Assembly: GCA_040754075.1 (NCBI GenBank) | Contig: JBFMDH010000040.1 | Coordinates: 1-63,007 of the forward strand | Length of the DNA stretch: 63,007 nucleotides | Direction: 5' to 3' | Source: Acidobacteriota bacterium | Lineage (GTDB): Bacteria; Acidobacteriota; Blastocatellia; UBA7656 | Position numbers and translations under genes: made by a program | Notes under the pieces: model-generated | Database searches by the model: none | What the model was told of the DNA's origin: nothing | What the model saw: the letters and a program-made list of their open reading frames with translations, nothing else | Part shown: positions 1 to 63,007 of the stretch, piece by piece | Numbering within the stretch: position 1 is the stretch's first letter | Layout: the number at the start of each line of letters is the position of its first letter

Positions 1-371
1 GTGGTCAATTGGTGTATCATAGATGGCATCAGGGATGTCCTCCGTAATTGAATTTGGCAAAATGATTTTATCAACTACGGTTCAAAACATCCCTTTCAAC
101 TTTTTCAACTCAATACTCAGGTTAAGTCAAAAGGCAAAAGTAAAAAGTGAAACCGGAGAAGCCAATCACCTGAAGGTTATCCGCCCAAGCCGAAGATAAA
201 CTTTTACCTCTGATTGGTGAGCAATTGATTAACCCAAAGTTGCCAGTTGCCCAATGCCCCGCAGTCGCAATTCAATGAGCTAAGACAAAACCGCTTGCCA
301 AACCCACTTGATATTCGCGACAAAGCATTTCAAAATACTCGCTCAATAAATCACGCACATTTAAATCAAGC
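1..371. other. Left-edge non-coding region
   Basis: No convincing plus-strand gene is visible before the first CRTAC1 gene. The stretch contains a short array of A-rich heptamers (129-156) that is the reverse complement of an array inside the next gene. A 44-codon minus-strand reading frame overlaps its right part. I see no clear promoter or Shine-Dalgarno site for the gene at 372. Confidence 0.4.
129..156. repeat. Heptamer array, left arm (AAAAGGC type)
   Basis: Four consecutive 7-bp units of the form AAAAGGC/AAAAGTA/AAAAGTG/AAACCGG. They are the degenerate reverse complement of the TTTGCCT units at 411-452. The two arms enclose about 250 bp, the same geometry as the other inverted heptamer pairs in this window. 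Confidence 0.6.
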
Positions 372-406
372 ATGAAACTTTGTAGCTCGCTTTTATCGGT
401 CATCAT
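272..406 (-). CDS. Possible 44-aa small protein, opposite strand to CRTAC1 start
   Basis: The frame starts with two ATG codons (406 and 403) and encodes a charged, helix-prone peptide beginning MMTDKSELQS and ending in FVLAH. I do not recognise it. It lies between the two inverted heptamer arms at 129-156 and 411-452, the position held by cargo genes in other cassettes of this window. It overlaps the proposed signal-peptide region of the plus-strand gene, so at most one of the two starts may be right. No clear Shine-Dalgarno is seen. Confidence 0.2.
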   Translation of the reverse strand: MMTDKSELQSFMLDLNVRDLLSEYFEMLCREYQVGLASGFVLAH

Positions 407-2195
407 TTCGTTTGCCGTTTGCCTTTTGTCTTTTGTCTTTTGCCTTTTGCCTTCTGAGGTTGTTGCCCAGCAAAATCCCAAACCACAAACCGGAAAATCT
501 TACAGCACGGCTGAACCACCCAAGCGCCAGAGCGCGCCGGTTCCCGAAGCGCCATCGCCCGTCACCTTCACCGATATGACTAGGCAATGCGGACTCGCGT
601 TCAAACATGCGGCATCACAGACCGCGCAGAAATATTTACTCGAAACCATGGGCGGCGGCGTTGCTCTGTTTGATTATGACAATGACGGGCGAATGGATTT
701 ATTTTTCGCCAACGGCGCATTGCTCACCGACCAGATGGCAAAAGATGCGCGCCCCGATAAACGCGATGCGAAATTCTGGAATCGCCTCTATCATCAAAAA
801 AGCGACGGCACATTTGAAGACGTAACCGAACGCGCAGGCGTCAAAGGCGAAGGCTATTCGATGGGTGTAAGCGTAGGCGATTATGACAACGATGGTTTCG
901 CAGATATGTATGTCACCGGTTACGGAGCCAACATTTTATATCGCAACAATGGCAACGGCACTTTTACGGATGTCACGAAATCGGCTCTGGTAGCCGCTTC
1001 CGGCTGGTCTACTTCGGCAGGCTGGCTCGATTATGACAAAGACGGACGACTTGATTTATTCGTCTGTCGTTACGTGGTCTGGGATTTCGATTTAGGTACG
1101 CTCTATTGTGGCGACATGCGACCGGGCTTTCGCGCTTATTGTCATCCCGACAATTTCAAAAGCCTGCCGAATATTCTCTATCATCAAAAAGCCGATGGGA
1201 CGTTTGAGGACGTAAGCGCGAAATCAAAGATCGGTGAACCGGGCGGCAAAGGGTTGGGCGTGGTGTTTGCCGATTTCGATAACGATGGTTGGACGGATAT
1301 TCTGGTCGCTAACGATAGCGTCCGCCAGTCGCTTTATAAAAATAATGGTGACGGGACCTTTGAAGACATCGCGCTTCCGGCAGGCGTGGCTTACGACGAA
1401 AACGGCAAAACCTTCGCGGGGATGGGCGTCGATGCGGCGGATTATAATGAAGATGGCAGCGTCGATATTTTTATGACGGCGCTCTCGAATGAAACCTATC
1501 CGCTCTATGAAAACAATGGCGACCACACGTTCACTTACGAGACCAACACGTCGGGCGTCGGACAAATCACCTTGCTCAATTCCGGTTGGGGGGCACGGTT
1601 CGTGGATTTGGATAACGATGGCTGGCGCGACATTTTTGTGGCGCAAAGCCATGTGCTTGATACCATCGAAAAGACTTCGAGTTATTTGAAATACAAACAG
1701 CCGCCCTTGTTTTTGCGAAACACCGGCAAAAATTTCGTCAGCGTGTCGGGTTCCGCAGGCGCGAGTTTCGCTGTAGCGATTGCGGCGCGCGGCGCAGCTT
1801 TCGGAGACCTGGATAACGACGGCGATGTTGATGTGGTGATGGGCACGCTCGACAGCGCGCCGCTGGTGTTGCGCAACAACGGCACGAAAAATCACTGGCT
1901 TGGATTGGCTTTAATCGGCACGAAATCGAATCGGCAAGGACTCGGTTCGCGTGTGACGGTTACGGAAGCGAGCGGGCGCAAACGCATTTTTGATATAACG
2001 ACGAGCGGCAGTTATTTATCGTCTAATGATGCGCGCCTGATTATCGGTTTGGGCGCGGCAACCGGCGTGAAAAATATCGAAATCAAATGGCCAAGCGGGC
2101 AACCCCAGTTGATAGAAAATCCCGCAATTGACCGCTATCACCAAATAAAAGAGACTGACCGTAAATTGTCCGGGAGGGTTGATCGTGAACATTGA
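372..2195 (+). CDS. Secreted CRTAC1-family protein (FG-GAP/VCBS repeats + ASPIC/UnbV)
   Basis: A 607-residue extracytoplasmic protein. Residues 1-32 form a signal peptide with a long L/F/V/C-rich core ending near VVAQQ. About seven calcium-binding repeats of the DxDNDGxxD type follow (for example DYDNDGRMDLF, DLDNDGWRDIF), as expected for an integrin-like beta-propeller. Residues of about 510-595 match the ASPIC/UnbV domain (HWLGLALIG, GSYLSSNDARL, IEIKWPSGQ). The family is thought to bind ligands or other proteins at the cell surface; no enzyme activity can be inferred. The core of the signal peptide is encoded by a heptamer array (411-452), and no Shine-Dalgarno precedes ATG 372, so the start is less certain than the rest. 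The end overlaps the next small gene by 11 bp. Confidence 0.85.
   Translation: MKLCSSLLSVIISFAVCLLSFVFCLLPSEVVAQQNPKPQTGKSYSTAEPPKRQSAPVPEAPSPVTFTDMTRQCGLAFKHAASQTAQKYLLETMGGGVALFDYDNDGRMDLFFANGALLTDQMAKDARPDKRDAKFWNRLYHQKSDGTFEDVTERAGVKGEGYSMGVSVGDYDNDGFADMYVTGYGANILYRNNGNGTFTDVTKSALVAASGWSTSAGWLDYDKDGRLDLFVCRYVVWDFDLGTLYCGDMRPGFRAYCHPDNFKSLPNILYHQKADGTFEDVSAKSKIGEPGGKGLGVVFADFDNDGWTDILVANDSVRQSLYKNNGDGTFEDIALPAGVAYDENGKTFAGMGVDAADYNEDGSVDIFMTALSNETYPLYENNGDHTFTYETNTSGVGQITLLNSGWGARFVDLDNDGWRDIFVAQSHVLDTIEKTSSYLKYKQPPLFLRNTGKNFVSVSGSAGASFAVAIAARGAAFGDLDNDGDVDVVMGTLDSAPLVLRNNGTKNHWLGLALIGTKSNRQGLGSRVTVTEASGRKRIFDITTSGSYLSSNDARLIIGLGAATGVKNIEIKWPSGQPQLIENPAIDRYHQIKETDRKLSGRVDREH
411..452. repeat. 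Heptamer array, right arm (TTTGCCT type), inside coding sequence
   Basis: Six perfect-phase 7-bp units: TTTGCCG, TTTGCCT, TTTGTCT, TTTGTCT, TTTGCCT, TTTGCCT. They are read as codons 14-27 of the CRTAC1 gene and supply most of its hydrophobic signal-peptide core. They form an inverted pair with 129-156. Confidence 0.8.
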
Positions 2196-2430
2196 TAACC
2201 GCATAACCAGAACTGAATTTTGTTTCACGGTTTCGCTCATCTTTATGTTTCTTGTGGGATTGCTCATCGTTTTAGATAGCGAACCTGAAAAGTCATCTTC
2301 GATGCTCAAACGGATGATGCTGATTACGGCATTCGTCATCCACACGGTTTACTTCATCGCAGGCTGGCGTGAACGACGTAAAGAAAATCGCATCGCCAAT
2401 AGAAAGGTTGAAGAAATTCTGACAAAATAA
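2185..2430 (+). CDS. Small two-helix membrane protein
   Basis: I place the start at GTG 2185 because GGAGGG (2173-2178) lies six bases upstream; a TTG at 2179 would touch that site. The product is 81 residues with two hydrophobic segments, around FTVSLIFMFLVGLLIVL and MMLITAFVIHTVYFIAGW, a charged loop between them and a basic C-terminal tail. It overlaps the end of the CRTAC1 gene by 11 bp, which suggests translational coupling. I do not recognise the family. It may be an inner-membrane partner of the two secreted CRTAC1 proteins, but only the position supports that. Confidence 0.55.
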   Translation: MNIDNRITRTEFCFTVSLIFMFLVGLLIVLDSEPEKSSSMLKRMMLITAFVIHTVYFIAGWRERRKENRIANRKVEEILTK

Positions 2431-2492
2431 GTGGGCGTTAATGACCTCTTTTCGCGGCTATAGCTGCAAATTCATTTTTGAGATTTATCATT

Positions 2493-4343
2493 ATGTTTAA
2501 CAAACAAGCTTTGATTATTCGATTCATTACTGTGCTTCTTGCATCAGCGATGATTTCCGCTTCGGCATTCACGCAACAAAAGACTGCGCCGAAACAGGAA
2601 CCGCCCAAACAAGGTATGGGCGGCGTTTCAACCGGTGTGGCGAAAACTTATGCCTCGAAACGCACCGTCGGAATTACCGATGCCAAAGCGCCCGTGGTCT
2701 TTGAAGATGTGACGGCACAAACGCCGCTTGCGGCGTTCAAACATCGCAGTGGCAATCCGCAAAAAGATTACATCGTCGAAGCCCCACCAGGCGGCGCGGC
2801 GATTTTCGATTTCGATAATGACGGCTTGCCTGACATCTACGTCTTGAACGGTTCGACCTTTGAAGCCGAAAAAGGCAAAGAGAAAGCTCCGCGCGCCGCG
2901 CTCTATCGCAATCTCGGCAACTGGAAATTTGAAGACGTCACCGACAAAGCCGGCGTCGCTAATGAACGTTGGGGCTTTGGGGTGGCGGTCGGCGATTATG
3001 ACAATGATGGCTTTCAGGATTTATTCATCGGCAACTGGGGCGTGTCGCGACTCTATCACAACAACGGCAACGGCACTTTTACAGATGTCGCGGAAAAACT
3101 CGGCGTGGCGCGCAAAGGCTGGAGCGCCGGCGCTACCTGGGGCGATTATGACAAGGATGGGCGGCTGGATTTATTCGTGCCCGGCTACCTCGATTTCGAT
3201 ATGAATAGCTTGCCGCCAAATCCCAGTGAAGCGGCGAAGCCCGGTGGCGTGGCGCAGAATTTCTGCCAATTTCGCGGCATTCCTGTGTTATGCGGTCCGC
3301 GCGGACTCAAAGGCGAAGGCGATACGCTCTATCATCAAAAAGCCGACGGCACCTTTGAAGATGTGAGCGTCAAAGCGGGGGTGCAGGACAAAGATAAATA
3401 CTATGGCTTCTCATCAGCCTTCTTGCATATCAATGAAGATGATTTGCTTGATTTGATTGTCGTCAACGACTCAACCCCGAAACTGCTTTACCTCAATAAA
3501 GGCGATGGCACATTTGAAGAGGTCGGTTATCCGTCAGGCATTGCGCTCAATGAAAACGGGCGCGAACAGGCAGGAATGGGTTTGGGCGTCGGCGATTATG
3601 ATAATGATGGCTTGGTTGATTTTTACATCACCAATTTTTCCGATGATTCAAACACTCTCTATCACAATGATGGCGATGGCAATTTCATCGATGTGACCTT
3701 CCAAGCCGGTCACGGCGAATTGACCTTTCCGTTTTTAGGCTGGGGCACCAACTTTCTGGATTATGACAATGACGGTTGGAAAGATGTATTCATCGCCAAT
3801 GGTCACGTCTATCCGAATGTCGATAAACAGCAATGGGGAACGAGTTGGGCACAGCAACCGCTGCTGTTTCGCAATCTCAGCAACGGCAAATTCGCGCGCG
3901 TCGGCGCGGCTCCGAATTCCGCTTTGGCACAGGCTTATCAGGGTCGCGGACTAGGCATCGGTGATTTGGATGACGATGGCAGAATTGATGCGGTGATTAA
4001 CTGCGTCGATTCACACCCGGCGGTATTGAAAAATGTGTTGAAGAATGCCGGTCACTGGGTGACTTTCAAATTGGTTGGCGATACGACGCAAAAAACCCCG
4101 CGCGATGCGACCGGCTCGATTGCTTATGTGACGACCGGCAATATGCGCCAGCGTCAGGATGTGTTGAGCGGCGCGAGTTTCGCTTCGACCAATGACCAGC
4201 GATTGCATTTCGGATTGGGACAGGCGACCAAAATCGACAAATTGGAAATCAAATGGGCGAATGGCAAATCCGAAATCGTCAAGATTGACGGATGCGATAA
4301 GGTATTCACCATTGTTCAAGGCAAAGGCATCGTCAGTAAATAA
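2493..4343 (+). CDS. Second secreted CRTAC1-family protein (FG-GAP/VCBS + UnbV)
   Basis: A 616-residue paralogue of the protein at 372-2195. ATG 2493 is preferred over TTG 2478 because it gives a compact signal peptide (lysine near the start, then a hydrophobic core ending ASAFTQQ). Six good calcium-loop repeats are visible (DFDNDGLPDIY, DYDNDGFQDLF, DYDKDGRLDLF, DYDNDGLVDFY, DYDNDGWKDVF, DLDDDGRIDAV) and one is degenerate (HINEDDLLDLI). The UnbV-like C-terminal domain includes GASFASTNDQRLHFGLG and LEIKWANGKSE. An insert holds the cysteine pair FCQFRGIPVLC, which could form a disulfide. The gene is followed by a strong terminator, so the three genes 372-4343 may be one transcription unit. 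Confidence 0.85.
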   Translation: MFNKQALIIRFITVLLASAMISASAFTQQKTAPKQEPPKQGMGGVSTGVAKTYASKRTVGITDAKAPVVFEDVTAQTPLAAFKHRSGNPQKDYIVEAPPGGAAIFDFDNDGLPDIYVLNGSTFEAEKGKEKAPRAALYRNLGNWKFEDVTDKAGVANERWGFGVAVGDYDNDGFQDLFIGNWGVSRLYHNNGNGTFTDVAEKLGVARKGWSAGATWGDYDKDGRLDLFVPGYLDFDMNSLPPNPSEAAKPGGVAQNFCQFRGIPVLCGPRGLKGEGDTLYHQKADGTFEDVSVKAGVQDKDKYYGFSSAFLHINEDDLLDLIVVNDSTPKLLYLNKGDGTFEEVGYPSGIALNENGREQAGMGLGVGDYDNDGLVDFYITNFSDDSNTLYHNDGDGNFIDVTFQAGHGELTFPFLGWGTNFLDYDNDGWKDVFIANGHVYPNVDKQQWGTSWAQQPLLFRNLSNGKFARVGAAPNSALAQAYQGRGLGIGDLDDDGRIDAVINCVDSHPAVLKNVLKNAGHWVTFKLVGDTTQKTPRDATGSIAYVTTGNMRQRQDVLSGASFASTNDQRLHFGLGQATKIDKLEIKWANGKSEIVKIDGCDKVFTIVQGKGIVSK

Positions 4344-4368
4344 ACCGCTCACCAGCAAGCGTTGAAAA

Positions 4369-4430
4369 ATAGCCTTGGGATTGAATAGATTGAACGAAGG
4401 GTATCCGCTCAATCCCAAGGCTATCTTTTT
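4369..4430 (+). terminator. Intrinsic terminator after the CRTAC1 pair
   Basis: A perfect 16-bp inverted repeat (4369-4384 with 4409-4424) with a 24-nt loop, followed by CTTTTT. It lies 26 bp after the stop of the second CRTAC1 gene. Confidence 0.85.
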
Positions 4431-4507
4431 GGCAGGGGGTTAGCTTTCCCGGCAAAGGTTGCCGCGCTCTAACGCTCTCCATTGACTTAAAAACAGCGTT
4501 AAAACTG

Positions 4508-4536
4508 CTGAAAATTTCAGGGTTTTGTTTTATACT
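4508..4536 (+). promoter_or_regulatory. Sigma-70-type promoter for the histidine kinase
   Basis: A CTGAAA -35 box (4508-4513), a 17-bp spacer and a TATACT -10 box (4531-4536). It lies about 100 bp before the kinase start and after the preceding terminator. Confidence 0.55.
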
Positions 4537-4639
4537 GACACCGCATTTCCCCTTACAACTTTCTTCATTTACGTTTGCGTAATAAAACAGGAAATCAATA
4601 TCGGTATATTGAACCAGTGGGTTTAAATGGGTAGGTTGA

Positions 4640-6370
4640 ATGAACTGGCAGTATAATCATTTTTCTCTTCTATACTTTTTATCCGCAGCCGTTGCGGTCT
4701 GGTTGTTCCTCTATGGGTGGAAGCGACGCCGAACTCGTGGCGCGGTTCCTTTTATCGCCTTTGCCATCGGCGTCTTTATCTGGTCATTTGCCAATGGCAT
4801 TGAAGTCATCAGCCTGACGCTTGCTGAAAAAATTTTCTGGGCAAACGTTCAGTATTTCGGCGCAACGACGATTCCCGTCGCCTGGATAGTTTTCGCTTTG
4901 CAATACACCGGGCGGGCAAGCTACATCAATACCAAACATCTTCTGCTGCTTTGCCTGCTTCCGGCAATTACCATCGTGCTGGCTTGGACCAACCCGCACC
5001 ATGAACTCATCAGAAAAAACATCTCTCTGACAACTGAAGGATTGTTTCCGCGCGTGCTTAAAGACTACGGGGTATGGTTCAAAATCTACGTGATTTATTC
5101 CTACACCTTACTGGGAGCGGGCGTTTTTCTGATTTTCAACCTGTTCGTCAAAGCGAATCAGGTTTATCGCAAACAGGCTTTAGTTCTGTTACTTGGAGCT
5201 TTGACGCCCTGGTGCGCCAATATTGTTTATATCCTGCAAATTGCGCCGCTCCATCATCTCGATTTAACTCCTCCGGCGTTTACGGTCGCCGGCATTGCGA
5301 TGGCGCTTGGTATTTTCCGCTTTCATCTTCTGGATATTATTCCGATTGCTTATGAAACGGTGATTGAAGAATTACAGGATGGCATTATTGTACTCGATAC
5401 CGGCGGGCGCATCATTGACCTCAACCCTGCGGCGCAAAAAATTCTCGACCAACCGGCTTCCGAAGTTATCGGTTTGCCATTTACCGATTTCATTGCCTAT
5501 GACCTCGATTCCGATTCGTCGCACAATGAAATCTGTCGCAAAGAAACTTTTTATGATGTCAAACATTCGCTCATTCATGATAAACGCGGCAAATTGAGCG
5601 GCAAGTTGGTAGTGCTGCGCGACATCACCGAACCCAAACGCCTGGAGGCGCAACTGGCGCAGGTCGAAAAACTCGCAGCCGTCGGGCGCTTTCTGTCGGG
5701 CACAGCACACGAACTCAATAATCCGCTCTCTTCTATCCTTGGCTTTGCGCAATTGTTGCTTGCCAAAAACGATTTGGATAAACAAACCCGCAAAAGAATC
5801 GAAATCATTAATCAGGAAGCGACGCGCAGCCGAACCATCGTACAAAATCTGTTTGCCTTTGTTGGGGAATCCCGGATGATTTTCTCGAATGTGAATATCA
5901 ATGAATTGCTCAATGTCGCGCTGGAATTACGAAAAGACGCTTTGCAACCGCAAGGCATTGAAGTTCGTTTTGAACCCGGAACGCTTCCCGAAATCAAAGC
6001 CGATGCGCAACAACTGGAGCGCGCATTTTTGAATGTTCTCATCAATGCGGAACAGGCACTACAAACCGTGAGCGGAAAAAAACTCCTGACCATTACAACC
6101 GAACTTAAACTCAATGGCGGACAACCGCGTATAGAAGTCTCTATCGAAGATACCGGCGCAGGGATTCCGGGAGAAAATTTAAACAAAGTATTTGAACCAT
6201 TTTTCACCACGCGACCGGTCGGCAAAGGAATGGGGTTGGGATTATCCATCAGTTACGGCATCATTGCCAAACACGGCGGCAATATCAGTGTTGAAAGTAA
6301 AGAAAATCTCGGCAGCAAATTTATCTTTTCGCTGCCGGTTACTGCAGCCCTGGTCGTGGCTAATGTTTAG
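4640..6370 (+). CDS. Sensor histidine kinase, 7TM-PAS-HisKA-HATPase
   Basis: A 576-residue membrane kinase. Residues 1-225 contain about seven hydrophobic helices of the histidine-kinase 7TM N-terminal type. A PAS domain follows (IEELQDGIIVLDTGGRIIDLNPAA to LVVLRDITEPKR, roughly 240-335 in pieces). The H-box is FLSGTAHELNNPLSSI with phospho-acceptor His357. The ATPase domain shows the N-box (FLNVLINAEQAL), G1 (EDTGAGIP), F-box (FEPFFTTR) and G2 (GKGMGLGLSISYGI). The enzyme should autophosphorylate and pass phosphate to a response regulator, but none is next to it, so it is an orphan kinase. It has its own promoter and terminator and is therefore probably monocistronic. The signal cannot be inferred. 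Confidence 0.92.
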   Translation: MNWQYNHFSLLYFLSAAVAVWLFLYGWKRRRTRGAVPFIAFAIGVFIWSFANGIEVISLTLAEKIFWANVQYFGATTIPVAWIVFALQYTGRASYINTKHLLLLCLLPAITIVLAWTNPHHELIRKNISLTTEGLFPRVLKDYGVWFKIYVIYSYTLLGAGVFLIFNLFVKANQVYRKQALVLLLGALTPWCANIVYILQIAPLHHLDLTPPAFTVAGIAMALGIFRFHLLDIIPIAYETVIEELQDGIIVLDTGGRIIDLNPAAQKILDQPASEVIGLPFTDFIAYDLDSDSSHNEICRKETFYDVKHSLIHDKRGKLSGKLVVLRDITEPKRLEAQLAQVEKLAAVGRFLSGTAHELNNPLSSILGFAQLLLAKNDLDKQTRKRIEIINQEATRSRTIVQNLFAFVGESRMIFSNVNINELLNVALELRKDALQPQGIEVRFEPGTLPEIKADAQQLERAFLNVLINAEQALQTVSGKKLLTITTELKLNGGQPRIEVSIEDTGAGIPGENLNKVFEPFFTTRPVGKGMGLGLSISYGIIAKHGGNISVESKENLGSKFIFSLPVTAALVVANV

Positions 6371-6429
6371 CCCAATATGTTTTATGATTGACCGAAATCA
6401 CTGAACAACAATTTGTTGACATCAAAGAC

Positions 6430-6468
6430 AAACGGCGTGTCTTTTAATCAAGACACGCCGTTTATTTT
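6430..6468. terminator. Shared terminator between the kinase and pnp
   Basis: A perfect 14-bp inverted repeat (6430-6443 with 6450-6463) with a 6-nt loop and ATTTTTG on the plus side. It sits between two convergent genes, 60 bp after the kinase stop and 17 bp beyond the pnp stop, and probably serves both, though the T tract is better on the plus strand. Confidence 0.8.
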
Positions 6469-6485
6469 TGATCCGTCAATTCGCA

Positions 6486-8726
6486 TTAACGACGACGACG
6501 GTCGCGATTACCGCCTCCGCCTCCGCCGCTTGAGCGATGCGGACGACCACGGTCTTTGTCGCGACGTGGCGGACGATTTTCATCGCGATTGCCGACATCA
6601 TCGCCCGGCTCTTCCGGTACTTCTTCCGGCGCTTGCCCGCCGCCTTCTTCTTCCAAAACGGCGCGGCGTGACAGCCGAATCTTGCCGGTCGGTTCGACAT
6701 TGATGACTTTGACAAGCAATTGCTGACCTTCGCTGAGTACATCGCGCACATCACGCACGCGATAATCGGCAATTTCGGAAACGTGCAGCAAACCATCCGT
6801 GCCCGGCAAAATTTCCACAAACGCGCCGAAATCGGCAATGCGCTGCACCGTGCCCAGATAAGTTTTGCCGACTTCGGGAACCGCCGTGAGTCCTTGAATG
6901 ATGCCAAGGGCTTCTTCGGCTTTTTCCAAATTCGCCGAAGCGATTTTCACCGTGCCATCGTCTGCGACATCAATCTTGCAACCGGTCTTATCAACGATGC
7001 TGCGAATCACTTTGCCGCCGGTGCCAATGACGTCGCGAATCTTATCAACAGGAATTTGAATGGTCAGAATGCGCGGCGCATACTGGCTGATTTCGGCTCG
7101 CGGTTCGGCAATTACTGCTTCCATTTTGTCGAGGATGTAAAGTCTTCCGGCACGCGCCTGCTCCAACGCATAAGCGAGAATCTGCGCGTTGAGTCCCGTG
7201 ACCTTTATATCCATCTGCAAAGCGGTGATGCCGGTTCGTGTGCCGCAAACTTTGAAATCCATATCGCCGTAGTGGTCTTCTGCCCCGGCGATGTCCGTGA
7301 GAATCGCGTATTTATTGCCTTCCATCACCAGCCCCATCGCTACACCGGCAACCGGCGATTTGAGCGGCACGCCGGCATCAAGTAACGACAGGGTGCCACC
7401 GCAAACCGATGCCATCGAACTCGAACCATTCGATTCGGTGATGTCGGAAACGATGCGCACGACGTAAGGGAAATCCTTTTCTTCGGGCATCATCGGTTCC
7501 AGAGCGCGACGCGCCAGCGCCCCGTGCCCGACTTCGCGACGACCGGGTGAACCGAAACGTCCGGTTTCCCCGACGGAATAAGGCGGGAAATTATAAGCCA
7601 GCAAAAAGCGGCGTTTGATTTCGCCCTTTTCCAAATCATCGAGGTATTGAATGTCTTCACCGGTGCCAAGCGTAGTGGTGACGATTGCCTGAGTTTCGCC
7701 GCGCGTAAACAGCGCCGAACCGTGAGCGCGTGGAATCCAACCGACTTCAATGGAAATCGGGCGAATTTCCGAAAAGCGACGACCGTCAGGACGATGTTTG
7801 TGATTGAGAATGTCATCGCGAAAGACGCGCTCTTTCAACTCAGTGAAAATCGCGCCCGCCATTTTGCGTTTGTCAGGCTCTTCTTCGGGATAGCCGGAAA
7901 CCACGCGCTCTTTTAAGGCATCGACCAGCGCATAGCTTTCTCGTTTTTCATGTTTTCCGGTGTCGAGCGCATCACGTAACTCTTCGGTGATGCTTTCGGC
8001 AATGGACTGAGCCATGTCCTGGTCAATTTCGGGCTTCACGACTTCACGTTTGGTGATGCCGAGTTTGGCATACATCTCTCTTTGCAAACGGCAAAGCTTT
8101 TTAATTTCGTTATGTCCGAAAAGTAAGGCTTCGACCATTACCTCTTCGGTAACTTCCCGGGCACCGGCTTCGACCATCACGATGGCTTCTTCGGAACCGG
8201 CAACCACTAAATTGAGTGCCGATTCGCGCCCCTGCTCGTAACTGGGATTGACCACAAACCGGTCACCTAAAAGACCGACGCGAACCCCTGCCACCGGCGT
8301 TTCAAATGGAATATCGGAAAGATAAAGCGCTGCCGATGCGCCGGTGATTGATAACACGTCGGCGTCATACATTTCATCAGCCGAAATTACCGAAGCGACG
8401 ACTTGCGTATCGCTGCGATAGCCTTCGGTAAACAAGGGGCGAAGCGGGCGATCAATCAAGCGAGAAACCAAGGTTTCTCGCTCCGATGGTCGGCCTTCGC
8501 GTTTGAAGTAGTTGCCGGGAATGCGTCCTGCGGCATAACCATATTCTCTGTACTCAACTGTAAGCGGGAAAAAATCGACATCTTTTGGGGTGGAACCGAC
8601 GGCGGCAACCAAAATCATGGTGTCGCCATAGCGCACGATAACCGCGCCATCCGCTTGTTTGGCAATCTTTCCGGTCTCTATCGAAAACTCTACGCCTCCG
8701 AGTTGTATTGACTCTTTCAAAAACAT
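6486..8726 (-). CDS. pnp: Polyribonucleotide nucleotidyltransferase (PNPase)
   Basis: A 746-residue phosphorolytic 3'-5' exoribonuclease of RNA turnover. The two RNase PH domains are clear (N-terminal GGVEFSIETGKIAKQADGAV; second domain RPDGRRFSEIRPI and GETQAIVTTTLGT), joined by the helical linker. A KH domain (IPVDKIRDVIGTGGKVIRSI) and an S1 domain (GKTYLGTVQRIADFGAFVEI) follow. The C-terminus is an unusual Arg/Gly/Asp-rich tail (PPRRDKDRGRPHRSSGGGGG) that may add RNA affinity. An AAGGAAA site precedes the ATG. It follows rpsO, as in many bacteria, but with a terminator-like hairpin and a second leader hairpin between the genes. Confidence 0.97.
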   Translation of the reverse strand: MFLKESIQLGGVEFSIETGKIAKQADGAVIVRYGDTMILVAAVGSTPKDVDFFPLTVEYREYGYAAGRIPGNYFKREGRPSERETLVSRLIDRPLRPLFTEGYRSDTQVVASVISADEMYDADVLSITGASAALYLSDIPFETPVAGVRVGLLGDRFVVNPSYEQGRESALNLVVAGSEEAIVMVEAGAREVTEEVMVEALLFGHNEIKKLCRLQREMYAKLGITKREVVKPEIDQDMAQSIAESITEELRDALDTGKHEKRESYALVDALKERVVSGYPEEEPDKRKMAGAIFTELKERVFRDDILNHKHRPDGRRFSEIRPISIEVGWIPRAHGSALFTRGETQAIVTTTLGTGEDIQYLDDLEKGEIKRRFLLAYNFPPYSVGETGRFGSPGRREVGHGALARRALEPMMPEEKDFPYVVRIVSDITESNGSSSMASVCGGTLSLLDAGVPLKSPVAGVAMGLVMEGNKYAILTDIAGAEDHYGDMDFKVCGTRTGITALQMDIKVTGLNAQILAYALEQARAGRLYILDKMEAVIAEPRAEISQYAPRILTIQIPVDKIRDVIGTGGKVIRSIVDKTGCKIDVADDGTVKIASANLEKAEEALGIIQGLTAVPEVGKTYLGTVQRIADFGAFVEILPGTDGLLHVSEIADYRVRDVRDVLSEGQQLLVKVINVEPTGKIRLSRRAVLEEEGGGQAPEEVPEEPGDDVGNRDENRPPRRDKDRGRPHRSSGGGGGGNRDRRRR

Positions 8727-8750
8727 ATTTATTTTCCTTCCCTATCCGCT

Positions 8751-8805
8751 GCGCGTTATTCAAACGAATCCTTGGGATTCAGGAATGATTCCTCACTTAA
8801 CGCGC
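8751..8805 (-). promoter_or_regulatory. Leader hairpin just before pnp
   Basis: An 8-bp stem (8751-8758 with 8798-8805, GCGCGTTA/TAACGCGC) enclosing a second small hairpin (GAATCC/GGATTC) in the pnp leader RNA, ending about 25 nt before the start codon. In enterobacteria the pnp leader stem is the target of RNase III and PNPase autoregulation; this could be the local equivalent. That function is inferred. Confidence 0.4.
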
Positions 8806-8876
8806 TCATAGTATTCATGGGTTATTTTCAATGATGTAGCAATCAGTGGATAAATTCAGATAAATCGGTTCGCTAT

Positions 8877-8927
8877 AAAAACGAAAAGTCACGATGAGCC
8901 GGCTGTTCGTCTAAAAGCTCTCGTGAC
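8877..8927 (-). terminator. Terminator or attenuator between rpsO and pnp
   Basis: On the minus strand a 7-bp plus 4-bp stem with a one-base bulge (8917-8927 with 8888-8899) is followed by TTTTCGTTTTT. It lies in the 377-bp rpsO-pnp interval, which otherwise holds no gene; the few short frames there are not convincing. It may end most rpsO transcripts while some read through into pnp. Confidence 0.7.
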
Positions 8928-9103
8928 CTTCTATGCAAAACCAAAATGCTCGAATCGTTGCGATTGTTTAACGCCATCGCCGAGATGCGACGACAGACCG
9001 GCGTTTTGGAAAAACGCCTTTGGAATTTCGGGCAAACCAAAGACAAGAGGTTGCGCCGCACCCGACGTGTGGGAGTTGCGCTGACCTCTTGGTGGTTGCT
9101 GTC

Positions 9104-9373
9104 CTATTTTCTTATTCCTAAACGACTGATGAGTTGTCTATATCGCTCAACATCGTTGCGTCGCAAATAATCGAGTAAGCGACGTCTTTGGCTGACCAGT
9201 TTCAATAAACCGCGTCGTGAATGGTTGTCTTTGACGTGGGTTTTGAAGTGTTCTGTCAATTCATTGATGCGTTGAGTCAACAAGGCTACTTGCACTTCGG
9301 GCGAGCCTGTGTCTGAATCATGCGTTTTGTAATTTCCGATAATCTCTATTTTAGCTTCTTTAGCTAACGCCAC
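9104..9373 (-). CDS. rpsO: 30S ribosomal protein S15
   Basis: An 89-residue protein, the standard S15 length, if translation starts at GTG 9373. AGGAGAGG (9382-9389) lies eight bases upstream, so the longer frame is rejected. S15 signatures are visible: [37 protein letters not shown] and [16 protein letters not shown]. The protein binds the 16S rRNA three-way junction early in 30S assembly. It is followed by pnp in the same direction. Confidence 0.97.
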
Positions 9374-9471
9374 TATTACTACCTCTCCTAATTCACAAAA
9401 TTTTGTTCTCTTGAACCCAGAGAACTTACCACACCGATTAAAAAGCTGTAAAGTCAAATAGCGGCAGGTTT

Positions 9472-11106
9472 TTAGTCCTCCTGCTGGCGCTCGCCGTTCT
9501 GTTCGGCGGCAAACTGTTTCCAGTCTTCATCCGATTTCAAGACCCGATTGGACCCCAGGGTCAGCACCAGTGCGCCATTCGGGCGTTGTTTCTTTAATTG
9601 AACTTCCCGTTCAAGCGCCATCTGATGCGCGCCGGGCATCTCTACATCCGACAAATACTCAAAGCCAAGTTCGACTTTGGCATAAGCCTCTGCCAGTTCA
9701 TGAAAGGTAATATTGCCATCCGGCACAAATTTATTGGTGTGTAAATTGAACCATCGCGCCACCGCGTTAATCGCCACTAAACTGTCAAAGCCATCGGGCG
9801 GGCGTTCAATATCGAGTTTTTTGTGATTGCGCCGATGCGGGTTAATGCGCCGGTCAAAATTATTATCCAGATTGATGCTGCCGCTAAGTTTGACCCACCC
9901 CCCAAAGGTCATTACCTGCTTGCCGATAAAAAGCTGGTAGCGATGGGCGCTTTGCGTCAGTTGCACCATCAACAATAACCCTTCGTTCTCAAGAATATAA
10001 TTGAGTACGCGCAGCGGCGCATCGGCATCCTTTGCCGCTTCAACGCCCGCTGATTTGGCTAATTTTGCAGTATTCAAAAGAACCTGATGGTTATCATCAA
10101 GCGAAATCAAATCTGCGTCCTCACCTAAAATCCACCCTAACCGCGCCAACCCGTCCTGGGTGTCTCCACCTAACCATAAACCACCTTGCCGAGAGGTTGT
10201 GGATGGCGCGGCTTGCGTCATCAACAGGTTCAAAGCCACCCGCACGGCATCGGCGCGTGGAACGATTGTCGGGTCAAGGGTGGGTGACAAATGGAGTAAA
10301 GTTTTTTTACCCGCTCGATTGGGCAAATCAAGCGCAAATCGTCCGCTCAGCAGTTGATTGGCTAAAGAGATATTGGTACGCGAGGCAGATGAGTAATCAC
10401 CCGAGGGCATCTTTGAACTGACAGACTGAATTTGCGCCTTGCGACCGGACAGAGATTTACTGAGGGTTGTTGGCTTGTCCTGACGTTGATTTGATGGTTG
10501 ATTAGGGGTGGGAGCAGTCTCGGGGTCTGACACAGATTTAGGCGAGTGACCAGCAGTTGGCGGCCTCGCCGCAACTTCATTGGGCGGCGGGCGCAGAGGC
10601 TGCTGCGGCAATTCAGAAGGCTTTCGGGCGATGACCTGCGGCAGATTGCGTTTACCGGTTGTCGCTTCACCCAAATCCAGATCAGGAGTGGTTTCTGCGA
10701 GGTTGATTTGGCGGGGTGCGCGATTGCTGGCATCTTTGCGAATCACCGTACGCGGACGGCTTAAAGATTTAATTTCGCTCGATTTTTTGATGAGAAATTC
10801 TTTAATCAAGCGTCGCCCGACCAATTGTTCGCCGTACTGGCGCGCTTCACTTTGGGTTTTAAATGTTCCGATGAAAACCCGCACCCAGTTACCGCGTCCC
10901 GGTAATTCAACTTTGCCCCAGATAGGCTGCTCTCCAGCTTCTGCGAGTTTAGTAACAAAATTTTCAGCTTCCGCTTCTGCGGTTTCGGGAAAGGCAGCAA
11001 CTTGCAGGGTATAACCGATGCCGGTGTCTGTGGAATTGGCATAGACGAACGAAGCGCATAAGGACAGGATGATAATAGCGGAAAGAAAAGACTGCTTAAA
11101 CTGCAT
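9472..11106 (-). CDS. Exported SPOR-domain protein with unknown C-terminal domain
   Basis: A 544-residue protein. Residues 1-24 are a signal peptide (hydrophobic core [13 protein letters not shown]). Residues 30-110 are a SPOR domain ([39 protein letters not shown]), a fold that binds denuded septal peptidoglycan. A proline-, serine- and threonine-rich linker covers about 115-235. The remaining 300 residues ([54 protein letters not shown]) form a domain I do not recognise. SPOR proteins usually sit at the division septum or modify the cell wall, so an envelope role is likely. Most SPOR proteins carry this domain at the C-terminus; here it is N-terminal. Confidence 0.75.
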
Positions 11107-11350
11107 AACTGCCTCGCATCGAAGTTCAGGGTTACTGATTCGGGGAATGCCCGATTAGAACTTGAATAACATCTTTAAAGCTTGCGACCAACTTTTTAGT
11201 TTGAGAAAGCTTTCAAAATGTCTGCAAGCAATTGGTTAAAACTAGGGGGTACTACCTAAATGGACGTTTTCTATCTTAGGGTCAAGGAAATGGCGAGTCA
11301 ATATTTTTCTCTCAACTCCCCAAAACAGGTAATAAAATTGCGGCTTTTGC

Positions 11351-12124
11351 TTAATGGTTCAAATGAAACGCCTCAAGCAGCAACTCAACCAGATAGAGCA
11401 TTGCCACACCGGCAAAGACAATCAGCGAGGTGGTCGCGCCTTCTTCTTTATTGACTTCAGGAATCAAATCCGAGGCTGCTACATAAAGCGTTACGCCCGC
11501 CGACAAGGGCAAAAAATAGGACGACAGCGGATGCGAATAAACCGCCACCTGATGAAATAACAACACCAGCGCCACGCCTGCGAAAGTTGCGATGCCAATG
11601 GAAAGCGCCGCCATCAAAGCGCTGCGCGACGAACGTTTCGACGCCAGCATCATCGAAGCCACCGTAAACCCTTCGGGCAATTTGTGCAGTAAAATGGCGA
11701 TGAAAATCAGCACGCCGAGCTGGGTATTCACGAGCGCCGCGGCAGCAATCGAAACGCCATCAAAAAAGGCGTGAATCATCAGCGCCGCAACCCCTGCGAG
11801 CGCCGCGTGGTGCTCAAGCATGGCATCGTGATGCACCTCTTCGCCGAAATGAAAATGCGGCGCGATGGTGTGTTCAAACAGTTGAATCAGCAGGTAGCCA
11901 ACCATTAAAAAGATCATCGGTTGCGCCGCCTGCCCTTCCCAAATCGCAATCGTTTCGGGAACGATTTTTAAAAAGACCGCTGCCAGCATAAATCCCGCGC
12001 CAAGCGCGATTAAATAGCGCAGGGTGGTTTGCCCCAGGCGTCTTGAGGAAACAAAAAATCCGCCGAGCAGATTAGCCGCCGCCGCCGTCAGTCCGTAAAT
12101 AATCACAATCAGGGCAGTGCCCAT
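11351..12124 (-). CDS. ZIP-family metal transporter
   Basis: A 257-residue polytopic membrane protein. ATG 12124 is chosen because GAGGGG (12134-12139) precedes it by nine bases; the longer frame adds 15 residues without a better site. About eight hydrophobic segments are visible. The binuclear metal site of ZIP transporters is present in HAFFDGVSIAAA and HKLPEGFTVASMM. A histidine-rich cytoplasmic loop (HFHFGEEVHHDAMLEHH) is typical of zinc or other divalent-metal sensing. It probably imports zinc, iron or manganese into the cytoplasm; the substrate cannot be decided. It is transcribed away from the dcw cluster. Confidence 0.88.
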   Translation of the reverse strand: MGTALIVIIYGLTAAAANLLGGFFVSSRRLGQTTLRYLIALGAGFMLAAVFLKIVPETIAIWEGQAAQPMIFLMVGYLLIQLFEHTIAPHFHFGEEVHHDAMLEHHAALAGVAALMIHAFFDGVSIAAAALVNTQLGVLIFIAILLHKLPEGFTVASMMLASKRSSRSALMAALSIGIATFAGVALVLLFHQVAVYSHPLSSYFLPLSAGVTLYVAASDLIPEVNKEEGATTSLIVFAGVAMLYLVELLLEAFHLNH

Positions 12125-12355
12125 TCGCTGATTCCCCTCTATTGGTGAAAGTCGGGCACTATAACACACTCACGCCAGACAAAAGAAGAATTGAAACTCC
12201 AATAAAATTTTTTCAAACCCGATTTTTTAAGCCATCTCGCAGCAAAGTCACAATATATAGTAGTTTTGCTCAGCTAAATGCCTAGATATGGAATTTGCGC
12301 CTTGCGCTAAACTTCACTCAATAAAACGGATGCGTTATTGATTGGAATTTTCTTG

Positions 12356-12384
12356 TTGACACCCTTTTAGGGAAGGCGTACCAT
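12356..12384 (+). promoter_or_regulatory. Promoter of the dcw cluster
   Basis: TTGACA (12356-12361), a 17-bp spacer and TACCAT (12379-12384) lie about 105 bp before rsmH in the 367-bp gap after the divergent ZIP gene. The leader contains a short palindrome (TACACTT/AAGTGTA, around 12442-12456). No mraZ gene lies here and I see no GTGGG repeats of the kind MraZ binds. Confidence 0.65.
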
Positions 12385-12491
12385 ACCAAACCACGGCGTA
12401 GGTACTTTTGAAAACAATAATATGCAGGAATTTCTTAAAGCTACACTTTAAGTGTAAAAAGTTTTTGGTGTCGCCTCAATGAAGAGCAAAA

Positions 12492-13472
12492 ATGAGCTAC
12501 TCCCATGAGCCGGTTTTACTGAAAGAGATTGTCGAGTGGCTCAAGCCCGAAACCGCTGGCTGCTTCGTTGATTGCACGTTAGGACTTGGCGGTCACACAC
12601 GCGCCATCCTTGAAGCATCAGCGCAAACCCAGGTCATCGGGTTGGATCAGGACGCCGAAGCACTCGAAATTGCCCGCCAGCGTTTAGCCGAATTCGGCGA
12701 CCGGGTGCGTTTCGCGCATGCAAACTTTAAAGAGGTTGCAGAGGTTTTAAGAAATTTCGGCATTGAAGCGGTTCAAGGACTGCTCGCGGATTTGGGCGTC
12801 TCATCATTGCAGTTCGATAGCGGGGAGCGTGGGTTCAGTTTTGCCGCCGATGCCCCGCTTGATATGCGAATGGATAGACGTGAACCGCGAACCGCCGCCG
12901 ATTTGCTTGCCGAATTATCCGAAGCGGAACTGGCGGATTTGATATTTGAATATGGCGAAGAGCGCGGCGCAAGAAAGATTGCCCGTCGCATTGTCAAGGA
13001 ACGTGCGCGTGAGCCAATCGTTACCACCAGGCAACTGGCGGATTTAACGATTCGCGCCTTAAATATAAAAGGTCACTGGCGCATTCATCCGGCAACGCGC
13101 ACCTTTCAGGCACTGCGCATTGCCGTCAATAATGAATTAACTGTTCTGGAGAACTTCATCCCTTCTTCCATTTCGCTTTTAGCCAGCGGCGGGCGGCTTG
13201 CGATTATTTCGTTCCATTCGCTGGAAGACCGCATCGTCAAACGGAGTTTTCAACGCGAATCCGGTCGGTGTTTGTGTGAAGATAAACTTCACAGGCTGGC
13301 GACGGAGAGGCAAGCGATTGAAAAATCGAAAGACGCGGTGTTGTGCAAAGTTTGTGGCGCAAGTTTGCGGGTGCGTATCCTGACCCGCAAGCCCATACGC
13401 CCCGATGATGTCGAAATCATGCGCAATCCGCGTTCTCGCAGTGCTTCACTTCGCGTATGCGAACGCCTCTAG
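12492..13472 (+). CDS. rsmH: 16S rRNA (cytosine-1402-N4)-methyltransferase RsmH (MraW)
   Basis: A 326-residue S-adenosylmethionine enzyme that methylates N4 of C1402 in 16S rRNA. The start region SYSHEPVLLKEIVEWLKP, the SAM-binding VDCTLGLGGHT, GLLADLGVSSLQFD, RGFSFAADAPLDMRM and the C-terminal KPIRPDDVEIMRNPRSRSA are all classical. It is the first gene of the dcw cluster, where mraZ would normally precede it. A 139-bp gap separates it from ftsL. Confidence 0.97.
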   Translation: MSYSHEPVLLKEIVEWLKPETAGCFVDCTLGLGGHTRAILEASAQTQVIGLDQDAEALEIARQRLAEFGDRVRFAHANFKEVAEVLRNFGIEAVQGLLADLGVSSLQFDSGERGFSFAADAPLDMRMDRREPRTAADLLAELSEAELADLIFEYGEERGARKIARRIVKERAREPIVTTRQLADLTIRALNIKGHWRIHPATRTFQALRIAVNNELTVLENFIPSSISLLASGGRLAIISFHSLEDRIVKRSFQRESGRCLCEDKLHRLATERQAIEKSKDAVLCKVCGASLRVRILTRKPIRPDDVEIMRNPRSRSASLRVCERL

Positions 13473-13611
13473 GCTGAATTTTTTCTTTAAGCCCTAAAAT
13501 CAAGTTGGTACGCAGGAAAACTTTTCAGGTTGAGGAATACCTGGACTACTCCGGTCATTTCATACGACTCTGAAAGTTCTCTACCTTACTTCACATTGAG
13601 GCAAAAGAAGT

Positions 13612-13953
13612 ATGACCAGTCGTTTCATTCCGCATAAGCCAATAAACAATTCGAGTATAAAAAGACCAGTGAGCAACCGCGCGTTTGTCTGGTTTACGGT
13701 CTTTACAATTGTAGGAGTTTTAATTTGTTGCGGTTTTGTGATCAGCGCGCAACAACATTTTGAAGCCGTTTCGCTCGGTTTCAAAGGCGAAAAACTCCGT
13801 AAAAAAGAGGAAAAACTCGAAGAAAAACAGAGCGTTCTGGAACTTGAATACAAACGCATCACCTCGCCGATAGAAATGGAGAGGCGCGCGCTCAAGCTTG
13901 GATTGATACGACCGCAATCTCAGGCATCACAAATTCGCAGACCGATCAATTAA
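13612..13953 (+). CDS. ftsL: Cell division protein FtsL-like
   Basis: A 113-residue bitopic membrane protein. A basic cytoplasmic N-terminus is followed by one membrane helix (about residues 27-46, VWFTVFTIVGVLICCGFVIS) and a periplasmic coiled coil (EKLRKKEEKLEEKQSVLELEY). It ends with the FtsL-type motif SPIEMERRALKLGLIRP. FtsL works with FtsB and FtsQ to activate the septal synthase FtsW/FtsI. Sequence identity in this family is low, so the assignment rests on architecture and its position between rsmH and ftsI. Confidence 0.85.
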   Translation: MTSRFIPHKPINNSSIKRPVSNRAFVWFTVFTIVGVLICCGFVISAQQHFEAVSLGFKGEKLRKKEEKLEEKQSVLELEYKRITSPIEMERRALKLGLIRPQSQASQIRRPIN

Positions 13954-14042
13954 TCGATTCGCTCTGCCTTTTAAAAATATTTGCAAACCTCGAAATCCCC
14001 TAATCATGTACTGAAACAGAAAAATCACGTAGAGGTCTGAAG

Positions 14043-16235
14043 ATGTTATCCGCTACCAAAACTTCCGAGAGAAGAAGCAAAATCGTTCATAGTTTTCTGG
14101 CATTCTGGCTCATCGCTATCTGCGCCCGTTTAGTCTGGTTGCAGGTCAAAGATTACAACTTTCTCAGCGCCCGCGCTGATCGACAACAACGCATTTCGGT
14201 AGCCATCACCCCGACGCGCGGCAAAATTTTAGACCGTAATGATACGGAACTTGCCTGTACGTCCGAAGTCAAATCGCTGTATGTCAATCCGAGTCTGGTC
14301 GGCGACCTCAAACCGGTTGCTGCGCGGCTCGGTAAAATTTTAAACAAAGAGACCGATGATATTTTTAAACGTCTGAAATCCGCAGACAATGCGCTCGTGG
14401 TCATTAAACGCAATCTGAATGACACGGAAGTCAGCCAACTTGAGGCACTGAATCTCAACGGCTTGCAATTCATCCCCGAACGCAAGCGCTTTTATCTGAA
14501 CGGGCAAACCGCTGCCCACATACTCGGTTTCGTTGATGTTGATGAAAACGGGTTAAGCGGCATCGAGCGGTTTTACGATAAACAGATTCGCGGACAGGAT
14601 GGACGTCTGGTTATCAATCGCGATGCTTTAAAGCGGTCTTATTCACACAACATCGAAGAATCGATTCCCGGCGCGAATATCAAATTAACCATTGATGCAA
14701 TGGTTCAGCATTATGCGGAGATTGCGCTTGCCGAGGGCATCCGCAAAAGTCGCGCCAAAGGTGGGACGCTGGTGATGATGCGACCGCAGACCGGCGAAAT
14801 TCTGGCGATGGCAAGCTATCCGACATTTGACCCAAATAAACTTGCCAGCTCCGATGCCGAAGACCGGCGGAATCGCGCGGTTGAAACCTATTTCGAGCCG
14901 GGTTCGATTTTCAAAATCGTCCCTTATGCAGGCGCCCTCGAAGAAAAGCTGATCCGCCCGGATACTCGCATCTACTGCGGCAATGGACAAATCACCATCG
15001 CTGGTCGCGTCATTCACGATAATAATTATGGCGAGTTAAGCGCCGCGCAGGCTCTGGCAAAATCCTCGAATGTCGCTGCCATCAAAATCGGGCAACAATT
15101 GGGCAATGAACGACTGGCGCATTACATTGACGCTTTCGGTTTCGGCAAAAAAACCAATGTCGAACTGCCTGCCGAATCAAGAGGCGCCATTCGTGATGTG
15201 AAGAAATGGAATGCGACATCCATTGGCTCGATTCCAATGGGACATGAAATCGGCGTCACCGCTGTGCAGGCGGTCGCAGCATTTGCCTGCATTGCCAACG
15301 GCGGCGTTTGGGTGCAGCCGCATCTTGTGCAAAGCATCACTGACGCATCGGGCGCAATTATCAGCGAACCGCAAATCGAAACTCGCAGAGTCATCAGCCA
15401 ACAGACGGCTGAAACCTTGAAATTCATGCTTGAAGGTGTGGTGCTGCGCGGCACCGCACGGGCTGCCCAACTGGAAGGTTACAGCGTCGCCGGAAAAACC
15501 GGCACCGCACAAAAAGTTGGCAAAAACGGGCGTTATTCCAATGAAAAATATGTCGCGTCGTTTGCAGGGTTTGCGCCGGTCGCCAATCCCGAAATCGTTT
15601 GCATCGTTTCGATTGATGAACCGCTTGGCGAGCATCACGGTGGCGAAGTCGCCGCGCCAATTTTCGCGCGCGCCATTTCTCACGCGCTCAATGTATTAGG
15701 CATCTCGCCTGAAAACGACCCGGCAGCAAAATTTGTCGCAGGCAATTACCAGACCTATGACATCAATCAGATGTCCGCAGGCAATGTGCCGGTAGTTGCA
15801 GAAAATACCACCGGTGAAGAAATTTCTGAGCCTGCGCCAACCAAATCGCCGGAGATGGCTTCCAATGCCGAGGTTGTGAAAACTGAAATCAACAAAACCA
15901 ATAAAGACAAACCCGCCAGCCGTGATACCATCGTCGTCCCGGATATGCGCGGGCGAGGTCTTCGTGAAGCGATGGCGATGGCGTCAACTCGCGGCTTGAA
16001 AATTCAGGCGAGCGGCGAAGGACTCATCACTTCGCAAAGTCCGCCCGCCGGAAGTTATGTCAGTCGCGCAGCCATCTGTCGCGTTCAACTGACGAAAGCG
16101 GCGGATAAAAACAGTCGGACGCCATCGAATAAAAACAAATCGCCGACCGTAAAAGCGCAAACGAAACCGGCTGCGAGTCCGCCAAACAAACAACCGAATA
16201 AAAGCGCCTCTCGCGCCGTCGCCAAAACACGATGA
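14043..16235 (+). CDS. ftsI: Division-specific penicillin-binding protein (FtsI/SpoVD type) with PASTA domain
   Basis: A 730-residue class B transpeptidase that cross-links septal peptidoglycan. It has an N-terminal membrane anchor (HSFLAFWLIAICARLVWLQV), the PBP dimerisation domain (TPTRGKILDRNDTELA) and a transpeptidase domain with Ser288-x-x-Lys291 (GSIFK), Ser341-Ser-Asn343 (SSN) and Lys485-Thr-Gly487 (KTGTAQ). One PASTA domain (VVPDMRGRGLREAMAMAS) is followed by a lysine/proline-rich tail. PASTA repeats on FtsI are usual in Gram-positive bacteria and in some Gram-negative phyla. The gene is followed by a strong hairpin-T terminator before murE. Confidence 0.95.
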   Translation: MLSATKTSERRSKIVHSFLAFWLIAICARLVWLQVKDYNFLSARADRQQRISVAITPTRGKILDRNDTELACTSEVKSLYVNPSLVGDLKPVAARLGKILNKETDDIFKRLKSADNALVVIKRNLNDTEVSQLEALNLNGLQFIPERKRFYLNGQTAAHILGFVDVDENGLSGIERFYDKQIRGQDGRLVINRDALKRSYSHNIEESIPGANIKLTIDAMVQHYAEIALAEGIRKSRAKGGTLVMMRPQTGEILAMASYPTFDPNKLASSDAEDRRNRAVETYFEPGSIFKIVPYAGALEEKLIRPDTRIYCGNGQITIAGRVIHDNNYGELSAAQALAKSSNVAAIKIGQQLGNERLAHYIDAFGFGKKTNVELPAESRGAIRDVKKWNATSIGSIPMGHEIGVTAVQAVAAFACIANGGVWVQPHLVQSITDASGAIISEPQIETRRVISQQTAETLKFMLEGVVLRGTARAAQLEGYSVAGKTGTAQKVGKNGRYSNEKYVASFAGFAPVANPEIVCIVSIDEPLGEHHGGEVAAPIFARAISHALNVLGISPENDPAAKFVAGNYQTYDINQMSAGNVPVVAENTTGEEISEPAPTKSPEMASNAEVVKTEINKTNKDKPASRDTIVVPDMRGRGLREAMAMASTRGLKIQASGEGLITSQSPPAGSYVSRAAICRVQLTKAADKNSRTPSNKNKSPTVKAQTKPAASPPNKQPNKSASRAVAKTR

Positions 16236-16262
16236 ACCATTTAAACAAAATTCAAGCGACTG

Positions 16263-16300
16263 ATAGAGCAAACGCCGGGTTTGCTCTATTGGCGTTTTTA
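16263..16300 (+). terminator. Intrinsic terminator or attenuator inside the dcw cluster
   Basis: A perfect 11-bp stem (16263-16273 with 16279-16289), loop GCCGG, then TGGCGTTTTTA. It lies between ftsI and murE, 28 bp after the ftsI stop. AAACGCC in the stem and loop can also pair with GGCGTTT downstream, so an alternative fold exists. It may lower expression of the mur genes relative to rsmH-ftsL-ftsI. Confidence 0.75.
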
Positions 16301-16338
16301 TAGAAACTAAAAATTACCGAAAAGCCCAGAAAAACCAC

Positions 16339-17829
16339 GTGAAATTAATCGAATTAGCCAAACAGATAAACGCCATCGCCGCAACCGGCAACCTTGAAGC
16401 CGAAGCCACAAACGTTACGCGCGATTCTCGCGCCTGCACCACAGGAACGGTTTTTGTAGCGATTCGCGGCGAAAAAATCGACGCCCATAATTTCATCCCA
16501 CAAGTTGTCGAACAAGGCGCAGTCGCAGTCATTTCCGAACAACCCGCCGATGCCAATGCCATCGCTCCGGCATGGATTCAAGTTGCGAATGCCCGCGTGG
16601 CGCTCGCTGCTGCTGCCGCTGCGGTTTATGATTTCCCTTCACAAAAAATCAAAGTCGTAGGCATCACCGGAACCAATGGCAAAACCACCACTGCGCATCT
16701 GGTCGATTCCATCATTCGCGCTGCTGAAATCACCTCGGCGATGTTTGGCACCATCAAACATCGCATCGGCGATTACAGCGAAACCGCGAAACATACGACG
16801 CCCGAAGCCGCAGATATTCAACGAATGCTCGCGCAAGCCGTAGATGCCAACTGTCAATCGGCGGTCATGGAAATTTCTTCACATGCCATCGAGTTGCATC
16901 GCGCAGACCATTTGCAACTTGCCGCTGCGGTGTTTACCAATCTCACCCGCGACCATCTCGATTACCACAAAACCATGGAAAGTTATTTCGCCGCCAAAGA
17001 AAAATTATTCAATGGCGCGTTGGGACTTACGCCCAGAGCTTCGGTAATTAATATTGATGATGAGTATGGGCGCAAACTTTTGCACACCGCAAAAGGCAAA
17101 ATCATCACTTATGGTTTCAGCGAAAATGCTGATGTGCGAACCGATGAATTCAATTTGAGCGCCAACGGATTGTCCTTCATCGTCACCACTCCCACAGGGC
17201 AAATCAATATTGAATCTACGCTTGTCGGGCGTCCGCACGTTTACAATATTCTGGCAAGCATCGCCACAGGAATGGCTCTGGGATTTGATTTGCGGGCGAT
17301 TGCCGCAGGTATCGTGAATTGCCAAACCGTAGCCGGGCGATTTGAACAGGTGGGTTTAGAAGAAACCACCCAACTTGGGTTTGCAGTCATCGTCGATTAC
17401 GCGCACACTGATGACGCATTGAAAAATGTTTTGCAAACGGCGCGTGAAGTGGTCGGCAATAGGGGTCGCGTCATCACGGTTTTCGGCTGCGGCGGCGACC
17501 GGGATAAAACCAAACGCCCGATTATGGGCGAAGTCGCCGCCCGCTTGAGCGATGTGGTGATAGTGACTTCCGATAATCCGCGCAGCGAAGACCCGCTGGC
17601 GATTATCGCGGACATTGAAGTCGGTTTAGAGAAAGCGGGCAAGCCTTACGAAAAACTCGCTGACCGCCGCAAAGCGATTTTCGCAGCCGTAAATGAAGCG
17701 CGCGATGGCGATTTGGTCGTCATTGCCGGTAAAGGTCACGAAGATTATCAAATCCTCAAAGACCAGACGATTCATTTCAGCGACCTGGAAGTTGCGCGCC
17801 AAGCCCTGCAACAACGGTTGAAAAACTAA
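16339..17829 (+). CDS. murE: UDP-MurNAc-L-Ala-D-Glu:meso-diaminopimelate ligase MurE
   Basis: A 496-residue ATP-dependent cytoplasmic ligase that adds the third amino acid of the peptidoglycan stem. The start is GTG 16339. The ATP loop is GITGTNGKTTTAH (Lys115). MEISSHAIELHR and VIVDYAHTDDAL are Mur-ligase motifs. The DNPR motif (412-415, SDNPRSED) is the established signature for meso-diaminopimelate rather than lysine. No strong Shine-Dalgarno is seen, so translation may depend on the upstream region after the terminator. Confidence 0.96.
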   Translation: MKLIELAKQINAIAATGNLEAEATNVTRDSRACTTGTVFVAIRGEKIDAHNFIPQVVEQGAVAVISEQPADANAIAPAWIQVANARVALAAAAAAVYDFPSQKIKVVGITGTNGKTTTAHLVDSIIRAAEITSAMFGTIKHRIGDYSETAKHTTPEAADIQRMLAQAVDANCQSAVMEISSHAIELHRADHLQLAAAVFTNLTRDHLDYHKTMESYFAAKEKLFNGALGLTPRASVINIDDEYGRKLLHTAKGKIITYGFSENADVRTDEFNLSANGLSFIVTTPTGQINIESTLVGRPHVYNILASIATGMALGFDLRAIAAGIVNCQTVAGRFEQVGLEETTQLGFAVIVDYAHTDDALKNVLQTAREVVGNRGRVITVFGCGGDRDKTKRPIMGEVAARLSDVVIVTSDNPRSEDPLAIIADIEVGLEKAGKPYEKLADRRKAIFAAVNEARDGDLVVIAGKGHEDYQILKDQTIHFSDLEVARQALQQRLKN

Positions 17830-17900
17830 ACCTTGTCAGTACCGCCTGCAATAGCGGGCGGGTGATGATTACAACACCTCTGGCATTTAAAGATTACCGA

Positions 17901-19361
17901 ATGAAACTCAGCGAAATAATAAAAAGTATAAACGCGAACCTAAATGATGAAACGGTCGCTGAAAAATTTACCGCACAAGAACCGCTCGGTTATTCGATTG
18001 ATTCGCGCACCATTCGCGCAGGCGATTTATTCTTTGCCATCAAAGGCGAAAATCACGACGGTCATAATTTCGTCGCCGAGGTTTTACAAAAAGGCGCAAT
18101 CGCTGCGGTAATCAACAGGGATTCGGGATTCAGGATTCAGGATTCAGGATTGTTGATATTCGTTGACGATACGCTCGCGGCATTGCAGACGCTGGCAAAT
18201 CACCTGGTCACCAACTGGCGCGGGCAGTTGGTCGCGGTTACCGGAAGCGCCGGCAAAACCACCACCAAAGATTTAATCGCAGCGGTGCTTTCTGAGGTCG
18301 GTCAGGTCATTAAAACCCAGGGCAATTTCAATAACGCGATTGGTCTGCCGCTTTCGATACTCAAGATGGAAAGCGATGGACAGCACGCCGATGATTTCGA
18401 TTTCGGCGTGTTCGAGATGGGCATGAATCACGCGGGCGAACTCGCGGAACTCACACACATTGCGCCACCCGATGCTGTAGTCATCACCAATGTCGCCGCC
18501 GTGCATCTGGAATTTTTCGATTCCATCGACGCCATTGCAAATGCCAAAGCCGAACTGGTGCAAGGCACGAAAGCGGGCGGCGCAGCACTATTGAATATGG
18601 ACGACTCGCGCGTTGCGCGGATGCGCGCGTTGCGCGATGACCTTCGGGTTCGCACTTATGGCATTGAACAAAAAGCCGATGTGATGGCGAAAGATATTAA
18701 ATCGGATGGTCTCAGTGGCACAGAATTTTTACTCGTCACACCAGGCGGCGAAATCAACACGCGGCTGGCGCTTGTCGGCAAGCACAATCTCTACAATGCG
18801 CTTGCCGCAGCAACGGTCGGCGATTTTTATCAAGTCCCACTGGAAAAAATCGCTGCGGCATTTGCGGCAATCACCGCGCCGAAGATGCGCGGCGAAGTGT
18901 TACGTTTTGCCGAAGGCTACACGGTGATTGACGATTCCTATAATTCCAATCCGCGCGCGTTGATTGAAATGGTGACGACACTTTGTGCAACGCAAGGCTA
19001 CTCACGAAAAATTGTCGTTGCCGGTGAAATGCTCGAACTCGGCGAACGCGGAGCAGAACTACATTTTGAAGTCGGGCAAAAAATTGCGGCGCTTGGAGTG
19101 GATTTACTTTTGGGAGTTCGCGGACTCGCTGAACAGTTAATCGAAGGCGCGCGGGCTGCGGGAATGGCAGCAACAGCGGCGCGTTTTTTTGCAACACCCG
19201 CCGAAGCCGGAGAATTTTTAGCAACCCAGGCGCGAGCCTCAGACCTCATCCTCGTCAAAGGTTCGCGCGGCGTAAAAACCGAAGTAGTAGTTGAAAGAAT
19301 GAAAAAAAGAAGTCAGGAGTCAGAAGCCGGAAGTCAGAATAAGACGAAGTATGAAGTATGA
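17901..19361 (+). CDS. murF: UDP-MurNAc-tripeptide:D-Ala-D-Ala ligase MurF
   Basis: A 486-residue ligase that adds D-Ala-D-Ala to the muropeptide precursor. ATG 17901 (MKLSEIIKSINANL) fits family starts better than GTG 17862. The ATP loop is AVTGSAGKTTTKDL; VFEMGMNHAGELAELTHIA and VIDDSYNSNPRAL are MurF motifs. Two parts are built from heptamer repeats. One is a loop near residues 73-85 ([13 protein letters not shown]), encoded by the array at 18119-18153. The other is the C-terminal tail after about residue 470 (SQESEAGSQNKTKYEV). Both lie outside the catalytic motifs, so the enzyme should be active. Confidence 0.94.
   Translation: MKLSEIIKSINANLNDETVAEKFTAQEPLGYSIDSRTIRAGDLFFAIKGENHDGHNFVAEVLQKGAIAAVINRDSGFRIQDSGLLIFVDDTLAALQTLANHLVTNWRGQLVAVTGSAGKTTTKDLIAAVLSEVGQVIKTQGNFNNAIGLPLSILKMESDGQHADDFDFGVFEMGMNHAGELAELTHIAPPDAVVITNVAAVHLEFFDSIDAIANAKAELVQGTKAGGAALLNMDDSRVARMRALRDDLRVRTYGIEQKADVMAKDIKSDGLSGTEFLLVTPGGEINTRLALVGKHNLYNALAAATVGDFYQVPLEKIAAAFAAITAPKMRGEVLRFAEGYTVIDDSYNSNPRALIEMVTTLCATQGYSRKIVVAGEMLELGERGAELHFEVGQKIAALGVDLLLGVRGLAEQLIEGARAAGMAATAARFFATPAEAGEFLATQARASDLILVKGSRGVKTEVVVERMKKRSQESEAGSQNKTKYEV
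18119..18153. repeat. Heptamer array inside murF
   Basis: Five units: GGATTCG, GGATTCA, GGATTCA, GGATTCA, GGATTGT. With 7-bp units the protein repeats every seven codons. It is the reverse complement of the TGAATCC array at 19436-19463 just downstream of murF and is in the same sequence class as the arrays at 26741 and 39064. Confidence 0.85.
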
Positions 19362-19463
19362 ACGATGAAGGATGAACTGCAAGAATGATTGAATTGTTCA
19401 TCGTTCATCGTTCCGCCTTCCTCGTTTCTTTATTCTGAATCCTGAATCCTGAATCCTGAATCC
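19310..19463. repeat. Composite heptamer arrays at the murF-mraY junction
   Basis: Several 7-bp families follow one another: AAGTCAG-type (19310-19337), GAAGTAT/GAACGAT (19346-19373), their partial inverse GTTCATC (19396-19416), then four TGAATCC units (19436-19463). The murF stop (19359-19361) lies inside the second family, and the AGGAG of mraY (19466-19470) directly follows the last one. The arrays therefore supply both the MurF C-terminus and the edge of the mraY ribosome-binding region. Confidence 0.8.
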
Positions 19464-19473
19464 TGAGGAGACA

Positions 19474-20577
19474 ATGTTCTACTACCTGAAATATTTCAAT
19501 GACGTGCACAGCAGTCTGTCGTGGTTGCGGGTGTTCGATCAAGTGACCTTTCGCACCGCAATGGCGGCGATAACCGCGATTTTGATTAGCCTGCTGTTCG
19601 GACGGCGAATGATCAATATGCTCAAGCGGTTGAATTTCGGACAATACATTCGCGAAGAAGGACCACAAACCCACCACTCGAAAAAAGGCACGCCAACGAT
19701 GGGCGGGGTGCTGATTATGGTGGCGATTACGGTTTCCACGCTGTTGTGGTCGAATCTCTCGGTCGCTTATGTCTGGATTGTGGTTTTAACGACGCTGGCA
19801 TATGCCGCCATCGGATTTGCCGATGATTACTCGAAAATTAAAAAGAAACAGAACCTCGGACTCACCGGAAAACAGAAACTGGCTTTGCAATTCGCCATCG
19901 CCTTTGTGTTTGCGCTGGCGTTGAAATATTTGACAACCTACAGCACCGAACTCAGTTTTCCGTTTATCAAAAAAGCTATTTTGTTATGGTGGCCGATTTA
20001 TCTGTTGATCTTTGCGCCGCTGGTCATCGTCGGTTTTTCAAATGCGGTCAATTTAACTGATGGACTCGACGGCTTGGCGATTTCCGTGACCATGATTACC
20101 GCTGCCACACTCACCGGTTTTACTTACGTCACGGGGCACAAAGTTTTCGCTGAATATCTTGATTTGGTTCATCAACCACAGGTGCATGAGTTGACCATTT
20201 TTTGCGCGGCGCTTACCGGCGCGAGTCTCGGCTTTTTATGGTTCAACGCGCCGCCCGCCGAAGTGTTTATGGGCGATGTGGGCGCGCTAGGGATAGGCGG
20301 CGCCATCGGCGCAATTGCCGTTTTAATCAAACAGGAATTTCTGCTGGTCATCATCGGTGGGGTGTTTGTCATGGAAGCGTTATCGGTGATGTTGCAGGTC
20401 GCCTCATTCAAGCTGCTCAAAAAACGTATCTTCAAGATGACGCCGATTCACCATCATTTCGAGTTGATGTATCCGCCGGAACTCTCGAAACGCATGGAAC
20501 CGAAAATTGTTTTTCGCTTTTTGATTGTAGCGATTCTTCTGGCATTGCTCAGTCTTTCGACTTTGAAACTCCGGTAG
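19474..20577 (+). CDS. mraY: Phospho-MurNAc-pentapeptide transferase MraY
   Basis: A 367-residue integral membrane enzyme that moves phospho-MurNAc-pentapeptide to undecaprenyl phosphate, forming lipid I. About ten membrane helices are seen. Signature motifs are [67 protein letters not shown] and [15 protein letters not shown] lies just before the start and abuts the heptamer array. The stop is followed within two bases by the next array. Confidence 0.97.
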
Positions 20578-20578
20578 T

Positions 20579-20624
20579 GTTTTGTGCATTGCAAGCACAA
20601 AGTACAAAGCACGAAGTACAAAAC
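20579..20624. repeat. Heptamer array between mraY and murD
   Basis: ACAAAGT, ACAAAGC, ACGAAGT, ACAAAAC (20597-20624), preceded by one inverse unit GTTTTGT (20579-20585). This is a short inverted pair with almost no spacer that fills the whole gap between the mraY stop and the murD start. Confidence 0.7.
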
Positions 20625-20629
20625 ATTGA

Positions 20630-22030
20630 ATGAACATTACTGGCAAAAAAATTCTCGTTGTTGGTATTGCGCGAAGCGGCGTAGCGGCAGCGCGACTACT
20701 TGCCGCGCGCGGCGCAGTTGTGACCGCCAATGATTACAAAGCTGAAAGTGATTTGGTCAAACCCGATTCGCCTTTGGCTATGGAAATCACTGCGCTTGAA
20801 CGCCTCGGCGTGCGAGTGGTTTTCGGCGGACACCCGGAAGACCTGTTTGTGAATGCGGATTTGATTGTCCTAAGTCCCGGCGTGCCCGCAGACCTTGTGC
20901 CGCTGCAACGGGCAAACCAGGCGGGCGTTGAAATCATCAGCGAACCGGAACTTGCCGGGCGTTTCCTGCGCGGGCGAATGATTGGCGTAACCGGCTCGAA
21001 TGGCAAGACGACAACCACAACATTGATTGGCGAATTGATGAAAGCGGCGGGCGCACAGGTGATTGTCGGCGGCAACATCGGCGCGGCGCTCACCGGGTTG
21101 GTGGAACAATCCACCGATGATACCTGGACGGTTGCAGAGCTTTCGAGTTTTCAGCTCGAAACCATTGACAGTTTGCGTGTCCAGGTCGCGGTAATGACCA
21201 ATATTACTCCTGACCATTTAGACCGACATGGAACATTTGAAAATTATGTGCAAGCGAAACATCGGATTTTCAAAAATCAACTGGCTGCGGATTTCGCGGT
21301 GTTGAATTTGGATAATGCGCCGGTGGTTGAAATGGTGAATAGGCTTGGCATCCCGTCGCAAAAAGTTTTTTTCAGCACGAAAGCGGATTCATCAACCGCG
21401 CAAATTTTTCTGCGCGACGGGCGAATTTATTCAACGCTTCTCACCGATGACCGAAGCGCAACCGAAGTCATGCGCGCCGGTGAAATTCAAGTGCCGGGAA
21501 TGCACAACATTGAAAATATCATGGCGGCATTTGCGGCGGTCTTTTGCGCGATGCAAACCAAACCTGAACAACTTGAAGCGCTGCGCCAAGTGATTCGCAA
21601 TTTCAGAGGCGTCGAACATCGCATTGAATTCGTAGCCGAAATCGGCGGCGTGAAATTTTATAACGACTCGAAAGCCACCAATGTCGATTCGACGGTGAAA
21701 TCGCTTGAGGCGTTTGAGCGCAACGTCATTGTCATACTCGGCGGCAAAGATAAAGGCAGTGATTACACGGTGCTTGCGCCGCTCATTCGCGAACGGGTCA
21801 AACAGATTATTTTAATCGGCGCGGCAAGTGAAAAAATCGCCGCGCAACTTGCCGACACGCGCCCGATGACTTGCGCGGTTTCAATGACCGACGCGGTGCA
21901 AAAATCTATGCAAGCGGCAAACGCGGGCGACATTGTGTTGCTCGCGCCAGCGTGCGCCAGTTTCGATATGTTCGATAACTACGAACATCGCGGACAGGTG
22001 TTCAAAGCAGCAGTCCATGCTTTAAAGTAA
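20630..22030 (+). CDS. murD: UDP-MurNAc-L-Ala:D-glutamate ligase MurD
   Basis: A 466-residue cytoplasmic ligase that adds D-glutamate to UDP-MurNAc-L-alanine. Motifs: ILVVGIARSGVAAARLLAARG (nucleotide-binding N-terminus), GVTGSNGKTTTTTLIGELM (ATP loop), ELSSFQLETIDSL, NITPDHLDRHGTFENY, KFYNDSKATNVDST and the C-terminal APACASFDMFDNYEHRG. The start ATG directly follows a heptamer array and lacks a clear Shine-Dalgarno. Confidence 0.96.
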   Translation: MNITGKKILVVGIARSGVAAARLLAARGAVVTANDYKAESDLVKPDSPLAMEITALERLGVRVVFGGHPEDLFVNADLIVLSPGVPADLVPLQRANQAGVEIISEPELAGRFLRGRMIGVTGSNGKTTTTTLIGELMKAAGAQVIVGGNIGAALTGLVEQSTDDTWTVAELSSFQLETIDSLRVQVAVMTNITPDHLDRHGTFENYVQAKHRIFKNQLAADFAVLNLDNAPVVEMVNRLGIPSQKVFFSTKADSSTAQIFLRDGRIYSTLLTDDRSATEVMRAGEIQVPGMHNIENIMAAFAAVFCAMQTKPEQLEALRQVIRNFRGVEHRIEFVAEIGGVKFYNDSKATNVDSTVKSLEAFERNVIVILGGKDKGSDYTVLAPLIRERVKQIILIGAASEKIAAQLADTRPMTCAVSMTDAVQKSMQAANAGDIVLLAPACASFDMFDNYEHRGQVFKAAVHALK

Positions 22031-22107
22031 CAATCACCTAAGCCCCATCAATTATCAGTCGGCAGGAATCGGCTGAAAAACTAAAAGCAGAAAACGAAAA
22101 ATTCATT

Positions 22108-23274
22108 ATGGCGACTTATACTGGAACCGTTCGCAGAGAAAGCAAACAGCTATCTTTATGGAAGAATCAACCTTCAACGAAAACCCGTGAAGTACCGATT
22201 GATAAAATTTTACTGGCAATCGTTCTGGGGCTTACCGTCTTCGGTTTATTGATGGTCTACAGCGCATCGGCAATGCTTGCCGATAAATTGCACAACGACC
22301 AGTTTCACTTTTTTGTCAGACAAGGGATGTGGGCAGTTGTGGGTTTGTTCGGCATGGCGATGACCATGAAAATCGATTACCGGCTTTATAAAAAACGCGC
22401 CTTCATTCTCTTTGCGCTCTACATGACGATTGTCCTGCTATGCGCCGTCTTCTTCTTTCCCAAAGTCAACAATGCGCATCGCTGGATTTTATTCAAAGGC
22501 TTTTCCCTGCAACCCTCGGAAGTCGCGAAACTGGCTCTGGTAGCCTTTTTGGCGTACTACCTGGAAAAATATGCGAACCGGGTTGAGGATTACAAAAAAG
22601 TTTTCATCCCGACAGCGGTTACCACTTTGCTGATTGTCGGCTTGATTGGCGCGCAACCTGACCTGGGAACCGCGCTCATGATTTTCATCACCTTTGCTGT
22701 GGTTTTGTATCAAGCGTGTGTGCCGATTCGTCATCTGGCGACGCTTGCTATTCCGGTGGTTCCCGCACTTGTCGGTATGCTGGTATTTGTTCCCTGGCGT
22801 TTACAAAGGCTGCTGGATTTTCTAAATCCCTGGAAAAATGAACAGACCTCAAGTTATCAGGTCGTACAATCGTTAATCGCGGTCGGCAGCGGGGGCATCA
22901 ACGGACTGGGTTATTCGCAGGGCAAACAGAAACTATTTTTTTTGCCGTCGCCGCACGCCGATTTTATATTCGGGGTCATTGGCGAAGAACTCGGTTTGAT
23001 TGGCTCCATCGCCTTGGTCGCAGCCTTTGGCGCATTTGCGTGGCGCGGTTTTAAAGCGGCGCGTCATGCGCCTGACCGCTTCGGAAATCTGTTAGGCACG
23101 GGACTCACGGTTTTGATTACCGCACAGGCATTCTTTAATATCAGCGTGGCGCTTTCACTGGTGCCGACCAAAGGGATTCCGTTGCCGTTTATCAGCGCGG
23201 GCGGTTCATCGCTGGCGATTACCCTGGCAGCCTGTGGAATTTTGTTGAATATATCGAAACACGAAGGAGCTTGA
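22108..23274 (+). CDS. ftsW: Septal peptidoglycan glycosyltransferase FtsW (SEDS)
   Basis: A 388-residue polytopic SEDS protein that polymerises lipid II at the septum together with FtsI. About ten membrane helices. Family motifs: FGLLMVYSASA, FSLQPSEVAKLALVAFLAYYL, GAQPDLGTALMIF, LPSPHADFIFGVIGEELGLIG and KGIPLPFISAGGSSL. The stop codon lies three bases before the left arm of the heptamer cassette. Confidence 0.96.
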   Translation: MATYTGTVRRESKQLSLWKNQPSTKTREVPIDKILLAIVLGLTVFGLLMVYSASAMLADKLHNDQFHFFVRQGMWAVVGLFGMAMTMKIDYRLYKKRAFILFALYMTIVLLCAVFFFPKVNNAHRWILFKGFSLQPSEVAKLALVAFLAYYLEKYANRVEDYKKVFIPTAVTTLLIVGLIGAQPDLGTALMIFITFAVVLYQACVPIRHLATLAIPVVPALVGMLVFVPWRLQRLLDFLNPWKNEQTSSYQVVQSLIAVGSGGINGLGYSQGKQKLFFLPSPHADFIFGVIGEELGLIGSIALVAAFGAFAWRGFKAARHAPDRFGNLLGTGLTVLITAQAFFNISVALSLVPTKGIPLPFISAGGSSLAITLAACGILLNISKHEGA

Positions 23275-23276
23275 GA

Positions 23277-23308
23277 ATTGCGGATTGCGGATTGCGAATT
23301 GCGGATTG
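23277..23308. repeat. Heptamer array, left arm of decayed cassette (ATTGCGG)
   Basis: ATTGCGG, ATTGCGG, ATTGCGA, ATTGCGG and a half unit. It is the reverse complement of 23822-23849. Confidence 0.9.
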
Positions 23309-23456
23309 AATGAATCTCCGCACAGCAAGCTGCGTGGTATTCGTCTAGCGGAAACTCTTTCGCAGCACGCTGCGGGGAACTAACCCCTGAGAGATTAGAA
23401 AACCCTTTCATCACTTTTCTGATTGCCAGCTAATATCATTTGGCTTTGGAGAAAAG

Positions 23457-23811
23457 ATGAATTCAGAGGAGATGAAAACAAGAACTAAGCTTTACGGGTT
23501 ACGAATCATCAAACTGGTTGAAAACTTATCCAAAAGCCGGACATCTGAGGTGGTTGGCAGGCAATTACTGAGATGCGGCACTCCGTCGGAGCAAATTACC
23601 GCGCATCTTGTAGAGCCAAGTCCAAAGCCGATTTCATAGCAAAATGGGAATCGTTGAAGAAGAGACGGATGAGTCGGTGTATTGGATGGAACTGTTAATT
23701 GACGCAAACCTGGTTAAAGAACAGCGAATTACCAACCTCATGGATGAAGGAAAACAGATGCTTGCTATCATTGTTTCATCAATCAGCACAGCCAGAGGTG
23801 GCAAACGATGA
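23457..23811 (+). pseudogene. Frameshifted four-helix-bundle protein (S23/IVP family)
   Basis: The first frame starts at ATG 23457 after GGAGAAAAG and encodes TRTKLYGLRIIKLVENL to VVGRQLLRCGT. One missing base near 23583 shifts the expected SVGANYRA core into another frame (GANYRASCRAKSKADFIAK is readable there). A second missing base in the A run near 23641-23644 returns the tail GIVEEETDESVYWMELLIDAN to a third frame, ending at TGA 23811. Joined, the three parts give a normal family member of about 118 residues. The family occurs in 23S rRNA intervening sequences and at many chromosomal sites; its molecular role is not well established. Two independent lesions argue for real decay rather than a sequencing slip. 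Confidence 0.85.
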
Positions 23812-23821
23812 GAAAAAAATT

Positions 23822-23849
23822 CCGCAATCCGCAATCCGCAATCCGCAAT
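23822..23849. repeat. Heptamer array, right arm of decayed cassette (CCGCAAT)
   Basis: Four perfect CCGCAAT units, the exact reverse complement class of the left arm, ending eight bases before the murG start codon. Confidence 0.9.
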
Positions 23850-23857
23850 GGTGAAGT

Positions 23858-24931
23858 ATGAGAATCATCATTGCGGCAGGTGGAACCGGCGGGCACATTT
23901 ATCCGGGCATAGCGATTGCCCATGAATTGAAACGGCGCGATGGCGATGCTGAGATTTTATTCGTTGGAACGCCGCGCGGACTGGAATCGAAAATCGTTCC
24001 CCGCGAAGGCTTCAAACTTGAGATGATTCAAGTCGGCGCGTTGAAAAATGTATCAACGGGCGAGCGCCTCAAGACCATGTTTCAATTGCCGCTCAGTTTC
24101 GTAACGGCATTAAAGATTTTGCGCCGCTTCAAACCCGATGTGGTCATCGGCGTTGGTGGCTATTCGGCAGGTCCGACACTACTGATGGCGGCGTTGTCGC
24201 GCATCCCGACGATGATTGTTGAACCAAACGCCATGCCCGGTTTTACCAATCGCGTGCTGGCGCGCTTCGTTGACGCGGCGGCGCTGTCATTTGACGAAGC
24301 GAAAGCTTATTGTCGCGGCAAAGGTGAGGTCACGGGCAATCCTGTGCGCAGCGATTTCGCGCAAATTCCCAAGAAAACGCGCGGTGAACGGCTTCACCTT
24401 CTGATTTTTGGCGGCAGTCAAGGGGCGCGCGCCATCAATACGGCGATGGTTGCAGCGTTGCCTTTGCTTGCGGCAAAAAAAGCGCAACTGGCAATTACTC
24501 ATCAAACCGGCGAAAAGGATTTTGAGATGGTCAAACAGGGCTACATTGAAGCGGGCTTTAGCGATGCCGATGTCCGACCGTTCATTCACGATATGGCGAA
24601 ACAATTCGCCAATGCCGATGTGTTGATTTGTCGTTCGGGCGCGACCACAGCAGCGGAAGTGGCAGCGGCAGGCAAAGCGGCAATCTTCATTCCCTTCCCG
24701 TTTGCCGCCGATGACCATCAACGCAAAAACGCCGAGGCATTTGAACGAGCGGGCGCGGGTCGAATGATTTTGCAAAAAAACCTGTCACCGGAAAAACTCG
24801 CTGAAGAATTACTGCGTTTGATTGAAACTCCGGCAGAGATTGATAAGATGGAAGCCGCGAGTCGCGCACTCGGACGCGCGGACGCGGCTCAGCGCACGGT
24901 TGATTTAGCTTTATCGGTTATTGGTCATTAG
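23858..24931 (+). CDS. murG: UDP-GlcNAc:lipid I N-acetylglucosaminyltransferase MurG
   Basis: A 357-residue peripheral membrane GT-B enzyme that converts lipid I to lipid II. Motifs: IIIAAGGTGGHIYPGIAIAHEL, VIGVGGYSAGPTLLMA, LIFGGSQGARAIN, CRSGATTAAEVAAAGK and IPFPFAADDHQRKNA. Its last codons and stop (VIGH, TAG 24929-24931) lie inside the GGTCATT array at 24916-24936, so the native C-terminus may have been replaced by repeat-encoded residues. Confidence 0.96.
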   Translation: MRIIIAAGGTGGHIYPGIAIAHELKRRDGDAEILFVGTPRGLESKIVPREGFKLEMIQVGALKNVSTGERLKTMFQLPLSFVTALKILRRFKPDVVIGVGGYSAGPTLLMAALSRIPTMIVEPNAMPGFTNRVLARFVDAAALSFDEAKAYCRGKGEVTGNPVRSDFAQIPKKTRGERLHLLIFGGSQGARAINTAMVAALPLLAAKKAQLAITHQTGEKDFEMVKQGYIEAGFSDADVRPFIHDMAKQFANADVLICRSGATTAAEVAAAGKAAIFIPFPFAADDHQRKNAEAFERAGAGRMILQKNLSPEKLAEELLRLIETPAEIDKMEAASRALGRADAAQRTVDLALSVIGH

Positions 24932-24936
24932 TCATT
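24916..24936. repeat. Heptamer array, left arm of intact cassette (GGTCATT)
   Basis: GGTTATT, GGTCATT, AGTCATT. It overlaps the murG stop codon and is the reverse complement of 25324-25344. Confidence 0.8.
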
Positions 24937-24953
24937 TGTAAAAAAGGAGTACG

Positions 24954-25328
24954 ATGATGAGTACCAGCTTTGAAAATTTACAAGTGTATAAATTATCTGA
25001 AAGATTGGCTGACGACATTTGGGAAATAGTCACGCAGTGGGATTTATTTGCCAAAGACACGGTAGGCAAACAAATCGTTAAGGCTGCCGACAGCATCGGT
25101 GCCAATATTGCCGAAGGAACCGGCAGAGGCAGTTATCAAGATAATCGTCGTTTCGTCAGAGTGGCGCGCGGCTCTTTATACGAAACCAGGCATTGGCTAA
25201 GGCGCGCTTATAAACGGCACCTTCTCAACGATGCGCAAATCAACAGCCTCAAGCCAATCATCAGTGAGGTATCGCCAAAACTCAATGCGTATTTACGATC
25301 AATTGGCGCGCCTTCTGAAAACCAATGA
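24954..25328 (+). CDS. Four-helix-bundle protein (S23/IVP, TIGR02436-like)
   Basis: A 124-residue intact member of the 23S rRNA intervening-sequence protein family. Recognised by FENLQVYKLSERLADDIW, KDTVGKQIVKAADSIGANIAEG, GRGSYQDNRRFVRVARGSL and YETRHWLRRAYKRHLL. AAAGGAG lies seven bases before the ATG. Members form a small pentameric helical bundle and are related to the accessory Avd protein of diversity-generating retroelements; no reverse transcriptase or template repeat is present here. Read in the same direction as murG and murC, it probably travels on the dcw transcript. Its stop codon lies inside the right heptamer array. Confidence 0.9.
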   Translation: MMSTSFENLQVYKLSERLADDIWEIVTQWDLFAKDTVGKQIVKAADSIGANIAEGTGRGSYQDNRRFVRVARGSLYETRHWLRRAYKRHLLNDAQINSLKPIISEVSPKLNAYLRSIGAPSENQ

Positions 25329-25344
25329 CCAATGACTAATGACA
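25324..25344. repeat. Heptamer array, right arm of intact cassette (AATGACC)
   Basis: AATGACC, AATGACT, AATGACA. It contains the stop of the four-helix-bundle gene and an in-frame ATG (25332) that could wrongly be taken as the murC start. Confidence 0.85.
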
Positions 25345-25358
25345 AAGGACCAACAGGA

Positions 25359-26741
25359 ATGTTTTTTAGAAGCGTCAGACACATTCATTTCGTAGGCATC
25401 GGCGGCATCGGGATGAGCGGCATCGCAGAGGTGTTGCTCGCCCTTGCGGCAAATTTTCGCATTACCGGCAGTGACGCCAAACGCTCGGCGATTACCGAGC
25501 GATTGGAAAAGATGGGCGCAACTATCTGGGAAGGTCATAGCGCCGACCACATCACAGGCGCGGACGTAGTGGTAACCTCATCAGCGATTCGTCAGGATAA
25601 TCCTGAAGTCGTCGCTGCACGTCAACGACAGATTCCCGTCATTCAACGCGCAGAGATGTTGAAAGAGTTAATGCGCCTCTATCGTTACGGCATCGCCATT
25701 GCCGGAACGCATGGCAAAACCACAACCACGTCGATGATTGCTCACGTGTTGCATAACACCGAACTCGACCCGACGGTGGTGGTCGGCGGTCGCGTCGCCT
25801 CGCTTGGCTCGAATGCGCGCATTGGCAAAGGCGAATATATCGTCGTCGAAGCCGATGAATCGGATGGCTCGTTGCTGCTGCTCACACCAACGATTACCGT
25901 GCTAACGAATATTGATGCCGACCATCTGGATTTTTTCACCGGCGGCATTGAACAGATAAAAAAATGCTTCACGGATTTTACCAATCGCGTGCCGTTTTAC
26001 GGGACGAATGTTTTATGTCTCGATGATGCGAATGTGCAGGCGATTTTGCCGGAAATTTCCCGGCGCATCGTCACTTATGGACTCGCGGCACAGGCAGATG
26101 TTTCGGCGTGGAATATTCAAACCCATAAAAGTTTCGGTTCCGAATTCACGGTTCGGGCTTTCGGCAAAGACTTAGGCACCATGCGCCTGAAAGTGCCCGG
26201 CAGACACAATGTCTACAATTCGCTTGCGGCAATCGCTGTCGGTTTGGATTTGAATCTTGAGTTCGAGCAAATTGTCGAAGCACTCGGTGAATTTGGCGGC
26301 GCTGAACGGCGCTTTCAATTTAAAGGCGAAGCCCATGAAATTCTGGTGGTTGATGATTACGGTCATCATCCGACGGAAATCAAAGCGACACTGGAAGCGG
26401 CGCGCACCGGCGGTCGCCGTGTCGTAGTGTTATTTCAACCGCATCGTTATACCCGCACCCGCGATTTGCTCGAAGACTTTGCGCGGTCATTTTATGGCGC
26501 AGATGTTTTGCTGGTCACGGATATTTATGCCGCCAGCGAAGACCCGATTGAAGGAATTACGGCTCAGACGCTTGCAGAAAAAATTGAGCGTTTTGGGCAT
26601 AGACACGTCGAGTACATTGGACAACTGGCAGGTGCAGCGCATAAACTAAAGGAAATCGCACAGCCCGGCGATTTAATTCTTACACTTGGCGCTGGCAACG
26701 TATATCAAGCAGGAGATGAGTTGCTAAGAATTTTGAATTAG
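25359..26741 (+). CDS. murC: UDP-MurNAc:L-alanine ligase MurC
   Basis: A 460-residue ligase that starts peptide-stem synthesis on UDP-MurNAc. ATG 25359 ([20 protein letters not shown]) matches the family start; the ATG at 25332 would add nine residues encoded mostly by the heptamer array. Motifs: [21 protein letters not shown] (ATP loop), [22 protein letters not shown] and [16 protein letters not shown]. An AGGA directly before the start is the only Shine-Dalgarno candidate. Confidence 0.95.
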
Positions 26742-26820
26742 GATTGAGGATTGAGGATTGAGGATTCAGAAGTACAGCCCCGTACTCTAATCTGAATCCT
26801 GAACCCCGAATCCTGAATCC
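26741..26820. repeat. Empty inverted heptamer element between murC and ftsQ
   Basis: GGATTGA x3 and GGATTCA (26741-26768), a 24-bp spacer with its own small inverted repeat (AGTAC/GTACT), then four TGAATCC-type units (26793-26820). The first base of the array is the last base of the murC stop codon. The spacer has no gene, so this resembles an empty version of the cassettes at 23277 and 24916. Confidence 0.85.
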
Positions 26821-26839
26821 TCAAGACAGAGGTTTCATC

Positions 26840-28042
26840 TTGGCATTATCTCAATCCCGGACGCGCGCACAAGTTATTGCGCCGCGTACTACGCAAAAAA
26901 AATCAAAACCGACTGCAAAAGGTTTCCAGATTGATGTTGACTATCTCTTTGACCTCATCAAAACCTATGCGAAACCGATTGCCGTAATTTTTGCCTTTAT
27001 CCTTTTATTTATCGCTTACAAACTTTTCACCGCTTCCCGACTATTTGAGGTCAAACAAATCGAAGTCGCCGAAGCCAGCCCCGCCGTGCGTTCCGATATT
27101 GAAATAATGGTGCGGCGTTTGATTGGCAAATCGCGTTTGATGGATGTTGACCTCAACACCATCCGGCAAAAAATTCTCACCCTGCAACGAGTGCGCGAAG
27201 CCTGGGTAGCGCGCGTCTTGCCGGATAAAATTCAGATTAACGTAAATGAACGCCAACCCGCGGTATTGGCGCGACGCGATTCCGGTAACCTGGTCTGGTT
27301 TGATATTGAGGGTCTGGAACTCGGCGAATTTTTTGACGCCAAAGCTGCCGCGTCAACCAAAGAGGCAGATATTCATAAAGCGCCGCCCACGGTCATTGGA
27401 CTCAATGAAGGCGGCAATTTATCGCCTATCGCGCTTGCCGAAAATCGCGAACGGATTGCCGTCTATAAAGAAATTGAAAAAGCCCTGAGCGCCAAAAATT
27501 CATTGTGGGAATTGATTAATGAAGTGGATTTGCAAAACCCCAATTATGTAAAGGTCAATTTGGTCACCTCGACCATCTTGCCCGCTTCGCCGGTTAATTT
27601 TCCCGTTAAAGTCATACTAGGCAATGATGATTTCCGTAACCGCTTTGAAACCGCTTTGCAAATTTTGCAAGCCATCAAAGATCAGGATACTCAGGTTCTC
27701 AGCCGTTCCCGCGTACAGGACGCGGAACGGCTCATTGAAAACGCCGATAAAATCAGTTCGATTGATGCGTCCAAGCCCGGACGTACGGTGTTCAGTTTTT
27801 CCTCGCCAATCATCGCGAAAGAGAAAGATGCAGGAACATCCAAACAAGTAGCGAATGTTCAGGACAATCCTGAACCGGCAGTTCAGAAGAAAGCCGAAGC
27901 TAAAACGCCAAAAAAACCCGAATCCGCGAAACCAGTTAAAGCTCAAACAGCGAAAGCTTCTGCGAAACCTTTGAAGACCGCCGTAACGGCTGCAAATCGC
28001 CCGACTCAAGCCACCAAGCAAGCCCCCGGCAAAAAGAAATAA
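26840..28042 (+). CDS. ftsQ: Cell division protein FtsQ
   Basis: A 400-residue bitopic protein. TTG 26840 is used as start because AGAGG lies seven bases upstream. A basic N-terminus, one membrane helix (IAVIFAFILLFIAYKLF, near residues 48-65), a POTRA domain (FEVKQIEVAEASPAVRSDI, SRLMDVDLNTIRQKIL, VREAWVARVLPDKIQINV) and a beta domain follow. The last 80 residues are a Lys/Ala/Pro-rich tail not typical of the family. FtsQ links early division proteins to the FtsLB complex in the periplasm. Position before ftsA supports the call. Confidence 0.92.
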   Translation: MALSQSRTRAQVIAPRTTQKKSKPTAKGFQIDVDYLFDLIKTYAKPIAVIFAFILLFIAYKLFTASRLFEVKQIEVAEASPAVRSDIEIMVRRLIGKSRLMDVDLNTIRQKILTLQRVREAWVARVLPDKIQINVNERQPAVLARRDSGNLVWFDIEGLELGEFFDAKAAASTKEADIHKAPPTVIGLNEGGNLSPIALAENRERIAVYKEIEKALSAKNSLWELINEVDLQNPNYVKVNLVTSTILPASPVNFPVKVILGNDDFRNRFETALQILQAIKDQDTQVLSRSRVQDAERLIENADKISSIDASKPGRTVFSFSSPIIAKEKDAGTSKQVANVQDNPEPAVQKKAEAKTPKKPESAKPVKAQTAKASAKPLKTAVTAANRPTQATKQAPGKKK

Positions 28043-28055
28043 CCGGAGGATTACA

Positions 28056-29300
28056 ATGACAAAAGGGCAAAGACATATTTCAGCGTTAGACATCGGCACA
28101 ACCGAAGTGCGTCTGGTCATCGGTGAAGTAAACGATAATGATGAACTGGAAGTCACAGGGATTGGGCGCGCGCCTTCGCGTGGGGTTCGCAAAGGCGTCG
28201 TCGTCAATATTGAGGCGACGGCTGATGCCATCAAACATGCAGTCGAAGAAGCCGAAGCCATGTCCGGCGTAATGGTCGAACGTACTTATGCCAACATCGG
28301 CGGCGCGCAGTTACGCGGTGTCAATTCTCGCGGACTCATTGCCATCAGTCGCCGCAATCGCGAAATCGAAGAAGACGATGTTTATCGGGTCATCGAACAG
28401 GCAAAAGCCATCAGCGTACCGACCGACCGGGAAATCATTGATGTCTTACCCCAAGAGTTTATCGTTGACGGGCAAGACGGCATCGGCAATCCCGTCGGTT
28501 TTCTCGGTATGCGTCTGGAGGCGGCAGTTCATGTGGTCACCTCACCGATTACCGCCAGACAAAATGTCATCACCGCCATCAATCGCGCCGGTATGGAAGT
28601 GGTTGACACCACCATCAACCATGTCGCCTGCACGGAAGCCACCTTAACCAATGATGAAAAAGAGTACGGCGCGGCGGTTTTGGACATTGGCGCGGATATT
28701 ACCAATTTGACCATCATCTATCGCGATGCTGTGCGCCACACTGCGGTCTTTGAAATGGGCGGCAATCATTTAACTAATGATATTGCCGTGGGACTCCGCA
28801 CGCCTGTGCCGGAGGCAGAAAAAATCAAACGCAGTGAAGGATGCGCCTTTGCGCTGCTGATGCCGGAGCACGAACGCGGGCGCATGGTTGAGGTTCCGTC
28901 GGTGGGTGGCAGACCGCCGCGTATGTTGAGCCGGCAAATTCTATGTGAGATTTTGCAGCCACGCGCTGAAGAGATTTTCGGACTGGCGGCAGATGAAATC
29001 AAACGCGCGGGGTTCGAGCAACAGGTGTTATCGAGCGTAGTGATAACCGGCGGCGGCGCGTTAATGGATGGCACGGTCGAAATGGCTGAACAGATTTTAG
29101 ACCTTCCGGCGCGTCACGGCATTCCGCATATTATCGGTGGCTTGACGAGCGACCTGGACAGTCCGGCGTATGCGACGGCGATTGGCACGCTGGTTTATGG
29201 GTTTCACAAACAGGTCAACCAAAAAGGGCTGCATTCGCTTAAAGAAAGTATTCCGCGACGCGGCAATTTCTGGAGTAACCTGTTTGGACGATTCAAGTAA
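28056..29300 (+). CDS. ftsA: Cell division protein FtsA
   Basis: A 414-residue actin-like ATPase that tethers FtsZ to the membrane. Nucleotide-binding motifs: ALDIGTTEVRLVIGEV, AVLDIGADITNLTII and SVVITGGGALMDGTVE. The 1C-domain region (AVEEAEAMSGVMVERTYANI) is present. The C-terminus RRGNFWSNLFGRF is the expected amphipathic membrane-targeting helix. GGAGG lies seven bases before the ATG, and the gap after ftsQ is only 13 bp. Confidence 0.97.
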   Translation: MTKGQRHISALDIGTTEVRLVIGEVNDNDELEVTGIGRAPSRGVRKGVVVNIEATADAIKHAVEEAEAMSGVMVERTYANIGGAQLRGVNSRGLIAISRRNREIEEDDVYRVIEQAKAISVPTDREIIDVLPQEFIVDGQDGIGNPVGFLGMRLEAAVHVVTSPITARQNVITAINRAGMEVVDTTINHVACTEATLTNDEKEYGAAVLDIGADITNLTIIYRDAVRHTAVFEMGGNHLTNDIAVGLRTPVPEAEKIKRSEGCAFALLMPEHERGRMVEVPSVGGRPPRMLSRQILCEILQPRAEEIFGLAADEIKRAGFEQQVLSSVVITGGGALMDGTVEMAEQILDLPARHGIPHIIGGLTSDLDSPAYATAIGTLVYGFHKQVNQKGLHSLKESIPRRGNFWSNLFGRFK

Positions 29301-29340
29301 AAAATTTTTATTGAATCGCCGAAATTTGTCAGAAAAAAAG

Positions 29341-29369
29341 TTGTGACGGTAAAACGTCTGTGATACTAT
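29341..29369 (+). promoter_or_regulatory. Promoter upstream of ftsZ
   Basis: TTGTGA (29341-29346), a 17-bp spacer and TACTAT (29364-29369). This predicts an RNA leader of about 290 nt before ftsZ. The rest of the 366-bp ftsA-ftsZ gap holds no gene I can support, so the long leader may carry control of FtsZ dosage. Confidence 0.6.
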
Positions 29370-29666
29370 GCCGAGTGCTTTAAGCGGTTGTGGCTACAAG
29401 ATATTGTATTAGAATAAGAGTGCCCTTCTCACAAGCGTTGCGCGTGAGCCCCCGATTCCCTAACGGACGCTTCAAGTTCAGTACCTATTATTTGAGGCGC
29501 GATGAAACGCGCTTTCGTCCCAAATTAAATATCATGAAGGTGTAATAAAAATTCATGCAGGAAACAATCAAGCGGGTAGTTCATACCATAGAAATTTTGA
29601 AATTCTCTTTCCCCTTAAGAGAATCCCTTCAACCAATCGTTGATTTATTAATTGCAGGAGGCACCC

Positions 29667-30794
29667 ATGACAGGAGCAGACGATAAGAAAGAGACCAAAA
29701 CGATCCTGTTTGATGAAATGGACCAGCCTGCCAACGGAGCCAAGATAAAAGTTATAGGCGTAGGCGGTGGCGGGGGTAATGCAGTTAACCGAATGATCGA
29801 AGCCGGCATCGAAGGAGTGGAATTCCTGGTTGCCAATACGGATCTTCAAGCACTGAAAAGTTCCAAGGCTTCCATCAAAATTCAAATCGGTGAAAAACTC
29901 ACCAGAGGATTGGGCGCCGGTGGCGACCCCGAAGTCGGGCGCAAATCTGCCCTCGAAGATACCGAAAAAATCATCGAGGTGCTCGAAGGCTCAGACATGG
30001 TTTTCATCACCGCAGGTCTTGGCGGCGGCACCGGAACCGGAGCCGCACCGATTTTAGCGAGTCTCGCCAGCGAACTGGGCGCTTTGACCGTCGCCGTGGT
30101 GACCAAACCTTTCCGCTTTGAAGGGCGTCGGCGTCAGCGTCAAGCCGAACAGGGACTTAATGAATTACGCGATTGCGTGGATACGGTCATTACTATTCCC
30201 AATGACCGGTTGCTTGGCGCGGTCTCGAAAAATACTCCCTTTCTCGAAGCCTTCAAACTCGCAGACGACGTCTTGCGTCAAGGTGTACAGGGCATCTCGG
30301 ACATCATTACCGTGCCGGGGTTGATTAACGTCGATTTTGCCGACGTTAAAACCACCATGTCCGGCATGGGCATCGCGCTGATGGGCACAGGAGTTTCAGG
30401 CGGCGATAACCGCGCCACCGAAGCCATGCGCAATGCGATTTCGAGTCCCTTGCTTGAAGAGGCGTCCATCGAAGGCGCGAAGAGTGTGCTGGTTAATATT
30501 TCGGGCGGTCCCGATATGACCTTGTTTGAAATTTACGAGGCGATGGACATCATTCACGAAGCTGCACACGAAGATGCCAATATTATTGTCGGCGCGGTGG
30601 TGAATGAGCGGATGACGGATGAAATCAAAATCACAGTTATCGCTACGGGTTTTGACAAAGCCGCGACCTCAACGGTTCCCGTATCGCCGCATACCGGGCC
30701 GCTTGGCAGTGGACCGGGTTCGAGTTATTCCGGCAGCAAAGCCCATCAGGATGATCCGAACATCCCTGCGTTCATTCGCAAAAAAGCCGATTAG
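29667..30794 (+). CDS. ftsZ: Cell division GTPase FtsZ
   Basis: A 375-residue tubulin homologue that forms the Z ring. ATG 29667 follows AGGAGG (29656-29661) by five bases. Motifs: [27 protein letters not shown], the tubulin signature [11 protein letters not shown] and PNDRLL. After a short linker the C-terminal peptide [14 protein letters not shown] is conserved and should bind FtsA. It has its own promoter and is the last gene of the dcw cluster. Confidence 0.98.
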
Positions 30795-30795
30795 T

Positions 30796-30910
30796 TGATG
30801 AACTTTGATAAATAAATTGCTCGCTTTGGGGTAAGCCAACAGACGAACCGCGTTGTTTAAACGGGCAGAAAATTGTCGTTCGATTTATTTATCAAAATTC
30901 ATCAGTTTTT
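30796..30910 (+). terminator. Long inverted repeat with T tract after ftsZ
   Basis: A 22-bp inverted repeat with one mismatch (30796-30817 with 30883-30904) around a 65-bp loop, followed by GTTTTT. It starts two bases after the ftsZ stop. Confidence 0.6.
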
Positions 30911-30929
30911 CCATCCTCCGAAAATCTCA

Positions 30930-30963
30930 GCCGTTGCTAGAGTAAGCAGCGGCTTTTGTTTTA
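30930..30963 (+). terminator. Second terminator after ftsZ
   Basis: A 9-bp stem with one G-T wobble (30930-30938 with 30945-30953) followed by TTTTGTTTTATT. Confidence 0.75.
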
Positions 30964-31056
30964 TTATAAGAGGGCAGATGTCGCACAGGAGAAGAAGGCC
31001 GAAACGCGTGTAAGGGCTGAATCATCCCACGAAGGTAGAGGCATAGATAAATCAGG

Positions 31057-32739
31057 ATGCAAACCGTAGAACGTCTGGAAGTAAGTTGTGCCGAGTTGCA
31101 ACACCCCACCGAGGAAATCCGCACAGGGCTTTTTCAAAAGCTTGAAAGTAAGAAAATTTTACTGGCAATCTTCATTACCCTTCTCGCCTTTGGCTTGCGG
31201 GTTTATAAACTGGACGCCGCCGGACTCAGCGAAGATGAAACCAATAAAGTTTTCGCCATGCGCGCTTATGAACGCGGCGATTTCACAGTCAATACCGAGC
31301 ATCCGATGCTCATGAAATTGCTCTGTCTGGCTTCGACCCGAACCGCTTCCCTGTGGAATCAAACGGCGGGCAAGCAACTGGGACTGACGATTTCCGAAGA
31401 AAGCGCATTGCGCTTTCCCAATGTCCTGTTCGGGGCGCTCACCGTGATTCCGATTCTCCTGCTGGCTACTGCGCTTTTAGGGTTTGAAACCGGCATCATC
31501 GCTTCCCTGTTCTGGGCTTTCGGGGTCAATGCCATCTGGTTTAATCGCATCACCAAAGAAGACACCCTCTTCGTCTTTTTTATGCTCCTCGGATTCTATT
31601 TTTACCATCAAGCCAAAGAACGACTCTCATCAGATATTGCCGGACAGGAAAAGTTCTATGCGCTTGCGGGAGCGGCTTTCGGCATGATGGTCGGCTCGAA
31701 ATATTTTCCGCATTACATCGGACTCAATGCCTTGTTTTATACGCTAGTCGGTTACAACCGTTGTAATAACCGCCCACTCACCGGGCGCATGTGGGGGAAA
31801 TATTTCGCCAGCCTGGTGCTCACCTTTGCGGCTTTCAACTGGGCGATTTTCTCGCCGCAAACCTGGCGTTATATCCGCGCTTATACGAGTGAAGATTTGC
31901 TCACTCATCATGGCTATGCCTTAATGGACAAACTGTTCAGCAATGATATGGCAGACATGCCGTTGGGCAATCCCTGGTATTTTTATCTTCTTTATCTTGC
32001 GGTCAAAGTGCCGCTGCCGATTCTCGTGGCTTTTGTCATTGGACTCATCGAAATTTTCCGGCATCGCGGTGATGCCCGTGTCGCGCGCGGTTATCTGTTT
32101 TTGCGCATGATGTTGATTTTCTGGTTTATTCCGATGTCGGTTATCGGCTCAAAATTCCTGCGCTATTCCTTAACCTTGATGCCGATTATTTATATGGTCG
32201 CCGCTGTCGGCGTGATGACCATCTGGCGATTATTGCATCGCTATTTCAAACCCTTGCAGCCACCGGCAACCTATTTTGCGGCTGGCGCATTAGCATTGAT
32301 ATTCATCCTTACGCCGGCATTTTTAACCATCAATTATGCCCTGCCCTATCCGGGGCTTTACACCAACCGGCTCGGCAAAAACCATATCGGCTACTTCTTT
32401 CCACATGATGAATTCTATGACCTCGGGGCGCGCGAAAGCATTCGCTACCTGGCGGAACACGCGCCTCCTAACGCCACTATCGCCAGCGAAATTCCCGGCG
32501 TGGTGGCTTATTACCTTGAGCGATTCAACCGTCGTGACCTGCGCTCAAAAATCATGTCGCAACCGCAATTTGATTTAACCACTGGCAAAATTGATTACGT
32601 CATTTTGCAAAAAGGTCGCATCTACTTTGAAAATCAAACCAACTTTCATTTCGTTGAAACCCACTTTCCGTTGGCACAGGCAAGCCGTTACCAAGGCGTA
32701 GCCGCTACAGAGGTCTATCAAATCTCACCTTCCGATTGA
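31057..32739 (+). CDS. GT-C membrane glycosyltransferase (ArnT/PMT-like)
   Basis: A 560-residue polytopic protein. After a 35-residue cytoplasmic segment come a first helix (ILLAIFITLLAFGLRVY) and the acidic first-loop motif LDAAGLSEDETNKVFAMRAY typical of GT-C enzymes that use polyprenyl-phosphate sugars. About ten further hydrophobic segments are spread to residue 430; the last 130 residues are a periplasmic domain. It should transfer a sugar from a lipid carrier to an acceptor on the outer face of the inner membrane. The YdjC deacetylase and polyprenyl-phosphate glycosyltransferase just downstream suggest a joint pathway. Substrate unknown. Confidence 0.82.
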   Translation: MQTVERLEVSCAELQHPTEEIRTGLFQKLESKKILLAIFITLLAFGLRVYKLDAAGLSEDETNKVFAMRAYERGDFTVNTEHPMLMKLLCLASTRTASLWNQTAGKQLGLTISEESALRFPNVLFGALTVIPILLLATALLGFETGIIASLFWAFGVNAIWFNRITKEDTLFVFFMLLGFYFYHQAKERLSSDIAGQEKFYALAGAAFGMMVGSKYFPHYIGLNALFYTLVGYNRCNNRPLTGRMWGKYFASLVLTFAAFNWAIFSPQTWRYIRAYTSEDLLTHHGYALMDKLFSNDMADMPLGNPWYFYLLYLAVKVPLPILVAFVIGLIEIFRHRGDARVARGYLFLRMMLIFWFIPMSVIGSKFLRYSLTLMPIIYMVAAVGVMTIWRLLHRYFKPLQPPATYFAAGALALIFILTPAFLTINYALPYPGLYTNRLGKNHIGYFFPHDEFYDLGARESIRYLAEHAPPNATIASEIPGVVAYYLERFNRRDLRSKIMSQPQFDLTTGKIDYVILQKGRIYFENQTNFHFVETHFPLAQASRYQGVAATEVYQISPSD

Positions 32740-32826
32740 GGTTGAACAGAGGAACGGCTGGACGTATGTTTATTTCAACCTCCGGCGACTGATAGTTACC
32801 TGATTGACTGTCTCTATCAACCCATC

Positions 32827-33690
32827 ATGAAACGCTTAATCGTCAATGCAGATGATTTCGGATTTACCCGCGGCACCAACGCAGGCATCGTGCGCGCATT
32901 TAAGAATGGCATCCTCACCAGCACAACCTTGATGGCAAATGGCGCGGCATTCCAGGAGGCAGTCGATTTGGCGCAAGCGCACCCAATGCTTGGTGTCGGT
33001 TGTCATCTTACAGCGGTTGGCGGTAAAGCGGTTTCATCGGAGTCGGCTTCTTTAGCCGATACCGAAGGGAACTTGCCGCGAACGCTTACCGACCTGGTTA
33101 TTAAACTCGCCCGCAGGCAAGTCAACCCACTCGACATTGAACGTGAATTTGCAGCGCAAGTCGAACGCCTGGTTTCAACAGGTATTCGCCCCACCCATCT
33201 CGACACCCACAAACACACAGCCATGCACCCAACAGTCAGTGAAGCGATGGCGCGGGTCGCCACTGAATTTGGCATTCGCATCGTGCGTTTCCCTTTTGAA
33301 AATCCTCGGGTCTCTGTGAAAACGGCATTGACCCGAAACCGACGTAAACTGGTTTTCAAGCAGGGCGCGCTGTCCTTGATGACGCGCCCTGCGGCGCGGC
33401 AATTCAAAAACGTGTTGCGAAGATTTAATTTACAAACCCCAGACTATTTTTGCGGCGTAACCTTAACAGGACTGCTCGATAGTGAAGCACTTTGCCAGAT
33501 TATCAATTCACTGAATGAAGGCGTCACCGAACTCATGTGTCATCCGGCAATTTATGATGCGGAACTGGAAGTCGCCCACACCCGACTCAAACGTGAGCGT
33601 CAGCAGGAGTTTGAAGCCTTGACCGATGCAACAGTCAAACATTGTCTTGAAGCGAATCGGATTGAATTGCTTCATTATGGGCAAATTTAG
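32827..33690 (+). CDS. YdjC/HpnK-family carbohydrate deacetylase
   Basis: A 287-residue TIM-barrel-like deacetylase. LIVNADDFGFTRGTNAGIVRA holds the metal-binding Asp9/Asp10 region, VGCHLTAVGG supplies His60, and THLDTHKHTAMHP and TELMCHPAIYD complete the active-site set of the ChbG/HpnK group. Members remove acetyl groups from N-acetylated sugars, including hopanoid-linked and chitooligosaccharide substrates. Its place between a GT-C and a polyprenyl-phosphate glycosyltransferase suggests it acts on a lipid-linked amino sugar. The start has no strong Shine-Dalgarno. Confidence 0.85.
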   Translation: MKRLIVNADDFGFTRGTNAGIVRAFKNGILTSTTLMANGAAFQEAVDLAQAHPMLGVGCHLTAVGGKAVSSESASLADTEGNLPRTLTDLVIKLARRQVNPLDIEREFAAQVERLVSTGIRPTHLDTHKHTAMHPTVSEAMARVATEFGIRIVRFPFENPRVSVKTALTRNRRKLVFKQGALSLMTRPAARQFKNVLRRFNLQTPDYFCGVTLTGLLDSEALCQIINSLNEGVTELMCHPAIYDAELEVAHTRLKRERQQEFEALTDATVKHCLEANRIELLHYGQI

Positions 33691-33755
33691 TGGCAGGTTT
33701 TGTAAACCAGAAACCTTTATTGTGCGCTTAGGCGTAGTAGAAGTGAGAAAATCAT

Positions 33756-34754
33756 ATGTTTCAAAAAGACAATCATTTCATCCAATATTCTATCGTCATC
33801 CCTTTTCATAACGAACAAGAGAGTGTGCCGGAATTGTATAAACGACTTGATGAAGTCATGAGCGGTTACCGGGAACCGACGGAATTCATCTTCATCGATG
33901 ACCATAGCGCCGACAAAACCTTGAACCTGCTTAAAGAAATTGCCGCACAGGATGAGCGGGTCGTGGTCATCAGTTTGAAACGCAATTATGGACAGACCGG
34001 CGCGCTTGCCGCCGGGTTTGATTACGCGGCGGGCGAAATCATTATTGCAATGGACGGCGACCTGCAACATGACCCGTATGAAATCCCCAGGATGCTTGAG
34101 GTGTTCGAGGAAAGCGGTTGCGATATTGTCAGCGGTTGGCGCAAACGTCGCGTCGATAATTTTCTGCTGAGGCGGATGCCCTCGCGCGCGGCAAATTGGT
34201 TGATAGCGAAACTGTCGGGCGTCGATATTCATGATTTCGGCACCACGTTTAAGGTCTATCGCAAAGACACCATCAAACAGATAAAACTCTATGGTGAGTT
34301 GCACCGCTTTATTCCGGCGCTGGCTTCGTGGAATGGCGCGACGATTACCGAAGTGCCGATCAAAAATATCGAACGCCCGGATGGCAAATCGCATTACGGG
34401 ATTTCGCGCACCATTCGCGTGTTGTTCGATCTGTTGACGGTTCGCTTTTTGCTGAAATACATTACCTGCCCGATGCATTTTTTCGGACCTCTTGGGCTAG
34501 TGAGTATCGTTAGCGGAAGCCTTGTCCTGCTGGTGATGGTGGCGAAAAAAATTCTCTGGGGCACAGACCTTTTTGAAGTCCACGGGCCACTGATGTTGCT
34601 TGGTTGCGTGTTGTTGCTTGTCGGTTTGCAACTCATCTGTGCAGGACTGATTGGCGAACTGGTGGCGCGCACCTATTTTGAATCGCAGGGCAAACCGATT
34701 TATTCGATTGCCCGCATCATCACCGGCAAAGACGCCCTGCAACGCAAATCTTAA
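33756..34754 (+). CDS. Polyprenyl-phosphate glycosyltransferase (GT2, DPM1/ArnC/GtrB-like)
   Basis: A 332-residue enzyme. The GT2 catalytic domain occupies residues 1-230: YSIVIPFHNEQESVPELY, FIFIDDHSADKT, LKRNYGQTGALAAGFDYA and the metal motif MDGDLQHDPYEIP; DFGTTFKVYRKD and IPALASWNGA are typical of the subfamily. Two C-terminal membrane helices follow (FGPLGLVSIVSGSLVLLVMV and GPLMLLGCVLLLVGLQLICAGL). It should load a nucleotide-activated sugar onto undecaprenyl phosphate on the cytoplasmic side, the usual donor for GT-C enzymes such as the one at 31057. Confidence 0.9.
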   Translation: MFQKDNHFIQYSIVIPFHNEQESVPELYKRLDEVMSGYREPTEFIFIDDHSADKTLNLLKEIAAQDERVVVISLKRNYGQTGALAAGFDYAAGEIIIAMDGDLQHDPYEIPRMLEVFEESGCDIVSGWRKRRVDNFLLRRMPSRAANWLIAKLSGVDIHDFGTTFKVYRKDTIKQIKLYGELHRFIPALASWNGATITEVPIKNIERPDGKSHYGISRTIRVLFDLLTVRFLLKYITCPMHFFGPLGLVSIVSGSLVLLVMVAKKILWGTDLFEVHGPLMLLGCVLLLVGLQLICAGLIGELVARTYFESQGKPIYSIARIITGKDALQRKS

Positions 34755-34799
34755 CCGTAAAACGAAAAAACCAAGCAAGCATAGGATAGACATAAAACG

Positions 34800-35528
34800 A
34801 TGGTTCAAGCATATAAAGAAGACCTCGCCTACATTCATCACACGGGTTTCGCAGGTTTCATCAACGAAGCAACGCCGGGGCTTTTTAAAATTCTGGGTGA
34901 TAAAAATATCACCGGCGGATTGATCATTGATTTAGGTTGCGGCAGCGGCATCTTTGCGAAAGCCTTAACCGATGCGGGCTATGAGGCGCTCGGCATTGAT
35001 ATTTCAGCGGCAATGATAGCGTTGGCAAAACGCACCGCGCCGCGCGCAACTTTCAAAAAAGCGTCGTTACTCAAAACCAAATTGCCGCCTTGTGCTGCTG
35101 TAACCTGCGTCAGCGAAGGCTTGAATTATCTGTTCGATGAACACGGAAAAGCTGAACGCCTGAATCTCTTCAAACGCATTTATGAAGCCTTAGCGCCGGG
35201 CGGGGTGTTCGTTTTTGATGTGCTCGGACCCGGCAGTTTAACCGGCGCGAATCCGCAGCGCACTTACACGGAAGGCAAAGGCTGGATGGTGTGTGTAGAA
35301 AAAGAGGAAGACAGCGAAGCCAATCAATTGACCCGTCGCATCACGACGTTTCGCAAAGTCGGGAACCACTGGCGACGCAGCGATGAAACTCATCGCATTC
35401 ACTTATTCGCCCCTGGCGACCTCGCCGACGAACTCCGTCAAGCGGGCTTTCAAGTCAAAATCATTCGCGCCTATGGAGAGCTGAAATTCAGAAAAGGATT
35501 GAATGGGTTTATCGCCAGGAAGAAGTAA
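34800..35528 (+). CDS. Class I SAM-dependent methyltransferase
   Basis: A 242-residue cytoplasmic protein with a Rossmann methyltransferase core. Motif I is LIIDLGCGSGIFAKALTDAG, followed by ALGIDISAAMIALAKR (motif II), a motif near VTCVSEGLNYLFD, and LAPGGVFVFDVLGPGSL. The last 90 residues form a beta-rich substrate cap. The target cannot be named. It follows the glycosyltransferase gene by 45 bp and may act in the same envelope pathway, but the evidence is position only. Confidence 0.85.
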   Translation: MVQAYKEDLAYIHHTGFAGFINEATPGLFKILGDKNITGGLIIDLGCGSGIFAKALTDAGYEALGIDISAAMIALAKRTAPRATFKKASLLKTKLPPCAAVTCVSEGLNYLFDEHGKAERLNLFKRIYEALAPGGVFVFDVLGPGSLTGANPQRTYTEGKGWMVCVEKEEDSEANQLTRRITTFRKVGNHWRRSDETHRIHLFAPGDLADELRQAGFQVKIIRAYGELKFRKGLNGFIARKK

Positions 35529-35548
35529 CAGACCTGGGCAGACCATCA

Positions 35549-36469
35549 TCACGATTTGATCTTCACTTCAAAAATATCCGGGCGCGAATAATGTCCGGTC
35601 ACATCAAGTGTGAGGTTTTCTTCGGTGATGCGCGAGAGGTCGAGTTCGGCTGTAAGAATCGCCTCCTCATCAAAAATCGGACCCGCAAGGATTGAACCAT
35701 CAGGGGCGATAATCACGCTGCCGCCGTTCAGTACCATTGCACTCGGATTCTGTTTGAGCGCGTCAATGGGTTCAAGTTCCTCGGGCAATTCGCTCGCCCG
35801 CATCACCGCGCCTGTGGCAATCACAAAACATCTGCCCTCGAAAGCGTATTGACGGCTGGCAATCAGGTTCATCTCTTTCACCTGGGGCCAGGCGGCGATG
35901 TGTATGTCTTCGCTCGATTCGTGCATGACCTGACGCGCCAGCGGCATCCAGTGTTCCCAACAAATCAATCCGCCAAGGCGTCCCGAAGCCGTGTCCACCG
36001 CGCGCAAACTTTTACCGTCGCCTTTGCCCCACACCAATCGCTCTGTATAGGTCGGCATGATTTTGCGATGGGCGTTTAATAATTCGCCATCCGCGCCAAA
36101 GGTCAGCATGGTGTTAAAGAGCGTGCCGCGCGCCGCGCCTACCGCTACACGTTCATTGACTGTGATGTTAATGACGACCTGGTGTTCACGCGCCGCACTG
36201 GCGATTGCCTCAGTGACCGGACTTGGAATCGTCACACTATTTTCGGCAAGCCGCGCAAAAACTTTTTTGACCGGCGCAAAGTCCCAGAGCGCAACATCAC
36301 GGCAGCAATCGAGCCATGCCGGGTAGCCGGGCAACCAGGTTTCAGGAAAAGCAATCAGTTTTGCGCCTTGTGCGGCGGCTTCTTCGATGAGGCGCAAAGC
36401 TTTTTCAAGTGAAGCCTGTAAATCAAGATAAACATTAGCGGCTTGAATGGCGGCGACTTTAACTTTCAT
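35549..36469 (-). CDS. Nitrilase-family carbon-nitrogen hydrolase
   Basis: A 306-residue enzyme with the complete Glu43-Lys136-Cys170 triad (IAFPETWLPGYP, NAHRKIMPTYTER, GGLICWEHWMP). These contexts, especially PETWLPGYP and CWEHWMP, match true nitrilases that hydrolyse organic nitriles to acids and ammonia, rather than amidases or Nit/omega-amidase members. Length fits the family. It is cytoplasmic, and the nitrile substrate cannot be predicted. It is convergent with the methyltransferase gene. Confidence 0.9.
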   Translation of the reverse strand: MKVKVAAIQAANVYLDLQASLEKALRLIEEAAAQGAKLIAFPETWLPGYPAWLDCCRDVALWDFAPVKKVFARLAENSVTIPSPVTEAIASAAREHQVVINITVNERVAVGAARGTLFNTMLTFGADGELLNAHRKIMPTYTERLVWGKGDGKSLRAVDTASGRLGGLICWEHWMPLARQVMHESSEDIHIAAWPQVKEMNLIASRQYAFEGRCFVIATGAVMRASELPEELEPIDALKQNPSAMVLNGGSVIIAPDGSILAGPIFDEEAILTAELDLSRITEENLTLDVTGHYSRPDIFEVKIKS

Positions 36470-36517
36470 AAAAATACCAGTTCATTGTGCTTTTTAATCG
36501 CGGATCAGGCAGACGAT

Positions 36518-36612
36518 TTCGCGGTCAGAGACCGCTCACTCAACCAAGGATTTTTGTTTACTTTTCATTCGCGGTCAGAGACCGCTCACGCAACAACCGT
36601 AGCGGTCAGAGT
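36518..36612. repeat. REP-like palindromic repeat (GCGGTCAGAGACCGC)
   Basis: Two near-identical 25-bp units at 36518-36544 and 36567-36594, each holding the imperfect palindrome GCGGTCAGAGACCGC followed by TCACNCAAC, and a partial third unit at 36600-36612. They lie in the 216-bp gap between the nitrilase start and the helicase stop. Confidence 0.8.
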
Positions 36613-36685
36613 TTTTAATTTTAAAGCGACCTGCCAGCTTGAGGTTTCCGCGCACTCGACAACCATCAATGATGGGTGATTATTT

Positions 36686-39061
36686 TCAGGCTTTTTCCAG
36701 CCCGGCAAATTTAGCGACGAATTTTTTCTGCCCGTAACCGGGAAAACTCACAGTCAATTTCGCTTCATCGCCGCTGCCTTCGACGCGCAAAATCATGCCA
36801 TAGCCATATTTCGCATGTTTGACACGCATACCGTTTTGCCAACCGGAACTTTTTTTAACCGGAGCCTTGCCGGTTCCCGGCTCCCGGTTCCCGGTTCCCT
36901 CTTTTCGTCCGGCTTCGTCAATGCGGCGTTTGAAAAATTGGTTGACGCTATCGACCGAGTTATAAGTTTTGCCGGAAAAGTTTGAACTCTTTTTCACAGG
37001 CGGCGGAGTTTCACCGCGCAAGGCAGCCGCCGCTTGACGATTGTGCTGCACCTCATCACGAGAAGCGAATTTCATCCACGACGGCACTAATGACACATCC
37101 TGTAATAATTCCAGCGGCAACTCATTTAAAAACCGTGACGGTTCGGCGGCAATCTCTTCGCCCCAGGTGCGCCGCTTCATGGCGTGGGTGATATACAGGT
37201 GTTGTTGCGCCCGCGTGATGGCGACATACATCAATCGTCGTTCTTCTTCCAAATCATCTTCGCTACTGACTGAACGCGAATGCGGAAAGAGATTTTCTTC
37301 AAGTCCGACAATGAACACCACGGGAAACTCCAAACCTTTTGCCGCGTGCATACTCATTAAGGTGACTTTCGCATCGGCTTTGTACTGGTCGGTATCGGCT
37401 ACGAGCGCCGCGTGGTCTATGAAATCCGTAAGCGTCTCTTGTTGATTTTCCGCTTCAACCGCAGCCGTCACCAATTCTTCGATATTGAACAAACGCCCGG
37501 TGGCTTCTTCGGAATTCTCTTCTTGTAAAGCACGAACATAGCTGGTATCCAAAGTCGCGGCTTTGACGATTTCCGAAAGCGGCTCGTTATTGTTGACGCG
37601 GTCACGCAATCCGTTAATCACCGCGCGAAAGCCTTCAAGCGCGAGCATGGCTCGGGCGTTCACTTTTTTCTCTTGAATGGCAATCGGAATCGCTTCCCAC
37701 CACGAAAGCTCCATATCTTTTTTTATCGCGTGAATCGCATCAAGCGTCGCTTTGCCGATGCCGCGCGCCGGTGAATTGATGATGCGCTCCAATGCCACAT
37801 CATCATTGGGATTCATCGCCAGTTTCAAATAGGCGATGATGTCTTTGACTTCGGCGCGTTCATAAAATGAAAAACCGCCGACGATGTTATAAGCGATGCC
37901 GCGACGGCGGCAGGCTTCTTCAAAAAGGCGCGATTGCGCGTTGGTGCGATAGAGCACGGCGCAGCGCGTGTGCGGGTCGCGTCTGATGTGTTCTTGAATT
38001 TTTTCAGCGACAAACGAAGCTTCGCCGTCGCCATCATAAGATTGATAGTAACGAATGCGCTCGCCTTCACCGAGATGCGGCGAAGCATAAAGGGTTTTCG
38101 GCAAACGTTGTTTATTGCGTTCGATGATTTGATTGGCAGCCGACAGAATAGTTTGGGTTGAACGATAATTCTGTTCGAGTTTGATGAGTTTGGCTTTTGC
38201 AAAATCGTTTTGAAAGTTCAAAGCGATTTTATAGTCTGCCGACCTGAAGGCGTAAATCGATTGATCAATGTCTCCCACGACACACAGACTGCGCCCTTTC
38301 CAGAATTCATCCGAATCAATTTTCGTGTGGTCAAGCCGCGATGAGCCGATGGCAAGCAAACGGATAAGTTCATATTGAATGGCGTTGGTGTCTTGAAATT
38401 CATCGACGCAAATGTGGCGGAATTTCTGATGATAATAATCACGCGCTTCCGGCACGCGCTTCAACAGTTCGACGGTTTTAATTAACAAATCATCGAAATC
38501 CATCGCATTCGATTGTGCCAGTCGTTGTTCATAATGTTTATAAACTTGCGCAATTTGATCGGTTCTCTCCGACGCATACTCGGCTTGACTGGCAAACGAA
38601 CCCGGCGATTGCCCGCGATTTTTTGCGCTGCTGATCACCGACATGGTCAACCGCGCGGGCAAAGCCTTATCGTCAATGCCAATCTCTTTCATGATGGTGC
38701 GGGCGACCCGCGCCTGATCATCCGCGTCATAAATCGTGAAGTTGCGAGTGTATCCCGCATTCATCTTTTCAACATCGCGCCTGAGCAGCCGCACACACAA
38801 GGAATGAAAAGTTGAAAGCAAGGGGGACGCGCTACGCCGCCCCGCGCCGAGCATTCTTTCGACGCGCTCTTTCATTTCCGACGCGGCTTTGTTGGTAAAG
38901 GTCACGGCGAGAATATTTTCAGGACGCGCGCCCTGTTCGATGAGATGCACGATGCGATAAGTAATGACGCGGGTTTTACCGGAACCGGCTCCGGCTAGAA
39001 TGAGCATTGGTCCTTCGATGGCTTCGACGGCTTCGCGTTGTTGTTGATTCAAATTGTCCAT
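36686..39061 (-). CDS. pcrA: ATP-dependent DNA helicase PcrA/UvrD
   Basis: A 791-residue superfamily 1A 3'-5' helicase for repair and removal of blocked replication or recombination intermediates. Walker A is LILAGAGSGKTRV (Lys29). CVDEFQDTNAIQYELI (motif II), VVGDIDQSIYAFRSAD (motif III), LEQNYRSTQTIL (motif IV), TLMSMHAAKGLEFPVVF (motif V) and RRLMYVAITRAQQHLY (motif VI) are all present. The C-terminus carries the Tudor-like domain of PcrA (GMRVKHAKYGYGMILRV). A linker before it (GTGNREPGTGKAP) is encoded by a heptamer array at 36872-36899. The ATG is next to another array. Confidence 0.96.
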   Translation of the reverse strand: MDNLNQQQREAVEAIEGPMLILAGAGSGKTRVITYRIVHLIEQGARPENILAVTFTNKAASEMKERVERMLGAGRRSASPLLSTFHSLCVRLLRRDVEKMNAGYTRNFTIYDADDQARVARTIMKEIGIDDKALPARLTMSVISSAKNRGQSPGSFASQAEYASERTDQIAQVYKHYEQRLAQSNAMDFDDLLIKTVELLKRVPEARDYYHQKFRHICVDEFQDTNAIQYELIRLLAIGSSRLDHTKIDSDEFWKGRSLCVVGDIDQSIYAFRSADYKIALNFQNDFAKAKLIKLEQNYRSTQTILSAANQIIERNKQRLPKTLYASPHLGEGERIRYYQSYDGDGEASFVAEKIQEHIRRDPHTRCAVLYRTNAQSRLFEEACRRRGIAYNIVGGFSFYERAEVKDIIAYLKLAMNPNDDVALERIINSPARGIGKATLDAIHAIKKDMELSWWEAIPIAIQEKKVNARAMLALEGFRAVINGLRDRVNNNEPLSEIVKAATLDTSYVRALQEENSEEATGRLFNIEELVTAAVEAENQQETLTDFIDHAALVADTDQYKADAKVTLMSMHAAKGLEFPVVFIVGLEENLFPHSRSVSSEDDLEEERRLMYVAITRAQQHLYITHAMKRRTWGEEIAAEPSRFLNELPLELLQDVSLVPSWMKFASRDEVQHNRQAAAALRGETPPPVKKSSNFSGKTYNSVDSVNQFFKRRIDEAGRKEGTGNREPGTGKAPVKKSSGWQNGMRVKHAKYGYGMILRVEGSGDEAKLTVSFPGYGQKKFVAKFAGLEKA
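36872..36899. repeat. Heptamer array inside pcrA (GGTTCCC)
   Basis: GGTTCCC, GGCTCCC, GGTTCCC, GGTTCCC. It lies in the flexible linker before the C-terminal domain, where extra residues are tolerated. Confidence 0.85.
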
Positions 39062-39063
39062 GA

Positions 39064-39139
39064 GAATTCAGGATTCAGGATTGAGGATTCAGGGCGGGAT
39101 GGCAGCTTAACTGAATCCTCAATCCTGAATCCGCAATCC
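39064..39139. repeat. Empty inverted heptamer element between pcrA and the isochorismatase gene
   Basis: GAATTCA, GGATTCA, GGATTGA, GGATTCA (39064-39091), a 20-bp spacer, then TGAATCC, TCAATCC, TGAATCC, GCAATCC (39112-39139). It fills the gap exactly, from just upstream of the pcrA ATG to the stop codon of the isochorismatase-family gene (39139-39141). Same heptamer class as 26741-26820. Confidence 0.9.
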
Positions 39140-39696
39140 TATTTGATTAAGCTTTGAATGGCTTTGAAATGTGGAGAATCGGCGGTGCGTAGCATTTCAA
39201 AAAGCGACATTTCCAAATTCGATAAAACCGCGCCCGCCTGCGTCAACCGATGGAGCGCGACCTCTTTGCTTTCGCGTTTGCGCGAGGTGATGCAATCGAC
39301 CAACAGGTGAACTTCGATATCCTGCGTGAGCAAATCCAAGACGGTTTGGGTGACACAGATATGCGCTTCAATGCCGCAGACCAGCGCCTGTTTGATGTTG
39401 CGCGAAATCAATTGCTGGCGGAAATCATCAACCCCGCAACTGCTGAAACAAATCTTTTCGATGGTGGTGGCGTCCTGTGCGAGATGCGGTTGAATTTCCC
39501 CTGCGGTGTGTTTCAATCCTTTCGGATATTGCTCGGTGACGATGACCGGAACTTCCAGGAGGCGCGCGCCTTGAACGGCTTTGCTGATACGTAGGGCAAC
39601 CTCGCCGAAATCCTGTATGACTGAACGAAACGCCTCCTGCATATCAATAACGATGAGCGCGGCGTGTTCGCGTGAAAGACGAGAGATATGGTTCAT
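39139..39696 (-). CDS. Isochorismatase-family cysteine hydrolase
   Basis: A 185-residue alpha/beta hydrolase with the family triad Asp18 (ALIVIDMQEAF), Lys81 (TIEKICFSSC) and Cys114 (GIEAHICVTQT). The cis-peptide region ALVCGIEAHICV is clear. Family members cleave isochorismate, nicotinamide, ureas and related amides; the close similarity to YcaC-type proteins gives no certain substrate. Stop codon overlaps the heptamer element downstream. It is followed by pcrA in the same direction. Confidence 0.87.
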   Translation of the reverse strand: MNHISRLSREHAALIVIDMQEAFRSVIQDFGEVALRISKAVQGARLLEVPVIVTEQYPKGLKHTAGEIQPHLAQDATTIEKICFSSCGVDDFRQQLISRNIKQALVCGIEAHICVTQTVLDLLTQDIEVHLLVDCITSRKRESKEVALHRLTQAGAVLSNLEMSLFEMLRTADSPHFKAIQSLIK

Positions 39697-39710
39697 AAAA
39701 TTTGTGCGGG

Positions 39711-40049
39711 TTATTGAGAATTCCCGTTTATTGGATTGCGTTTCATTAAAATATCAATGACCGCATGCAAACGTTTATCTGTGTGTTCCTGACTTTCAGT
39801 CAATTTTTTCTGCGCTTCAATCAGTTCGGTATATTTCTCAGCCAGTGTGCCGGCGATTGCCGTCAAGCCCATGACCGAATTCGTCAACTGATCAAGCTGT
39901 TTCTGCTGTTGCTCAAACTGTTTATGCTGTTGCCCCTGCAATTCAGCCTGTTGATGTTGTTTCGCCTCCAGTTCTTTCAATCCGGCGTAAAATTGTCCCT
40001 GCTGTTCCAGAACAAACTGAATGGCTTTTTCCAGTTCTTCGCTTGTCAT
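39711..40049 (-). CDS. Coiled-coil protein of unknown function
   Basis: I use ATG 40049 (MTSEELEKAIQFVLEQQGQF) because the longer frame starts at TTG and adds 13 residues of low quality. The 112-residue product is almost entirely helical and Gln/Lys/Glu-rich (QHQQAELQGQQHKQFEQQQK) with a heptad pattern, so it probably oligomerises as a coiled coil. No membrane segment. It lies between the isochorismatase-family gene and a TPR gene on the same strand. Function unknown. Confidence 0.6.
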   Translation of the reverse strand: MTSEELEKAIQFVLEQQGQFYAGLKELEAKQHQQAELQGQQHKQFEQQQKQLDQLTNSVMGLTAIAGTLAEKYTELIEAQKKLTESQEHTDKRLHAVIDILMKRNPINGNSQ

Positions 40050-40138
40050 AATGTAATCGTTATAAATCCCGTTGTCAGCAACTGTCAACTGACCAGACGG
40101 ACAACCACGACGGGCACAACGATCAACAAGCCCATTGC

Positions 40139-41143
40139 TTATTTTTTATTCTCCTGAATGTATTGCTGCAATTTTTTCTTATCGGGGTAATCAGGTTTCT
40201 TTTCCAAAAATTTCTCGTACTCAATTGCGGCGCGGTCTTTCATTCCGGCTCCGTTATAAAGCGTCGCAAGCCTTAAATGCACATCGGCTTTGCCGACGGG
40301 GTCAAGCTTAATCGCTTCGTTCAGGTAGCCAACGGCTTTCGAGCCTTTCTTGATTTGCAGGTAGCATTCACCCAACAAATGATTGGCTTCGGCAGAAGGC
40401 GGTGGCGTGGCAACCGCGCGCGTCAGGATTTCAATCGCGCCATCATAATTTTTCTGCGCGATTCTGAGTTTCCCAAGGCTCATCAGCGCCAGCATATAAT
40501 CGGGCTTTTCCTGCAAGGCGCGAAGATAAGAACTTTCGGCATCGCCATTTTTATCCTGTTTGGATTGCAACGTACCAATGCCTGCCCAGGCGATAAAATC
40601 TTTGGGGTCATCGGTGACGATCTCTTTGAGTAACGTCATGGCTTCGTCATTTCTTTTTTTATCAATCGCCTCCATCGCTTTATCGAATTTGCTTTGATTG
40701 GCAGGCAAACGATTGTAACTAACTGCTGCGACCGTCCCACTCGCCGACGGATTTTTTCTGCCAACATTGGGACGCCATTCCAAAGCGATGTCCTGGCGCA
40801 CATCGGTCGGGCGAAGTTCCATCAAGCGCACGCGAATGCGCGCGACCTCATCGTTTTCAACCTGCACAACAATGTCATACTCGCCGTTTTGAACATTCAA
40901 AAAACGATAGCGCCCATTATTGGTGGTCGGTTGTCTGCCGATAACATTGCCGCTCGCTGTAACCAGTAAAATATGATAGGACGCAGGCTTGAGTCCGGTT
41001 ACTTTACTTTCATCGACGCGCAAATCACCCAACAAGGTGTTGCCGCTTTGCGCGCCGGCGTTCAGTGAATAAAACACCAACACCAGAGTCAACAACTTCA
41101 CCAACGCTTTTACCGAATGATTGAAAAAAAATGCGAATGTCAT
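40139..41143 (-). CDS. Exported TPR protein with carboxypeptidase-regulatory-like N-domain
   Basis: A 334-residue protein. GGGAGG precedes the ATG by six bases. A signal peptide (residues 1-32, LLTLVLVFYSLNAGAQ) is followed by a small beta domain (LKPASYHILLVTASGNVIGR, NGRYRFLNVQNGEYDIVV) similar to carboxypeptidase regulatory/Cna-B-like folds. About four to five tetratricopeptide repeats follow (AWAGIGTLQSKQDKNGDAES, ALMSLGKLRIAQKNYDGAIE, HLLGECYLQIKKGSKAVGYL). It is probably a periplasmic scaffold. This domain pairing is frequent in acidobacterial genomes, from general knowledge. Confidence 0.78.
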   Translation of the reverse strand: MTFAFFFNHSVKALVKLLTLVLVFYSLNAGAQSGNTLLGDLRVDESKVTGLKPASYHILLVTASGNVIGRQPTTNNGRYRFLNVQNGEYDIVVQVENDEVARIRVRLMELRPTDVRQDIALEWRPNVGRKNPSASGTVAAVSYNRLPANQSKFDKAMEAIDKKRNDEAMTLLKEIVTDDPKDFIAWAGIGTLQSKQDKNGDAESSYLRALQEKPDYMLALMSLGKLRIAQKNYDGAIEILTRAVATPPPSAEANHLLGECYLQIKKGSKAVGYLNEAIKLDPVGKADVHLRLATLYNGAGMKDRAAIEYEKFLEKKPDYPDKKKLQQYIQENKK

Positions 41144-41236
41144 GATGCACCTCCCGTCTTTGGCTGGGCAGTCAGTCTAACAAAACAAAATTTCCCAAGC
41201 CAAGCAGATAATTTAGCGTTTCAATCCTTGCTGTAG

Positions 41237-41266
41237 TTGACACTCGAAAAGCGCCCCGCCTAGTAT
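41237..41266 (+). promoter_or_regulatory. Promoter of polA, likely leaderless
   Basis: TTGACA (41237-41242), an 18-bp spacer and TAGTAT (41261-41266). Transcription would begin near 41273, at the in-frame ATG 41274. The alternative ATG at 41265 overlaps the -10 box and could not be on this transcript. Confidence 0.6.
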
Positions 41267-41273
41267 GACCGCT

Positions 41274-44030
41274 ATGGGTTTAACCGAACGCAAACGCCTC
41301 TTTATTGTCGATGGAATGTCACAAGTCTATCGCGCTTATTATGCGATTCGCGGTTTATCGAATTCCGCGGGCCAACCGACCAACGCAGTTTACGGATTCA
41401 CCATGATGCTCAGGCGACTAATCAACGCCGAACAACCTGATTTTCTCGGCGTCGCTTTCGATTCGCCGGAACCGACTTTTCGCCACGAACAATTTGAACG
41501 CTACAAAGCGCAGCGCGCCCCTATGCCCGACGACCTGGTTTTACAATTGCCATTCATCGAACGTGTCTGCCAAGTGTTGCGCGTTCCGCTCATTCGTTAC
41601 GCAGGTTACGAAGCCGACGACATCATCGGCACCTGGGCAACCAAAGCCAAACAGGCGGGCATTGACGTCATCATCGTTTCCAACGATAAAGATTTATGCC
41701 AACTGGTGAATAGCCACGTCAAAATGATGCGCGCCGAACGCAGCGGCGATTTGCGCTGGCTGGATGAAAAAGGCGTTGAAGAAAAATTGAATGTTCGTCC
41801 CGATCAAGTGGTTGATTTGTTGGGACTGTGGGGCGACGCCTCCGACAATATTCCGGGCGCGCCGGGGATAGGTGAAAAAGGCGCAAAACAGATTATTCAG
41901 GAATTCGGCAGCATCGAAAACGCCTACGCCCACGCCGCAGAGATTCCCCGCAAAGTCTATCGCGAAAGTTTACTCAATAATATTGAATTGATTCGCCAAT
42001 CGCGGGAACTCGCGCGCATCGTTTGTGATTTGCCGATTGAACTCGATTTGGAAGCCTTGAAATACGAAACCCCCGACCGCGAAGCAGCCTACGAATTATT
42101 TTCCGAGTTGGAATTCGGACAACTCTCGCGTGAGTTTGCCGACGCTGCCAATCCCGAAACTCTGGCTCTGGTTGCGGCGCGCAAAGCCGGTGCGGTGCGT
42201 TATACGAACATTGCGACCAAAAGCGAACTGACGAAATTTATCAAATCATTACACGGCGAAGACCGCTTTGCCCTAGCGGTTGCCACCCGCAAAGGCGCGG
42301 CATACGGCTTGGCGATTTCAACTGCCGCATCGAATGCCACGCTGATTGATTTTGATAAACTGGCGGAAAAAGTTGATGCCCTCAGTTTGCTCAAAGATAT
42401 TTTAGAAAATGGCTTGATTCAAAAATCCATTCACGATTGGAAAGGCGCGCTCAGCGCTCTAACCGATTATCTGCATCGCCAGGCAGCCTCGGTTGAATCG
42501 ACCGATGAAGCCAGTTCGCCACTGTTTGCGGCGATGCAAGCCAAGCCCGCCCACGATGGCACGATTCAGAAGTTTACGCCGCTCATTCGCATTGAAGGCG
42601 TCGAAGATGACACCTTGCTTGCAGCATACTTACTTGACCCTAATCGCCTCGAACATCCGTTACTGGAAATTGCCCGCGAACATCTGGGATTGCAGATGAT
42701 TGATACGCTCGAAGGATTCGAGGCTGATGATTTACACGCTTTGCAAATCGCCGATTTCACAGGACAGGTGGCAGACGTATTGCGCGCCAAGTTGCGCGAC
42801 CGGGAGCTTGAAAAAATTTATAGCGAAATCGAATTGCCGCTGGTTGAAGTATTGTTTGAAATGGAACAGGTCGGCGTACGGGTTGACATCAAGGCTTTGA
42901 AAAAAGCCGAACAGGAAATGCAGAAAGAACTGGAACGCCTGACCAAAGCGATTTATCAAGTCGCCGGTCAGGAATTCAATATCAATTCACCTGCGCAACT
43001 CGGCGAGGTGTTCGAGAAACTCAATTTTGAACTGACACGCAAAACCAAAACCGGAAAGATTTCCACCTCGAACGATGTGCTGGTTGAACTTGCGGAAAAA
43101 TATGAACTGCCTAAGCTCATCATCGAATACCGCGAGATTGCCAAACTCAAAAACACTTATGTTGATGCCTTGCCGCGCCTCATCAACCCGCGCACCGGGC
43201 GCATTCACACGACGCTCAATCAGGCAATCGCCGCAACCGGCAGGCTGTCATCAACGAATCCCAATCTGCAAAACATCCCGGTGCGGACAGAGCTTGGTCG
43301 TCGCATCCGCGCAGCGTTTGTGCCGTCTGTGGGGTACGTGTTGATGTCCGCCGATTATTCGCAAATCGAACTGAGACTCTTTGCGCATCTGACAGGCGAT
43401 AACAAGATGACCGAAGCGTTTCAGAAAAACGAAGACATTCACGCCAAAACCGCGCGCGAAGTTTTCGGCGCCAAGACCAAAGCAGAAGAACACGATTTGC
43501 GACGGCTTGCGAAAATCGTCAACTTCGCGATTCCCTATTCGGTCGGCGCATTTGGACTGGCGCAGCGCACCACGCTCAGCAGAGCCGAAGCCAAAAAAGC
43601 GATTGATAATTATTACGAAACCTACAAAGACGTGCGCCGCTACATGGAAGAGACGCCGGAAGTCGCCCGCCAGACCGGTTGTGTGAAAAGCATATTCGGC
43701 AGGTCGCGACCGATTCCCGACATCAACAATAAAAATCATGCCTTGCGGGCAAGAGCCGAACGCGAAGCCATCAACGCGCCTTTGCAGGCAAGCGCCGCCG
43801 ATTTGATGAAGATGGCGATGCTCAAAGTCCACGACCGATTACAACGCGAAAAATTGAAAGCGCAAATCATCATGCAGGTGCATGACGAACTGTTGCTCGA
43901 AGTGCCCGAAGCGGAAATTGAGCGGGTTAAGGAATTGGTAAAAGCTGAAATGGAAAATGTCTATCCCTTGAGTGTGCCGCTCATCGTTGATGTTGGCACA
44001 GGGAAAAACTGGATGGAAGCAAAACCGTAA
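41274..44030 (+). CDS. polA: DNA polymerase I
   Basis: A 918-residue repair and Okazaki-processing polymerase. I choose ATG 41274 over 41265 because of the promoter position. The N-terminal 5'-3' nuclease is intact (LFIVDGMSQVYRAYYAI, GVAFDSPEPTFRHE, YEADDIIGTWA, GDASDNIPGAPGIGEKGA). The central 3'-5' exonuclease domain lacks the DxE catalytic pair (the site reads FALAVATRKG), so proofreading is probably absent. The polymerase domain is complete: RLSSTNPNLQNIPVRTELGR, SADYSQIELRLFAHL (motif A), RRLAKIVNFAIPYSVGAFGL (motif B) and QVHDELLLEVPE (motif C). Confidence 0.96.
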   Translation: MGLTERKRLFIVDGMSQVYRAYYAIRGLSNSAGQPTNAVYGFTMMLRRLINAEQPDFLGVAFDSPEPTFRHEQFERYKAQRAPMPDDLVLQLPFIERVCQVLRVPLIRYAGYEADDIIGTWATKAKQAGIDVIIVSNDKDLCQLVNSHVKMMRAERSGDLRWLDEKGVEEKLNVRPDQVVDLLGLWGDASDNIPGAPGIGEKGAKQIIQEFGSIENAYAHAAEIPRKVYRESLLNNIELIRQSRELARIVCDLPIELDLEALKYETPDREAAYELFSELEFGQLSREFADAANPETLALVAARKAGAVRYTNIATKSELTKFIKSLHGEDRFALAVATRKGAAYGLAISTAASNATLIDFDKLAEKVDALSLLKDILENGLIQKSIHDWKGALSALTDYLHRQAASVESTDEASSPLFAAMQAKPAHDGTIQKFTPLIRIEGVEDDTLLAAYLLDPNRLEHPLLEIAREHLGLQMIDTLEGFEADDLHALQIADFTGQVADVLRAKLRDRELEKIYSEIELPLVEVLFEMEQVGVRVDIKALKKAEQEMQKELERLTKAIYQVAGQEFNINSPAQLGEVFEKLNFELTRKTKTGKISTSNDVLVELAEKYELPKLIIEYREIAKLKNTYVDALPRLINPRTGRIHTTLNQAIAATGRLSSTNPNLQNIPVRTELGRRIRAAFVPSVGYVLMSADYSQIELRLFAHLTGDNKMTEAFQKNEDIHAKTAREVFGAKTKAEEHDLRRLAKIVNFAIPYSVGAFGLAQRTTLSRAEAKKAIDNYYETYKDVRRYMEETPEVARQTGCVKSIFGRSRPIPDINNKNHALRARAEREAINAPLQASAADLMKMAMLKVHDRLQREKLKAQIIMQVHDELLLEVPEAEIERVKELVKAEMENVYPLSVPLIVDVGTGKNWMEAKP

Positions 44031-44066
44031 AAACAGCCATTTTACTCAATAAAAACGGCTGTTTTA
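44030..44066 (+). terminator. Terminator after polA
   Basis: AAAACAGCC (44030-44038) pairs with GGCTGTTTT (44057-44065), extended inward by an A/T-rich pairing. The T run is the stem's 3' side. It lies directly at the polA stop and faces the convergent gene at 44088. Confidence 0.65.
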
Positions 44067-44087
44067 CGATTGCGATGGAATTTTCAA

Positions 44088-44645
44088 TTAAGCGAATGAG
44101 CGTTCAAATAAAGCTTTAATCGCGGCTTTGCCATGCTCTTCAAGCACGCTGGTGCCGGTGCCGGTGAAATGAATGTGGGTGATGACCGGCAAATCATCAT
44201 CTTTACGTTCGACCCAATCCGAATCATTCCAGGTAAACCAGGCGTTGCGTTTCTGGTCGAAAACGTGCAGAGGTTTATTGCAGAGTTTGGCAAATTCTGC
44301 GCCCCATCCGGTGCCACCCTTCACGGTTTTGTCTTCGAGAATTTCCCCGATGACATAAATCTCCTGACCGTTGTTGATTTGATACCAGATGCTTTGCAGG
44401 AGTTTGCGAAACGTCGGGCTGTCGTTATAGCGACGATTCATCAGGCGGGATACATACGCGAGGCTCACATCGCCTTTGAGTAACTCTTCGTGATTGAGAA
44501 CGCGATGTCCGCGCCCGCGAACGATGTTGTGCCCTTCAAATGTGAAATTGACTTCTTCAATACCAAACTTCTCGGCGTTTGCGCCAAACTCGGCTTCCGC
44601 GCCTTTGGCGCCGCCGCTGAACAAAATAAAATCTTCTTTATTCAT
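44088..44645 (-). CDS. Possible SLOG-superfamily nucleotide-binding protein
   Basis: A 185-residue cytoplasmic protein. FILFSGGAKGAEAEFGANAEKFG near the start resembles the glycine-rich nucleotide-binding loop of SLOG/LOG-like proteins, and VKGGTGWGAEFAKLCNKPLHVFDQ resembles their second glycine-rich segment that often reads GGxGT. The middle has GEIYVIGEI-like beta strand text (QEIYVIGEILED). SLOG domains bind nucleotides or their derivatives and occur in cytokinin-activating enzymes and in defence systems. No partner gene is adjacent, so the role is open. The family assignment is tentative. Confidence 0.4.
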   Translation of the reverse strand: MNKEDFILFSGGAKGAEAEFGANAEKFGIEEVNFTFEGHNIVRGRGHRVLNHEELLKGDVSLAYVSRLMNRRYNDSPTFRKLLQSIWYQINNGQEIYVIGEILEDKTVKGGTGWGAEFAKLCNKPLHVFDQKRNAWFTWNDSDWVERKDDDLPVITHIHFTGTGTSVLEEHGKAAIKALFERSFA

Positions 44646-44882
44646 AGCTTCCTTTCTTTAATTATTACCTCGTTTTTAATAACTGCTCTGGCTGTCGGGT
44701 AGCGATTTTTCCCGACAGATAAACTTGAACAATAACAGATGCGATGAGTTTTTAGAAAACCCTTTCGTCAGACGCCGCCGGTTGATTTGTGCAATCGAGT
44801 CCATTTGTGCAAAATAGCGACGCAATCATTTCTTCAATAATTTGCCAGTGGATGACTCAACCTTTTTCCGGGGGAACGCTTC

Positions 44883-47153
44883 ATGAAAACCAACAGATAT
44901 TTGCAAAGCTCAGCCTTGCTTTGCAGCCTCTTGCTTTTGCCCGTCCACATTTTTGCACAAGGGACGCTTGCCGATTATGAACGCGCGACCATGCTTCGCG
45001 GCAAGGTTCAAGGGCTTGCTGTCAATATACCCGAACGCGCCAACTGGATAGAAAAGACGCATCGTTTCTGGTATCGCAAATCCGTAAAAGGCGGCAATGA
45101 ATTCATACTGGTTGATGCCGACACCGCCGCGAAAACACCGGCGTTCGACCATGAAAAACTCGCAATGTCACTTTCCCAAGCCTCGGGCGGGAAATATACA
45201 GCAGTGACCTTGCCATTCAATACCTTCACTTTTGCAGACAACCAACAAGCCATCGAATTTGAAATCGGCGATGCGAAATGGAAAGCGACGCTTACGGATT
45301 ATGTTTGTAAAAAGACCGGGCAGGTCACACGCCGCGAACGACCTTCAGGCATTCCGGGTCCCCGTTACCCGTTGCCTGATGCGCCAGCGATTTCACCCGA
45401 TGGCAAATCGGAAATCGTCATTCAAAATTTCAATGTTTATCTGCGACCAAAAGGCAAACGCGAAGGCGTGCAACTCAGCTTCGACGGTTCGGAAGGAAAT
45501 TTTTATACCTACTGGCAAGGCAGTTGGTCGCCCGATGCCAAAAAATTTGTCGCCTATCGCGTGCGTCCGGGTTATAACCGCAAGATTCAATATGTCGAAT
45601 CGTCGCCGCTTGACCAACTGCAACCGAAATATTCAATTATCGATTATGCCAAACCCGGCGACGCGCTCGATATACCGCAACCTGTGCTTTTCGATATTGA
45701 AAACAAAAAACAGACAGTGGTTGAAAACGCGCTTTTTTCCAATCCGTATCAACTATCGCGTCCCGAATGGCGCAAAGCGAGTGGCGCTTTTACGTTTGAA
45801 TACAATCAGCGCGGACATGAAATTTATCGGGTTATCGAAGTCGATGCGGCAAGCGGTAAACCGCGCGCCGTGGTCAGCGAAGAACCGCAAACTTTCTTCT
45901 GCTATTCCGGCAAACGCTATCGCTATGATTTAAGCGATGGCAAAGAGGTTATCTGGATGTCGGAACGCGACGGCTGGAATCATCTGTATCTCTACGACGG
46001 CGCAACCGGCGCGGTAAAAAATCAAATCACCCGAGGCAACTGGGTGGTGCGCGGGGTTGAAAAGGTTGATGAGGCAAATCGCCAAATCTATTTTCGCGCC
46101 AGCGGCATGTACGCCGGCAAAGACCCATATTTTGTCCATTATTATCGCATCAATTTCGATGGCACGGGGCTTACGAGCTTAACCACCGCAGACGCCAACC
46201 ACACCGCCAGTTTTTCTTCGGACATGAAATTTTTCGTCGATACCTGGTCGCGTGTGGATTTGCCGCATACTTCCGAACTCCGTCGGGTTGCCGATAATCA
46301 GGTGATTGCCGAACTTGAAGGCGCAGATATTCAAGAGCTTTTAAAAACCGGATGGCGCGCGCCGGAAGTTTTCACCTCGATGGCGCGCGATGGCAAAACC
46401 GACATCTGGGGCGTCATCTATCGCCCGTCCAATTTCAACCCGGCGAAAAAATATCCGGTCATCGAAAATATCTATGCAGGTCCCCAGGATTCATTCGTGC
46501 CGAAATCATTCGCGGCATTTAATCCCATGCAGGCGATGGCGGAACTCGGATTTATCGTCGTGCAGGTCGATGGCATGGGAACCTCGAATCGCTCGAAAGC
46601 GTTTCACGATGTCTGTTGGAAAAATTTAGGTGACGCGGGGTTTCCCGACCGCATTTTGTGGCACAAAGCGGTAGCCACAAAATATCCTTATTACGACATC
46701 AACCGCGTCGGCATTTATGGAACTTCGGCAGGCGGGCAAAACGCGATGGGGGCGCTGCTCTTTCATCCCGAATTTTATAAAGTCTGTGTCGCGTCTTGCG
46801 GTTGTCACGATAATCGCATGGATAAAATCTGGTGGAACGAACAATGGATGAGTTGGCCGCTTGGGCCACAATACGCCGCCGCGTCGAACGTCGATAACGC
46901 TTATAAATTGCAAGGCAAACTGTTGCTTTATGTCGGTGAGATGGATATGAATGTTGACCCGGCTTCGACCATGCAGGTAGTCAACGCATTGATTAAGGCG
47001 AACAAGACTTTCGATTTGCTGGTGCTACCGGGCGCAGGTCATACCAACGGCGGCGTCTATGGCGATAGAAAACGTTTTGACTTTTTCGTTCATCATCTGC
47101 TCGGCGTCGAACCGCCGGATTGGAATCGCGTCGAAACCAAATCAGCCGGGTAA
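44883..47153 (+). CDS. Secreted S9 prolyl oligopeptidase / dipeptidyl peptidase IV-like
   Basis: A 756-residue serine peptidase. A signal peptide (residues 1-24, [16 protein letters not shown]) precedes a DPPIV-type beta-propeller (about 80-500; [38 protein letters not shown]). The alpha/beta-hydrolase domain has Ser615 in [12 protein letters not shown], Asp688 in [11 protein letters not shown] and His720 in PGAGHTNGG. It should remove N-terminal dipeptides from peptides in the periplasm or outside. GGGGGA lies before the start. The next gene is another exported alpha/beta hydrolase, so the two may share peptide or ester catabolism. Confidence 0.92.
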
Positions 47154-47341
47154 TCGGTAGCCCGACTCTCAGGTTTCTTTTACCTGATGAACTTGTTCGA
47201 TAAAATCCATCGGCGTATGATTGCGCCGTTTGCAAAATTTTTTTTGCCTCGTGCTTTTCATCAGTGGATTTAAAATTCAACACAATTCTTCATACAAAAT
47301 TTGACGCGCTGTGTGGGCGTCATCATTTAAGGAGCATAAAG

Positions 47342-49300
47342 ATGCGAATGAAAATTTTCTGGACATTTATACTCATTGGAACCGGGTTGCTTTTTGCCCT
47401 GCAAAATGCCCCCGGACAGGGACGCGGGCAGGCAAATCCCGAAATGGTTGCTCGACTGAACAACATCGAACGGGAACTACAATCCATCGCCATCGTTGAA
47501 CGCAAACTGATGATTCCGATGCGCGACGGCACACGCATCGCCACCGATGTCTATCGCCCGAAAGATACCTCGAAAAAATATCCGACCATCTTTGTGCGAA
47601 CCCCTTACAACTTCAATTTCTGGAACGTGCGACTCGGCGCGCCGCGCGATATGAGCAATGAACTCGAAGCCGTCAAACACGGCTATGCCTTTGTCGAAAT
47701 GAACGAGCGCGGTCATTTTTTCTCGGAAGGCAATTATGACATTCTCGGCGCGCCACTCAGCGACGGTGACGACGAATTTACCTGGATTTCCAAGCAACCG
47801 TGGTCAAACGGCAAAGTCGGAACCATCGGTTGTTCATCGACTGCCGAATGGCAGATGGCGGTCGCGTCGCTTGGCAACCCGGCGTTTGCCGCAATGATTC
47901 CGCAAGGCTTCGGCGCAGGCGTCGGGCGCGTCGCGCCTTATTATGAACAGGGCAACTGGTATCGCGGCGGCGCGGTGCAGATGTTATTTATCGCCTGGCT
48001 TTATGGTGAACAAAATCAGGTGCGCCCGATGTTCCCGCGCAATACATCACAGGAAGATTTGATTCGCGCCTCGAAATCATTTGACCTCGCGCAACAATTG
48101 CCGCCGGTCGATTGGTCAAAAGCGCTCAGACATTTGCCGGTTATGGACATTATGAAAGCGGTTGACGGGCCGAAAGGCATTTTCGCAGACGCCATGCCCG
48201 TCGATACCGGCGGCGCGATGATTAAACGCGCCCCCAATGACCCGGCGTGGTACAAAGGCGGTCTCTGGCACGACAACATGAAAATCAATGTGCCGGGTTT
48301 CTGGTTCATGTCATGGTATGACGTGTCTGTGGGACCAAATCTCGCGGCTTATAATCACGCGCGCAAAACGGCGCGACCCGAAATCGCCAATCAACAATAT
48401 GCGGTGATTGCGCCGACTCTGCATTGCGCCTATAAACGCGCCTCGGAAAACACCGTTGTCGGTGAACGCAGCATGGGCGATGCGCGATTGAATTACGATG
48501 AACTCACTTATGCGTGGTTCGATTATTTCCTCAAAGGCGAAAAGAACGGCATTCTCGAAAAGATGCCCAAAGTTCGCTACTTCACTATGGGGCTGAACAA
48601 GTGGCAATCGTCGGATACCTGGCCCCCGCAAGGCGCAACCCCGATGAGCCTTTATTTTTCAAGCAACGGCAAAGCCAATACCTTAAATGGCGATGGGCTG
48701 TTGACCGAAACCCCACCGGCAAGCGATAGCCCGGATAAATTTGAATACGACCCGATGAATCCGGTGCCGTCGTTTGGTGGCAATGTCTGTTGTACGGGCA
48801 ATGCGGTGCAGGGCGGCTCGTTTGATCAGCGCAAGATGGAAGAGCGCCCGGACATTCTGGTTTACAGCAGCGAACCTTTGAAAGAAGGCATTGAAGTGAG
48901 CGGCTCCATCGAAGTGACGCTCTATGTTTCGTCGGATGTGAAAGACACCGATTTCACGGTGAAGTTGATTGACGTTTACCCTGATGGTCGCGCTTATAAT
49001 CTGGATGAAACGATTCAGCGCGTTCGCTATCGTAATGGTTACGATAAGCCTGTGGCGTGGATGGAAGCGGGCAAAGTTTACAAAGTGACGCTGCAACCGA
49101 TGACCACCAGTAATTTCTTTGAAGCCGGTCATCGCATTCGCATTGAAGTTTCAAGCAGCAACTTCCCGCGTTTTGACCGCAATATGAACACCGGCGGAAA
49201 AAATTATGACGAGAGCCAAGGCATCATCGCGCATAACGCCGTCCATCATTCGCGGCAGTATCCATCGGAAGTCAAACTCACGGTAGTGAAGAGATATTGA
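47342..49300 (+). CDS. Exported CocE/NonD-family alpha/beta hydrolase
   Basis: A 652-residue protein. ATG 47342 follows AAGGAG by about eight bases and opens a signal peptide ([20 protein letters not shown]). The catalytic domain ([34 protein letters not shown]) contains a nucleophile motif [12 protein letters not shown] with probable Ser165. A C-terminal galactose-binding-like beta domain follows ([43 protein letters not shown]), as in cocaine esterase and X-Pro dipeptidyl peptidases. It hydrolyses esters or acyl-proline peptides; which one is not decidable. Confidence 0.9.
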
Positions 49301-49333
49301 GTGTTTAATTCGCTGAAACTCAAGTCTGTCCAA

Positions 49334-50188
49334 ATGACAATGAACGAAGTAATAACCAGGATGCCAGGGCTTGGTGTTTTATTAAACAAGCCCTGCACTG
49401 CGTCACAAATCACTCAACTTGAGTCAGCATTGAATTGTGTTTTGCCGGAAGGCGTGAGGTTGCTTTATCAACATCATGACGGAATGAAAGACCAATCATC
49501 ATTTCCCGTCAGGATGATGAGCGCTAAAGAAGTAATCGAAACCCATTCATCATTAGTTGCAGTCGGTCGGTTGACTGATGAGGTTCGGGTTTTCTGGATT
49601 GATGAATTTGCTGGCAATTATATGGGCATTTATGTAACCGGGCTGTTAAAGGATAAAATCTGTTATCTGGATCACGAAGAAATAGACTTCTCACCCGTCT
49701 ACCGAACCGTAGAATCTTTTTATGCAGCGGGGATTGATGCAATGGCATCCGGTGAAGACTGGTATCAGATGGCTAAAGATTATCCTATTCTTGAGGCTGA
49801 GTCGGAAGAAGAGCAGGATTCCGTCATCGCTAAACAACTACTCGCAAAACTGGAAGAACCAACAAATGATGAAAACCAAACGAACCTGGCATTATGCGTG
49901 ATGAATATTCTTCCAATGTCGCAAACCCATCGGCTCTTCAAATTCGCAGAAAGCAATAATATGTGGATTCAAGAGAGGGCTTGCGAACTTCTCGGTAAAA
50001 AAAGAATTACTGAAGCCATCCCTTTGCTTTCATTAGTTGCGAGAAATGGCACACATAATGGTCGAATCGCATCAATGGTGGCATTACGCAATTTCAACAC
50101 AGTTGAAGCTGACAAGGAGATAGCAACACTGATTAATGTTCTAGGGCTGGAATGGTCGATCTATTTGCGAAGACACAATCCAGCCTAA
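49334..50188 (+). CDS. SUKH (SMI1/KNR4) protein with helical repeat tail
   Basis: I use ATG 49334 (MTMNEVITRMPGLGVLL); GTG 49301, one base after the preceding stop, would add 11 residues. The 284-residue product has a SUKH domain at about 1-150 (ASQITQLESALNCVLPEGVRLLYQHHDG, VFWIDEFAGNYMGIYVTG, KICYLDHEEIDFSPVYRTVESF). The helical HEAT-like tail (MWIQERACELLGKKRITEAIPLL, GRIASMVALRNFN) looks like PBS-lyase-type repeats. SUKH proteins include immunity proteins against contact-dependent toxins, but no toxin gene is next to it. Confidence 0.75.
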   Translation: MTMNEVITRMPGLGVLLNKPCTASQITQLESALNCVLPEGVRLLYQHHDGMKDQSSFPVRMMSAKEVIETHSSLVAVGRLTDEVRVFWIDEFAGNYMGIYVTGLLKDKICYLDHEEIDFSPVYRTVESFYAAGIDAMASGEDWYQMAKDYPILEAESEEEQDSVIAKQLLAKLEEPTNDENQTNLALCVMNILPMSQTHRLFKFAESNNMWIQERACELLGKKRITEAIPLLSLVARNGTHNGRIASMVALRNFNTVEADKEIATLINVLGLEWSIYLRRHNPA

Positions 50189-50204
50189 TTCAAGCCCTGG
50201 CGCT

Positions 50205-50852
50205 TCAGGTCGCGTCAACGCCGACGAATTCTTTCAAGTAGGTGTTGCCTTTATATTCCATTTCCGTATGAATGCCGATTTTTGAAGTGTAATAGGCATT
50301 CACGGTGCGCGCTTTTAACTCGACGAAAAATTTCTCTTCGGGCTTCTTTGGCTCGCGTTCATTTTGCGAAATGCGCGTCAGCAAGGCGATGCGCTCATCA
50401 GGCGTCGCTTGTAAAAATGCCCGACCGTGCATCTCCTGCGAAATCGTCTCTATCAATTTGAGTCCATCGCGCCACATCTGTTTCGGTTCCGCTTCAAAGG
50501 ATTCCGCAAGTCTTCGGTCAATATATTCAGCAACTTTGGCGGCGCGCGCCCCCGGCGAATGGTCATCTGTAGGAATAATCAATTCCGTCAGTTCATCAAC
50601 CAGCGCAAACTCTGCGCGGGTGAAAAACCGCGGGGCGGGCGCTTTCGCAGCGGCTTTGCGTTGCGTTGCCTGAGTGGTCGCCGGCAAAAGCGGCGCGGCA
50701 ACAATGGCGCTGGCGGTAAGCTTGAGCACCTCGCGGCGGCTCATACCGGCGGCTTCGTTGCTGGTCGTTTGAGCACGCAAATCCTGCGCTTCATCAGTTG
50801 CCGGTTGATTATTGTCTTTCATCATTTTCTGCTTTTCGCTTTGGTCAGCCAT
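50205..50852 (-). CDS. Gluconate 2-dehydrogenase subunit 3-like protein, Tat-exported
   Basis: A 215-residue protein from ATG 50852, whose first base is shared with the stop codon of the upstream GMC gene (TAATG), a strong sign of translational coupling. AAAGGAAA precedes the start. The twin-arginine signal is MSRREVLKLTASAIVAA, placed about 45 residues in after a hydrophilic leader. The mature part (FFTRAEFALVDELTELIIPTDDHSPGA, FFVELKARTVNAYYTSKIGIHTEM) matches subunit 3 of membrane-bound sugar dehydrogenases, which carries the large subunit through the Tat system. Confidence 0.85.
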   Translation of the reverse strand: MADQSEKQKMMKDNNQPATDEAQDLRAQTTSNEAAGMSRREVLKLTASAIVAAPLLPATTQATQRKAAAKAPAPRFFTRAEFALVDELTELIIPTDDHSPGARAAKVAEYIDRRLAESFEAEPKQMWRDGLKLIETISQEMHGRAFLQATPDERIALLTRISQNEREPKKPEEKFFVELKARTVNAYYTSKIGIHTEMEYKGNTYLKEFVGVDAT

Positions 50853-52645
50853 TATAAATTTCCTTTCTTGAACTGATCGGCGAGGTAATCGCACGAGCGC
50901 CATGCCAAAGCCATAATCGTCCAGGTCGGATTTTGACAAGAGGCGCTCACATGGCTGCTGCCATCAACCACGAAAAGATTTTTCACATCATGCGATTGTT
51001 GAAATTGATTGAGCACAGCGGTTTTCTTATCCATTCCCATGCGCGCGGTGCCGAGTTCATGGATTGACCAGCCTTCGGTCAAGATTTCCCGCTCAACGCC
51101 CACGACTTCGATACCTGCGGCTTCAAACATTTCACGCGCCGTATCAGCCATGTCTTTCGCCATCTTCTTTTCGTTGTCGCCGAATTTATAATGAAAGCGC
51201 AGCACCGGGATGCCCCACGCATCTTTCATTTCGGGGTCGATGTCCACATAATTTTCATAACGCGGCAACACCTCTCCGAATGCGCCCATGCTGATGAACG
51301 CCCCGGCATAATCGCGCACCTGCTTTTTATAATTTGCGCCAAATCCGGTCGTCCCCATCGCATTGCCGGGAAACATGGTCGTGCCGCTGCCGCCTTCAAA
51401 TCCGTAACCGCGAATGAAATCGGCATGACGGTCTGTGAGGTTGCGAAAGCGCGCCACGTAAAAGCCGCCGGGGCGACCATCATCGAGGGTGTGCGGTTTC
51501 CCGACCAAATCTTTGACCAACCCGGCAACGCCCGGACCCATGATGTGTTCACAGAAATTGTGTCCGACGTGGGCGCTGGAATTACCGATGCCGTTTGGGT
51601 GAAGGGCAGATTTCGACAGTAACATGAGCCGCGTCGATTCAAGCGTCGATGCCGCCAGCACAACCACTTTGGCTTTTGCTTCATAAGTTTTTTTGGTTTC
51701 CGCATCAACGAACGCCACGCCTGTCGCTTTGCCGGTGTTTTTATCTACTGTCACTTCATAAGCGATGGCATTGGTGCGCAAGGTTAAATTGCCGGTATCC
51801 ATTGCCGGATAAATGAGTCCGGTTGGCGAATCAAACGCCGCGTGAATATCACATCCGCCGGCGCGACGATTACACGCGCCGCGTCCGTAACAACGATTGC
51901 GATACTTGTTGTGTTTGAGTCCGTCCGTAGTCACGCCTGCGCGATAAGGGGTCAGCACGCGATTCATTTTTTTCAAGCCCTGGCGCAATTTCACTTCGGC
52001 GAAATTAAGTTTTGTCGGACGTTGAAAAATGCTGTCGGGCAAATGCGGCAGGTTCTCTTTTTGACCGGAGATGCCGAGATACAAATCGACTTTATCGTAA
52101 TAGGGCGCGAGGTCTGCGTAAGAGATCGGCCAGTCTTCGCCGTAACCATCATGGGTTTTGGCTTTGAAATCCAAATCCGATAAACGCAAGGCGAGTCGTC
52201 CCCAGATGGTCGTCTTGCCACCTAAAACCCGCGCTCTGACCCAGGCATAATTCGTTCCCGTGTAAGGGTGGTCGCGCTCATCAACGACGATGTTTTTGCT
52301 GTAATCCGACCCTCCCCAACTTTGCACATACGAGTAAACATGTTTATGGGGCAAGCCCTTCGCATAAGGCGGTTGACGAATGGTGTATTCGTTGGGAATC
52401 AGCGCGTGCGCATCAGGCGGCATCTCGCCGCGACGCCGATGTTCATAAGGCCATTCGGTTGATTTCAATTCTTTATCAAGGTCGAGTTTTTTACCGGCTT
52501 CAAGCAACAAGACCTTCATCCCTTTCGAGGTTAGCACGTGCGCAGCCATGCCGCCTGCCGCGCCCGAACCGACAACGATGGCGTCATACACCTGTTTTAA
52601 ATTCACATCGCTCTTGCGCTGTCGCTTGATTTGAATAAGGCTCAT
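50852..52645 (-). CDS. GMC-family FAD oxidoreductase (sugar/alcohol dehydrogenase large subunit)
   Basis: A 597-residue flavoprotein. The FAD loop is YDAIVVGSGAAGGMAAHVL (near residue 20). ARVLGGKTTIWGRLALRL and the C-terminal FVVDGSSHVSASCQNPTWTIMALAWRSCDYL are the GMC C-domain motifs of gluconate 2-dehydrogenase alpha-subunit relatives. It lacks its own signal peptide and is probably exported with its Tat-tagged partner (50205-50852), with which it overlaps. The usual third subunit, a cytochrome c, is not encoded next to the pair. It should oxidise a sugar or polyol in the periplasm. Confidence 0.92.
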   Translation of the reverse strand: MSLIQIKRQRKSDVNLKQVYDAIVVGSGAAGGMAAHVLTSKGMKVLLLEAGKKLDLDKELKSTEWPYEHRRRGEMPPDAHALIPNEYTIRQPPYAKGLPHKHVYSYVQSWGGSDYSKNIVVDERDHPYTGTNYAWVRARVLGGKTTIWGRLALRLSDLDFKAKTHDGYGEDWPISYADLAPYYDKVDLYLGISGQKENLPHLPDSIFQRPTKLNFAEVKLRQGLKKMNRVLTPYRAGVTTDGLKHNKYRNRCYGRGACNRRAGGCDIHAAFDSPTGLIYPAMDTGNLTLRTNAIAYEVTVDKNTGKATGVAFVDAETKKTYEAKAKVVVLAASTLESTRLMLLSKSALHPNGIGNSSAHVGHNFCEHIMGPGVAGLVKDLVGKPHTLDDGRPGGFYVARFRNLTDRHADFIRGYGFEGGSGTTMFPGNAMGTTGFGANYKKQVRDYAGAFISMGAFGEVLPRYENYVDIDPEMKDAWGIPVLRFHYKFGDNEKKMAKDMADTAREMFEAAGIEVVGVEREILTEGWSIHELGTARMGMDKKTAVLNQFQQSHDVKNLFVVDGSSHVSASCQNPTWTIMALAWRSCDYLADQFKKGNL

Positions 52646-52811
52646 AGTTTCCTCATTGATGAATAAAGAATTTCAATTGTAGGTTGATTGAACGGTGCCA
52701 GCATATTAACCGCGTTCGGCAAAGTCAATAGCGTGGCTTCAACGCCTGGTAATAACCGTTAATTCAGATATGATAATCAGGCTCGCTGAAAAAATTTGCC
52801 GAGGATGGTTT

Positions 52812-53690
52812 ATGGCACAGATGCGCAGAACGATTTTTTTAACACTTTTCATTGTTTCGTTCACCCTGCCTTATCGGGCTATGGCGCAAGGCACGCTGCA
52901 CTTTAACCATAAATCAACAAACGGTTCGTTTGCCGTGCAACTCTGGAGCTTTCGCGATGATTTCAGCAAAGATGTTGCGGGCACATTGAGGCGTGTGCGT
53001 GAACTCGGCTTCAGGGAGGTTGAACTGGCGGGCACTTATGGAATGACCGCCGGACAGTTTCGCAAAGAACTCGATAAAGCCGGACTCAAAGCCATCAGTA
53101 TGCACATTGAATATGCAACGGCGCGCGACAAAATCGATGAAGTCATTAAAGACGCCCGCATACTCGGCGTTCGCGATGTCGGGGTGCCGTGGATTCGCTC
53201 GCCGTTTACAAAATCGGATTGTCTGGCGGCAATTGCGGTTTTCAATCGTGCGGGCAGGAAACTTGCCGCGGCTGGTTTGCGGTTTTTCTATCACCTGCAT
53301 GGGTATGAATTCGTGAACGATGAAAATGGCAAAGGCACGCTGTTCGATTTATTGATGGCGAAAACCGACCGGCGCTATGTTTATCTGCAACTCGATACCT
53401 ATCACGTCGCCTATCCGGGGCAGGACCCTGTTGAGTTGCTCAAAAAATATCCCCGCCGGTTTATCTCGATTCATTTGAAAGACCTTCGCAAAGACACCGT
53501 CGGCGATGATTCGGGGGATTATCAAGAGGCTGCCGAAGTGCCCATCGGTCAGGGAAAAATTAACTGGCTGGAGTTATTGAAAACTGCAAGAAGGCAAGGC
53601 ATTCGCCGGTATATTCTCGAACATGAGACGAGCACTGTATGGTTAGAAATCAAAGAAAGCCTGAATTATCTTAAAACGGTGTATTTTTAA
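52812..53690 (+). CDS. Exported sugar phosphate isomerase/epimerase-like TIM barrel
   Basis: A 292-residue protein. GAGG lies seven bases before ATG 52812; the longer frame from 52770 adds a basic stretch that would spoil the signal peptide. A signal peptide (FLTLFIVSFTLPYRAMAQG) precedes an AP-endonuclease-2/xylose-isomerase-like barrel (FAVQLWSFRDDF, LRRVRELGFREVELAG, YLQLDTYHVAYPGQDPVELL, FISIHLKDL, RRYILEHETS), with likely metal ligands Glu, Asp, His and Glu. Export is unusual for the fold but common in its secreted subfamily. Divergent from the GMC dehydrogenase, it may process the same sugar pool. Confidence 0.85.
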   Translation: MAQMRRTIFLTLFIVSFTLPYRAMAQGTLHFNHKSTNGSFAVQLWSFRDDFSKDVAGTLRRVRELGFREVELAGTYGMTAGQFRKELDKAGLKAISMHIEYATARDKIDEVIKDARILGVRDVGVPWIRSPFTKSDCLAAIAVFNRAGRKLAAAGLRFFYHLHGYEFVNDENGKGTLFDLLMAKTDRRYVYLQLDTYHVAYPGQDPVELLKKYPRRFISIHLKDLRKDTVGDDSGDYQEAAEVPIGQGKINWLELLKTARRQGIRRYILEHETSTVWLEIKESLNYLKTVYF

Positions 53691-53714
53691 TATGCGATAA
53701 TTTTTACCAACCTC

Positions 53715-53897
53715 GGCAACCCTCGCGGAAGCGGAAGTCCACCCCTTCAGTGCGCAAAGTTCCTCAAGTCTCGTTTAAATTCCCCAATTTTCACGCCAAC
53801 AGGCGATTGCTTATCCTTTATTAAAGGAACCCGGAACGGAGAATCTCCTATCTTTTCAATAGGTAAGCCTCAAAACCCGGTTAGCGGCGGGGTTGCC
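53715..53897 (+). promoter_or_regulatory. Structured RNA-like leader before the decahaem cytochrome gene
   Basis: Within the 363-bp gap before the cytochrome gene, GGCAACCC (53715-53722) pairs perfectly with GGGTTGCC (53890-53897). Inside are CCTTT/AAAGG (53815-53827), GGAG/CTCC (53838-53848), CCTAT/ATAGG (53847-53863) and a hairpin with a GGAA loop (53723-53734). The 3' part GTTAGCGGCGGGGTTGCC resembles the end of cyclic-di-GMP-I (GEMM) riboswitches, but the GEMM core GGACGCAAAGCC is not convincing. A leader RNA is likely; its class is not. Confidence 0.35.
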
Positions 53898-54053
53898 AAA
53901 CTAAAAATTTTGTGAACGCAAATTGCTGTACATTTTGTTTTTAAATTCGATTCCAGGCTGCCGGGGCAGCTACCTCATGGTTCTTTGACCTGCTTACCGC
54001 TTCTCGAAAAGAAGTCTCTAACTAGGCGATTAGAATTTCAAAGGAGAAAAAGC

Positions 54054-55109
54054 ATGAACTCCTTAAGATGGCTCAAGGCGTTAGTGGTAGGAAGTTTCCT
54101 TGTAGGCGCACTCCTCCTGGCGACCTCAAGTACGCTCTCTAAAGTGACTGAATCGGACAATCAACCAGCCTCTCAATCTACGGCAACCCATGCCAACCCC
54201 GGAGATTTTATTGGCAGTGAAGCCTGCAAAGCCTGTCACGAAGATTATTTTAATAGCTTTGCCAAGACGGCTCATGCCAAACTCGCACACGCCGGATGGA
54301 AAGCCGAAAAGCAAGGTTGCGAAGCTTGCCACGGACCCGGTAAAGCGCATGTCGAAGCAGGCGGGGATAAAACCAAAATCCGCACTTTTGAGGGTGAAAC
54401 GCCCAAGCAAATATCCGAAGCCTGTTTACAATGCCATGCGGGACGAGAGGAGCATAATAATTTCCGCAGAGGCGAGCACTGGCGCAATGATGTCGGTTGT
54501 ACCAATTGCCATTCGCCGCATCTATCCGACGCTCCTGCCACTCAGGAGGCCGGGCCGGAAACCAAGCAAAGAAACGTGCCTTCATCTTTACAGGCGCTTG
54601 GACCTTTTCCGGCGCATTCGACCGATTTGCCGCCGCGCAAAATGTTACTGAAATCCGAAGCCCAGTTGTGTCTGTCCTGTCATAACGAAACCAAATCGCA
54701 ATTCACCCAGCCTTTCCATCACAAAGTCCTTGAAGGCGCGATGCGGTGTTCGGATTGTCACAATCCGCATGGGGGATTCGAGCGCAAACAGGCGCGGCTT
54801 GCCGTTGGCGCAGATGCCGCCTGTATCAAATGCCATGCAGATAAACAAGGTCCCTTCGTCTTTGAACACGCGCCTCTCAAAATTGAAGGCTGTGCCATCT
54901 GTCATAGTCCGCATGGGGCGAGCAACCCGCGCCTGTTGAAACGCACAGAGGTGCGGCAGCTTTGCCTTGAATGCCATAGCAACGCTCACGAAATCGGCGC
55001 GCCCAATACGCCGAGTTTTCATAATCAGGCGACCGTGCGATTTCAAAATTGCACAACCTGTCACGTAAAGGTTCACGGCTCAAATAATCATCCGTTCTTT
55101 TTCCGTTAA
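54054..55109 (+). CDS. MtrA/DmsE-like periplasmic decahaem c-type cytochrome
   Basis: A 351-residue exported protein starting at ATG 54054 after AAGGAG (seven-base spacing). A signal peptide with core ALVVGSFLVGALLLATSS precedes exactly ten CxxCH haem sites: CKACH, CEACH, CLQCH, CTNCH, CLSCH, CSDCH, CIKCH, CAICH, CLECH and CTTCH, with HSPH and HNPH histidines as distal ligands. Size, haem number and the following barrel gene match the DmsE/MtrA family, in which the cytochrome is inserted into an outer-membrane porin as an electron wire. No inner-membrane quinol oxidase gene is adjacent. Confidence 0.92.
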   Translation: MNSLRWLKALVVGSFLVGALLLATSSTLSKVTESDNQPASQSTATHANPGDFIGSEACKACHEDYFNSFAKTAHAKLAHAGWKAEKQGCEACHGPGKAHVEAGGDKTKIRTFEGETPKQISEACLQCHAGREEHNNFRRGEHWRNDVGCTNCHSPHLSDAPATQEAGPETKQRNVPSSLQALGPFPAHSTDLPPRKMLLKSEAQLCLSCHNETKSQFTQPFHHKVLEGAMRCSDCHNPHGGFERKQARLAVGADAACIKCHADKQGPFVFEHAPLKIEGCAICHSPHGASNPRLLKRTEVRQLCLECHSNAHEIGAPNTPSFHNQATVRFQNCTTCHVKVHGSNNHPFFFR

Positions 55110-55139
55110 AGCCGTCGTCATTGAGGAGGAACCGTTGCA

Positions 55140-57269
55140 ATGAAGAATAAAGCTGTATTTACCCTTTTATTTTGGCTGGGTCTGACGGTTGCCATCATCG
55201 TGATGGGAAGCCAAGCGTGGGCGCAACAAGCGCCGCCCGCCGAAGAAAAAGCTTCACCGGCAACAAACGAGAGCGAAAAAAAACCGCCTTCAACGACTTC
55301 GGAAAAAGCGCAGCAATCGCCAACCCCTGCGGGCGGCGCTTACACGGTTATCTCCAGCATAGAGCTTGGGGTGCGCGGCATTATCATTGATGGCAATGCC
55401 GATAAATATCGCAGCGATCTGAACTACACGCCGGGCTTTCGGGTTTTCGATGCCAGTTTGCTGCTCCAGTCCAAAGATAACAATGGCGCGGTCTTCGATA
55501 CCTTGATGGTGAGTTCGTTTGGCTGGGGCGGTGACCCGAATCGTCATTTGCGGGTCAATGCCGAAAAGACCAAAATTTATCGTTTCGACGCCAACTATCG
55601 CCGCTTCGATTATTTCAACAATCTTTTAAATCTGGCGCTCAATCAGCACACGGCAAATACGGAATACCGGCAGGGCGATTTTGAACTGACGTTGCTGCCG
55701 CAGAATGAGAAATTCAGAATCAGTCTGGGTTACTCGCTTGACCGCAATAGCGGCGCGTCGGTTACCACCTATGATTATCAACGCGACGAATTCCCGGTCT
55801 TTGCGCCCGTAAAATTTGAATCGAATGAATACCGTGTGGGCATTGATGGCAAGCTGTCGATTTTCGACATCTCGTTTCTTCAAGGGTGGCGATTTTTCAA
55901 AGAAGACACTACCTATTTCGTCACGTCGCCTTCACCCGGTAACAATCCGACGAATACCTCGGTAATCAATACCTTTCACAGAGACCTGCCGACGCGCACC
56001 CGCACGCCGTTTACCCGGCTCAGCCTGCATACTCTGGTAGCCAGAAAACTCGATTTCACCGGACGTTTTATCTACACCAGCGCGAAAACCAACTATGCGC
56101 TATTTGAAACCGTCACCGGCAGAGATTTTTCCGGCAACAATATTATTCTCGACAGCCTCACGGTCAGCGGAACCGCCAAGCGACCCAATACCCTGGGCGA
56201 CATCGGCGTCACCTTTTTAGCTTCTGACCGCTTGAGAATATCCAATACCTTTCGCCTCAACCGCTTTCATATTGATGGCGGTCAAACGCTCGACGAAGCG
56301 CTGTTTCGCACGCGACCGGGACCATTTGGCGATACCCTATTGCCGCCGGTACTGTTGGCAGATAATTTATCGTTTCGCACCACCAAGTATCGCCAGGCGA
56401 GCAACACCATCGAAGCCGATTATGATTTCACCTCGCGATTTTCGGCGCATCTCGGCTATCGCTATACCGACCGGCGCATCGAACTTTTCAATTTCGACCC
56501 GACCACCGCGCAACCCGCGCCCGGAGAATTTGAAGAGGAGACTTTTGATAACCGGACGAATTCTTACATCTTGGGATTCAAAGCGCGACCGGCGCGCATC
56601 TGGTCGCTCTATTTCGATTTGGAAAAAGGTGAAGCCGATAACGTCTTCACCCGTGTAGACAATTATGATTTCACCAATCTGCGGTTGCGTAGCATTCTGA
56701 GACCATCAAAAAATCTCTCGGTCAATCTCTCTTTAATGACCAGAGACAACACCAACCCTTCACTCGTTGAAGACTCACTGACCCGTAGTTTCGGCGCAGA
56801 TATTAATACGCGCACTTACGCCTCGTCTGTGGATTGGATTCCCAACAGAAAATTTTCGCTGAGTTCGGGCTATACCTATAGTCGTGTAACCAGCGAAGCG
56901 GCGATTATTTTCTTTGCCAACAACCTGCGAACCGAAGGGTTCAGCCGCTACTTTTTAAGAGACCATTTCGTCTTTGTGAATACTCATATTGAGTTGCATC
57001 CGCGCGCCCAATTATCTGCCGGTTACCGCATCCATAAAGACACCGGGCAAGGCGACCGCGTTTCGACACCCAATATCATCATCAGTTCATACCCGTTGCG
57101 TTTCCAATCGCCCGAAGTGCGAGTGGCTGTCAAACTACATAATTCGGTGGATTGGATTGCGGGTTATCAGTATTTCAATTATGAAGAAAAGTTGTTAAGC
57201 ACCCAAAATTATCGTACACATTTGCCATACACCTCTTTGCGAATCTATTTCGGGCGACCGGATCGCTAG
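55140..57269 (+). CDS. MtrB/PioB-like outer-membrane beta-barrel
   Basis: A 709-residue protein with a signal peptide (LLFWLGLTVAIIVMGSQAWA) and a Pro/Ala/Glu/Ser-rich plug region (about 25-75). From ISSIELGVRGIIIDGNADKY on, the text is dominated by alternating aromatic and polar strands (FRISLGYSLDRNSG, FSAHLGYRYTDRRIEL, FSLSSGYTYSRVTSEA), ending in a barrel-type strand LRIYFGRPDR. The order decahaem cytochrome then barrel, 30 bp apart, is the MtrA-MtrB / PioA-PioB porin-cytochrome layout. The barrel should hold the cytochrome across the outer membrane. Confidence 0.85.
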   Translation: MKNKAVFTLLFWLGLTVAIIVMGSQAWAQQAPPAEEKASPATNESEKKPPSTTSEKAQQSPTPAGGAYTVISSIELGVRGIIIDGNADKYRSDLNYTPGFRVFDASLLLQSKDNNGAVFDTLMVSSFGWGGDPNRHLRVNAEKTKIYRFDANYRRFDYFNNLLNLALNQHTANTEYRQGDFELTLLPQNEKFRISLGYSLDRNSGASVTTYDYQRDEFPVFAPVKFESNEYRVGIDGKLSIFDISFLQGWRFFKEDTTYFVTSPSPGNNPTNTSVINTFHRDLPTRTRTPFTRLSLHTLVARKLDFTGRFIYTSAKTNYALFETVTGRDFSGNNIILDSLTVSGTAKRPNTLGDIGVTFLASDRLRISNTFRLNRFHIDGGQTLDEALFRTRPGPFGDTLLPPVLLADNLSFRTTKYRQASNTIEADYDFTSRFSAHLGYRYTDRRIELFNFDPTTAQPAPGEFEEETFDNRTNSYILGFKARPARIWSLYFDLEKGEADNVFTRVDNYDFTNLRLRSILRPSKNLSVNLSLMTRDNTNPSLVEDSLTRSFGADINTRTYASSVDWIPNRKFSLSSGYTYSRVTSEAAIIFFANNLRTEGFSRYFLRDHFVFVNTHIELHPRAQLSAGYRIHKDTGQGDRVSTPNIIISSYPLRFQSPEVRVAVKLHNSVDWIAGYQYFNYEEKLLSTQNYRTHLPYTSLRIYFGRPDR

Positions 57270-57326
57270 AGATGCATCGGTACGGAAATTCACTTTCCGG
57301 GAGCAGGCGCACAAACAGCCAATAGC

Positions 57327-57376
57327 GGGTGACGGAATCAGGCAAATTTCAGTTACCGCAGACGCCTCGGTCACCC
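57327..57376 (+). promoter_or_regulatory. Stem-loop in the leader of the pentahaem cytochrome gene
   Basis: GGGTGAC (57327-57333) pairs with GTCACCC (57370-57376) and AGGC (57340-57343) with GCCT (57364-57367). A second small hairpin (TTATCCCC/GGGGGTAA) lies at 57426-57444. There is no T tract, so it is not an ordinary terminator. It could control the third gene of the cytochrome cluster independently; the class is unknown. Confidence 0.3.
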
Positions 57377-57521
57377 AGAGCAATAATGATTTAAAGCGCA
57401 CTCCTCAACCGAGCACGCAATCAACTTATCCCCTGCGGGGGTAAGCATGATTGACCAGACAGGCAAACCAAACCGCTGGCCACCTCCTGCAGGGCGTATC
57501 TTTAATATGGAGGTGGCTATT

Positions 57522-58451
57522 ATGGCCAAAAAATTCATTCAAATCAGCTTCCTGGCATTTTTTCTTGTAAGCCTTCTCGCCCTCACCAGTTCATCATCAG
57601 CCCAGTCCAACCCCACACCTGCCCCCCTGGGACGACCCGATTATAACTATGCCGAATCCGATGGCTGCACCCGTTGCCATTTTGTTTACGGAGAAAAGGG
57701 CGACCATATGCCCGAAGCGGTTGGTATGTATTTCGATACCGCGAAGAATGCCTTCGCATTCACCGGAGGTGGCTGGCGGGCTTCAGCCCATTCCCAGTCA
57801 AATTACAAAACCACCCAGAATACTTTTTGCGCCAAGTGTCATTCGCCCCTACAGGCAAAAGCTGACGCCGAATTCAAGCTGGGCAAATCCGAACCCATCG
57901 CTGATGGTCAAGTTGAAGGCGTGACCTGCGCCGCCTGTCATCCGAACCACAACGCCGCAGTCGTATTAGGTCGCCGCCTCGGCATCTATAAATTTGGCAT
58001 GGACAAAACGAAGCCCGAAGCTTATGACGTGGTTCACGAAGGCAATGAAGACCTGCTTTGTCTCAATTGTCATCAGACGCGCCATAACGAGGGCAATCCG
58101 GCATTCGACCTGATGTATGTTGCCGAAGTTCGTTGTATGGATTGTCACATGGCAGTGTATGGCAAGATAACCGGCACTGAGGTTGACAAGCGGTTCCATG
58201 ATTTTAAAGTTGCCAAGAATCTGCCTTATTCCTGTGGGGTGATGGGGTCAATGACTCACTGCCATCCCGAATTCGGACCGGAAGCCACGGCAGCGTTCAT
58301 TCCCTACCTGAAAAATCAACATAAAGATATGTGGACGCCTGACAAGACCACAAAGAAATTAAGAACCGCTGCGGACTACCTGAAACTCTGGAAGACCCTG
58401 CAAGCGCAGTTTGAAAATCAAACCGGCGAAGCGCCACCGAATGGGCGATAA
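57522..58451 (+). CDS. Exported pentahaem c-type cytochrome (cytochrome c554-like)
   Basis: A 309-residue protein. ATG 57522 follows GGAGGT by seven bases and opens a signal peptide (FIQISFLAFFLVSLLALTSS). Five CxxCH sites are visible: CTRCH, CAKCH, CAACH, CLNCH and CMDCH. A further cysteine pair ends in CH with eight residues between the cysteines (CGVMGSMTHCH, near 57% to 80% of the length), which could be an unusual haem site or a disulfide. The arrangement GWRASAHS and CHPNHN resembles cytochrome c554-type proteins. It follows the MtrA/MtrB-like pair and is probably the terminal or accessory haem protein of the conduit. Confidence 0.85.
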   Translation: MAKKFIQISFLAFFLVSLLALTSSSSAQSNPTPAPLGRPDYNYAESDGCTRCHFVYGEKGDHMPEAVGMYFDTAKNAFAFTGGGWRASAHSQSNYKTTQNTFCAKCHSPLQAKADAEFKLGKSEPIADGQVEGVTCAACHPNHNAAVVLGRRLGIYKFGMDKTKPEAYDVVHEGNEDLLCLNCHQTRHNEGNPAFDLMYVAEVRCMDCHMAVYGKITGTEVDKRFHDFKVAKNLPYSCGVMGSMTHCHPEFGPEATAAFIPYLKNQHKDMWTPDKTTKKLRTAADYLKLWKTLQAQFENQTGEAPPNGR

Positions 58452-58599
58452 TGCCAATGGGTGGCGGTTTAATCCGGTTCATCTAGCCGAAAGGAGGTGA
58501 GAGCAAAAAGTTGAATAACGGTTATCATTCACCACATCAGCTAACCCGGGAACGTTGATGAATGATGATCAATCAATTGAATTATGAATCAATCTTATT

Positions 58600-58643
58600 A
58601 AGCGGCTCTTCTCATCTGAAAGTTTTGAGAGGAGCCGCTTTTA
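58600..58643. terminator. Bidirectional terminator after the cytochrome cluster
   Basis: A 15-bp stem with one G-T wobble (58600-58614 with 58626-58640) and an 11-nt loop, followed by TTTA. It lies between the convergent pentahaem cytochrome and DinB genes; reading from the DinB side the stem is followed by an A/T-rich run. Confidence 0.75.
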
Positions 58644-58681
58644 AAATTCCCGCTCTAAGTTCGACTCGTCGCGTCTATACC

Positions 58682-59158
58682 TTACGCCGATTCATGCTCC
58701 AGGGCTTTGCGAAGTTGCAGGATTTGTCCGAGATGATAAGCGTTATGGTCGGCGATTAATAAAATTTCCCTGAGATAGGTATGCCCATCGGTGTGCGAAA
58801 TCACCGCGGTTAAATCAACCTTCGGGTCTTCAACCAGTTTAATCGTTGCTTGCAAATCAGCAACAAAACCCGACAGCGATTGCTGCCAATTGGCATCGCT
58901 CATCTGTTGGGGATTTTGCGGCCAATAGCCCGCGGGAAATTCCGGCGACCGCCAATCCGAGTCAAGCGTGTAGCGCAAAATGTCTTCCTGAGCGAGCCGC
59001 ATATGTTCGAGCACTTCCCAGATGGAATGCTGTGCGCCAACCGGTTTGACATTTCTATGTGCAGGATTCAGATGTTCTATCGCCTTTTCAAAAGTGATGT
59101 GCGCCTGCCCGCCGTTTAAGAGTTCGACAAGACTTTTACGAAGCGTGTTATCATTCAT
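58682..59158 (-). CDS. DinB/YfiT-like four-helix metalloprotein
   Basis: A 158-residue protein from ATG 59158, with AGGAAAATT just upstream; the longer frame adds 18 poor residues. The DinB-fold histidines are seen in SIWEVLEHMRLAQEDIL and in LIADHNAYHLGQILQLRKAL. A third, HTDGHTYLREIL, lies between. The fold binds a divalent metal and is used by thiol transferases (bacillithiol, mycothiol) and by many proteins without known function. Its gene is convergent with the cytochrome cluster and does not belong to it. Confidence 0.85.
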   Translation of the reverse strand: MNDNTLRKSLVELLNGGQAHITFEKAIEHLNPAHRNVKPVGAQHSIWEVLEHMRLAQEDILRYTLDSDWRSPEFPAGYWPQNPQQMSDANWQQSLSGFVADLQATIKLVEDPKVDLTAVISHTDGHTYLREILLIADHNAYHLGQILQLRKALEHESA

Positions 59159-59248
59159 AATTTTCCTGAGAACGATGATAAATTTTTCTGCGTATCCAAT
59201 GCTGCCTGACATCAGGCAACATTAATTAAAAATACTAATTCACAGTTT

Positions 59249-60157
59249 ATGCAAATGGCAAAACTCACGACCAAAATCCCCCCGATGCTCTTTGTTGTGG
59301 CGGCAATTTTACTCTGGAGCACCGGCGGGTTGTTTATCAAGATGACTACGCTCGATGCTTTTGCAGTCAATGCCGCGCGTTCGTTTCTGGCGGCGTTGAC
59401 GGTTGCATTTTTCACCTTTAGAAAAGGCTTGCGGCTGACGCCGTTCATTCTGTTGAAATCGCTCATCTATGCCGGCATCCTTTCGAGCTTCGTTTACGCG
59501 ACCAAAACCACTACCGCCGCCAATGCTATTTTTTTGCAGTACACCGCGCCGATTTATGTGTTGGCGTTGTCGCCTTTTGTATTGAAAGAAAAATTTCGCG
59601 GCACGGATTTGATTATCGTGGTTTGCTGTCTGGCGGGAATGGGATTGTTTTTTTTAGAAACGCCGGGCGCAACAACTCAACTGGCAGCCAGCCGCTTTAC
59701 CGGCAATCTGGTGGCGCTGGTTTCAGGGGTTTTGTTCGGTTTGTATTTTGTTCTGCTGCGCCATCCGAAATCGCTTGGCAATCGCAATCCGGCAATCTCG
59801 GTGTTTTATGGCAACCTGCTGGTGGTGGTGTTTATGTTGCCCTTTCTGTTTCACCATCCGCCGCAACCGACCAAAGGTGATTTGCTTGCCGTGCTGTTTC
59901 TTGGGGTCTTTCAAATCGGCATTTCCTATACGCTCTTCACCTATGGAGTTGCCAGAGGCGTTCGCCCCTTTGATGCGAGCATCATCGGTTTTCTTGAACC
60001 CTTATTAAATCCGGTGTGGGTCTTTCTGGTGGTTGGTGAAACGCCGAGTCTGTGGGCGATTATCGGCGGGTTGGTCATCATTGCAACGGTAGCCGCGCAT
60101 ACCATCTGGAATAATCGCAACCGCCTATCAACCGCCAAACAAACCACTCCCGGCTAA
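59249..60157 (+). CDS. EamA-family (DMT superfamily) transporter
   Basis: A 302-residue polytopic protein with ten predicted membrane helices in two EamA halves: FVVAAILLWSTGGLFIKM to ALSPFVLKEKF, and LVALVSGVLFGLYFVLLR to IIGGLVIIATVAAHTIW. The motifs STGGLFIK and FLEPLLNPVWVFLVVGE are typical. Members export metabolites or amino acids; the substrate cannot be predicted. It starts 90 bp after the divergent DinB gene. Confidence 0.9.
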   Translation: MQMAKLTTKIPPMLFVVAAILLWSTGGLFIKMTTLDAFAVNAARSFLAALTVAFFTFRKGLRLTPFILLKSLIYAGILSSFVYATKTTTAANAIFLQYTAPIYVLALSPFVLKEKFRGTDLIIVVCCLAGMGLFFLETPGATTQLAASRFTGNLVALVSGVLFGLYFVLLRHPKSLGNRNPAISVFYGNLLVVVFMLPFLFHHPPQPTKGDLLAVLFLGVFQIGISYTLFTYGVARGVRPFDASIIGFLEPLLNPVWVFLVVGETPSLWAIIGGLVIIATVAAHTIWNNRNRLSTAKQTTPG

Positions 60158-60189
60158 CTCCTTATTCATAACAACGATTGTGAAGCCAC

Positions 60190-60960
60190 TTATTTAGTTG
60201 ATGAGTCTATATCCCGGTGATAGCGGTCACGCATATCCTCAAAAGCGGAAATAAGCTTTTGGTCGGTGGTTGAGAAACCGTATTCAATGGCTCGTTCAGA
60301 GAAACTGGGGATTGCAAAAACCGCGCTATTTCTATCAACGATCCAGAAGTACAAGGGCACATAGGAATCAATCTCACGAATTTTTGCGCCTGCCAGCACG
60401 ACTTCTAAAGTTCGTTTCTCATCTTTCTTCAACATTTCTAAAAAATATTCTCTGGTCAAATCCTCAAAACCTGGCGCGCCACCATGTAAAGAAAGATATT
60501 TCTCAAGCCGTTTAGCATTGCCGGAATCCTGTTTCCATTCTTCCCAGGTTTGCGCCGGTTTAAAGAATTGCTCAATAACTGATTTGTTGCGGGAGGTTTC
60601 ATTTAAGCAGGTTATATTGACACGCACTTCCTCTTGCTGAATCTTGCGTTCGAGAGCCTGGCGGTAGGCAAGCCAATTGATAGGGTCTGAAAAGCTACCA
60701 TAGGCAGGATAATCGCAAAATATTTCTATCTCTCGTTTTGCGTGTTCTAAAAAGGCAACAACTTCGGGAAAGTATTCCGGGAATTGACCGATATATCGAG
60801 TTGAAAGAGAACGCCTGACCTCATCTAAGGCAGTGGTATGGCTCTTGGCTTCGCTGGTCTGATTTCTTGCTTCAGAAATAACCTGGCGAATCTCACGAAG
60901 GTGCCATATGCCAACCACAAAGGCTAAAACGGCAAGCACCAAGCCTAAAATCTCAACCAT
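60190..60960 (-). CDS. Membrane-anchored protein of unknown function
   Basis: A 256-residue protein. One N-terminal membrane helix (ILGLVLAVLAFVVGIWHL, residues 4-21) is followed by a short helical region (EARNQTSEAKSHTTALDEVRR) and a globular cytoplasmic part. This includes VAFLEHAKREIEIFCDYPAYG and VRVNITCLNETSRNKSVIEQFF, which have alternating beta strand and helix character, and a C-terminal IDSYVPLYFWIVDRNSAVFAIPSF. I do not recognise the family. AAGGAGACTTT lies before the ATG. A truncated reading frame ends 12 bp upstream. Confidence 0.6.
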   Translation of the reverse strand: MVEILGLVLAVLAFVVGIWHLREIRQVISEARNQTSEAKSHTTALDEVRRSLSTRYIGQFPEYFPEVVAFLEHAKREIEIFCDYPAYGSFSDPINWLAYRQALERKIQQEEVRVNITCLNETSRNKSVIEQFFKPAQTWEEWKQDSGNAKRLEKYLSLHGGAPGFEDLTREYFLEMLKKDEKRTLEVVLAGAKIREIDSYVPLYFWIVDRNSAVFAIPSFSERAIEYGFSTTDQKLISAFEDMRDRYHRDIDSSTK

Positions 60961-61247
60961 AAAGTCTCCTTGTCATGTTTCAGATTTCACTAAAAAAAGA
61001 ATTAAGGGTGAAATAATAGCTGGCGGCGCGAAGTCTATTCCGGTTCTCCAAATCTTGTCAATCAAGGTTGATTTAACATCTTGCCATTTTGTTTGCGGTG
61101 TGATGGTTTCAGTGTCGGCTCGTCTGCGATTCGTAGCGGGAGCTTCGCGGCATGCGTTACTGCCCCACCCACCCGAAGGTGCACGTTGCCCGCGCGTTCT
61201 TTGGCGCTTCGCGCACATAATAAAAAATAGATTAATATTTTGATGAA
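60961..61247 (-). other. Intergenic region with a possible gene remnant
   Basis: Directly upstream of the gene at 60960, a minus-strand frame ends at 60973 with WQDVKSTLIDKIW and a hydrophobic segment FAPPAIISPLILFLV, and looks like the tail of a small membrane protein. No start codon is found in frame near that text. The part at about 61110-61220 is GC-rich and palindromic, unlike the AT-rich surroundings, and may be a repeat that cut the gene. I annotate it as a remnant only. Confidence 0.3.
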
Positions 61248-62948
61248 TCACCTTCGTCCCTTCTTTCTTTTCTTTTTACTTTGGATAGCTTGTTGCTTAC
61301 GGCTATTTCGCTTCCTTTGAGTTTTTTTATTTTCCATCTCTATTCTAAATTTTTCTAACTCTTGATTTTTCTTTTCAGCCATCTCAGCTCTCTTGATACT
61401 AATATAGGTGATTTTTTGTAGTTGATGGGTTCGTTCTTCCTGTATCTGGGCCATTTCGTTTGCAAGTTGAATTGCCGCCAATGGGCGATCTGAAGGTTTC
61501 AATCTACTTAAAACTTTTTCTGGTGGCTCACCATATTTACGCCCTATTGTTTGGTTATATCGTTGGCTCTCTTCTGTTATAAGAATGGCTGATTGATCAA
61601 TAGTAGTTCCCATAACAATTTCCAGAATGTTTTCATCAATTAAAGTTAATCCAGATTGTGCGCATCCCCAAAGGATAGCTTGAAACGCTTTATCTGCTGA
61701 CATTTCATCAGAAGATTTTGAAAGGGTTGAAGCAAATCGAAGAAAAGCATCGGGCTGCCAAGTTAAATGATCTGATGTCTTATCCAAAATGTTTAAAAGA
61801 GAAGTATTACTAATAAACCAAGAAGGTGAGGCTTCTGCTTGCTCAGATAAGATATTATATTTCCCTTCTCGTTCACTTCTAACAATAATATAGGCTTCTG
61901 ACTCGGGCCTTGCTTTTTTATAAGGGTCAAAAAGCGGGAAATATAAGTTATTTTCTATTTCATCTTTTTCTTCAGTTGGTGTTTGCGTATTTGCTTCTCT
62001 TAGCTCAATAAGCTTTTCAGTATACCTTTCGGCTTCCTTATATTCTTCTTGGGAAAAACCTGGCCAATTATTAAAATCAATGACATCAATACCTATTTTT
62101 TCAAGCTTTATCCGAATATCCTTTTCGGTTGGCTTTCTGTTTCCAAAAATAGTAAATAAATAACTCTTCCAATCACAATTATTGCCAACTGCTTGCCATT
62201 TAATAAATCCCTCTAGAAATTGATTTTCGCTTCTAAATGGAGTTTGTCCTTTAGCGGCTGCTGTGATGTATGGAGATGATTGTCCGTATCTCTTAATAAT
62301 CTTATCCGCGTAAATTAAATGTTCGCAGGTTTCATTGAATAATTTCGAGGTTGTAAAAAAACGAACGCCAGCTTCTTTCAATCGAGAAAAACAATCAAGG
62401 AAAATGAGATTAGTAGCTGCACCTAATGCTAATGCAGGGATTTGTGCATTTGAATCAACTAACCACACAGTTTTCTTTGCTTCTTTAAGTCTTTGAATTA
62501 CCACATCGCCAAAAACCCCCAAAGAGTGATAAGCAAAAAACCCTTGAGATATTCTACCCAAATAGGCTTTTTCTGATTTATTAGCTTGTACAAATGCGTC
62601 TAAAGAGATACAAGAAAAGGCGAATCTCAGCAGATATGAATCATATTTTGATGCAGCTAGATTAATAAACTTAATAATAGAGCTTGGGATAGGTGCCACT
62701 TTATTTTTACTACTAGGAGAAAATAACGTTGTCGCAAGAGTTAACCCTCCTTCTCTGAAATATCCAGTAAGAGATGCTTCAATATCGGTTGTAATCATGT
62801 CCACCTCTGTTTGAGATAATGAAGGAAAATTTCTCTTTAAACGGATTTGCAATGATCCTTTAAATTGTTCTCTTAATAACCAATGGTTCGGACAAAAAAT
62901 GAGATGAAAAAATAAGCCAATACCGATTAAATGGATGTTTCCAGACAC
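61248..62948 (-). CDS. Large unrecognised protein, possible PIN-like nuclease domain
   Basis: A 566-residue frame; GTG 62948 is the outermost start and the first 25 residues may not be native. The base composition is clearly AT-richer than the rest of the window, which suggests horizontal transfer. VWLVDSNAQIPALALGAA followed by FFTTSKLFNETCEHLIYADK resembles the first aspartate and the conserved glutamate of PIN-like RNases. The middle contains a Glu/Arg-rich region, and the C-terminus is a coiled coil with a very basic tail (KKKRKKGRR). No partner gene is visible in the window. A defence or toxin role is possible but not shown. Confidence 0.5.
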   Translation of the reverse strand: MSGNIHLIGIGLFFHLIFCPNHWLLREQFKGSLQIRLKRNFPSLSQTEVDMITTDIEASLTGYFREGGLTLATTLFSPSSKNKVAPIPSSIIKFINLAASKYDSYLLRFAFSCISLDAFVQANKSEKAYLGRISQGFFAYHSLGVFGDVVIQRLKEAKKTVWLVDSNAQIPALALGAATNLIFLDCFSRLKEAGVRFFTTSKLFNETCEHLIYADKIIKRYGQSSPYITAAAKGQTPFRSENQFLEGFIKWQAVGNNCDWKSYLFTIFGNRKPTEKDIRIKLEKIGIDVIDFNNWPGFSQEEYKEAERYTEKLIELREANTQTPTEEKDEIENNLYFPLFDPYKKARPESEAYIIVRSEREGKYNILSEQAEASPSWFISNTSLLNILDKTSDHLTWQPDAFLRFASTLSKSSDEMSADKAFQAILWGCAQSGLTLIDENILEIVMGTTIDQSAILITEESQRYNQTIGRKYGEPPEKVLSRLKPSDRPLAAIQLANEMAQIQEERTHQLQKITYISIKRAEMAEKKNQELEKFRIEMENKKTQRKRNSRKQQAIQSKKKRKKGRR

Positions 62949-62969
62949 CAGACAATCGGAGATTGGCTT

Positions 62970-63007
62970 ATGACTTTCGTCAACCAGATTTTAGATCAGA
63001 TGACCAA
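62970..63007 (+). CDS. Partial gene at the right edge, possible transposase start
   Basis: ATG 62970, seven bases after GGAGA (62958-62962), begins MTFVNQILDQMT and runs off the window. The text resembles the start of some DDE transposases of the IS4-like group. If so, the left end of an insertion sequence lies between about 62880 and 62969 and has cut the 5' end of the divergent gene. Twelve codons are too few for a firm call. Confidence 0.25.
   Translation, partial: MTFVNQILDQMT

Follow-up and report, generated by a model that had tools for sequence, protein, structure and literature searches.

What are the two repeat-bounded genes that lie among the cell-wall genes of this Acidobacteriota DNA, and do they represent mobile elements? 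The window, that is the whole stretch of 63,007 nucleotides analyzed, contains one such cassette between ftsW and murG (cassette 1) and a second one between murG and murC (cassette 2). In both, an open reading frame, broken in cassette 1, is located within the stem of terminal inverted repeats built from tandem units (Table 1).

Arrays and genes in the window

The arms of cassette 1 are 96% complementary over 25 nt. The inverse pairing of the cassette 2 arms is imperfect, and the murG stop codon (24929-24931) falls inside the left one. Gene 2 was assigned to the S23/IVP family by a profile search with 101.9 bits against a curated cut-off of 33.8. PF05635 was the only family found in the Pfam search, which thus revealed no known catalytic domain. 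The domain model (pLDDT 96.3) gave a TM score of 0.94 (query-normalised) to 2gsc chain E, and the predicted fold is the four-helix bundle of 2gsc and 2rld. A search of the phage collection with gene 2 yielded no match at E 1e-3.

The first-pass annotation had described two four-helix-bundle genes. This holds for gene 2, which is intact; the damage to gene 1 had been overlooked. Close relatives align to gene 1 in different frames at 23475-23585 and 23620-23769, and judged from these alignments it is frameshifted or misassembled. In G001, a genome of another genus, the same site has an intact gene to which the pieces are 58-64% identical, and the family assignment of gene 1 rests on such similarity to relatives. 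Its first-frame piece (23457-23636) had no Pfam match, and gene 1 is missing from the results of the genome-wide PF05635 search.

Table 1: Positions of the cassettes and of further repeat arrays in the window.
Feature	Positions	Strand	Basis
AAAAGGC-type arrays in inverted orientation, separated by 256 nt, with the unit of cassette L012; interior inspected by eye	124..453	.	
Single array, AATCCTG unit	18118..18151	+	array detection
Gene-less hairpin, AAGTATG/AACGATG arms, unit of same-genome cassette L013	19346..19466	.	array detection
Cassette 1 left arm, ATTGCGG, ~4.5 units	23277..23308	+	array detection
Cassette 1 four-helix-bundle gene, frameshifted remnant	23457..23812	+	similarity to relatives
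Cassette 1 right arm, CCGCAAT, ~4 units	23821..23849	+	array detection
Cassette 2 left arm, GGTCATT-type (GGTCATT/AGTCATT)	24911..24936	+	array detection
Cassette 2 S23/IVP four-helix-bundle gene, intact, 124 aa	24954..25328	+	PF05635 E 2.7e-29; domain model
Cassette 2 right arm, AATGACC-type (AATGACC/AATGACT)	25321..25350	+	array detection
Gene-less inverted pair, AGGATTG array / TGAATCC-type array, end of murC	26740..26821 (26740-26766/26792-26821)	.	array detection
Single array, AACCGGG unit	36870..36899	+	array detection
Gene-less inverted pair, AATCCTG-type unit	39066..39139	.	array detection

Altogether 15 arrays of period 7 were detected in the window, whereas three simple shuffles, which preserve base composition only, gave 0, 1 and 0. 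The first-pass annotation of the cassettes makes no mention of gene-less inverted pairs such as the one at 26740-26766/26792-26821. Other periods from 4 to 13 gave between 0 and 4 arrays, and period 14, a multiple of 7, gave 13. An AATCCTG array (19435-19466) lies outside the AAGTATG/AACGATG hairpin, on one side of it. AATCCTG is the commonest gene-less unit of this genome, and no S23 partner was found for it, also when the AATCCTG-bearing protein of G005 was used as query.

Array association of S23 genes and statistical link between unit and protein

A comparison of S23 genes with other ORFs had been set beforehand as a test. Inverted arrays were present on both sides of 93 of 146 S23/IVP (PF05635) loci, not all of which are independent by descent, versus 10 of 1,480 control ORFs, which were ORFs called mechanically in three S23-rich genomes and may contain S23 genes themselves. 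The individual sets gave 10/13 for the window's own genome, 20/24 for the family, 20/29 for the phylum sample (the top match per genome from the 29 best-scoring genomes besides the window's own, of 58 with matches) and 43/80 for the clade of cassette 2 (the best 80 of 193 loci). The corresponding values for the three control sets were 6/686, 1/390 and 3/404, and at positions further off within the cassette 2 clade loci 0/278. Where same-period arrays occurred on both sides, the arms were mutually inverted in 95 of 100 loci. The units are mostly 7 nt long and at times 8, 9 or 10 nt. Heptamer-bounded S23/IVP cassettes, as proposed by the first-pass annotation, are thereby confirmed as part of a broader pattern, for which heptamer ends are too narrow a description. 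At 21 of the 146 loci no array of score 10 was detected within 250 bp; some array-less loci, for example in Scalindua, are conserved by descent.

S23/IVP genes were found in 58 of 119 genomes drawn from the phylum, and relatives of one S23 clade are spread over many phyla. Nine records of relatives are cyanobacterial plasmids; among three of these examined, arrays were present on both sides in one, on one side in one and absent in one.

The unit follows the protein. Unit distance and protein identity were correlated with a Mantel r of -0.43 (null sd 0.033, 2,000 permutations) after exclusion of 49 of 4,095 pairs for homologous flanks. Within loci L001-L069 r was -0.20, and 0 of 5,000 permutations were as strong. 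Within the cassette 2 clade (L070-L149) unit distance was unrelated to protein identity (r -0.006), and the overall correlation therefore arises mostly between clades. For 107 of 125 loci the unit length was the same as that of the nearest protein relative (null mean 71, maximum 92). A GTNATT core, picked after the units had been seen, occurred with at most one mismatch in 56/66 units of the cassette 2 clade, flipped in 5/66, and in 3/59 other units. Arrays of ATTGCGG, the cassette 1 unit, were detected in 13 of the 119 genomes. Twelve of these encode a matching-type protein at E 1e-3 (weakly in G102 and G101), G115 carries the array and no such protein at this threshold, and none of the 13 is among the 61 genomes lacking a PF05635 match. 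The cassettes of one genome differ in their unit.

Gene-less arrays and orthologous sites

Arrays that enclose no gene often form hairpins, and many share their exact unit with an S23 cassette of the same genome: 43 of 110 in the window's genome (G000), 27 of 73 in G006 and 7 of 63 in G002. Foreign unit sets gave means of 11.3, 1.4 and 0.7, respectively, and 0 of 400 draws reached the own value in each genome. When one mismatch was allowed, 4 of 400 foreign sets reached it in G006. The units were supplied by 12 cassettes of G000 (14 known including cassette 1), by five for the 14 matches of G006 and by five for the six of G002; those of L009 and cassette 1 were set manually and the remaining ones came from the detector. 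Nested hairpins look like insertions into one another. Only 29/110, 21/73 and 34/63 gene-less arrays were located inside long ORFs, though such ORFs make up 81-83% of the DNA. Across 13 sampled genomes the array load was tied to S23 content. It amounted to 112-488 per Mb in seven genomes with at least six S23 genes. Three genomes with one S23 gene each had 3 arrays of period 7-9 in 240 kb, and three S23-less genomes had 0 in 240 kb.

Orthologous sites were compared through MurG, covering 28 of 29 genomes including G000; G131 gave only a weak hit. No S23 gene was present at either of the two window sites in 26 of 27 relatives, and 11 of these 26 carry gene-less arrays at one or both junctions. 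The remaining relative, G001, has S23 cassettes at both sites, and the insertions in the window are therefore not recent. Genes at the same sites in relatives, which the first-pass annotation had set against a mobile origin, are thus seen in part, in one other genus, and lacking in the 26 other relatives. The G001 protein at murG-murC shares 70% identity with that of the window, while a G001 protein encoded elsewhere shares 82%, so that replacement or independent insertion is possible at this site. The earlier view of two separate insertions with the same architecture needs this qualification, and the gene-less hairpins have to be included in the system.

One within-genome duplicate, L019/L029, extends from arm to arm, arms included, between unrelated flanks; by eye this one clean duplicate displayed no target-site duplication. 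One cassette swap and one absence were observed at sites with 96-98% identical flanks, and in different genomes the same site was occupied by unrelated cassettes. Several pairs of relatives share cassettes. Among relatives picked for having S23 (Pseudanabaena, Mucilaginibacter) the sites were mostly co-inherited and are uninformative on empty sites. Mobility is deduced here from sequence comparison, transposition itself not having been observed; on this basis cassettes are apparently duplicated or exchanged arm to arm.

Interpretation and relation to known systems

The array association, the duplicate with unrelated flanks and the orthologous-site differences support the mobile-unit reading. 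We assign a probability of about 0.6 to the two cassettes belonging to a widespread class of small mobile elements that move within genomes. The autonomous copy would consist of an S23/IVP (Avd-like) four-helix-bundle gene, in most cases co-oriented with the host gene upstream, between two arrays in inverted orientation. Each array would contain about 4-5 copies of a unit of 7-10 nt that is characteristic of the protein's subclade; gene-less copies would be hairpins of cassette arrays. The protein, probably a ring, may bind the array as single-stranded RNA or DNA with roughly one unit per subunit, and may assist host enzymes in copying its own cassette into intergenic gaps that are transcribed. 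The same protein could help gene-less hairpins in trans. The two arms would keep their match since one would serve as template for the other within a hairpin intermediate. More tentatively, and with slightly less than even confidence, we propose that these elements encode none of the recognised kinds of transposase, recombinase, endonuclease or polymerase, that a ring-forming helix-bundle protein recognises array hairpins by a "unit code" of 7-10 nt specific to its clade and so spreads its cassette and gene-less satellites over many phyla, and that 23S rRNA intervening sequences (IVS) and several long-known "heptamer repeat" families are facets of this system.

The strongest competitor, in our view unlikely, is RNA regulation. 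The arrays would then be S23-binding RNA hairpins (terminators, RNase III sites or stabilisers), the S23 regulator would travel with its binding sites and the dispersed hairpins would be its regulon. The gene upstream of S23 is indeed co-oriented in 126/138 cases versus 382/559 large ORFs from the same genomes (downstream no significant bias was seen, 87/119 versus 386/592, p 0.11), the gene is enclosed in an RNA stem that the arms are predicted to form, with z values of -5.5 and -2.7, and gene-less arrays are under-represented in long ORFs. Mobile elements account better for sites that vary among relatives, unrelated cassettes at one site, different units within one genome and nested hairpins.

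It is less likely still that a Y1 (IS200/RAYT-type) transposase or reverse transcriptase encoded elsewhere moves the hairpins with S23 as passenger or helper. Among transposase and reverse transcriptase families, the comparison covered Y1_Tnp, matched in 43/58 S23-positive versus 28/61 S23-negative genomes, and RVT_1, matched in 28/58 versus 10/61. However, of 22 genomes with at least six S23 matches nine lack RVT_1 and two lack Y1_Tnp matches, though drafts may miss genes, and G017, with seven S23, has neither. Such enzymes are thus not supported as obligatory partners, and the matching of unit and protein would be left unexplained.

Docking of S23 genes at pre-existing, slippage-born repeats appears improbable. 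Tandem heptanucleotides have been reported in many bacteria (PMC4679880), and the gene-less arrays at the junctions of 11 of the 26 relatives would fit. Slippage does not produce inverted pairs, however, and slippage alone is rejected since adjacent same-unit pairs were inverted in 20, 16 and 13 cases versus direct in 0, 3 and 7 (G000, G006, G002). The unit moreover tracks the protein clade across phyla, the clean duplicate includes its arms, and sampled S23-less DNA contained no arrays. Ordinary, vertically inherited operon genes with incidental repeats, as the two occupied sites in one other genus and the shared cassettes of several pairs might suggest, are contradicted by the association, unit, satellite and site data and hardly credible.

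Among known systems REPIN-RAYT, in which REP doublets form hairpins and are associated with a tyrosine transposase (PMC3116915), is similar as far as described there: the gene is flanked by short repeats, the sequence next to the resident gene recurs in dispersed hairpins that have no gene, and several families per genome lie mostly outside genes. The partner differs, being a four-helix bundle with only PF05635 in gene 2, and an arm is a tandem array of 7-10 nt units instead of one short palindromic REP. Relatives of one S23 clade also span many phyla, unlike REPIN-RAYT. The S23-array system works like REPIN-RAYT, yet is not one.

In the 23S rRNA IVS of Coxiella, termed a selfish element, the start codon of S23p is reported to be preceded by GACAGAT heptamers in tandem, three in number or, in some strains, two (PMC4990558). 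It shares with the cassettes the protein family and a gene within the stem of terminal inverted repeats (PMC4990558). IVS are located in rRNA genes and cut out by RNase III, whereas both window cassettes have cell-wall genes on either side; satellites without a gene and a match of unit to protein are absent from the IVS account in the part of PMC4990558 considered. No Rfam hit was obtained at the 18 of 80 cassette 2 clade loci scanned, which were picked for having no clear period-7 or period-8 arms and several of which have period-10 arrays. The IVS may be a special case of the S23-array system. By comparison with the model, Avd of diversity-generating retroelements has the same fold (4dwl, 8ub7), a resemblance to PF05635 noted in PMC10053308. 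Avd goes with a reverse transcriptase and with template and variable repeats, while nine of the 22 S23-rich genomes lack an RVT_1 match.

Cyanobacterial STRR are heptanucleotide repeats that occur intergenically, in tandem and in many copies. The same applies to the Beggiatoaceae repeat TAACTGA (PMC4679880). Such heptanucleotide repeats have been described chiefly as direct repeats that might serve in regulation, in contrast to the inverted pairing of S23 arrays, and the main text of PMC4679880 contains 0 occurrences of "S23", "four helix", "23S" and "intervening sequence". By analogy, STRR and TAACTGA repeats could be the gene-less part of the S23-array system.

This suggests one explanation for S23/IVP genes, 23S intervening sequences and intergenic heptamer repeats, which is testable because a protein-specific unit code would be legible in genome sequences. 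DNA or RNA would spread in a novel manner if copying were driven by a protein that itself lacks a catalytic domain. The element class is apparently undescribed: apart from the Coxiella heptamers, searches of an open-access library, with subscription journals largely outside it, brought up no link between S23 and unit arrays. In the database records examined, S23 genes are named just "four helix bundle protein" or "S23 ribosomal protein".

S23 cassettes in the cell-wall operon

The first-pass annotation had described two S23-type genes between inverted unit arrays in the cell-wall operon. This claim was real and even understated; however, only the gene of cassette 2 is intact. Gene 1 is frameshifted in the present assembly, close relatives match its pieces in different frames, and a Pfam search with the first-frame piece recognised no family. 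In both cassettes, predicted RNA folds pair the arms around the gene (z −5.5 and −2.7).

Positions and content of the two S23 cassettes
Feature	Position	Content	Location or size
Cassette 1			between ftsW and murG; 573 nt overall
Cassette 1 left arm	23277-23308	ATTGCGG array	
Cassette 1 interior		remnant of four-helix-bundle gene	between both arms
Cassette 1 right arm	23821-23849	inverse of ATTGCGG array	
Cassette 2 left arm	24911-24936	GGTCATT-type array	whole of cassette 2 between murG and murC
Cassette 2 gene	24954-25328	intact PF05635 gene	
Cassette 2 right arm	25321-25350	inverse array of GGTCATT type	

The window contains 15 period-7 arrays, compared to 0, 1 and 0 in shuffles; other periods from 4 to 13 gave 0–4. 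Inverted AAAAGGC-type arrays, 256 nt apart, were also observed at 124-453. The entire genome (G000, 7.58 Mb) yielded 13 PF05635 matches; an array lies no more than 250 bp from 12 of them, and inverted arrays enclose 10 on both sides. The units vary by gene (GGCAGTA, CGGTAGC, CTGAGGA, GAGTCTG, AGTGATG, GGTCATT, TGTACTT, AAGGCAA, ATGAACG) and include the octamers AGAAGGGG and GAAGAGGT, the latter detected on a single side, and, at locus L003, a 9-mer. No arms were detected at L011 (G000:C24:4842-5150). Counted over 858 kb, G000 held 88 period-7 and 12 period-8 arrays (score ≥12) and 0–4 of periods 4–6 and 9–13; shuffled sequence held none of period 7 or 8.

Inverted arrays and unit choice at S23 loci

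Altogether 146 S23 loci were compared: 13 from G000, 24 from the family, 29 from a phylum draw to which the best-scoring genomes each contributed their top match, and 80 from the cassette-2 clade (L070-L149), the top-ranking ones among 193 relatives of gene 2. An array of score ≥10 was found within 250 bp of 125 loci. Same-period arrays occurred on both sides of 100, with the right arm nearer to the inverse of the left arm than to its direct copy in 95. The expectation that inverted arrays are commoner around S23 genes than around other ORFs was borne out: 93/146 loci showed them on both sides versus 10/1,480 control ORFs, and 0/278 more distant positions in cassette-2-clade loci did so. The designation "heptamer" is accurate for 91 of the 125 array-bearing loci, but units of 8 (25), 9 (4) and 10 (5) also occur. 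Locus L047 (G044) carries different units in its left (TAGAGGA) and right arm (CCCAACC) and is perhaps a recombined or mixed cassette.

The unit is predictable from protein similarity. For 91 period-7 loci (4,046 pairs, after exclusion of 49 with homologous flanks) the Mantel r was −0.43 (null sd 0.033). With units read in gene orientation, their mean distance decreased from 3.6 at <20% identity to 2.4 at 60–80% and 1.2 at >80% (5 pairs only); in flipped orientation it showed no fall with rising identity. L001-L069 alone gave r −0.20, reached by 0/5,000 permutations. Within L070-L149 the correlation was absent (r −0.006), so that the units there drift round one core. This core, GTNATT, picked after the units had been seen, matches 56/66 cassette-2-clade units in gene orientation with at most one mismatch, compared to 5/66 when flipped and 3/59 units of other clades. 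Members of this clade occur in, among others, Acidobacteria, Cyanobacteria, Planctomycetes, Lentisphaerae, Bacteroidota, Chloroflexi and Thioalkalivibrio. The arm of L085 (Nostoc sp. FACHB-152) seems reversed relative to its gene, unlike most of the clade.

Unit length equalled that of the nearest protein relative at 107/125 loci (null mean 71). Octamers accompany, among others, the "ANLAEAWRKRR" proteins L007, L008 and L026 and 11 of the 12 Mucilaginibacter loci having a detected array, L120 being of period 7. Period-10 arrays were found at L117, L134, L135, L136 and L138 (Bacteroidota, Ignavibacteria, Chlorobiota); the L135 unit GTCATTGATT is the GTNATT core with wider spacing.

Differences between related sites and gene-less arrays

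An array-armed, S23-linked, mobile class is well supported; the role of the S23 protein in it is putative. The ftsW-murG and murG-murC junctions were compared across relatives, as proposed by the first-pass annotation. By tblastn, 26 of 28 genomes lack an S23 gene there, and 11 of these 26 hold gene-less arrays in at least one of the junctions. The two genomes with S23 genes at these sites are G000 itself and G001, which belongs to another genus. Elsewhere, G006 contains a pair of cassettes whose 447 bp from one arm to the other are 95% identical; the sequences flanking them are unrelated. G036 and G049 share flanks 96–98% identical with G074, yet S23 gene and arms differ (ACCTGGG versus AGCCTCG units). 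Since the start of the neighbouring gene partly differs too, this swap may have arisen by ordinary recombination involving a diverged copy. G036 has an octamer cassette that is missing from G074 and G049. Next to the corresponding left flank (98% identical in G074, 96% in G049) these two carry other gene-less arrays instead; the right flank picks up again in G074 (98%) and was not seen in G049. At one intergenic site (flanks 68–74% identical) G005 and G006 carry different S23 cassette types, and in G000 the site holds just a 9-mer hairpin, which is gene-less and whose unit is that of cassette L003 of this genome. L003 itself is absent from the orthologous site in G006 (flanks 66–71%). Against mobility, several pairs of relatives hold cassettes in common by descent, and arms are lacking at some S23 genes. 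Among the latter, arms were not detected at three Scalindua loci (L121, L131, L139) whose flanks are common by descent; these genes may be domesticated.

In three genomes, 60/110, 34/73 and 29/63 gene-less arrays had an inverted partner within 220 bp, compared to 0, 1 and 0 at random places. Long ORFs contained 29/110, 21/73 and 34/63, fewer than expected since such ORFs make up 81–83% of the DNA. In 43/110, 27/73 and 7/63 gene-less arrays the unit was identical to one carried by a resident S23 cassette, whereas foreign cassette sets of equal size gave means of 11.3, 1.4 and 0.7 and reached the own value in 0/400 draws for each genome. With one mismatch permitted, the own values (68, 28, 22) were reached by 0, 4 and 0 of 400 foreign draws. 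Array load tracked S23 content in 13 sampled genomes: no arrays in 240 kb from three genomes without S23, 3 arrays in 240 kb from three one-S23 genomes, and 112–488 per Mb in seven genomes with at least 6 S23 genes.

The ATTGCGG array is present in 13/119 genomes, 12 of which fall among the 33 having a cassette-1-type protein at E 1e-3 (p 4e-7; 0.004 within S23-positive genomes); in two of the 12, G102 and G101, the protein match is weak. G115 is the exception, and none of 61 genomes without a PF05635 match carries the array. An AACGATG hairpin is nested within AATCCTG arrays at three places, which are near-identical in form, and within ACTCCAG arms at one. For AATCCTG, the commonest gene-less unit of G000 (window, contigs C1 and C3), no S23 cassette was among those found there; one exists in G005 (L020).

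Known systems and the putative role of the S23 protein

As far as the available part of PMC3116915 describes REPIN-RAYT, the S23-array system works alike but is missing the defining tyrosine transposase. 23S rRNA intervening sequences (IVSs) share gene family and stem with S23 cassettes; those of the window lie outside rRNA and are thus not IVSs. Tandem heptamers are reported upstream of the Coxiella S23p (PMC4990558, excerpt), so that IVSs may be members of the array-armed class that landed in rRNA. PF05635 ORFs occur within rRNA insertions of CPR bacteria (PMC11270868, in the section available). Heptanucleotide repeats are known, with no S23 link in the accessible text of PMC4679880, and the open-access literature searched gave no account of an S23 gene combined with a unit array.

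The domain model of gene 2 (pLDDT 96) resembles two S23 structures, 2gsc and 2rld; its match to Avd (4dwl) and to Avd-like chains in the ribonucleoprotein of a diversity-generating retroelement is weaker. Both S23 entries contain five chains, which we take to be pentamers. Median arm lengths are 3.8–4.6 units, by a detector that favours longer arrays. TRAP binds RNA triplets as a ring, one per subunit. In our preferred picture an S23 ring would likewise take one array unit per subunit.

An obligatory reverse transcriptase is not supported, since RVT_1 matches are lacking in 9 of the 22 S23-rich genomes; G017 has neither an RVT_1 nor a Y1_Tnp match. The downstream neighbour showed no significant orientation bias (87/119 versus 386/592, p 0.11). 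S23 genes are co-directional with the upstream gene in 126/138 cases versus 382/559 for large ORFs (p 7e-9), which is compatible with transcription-dependent insertion or selection and with a step at the RNA level.
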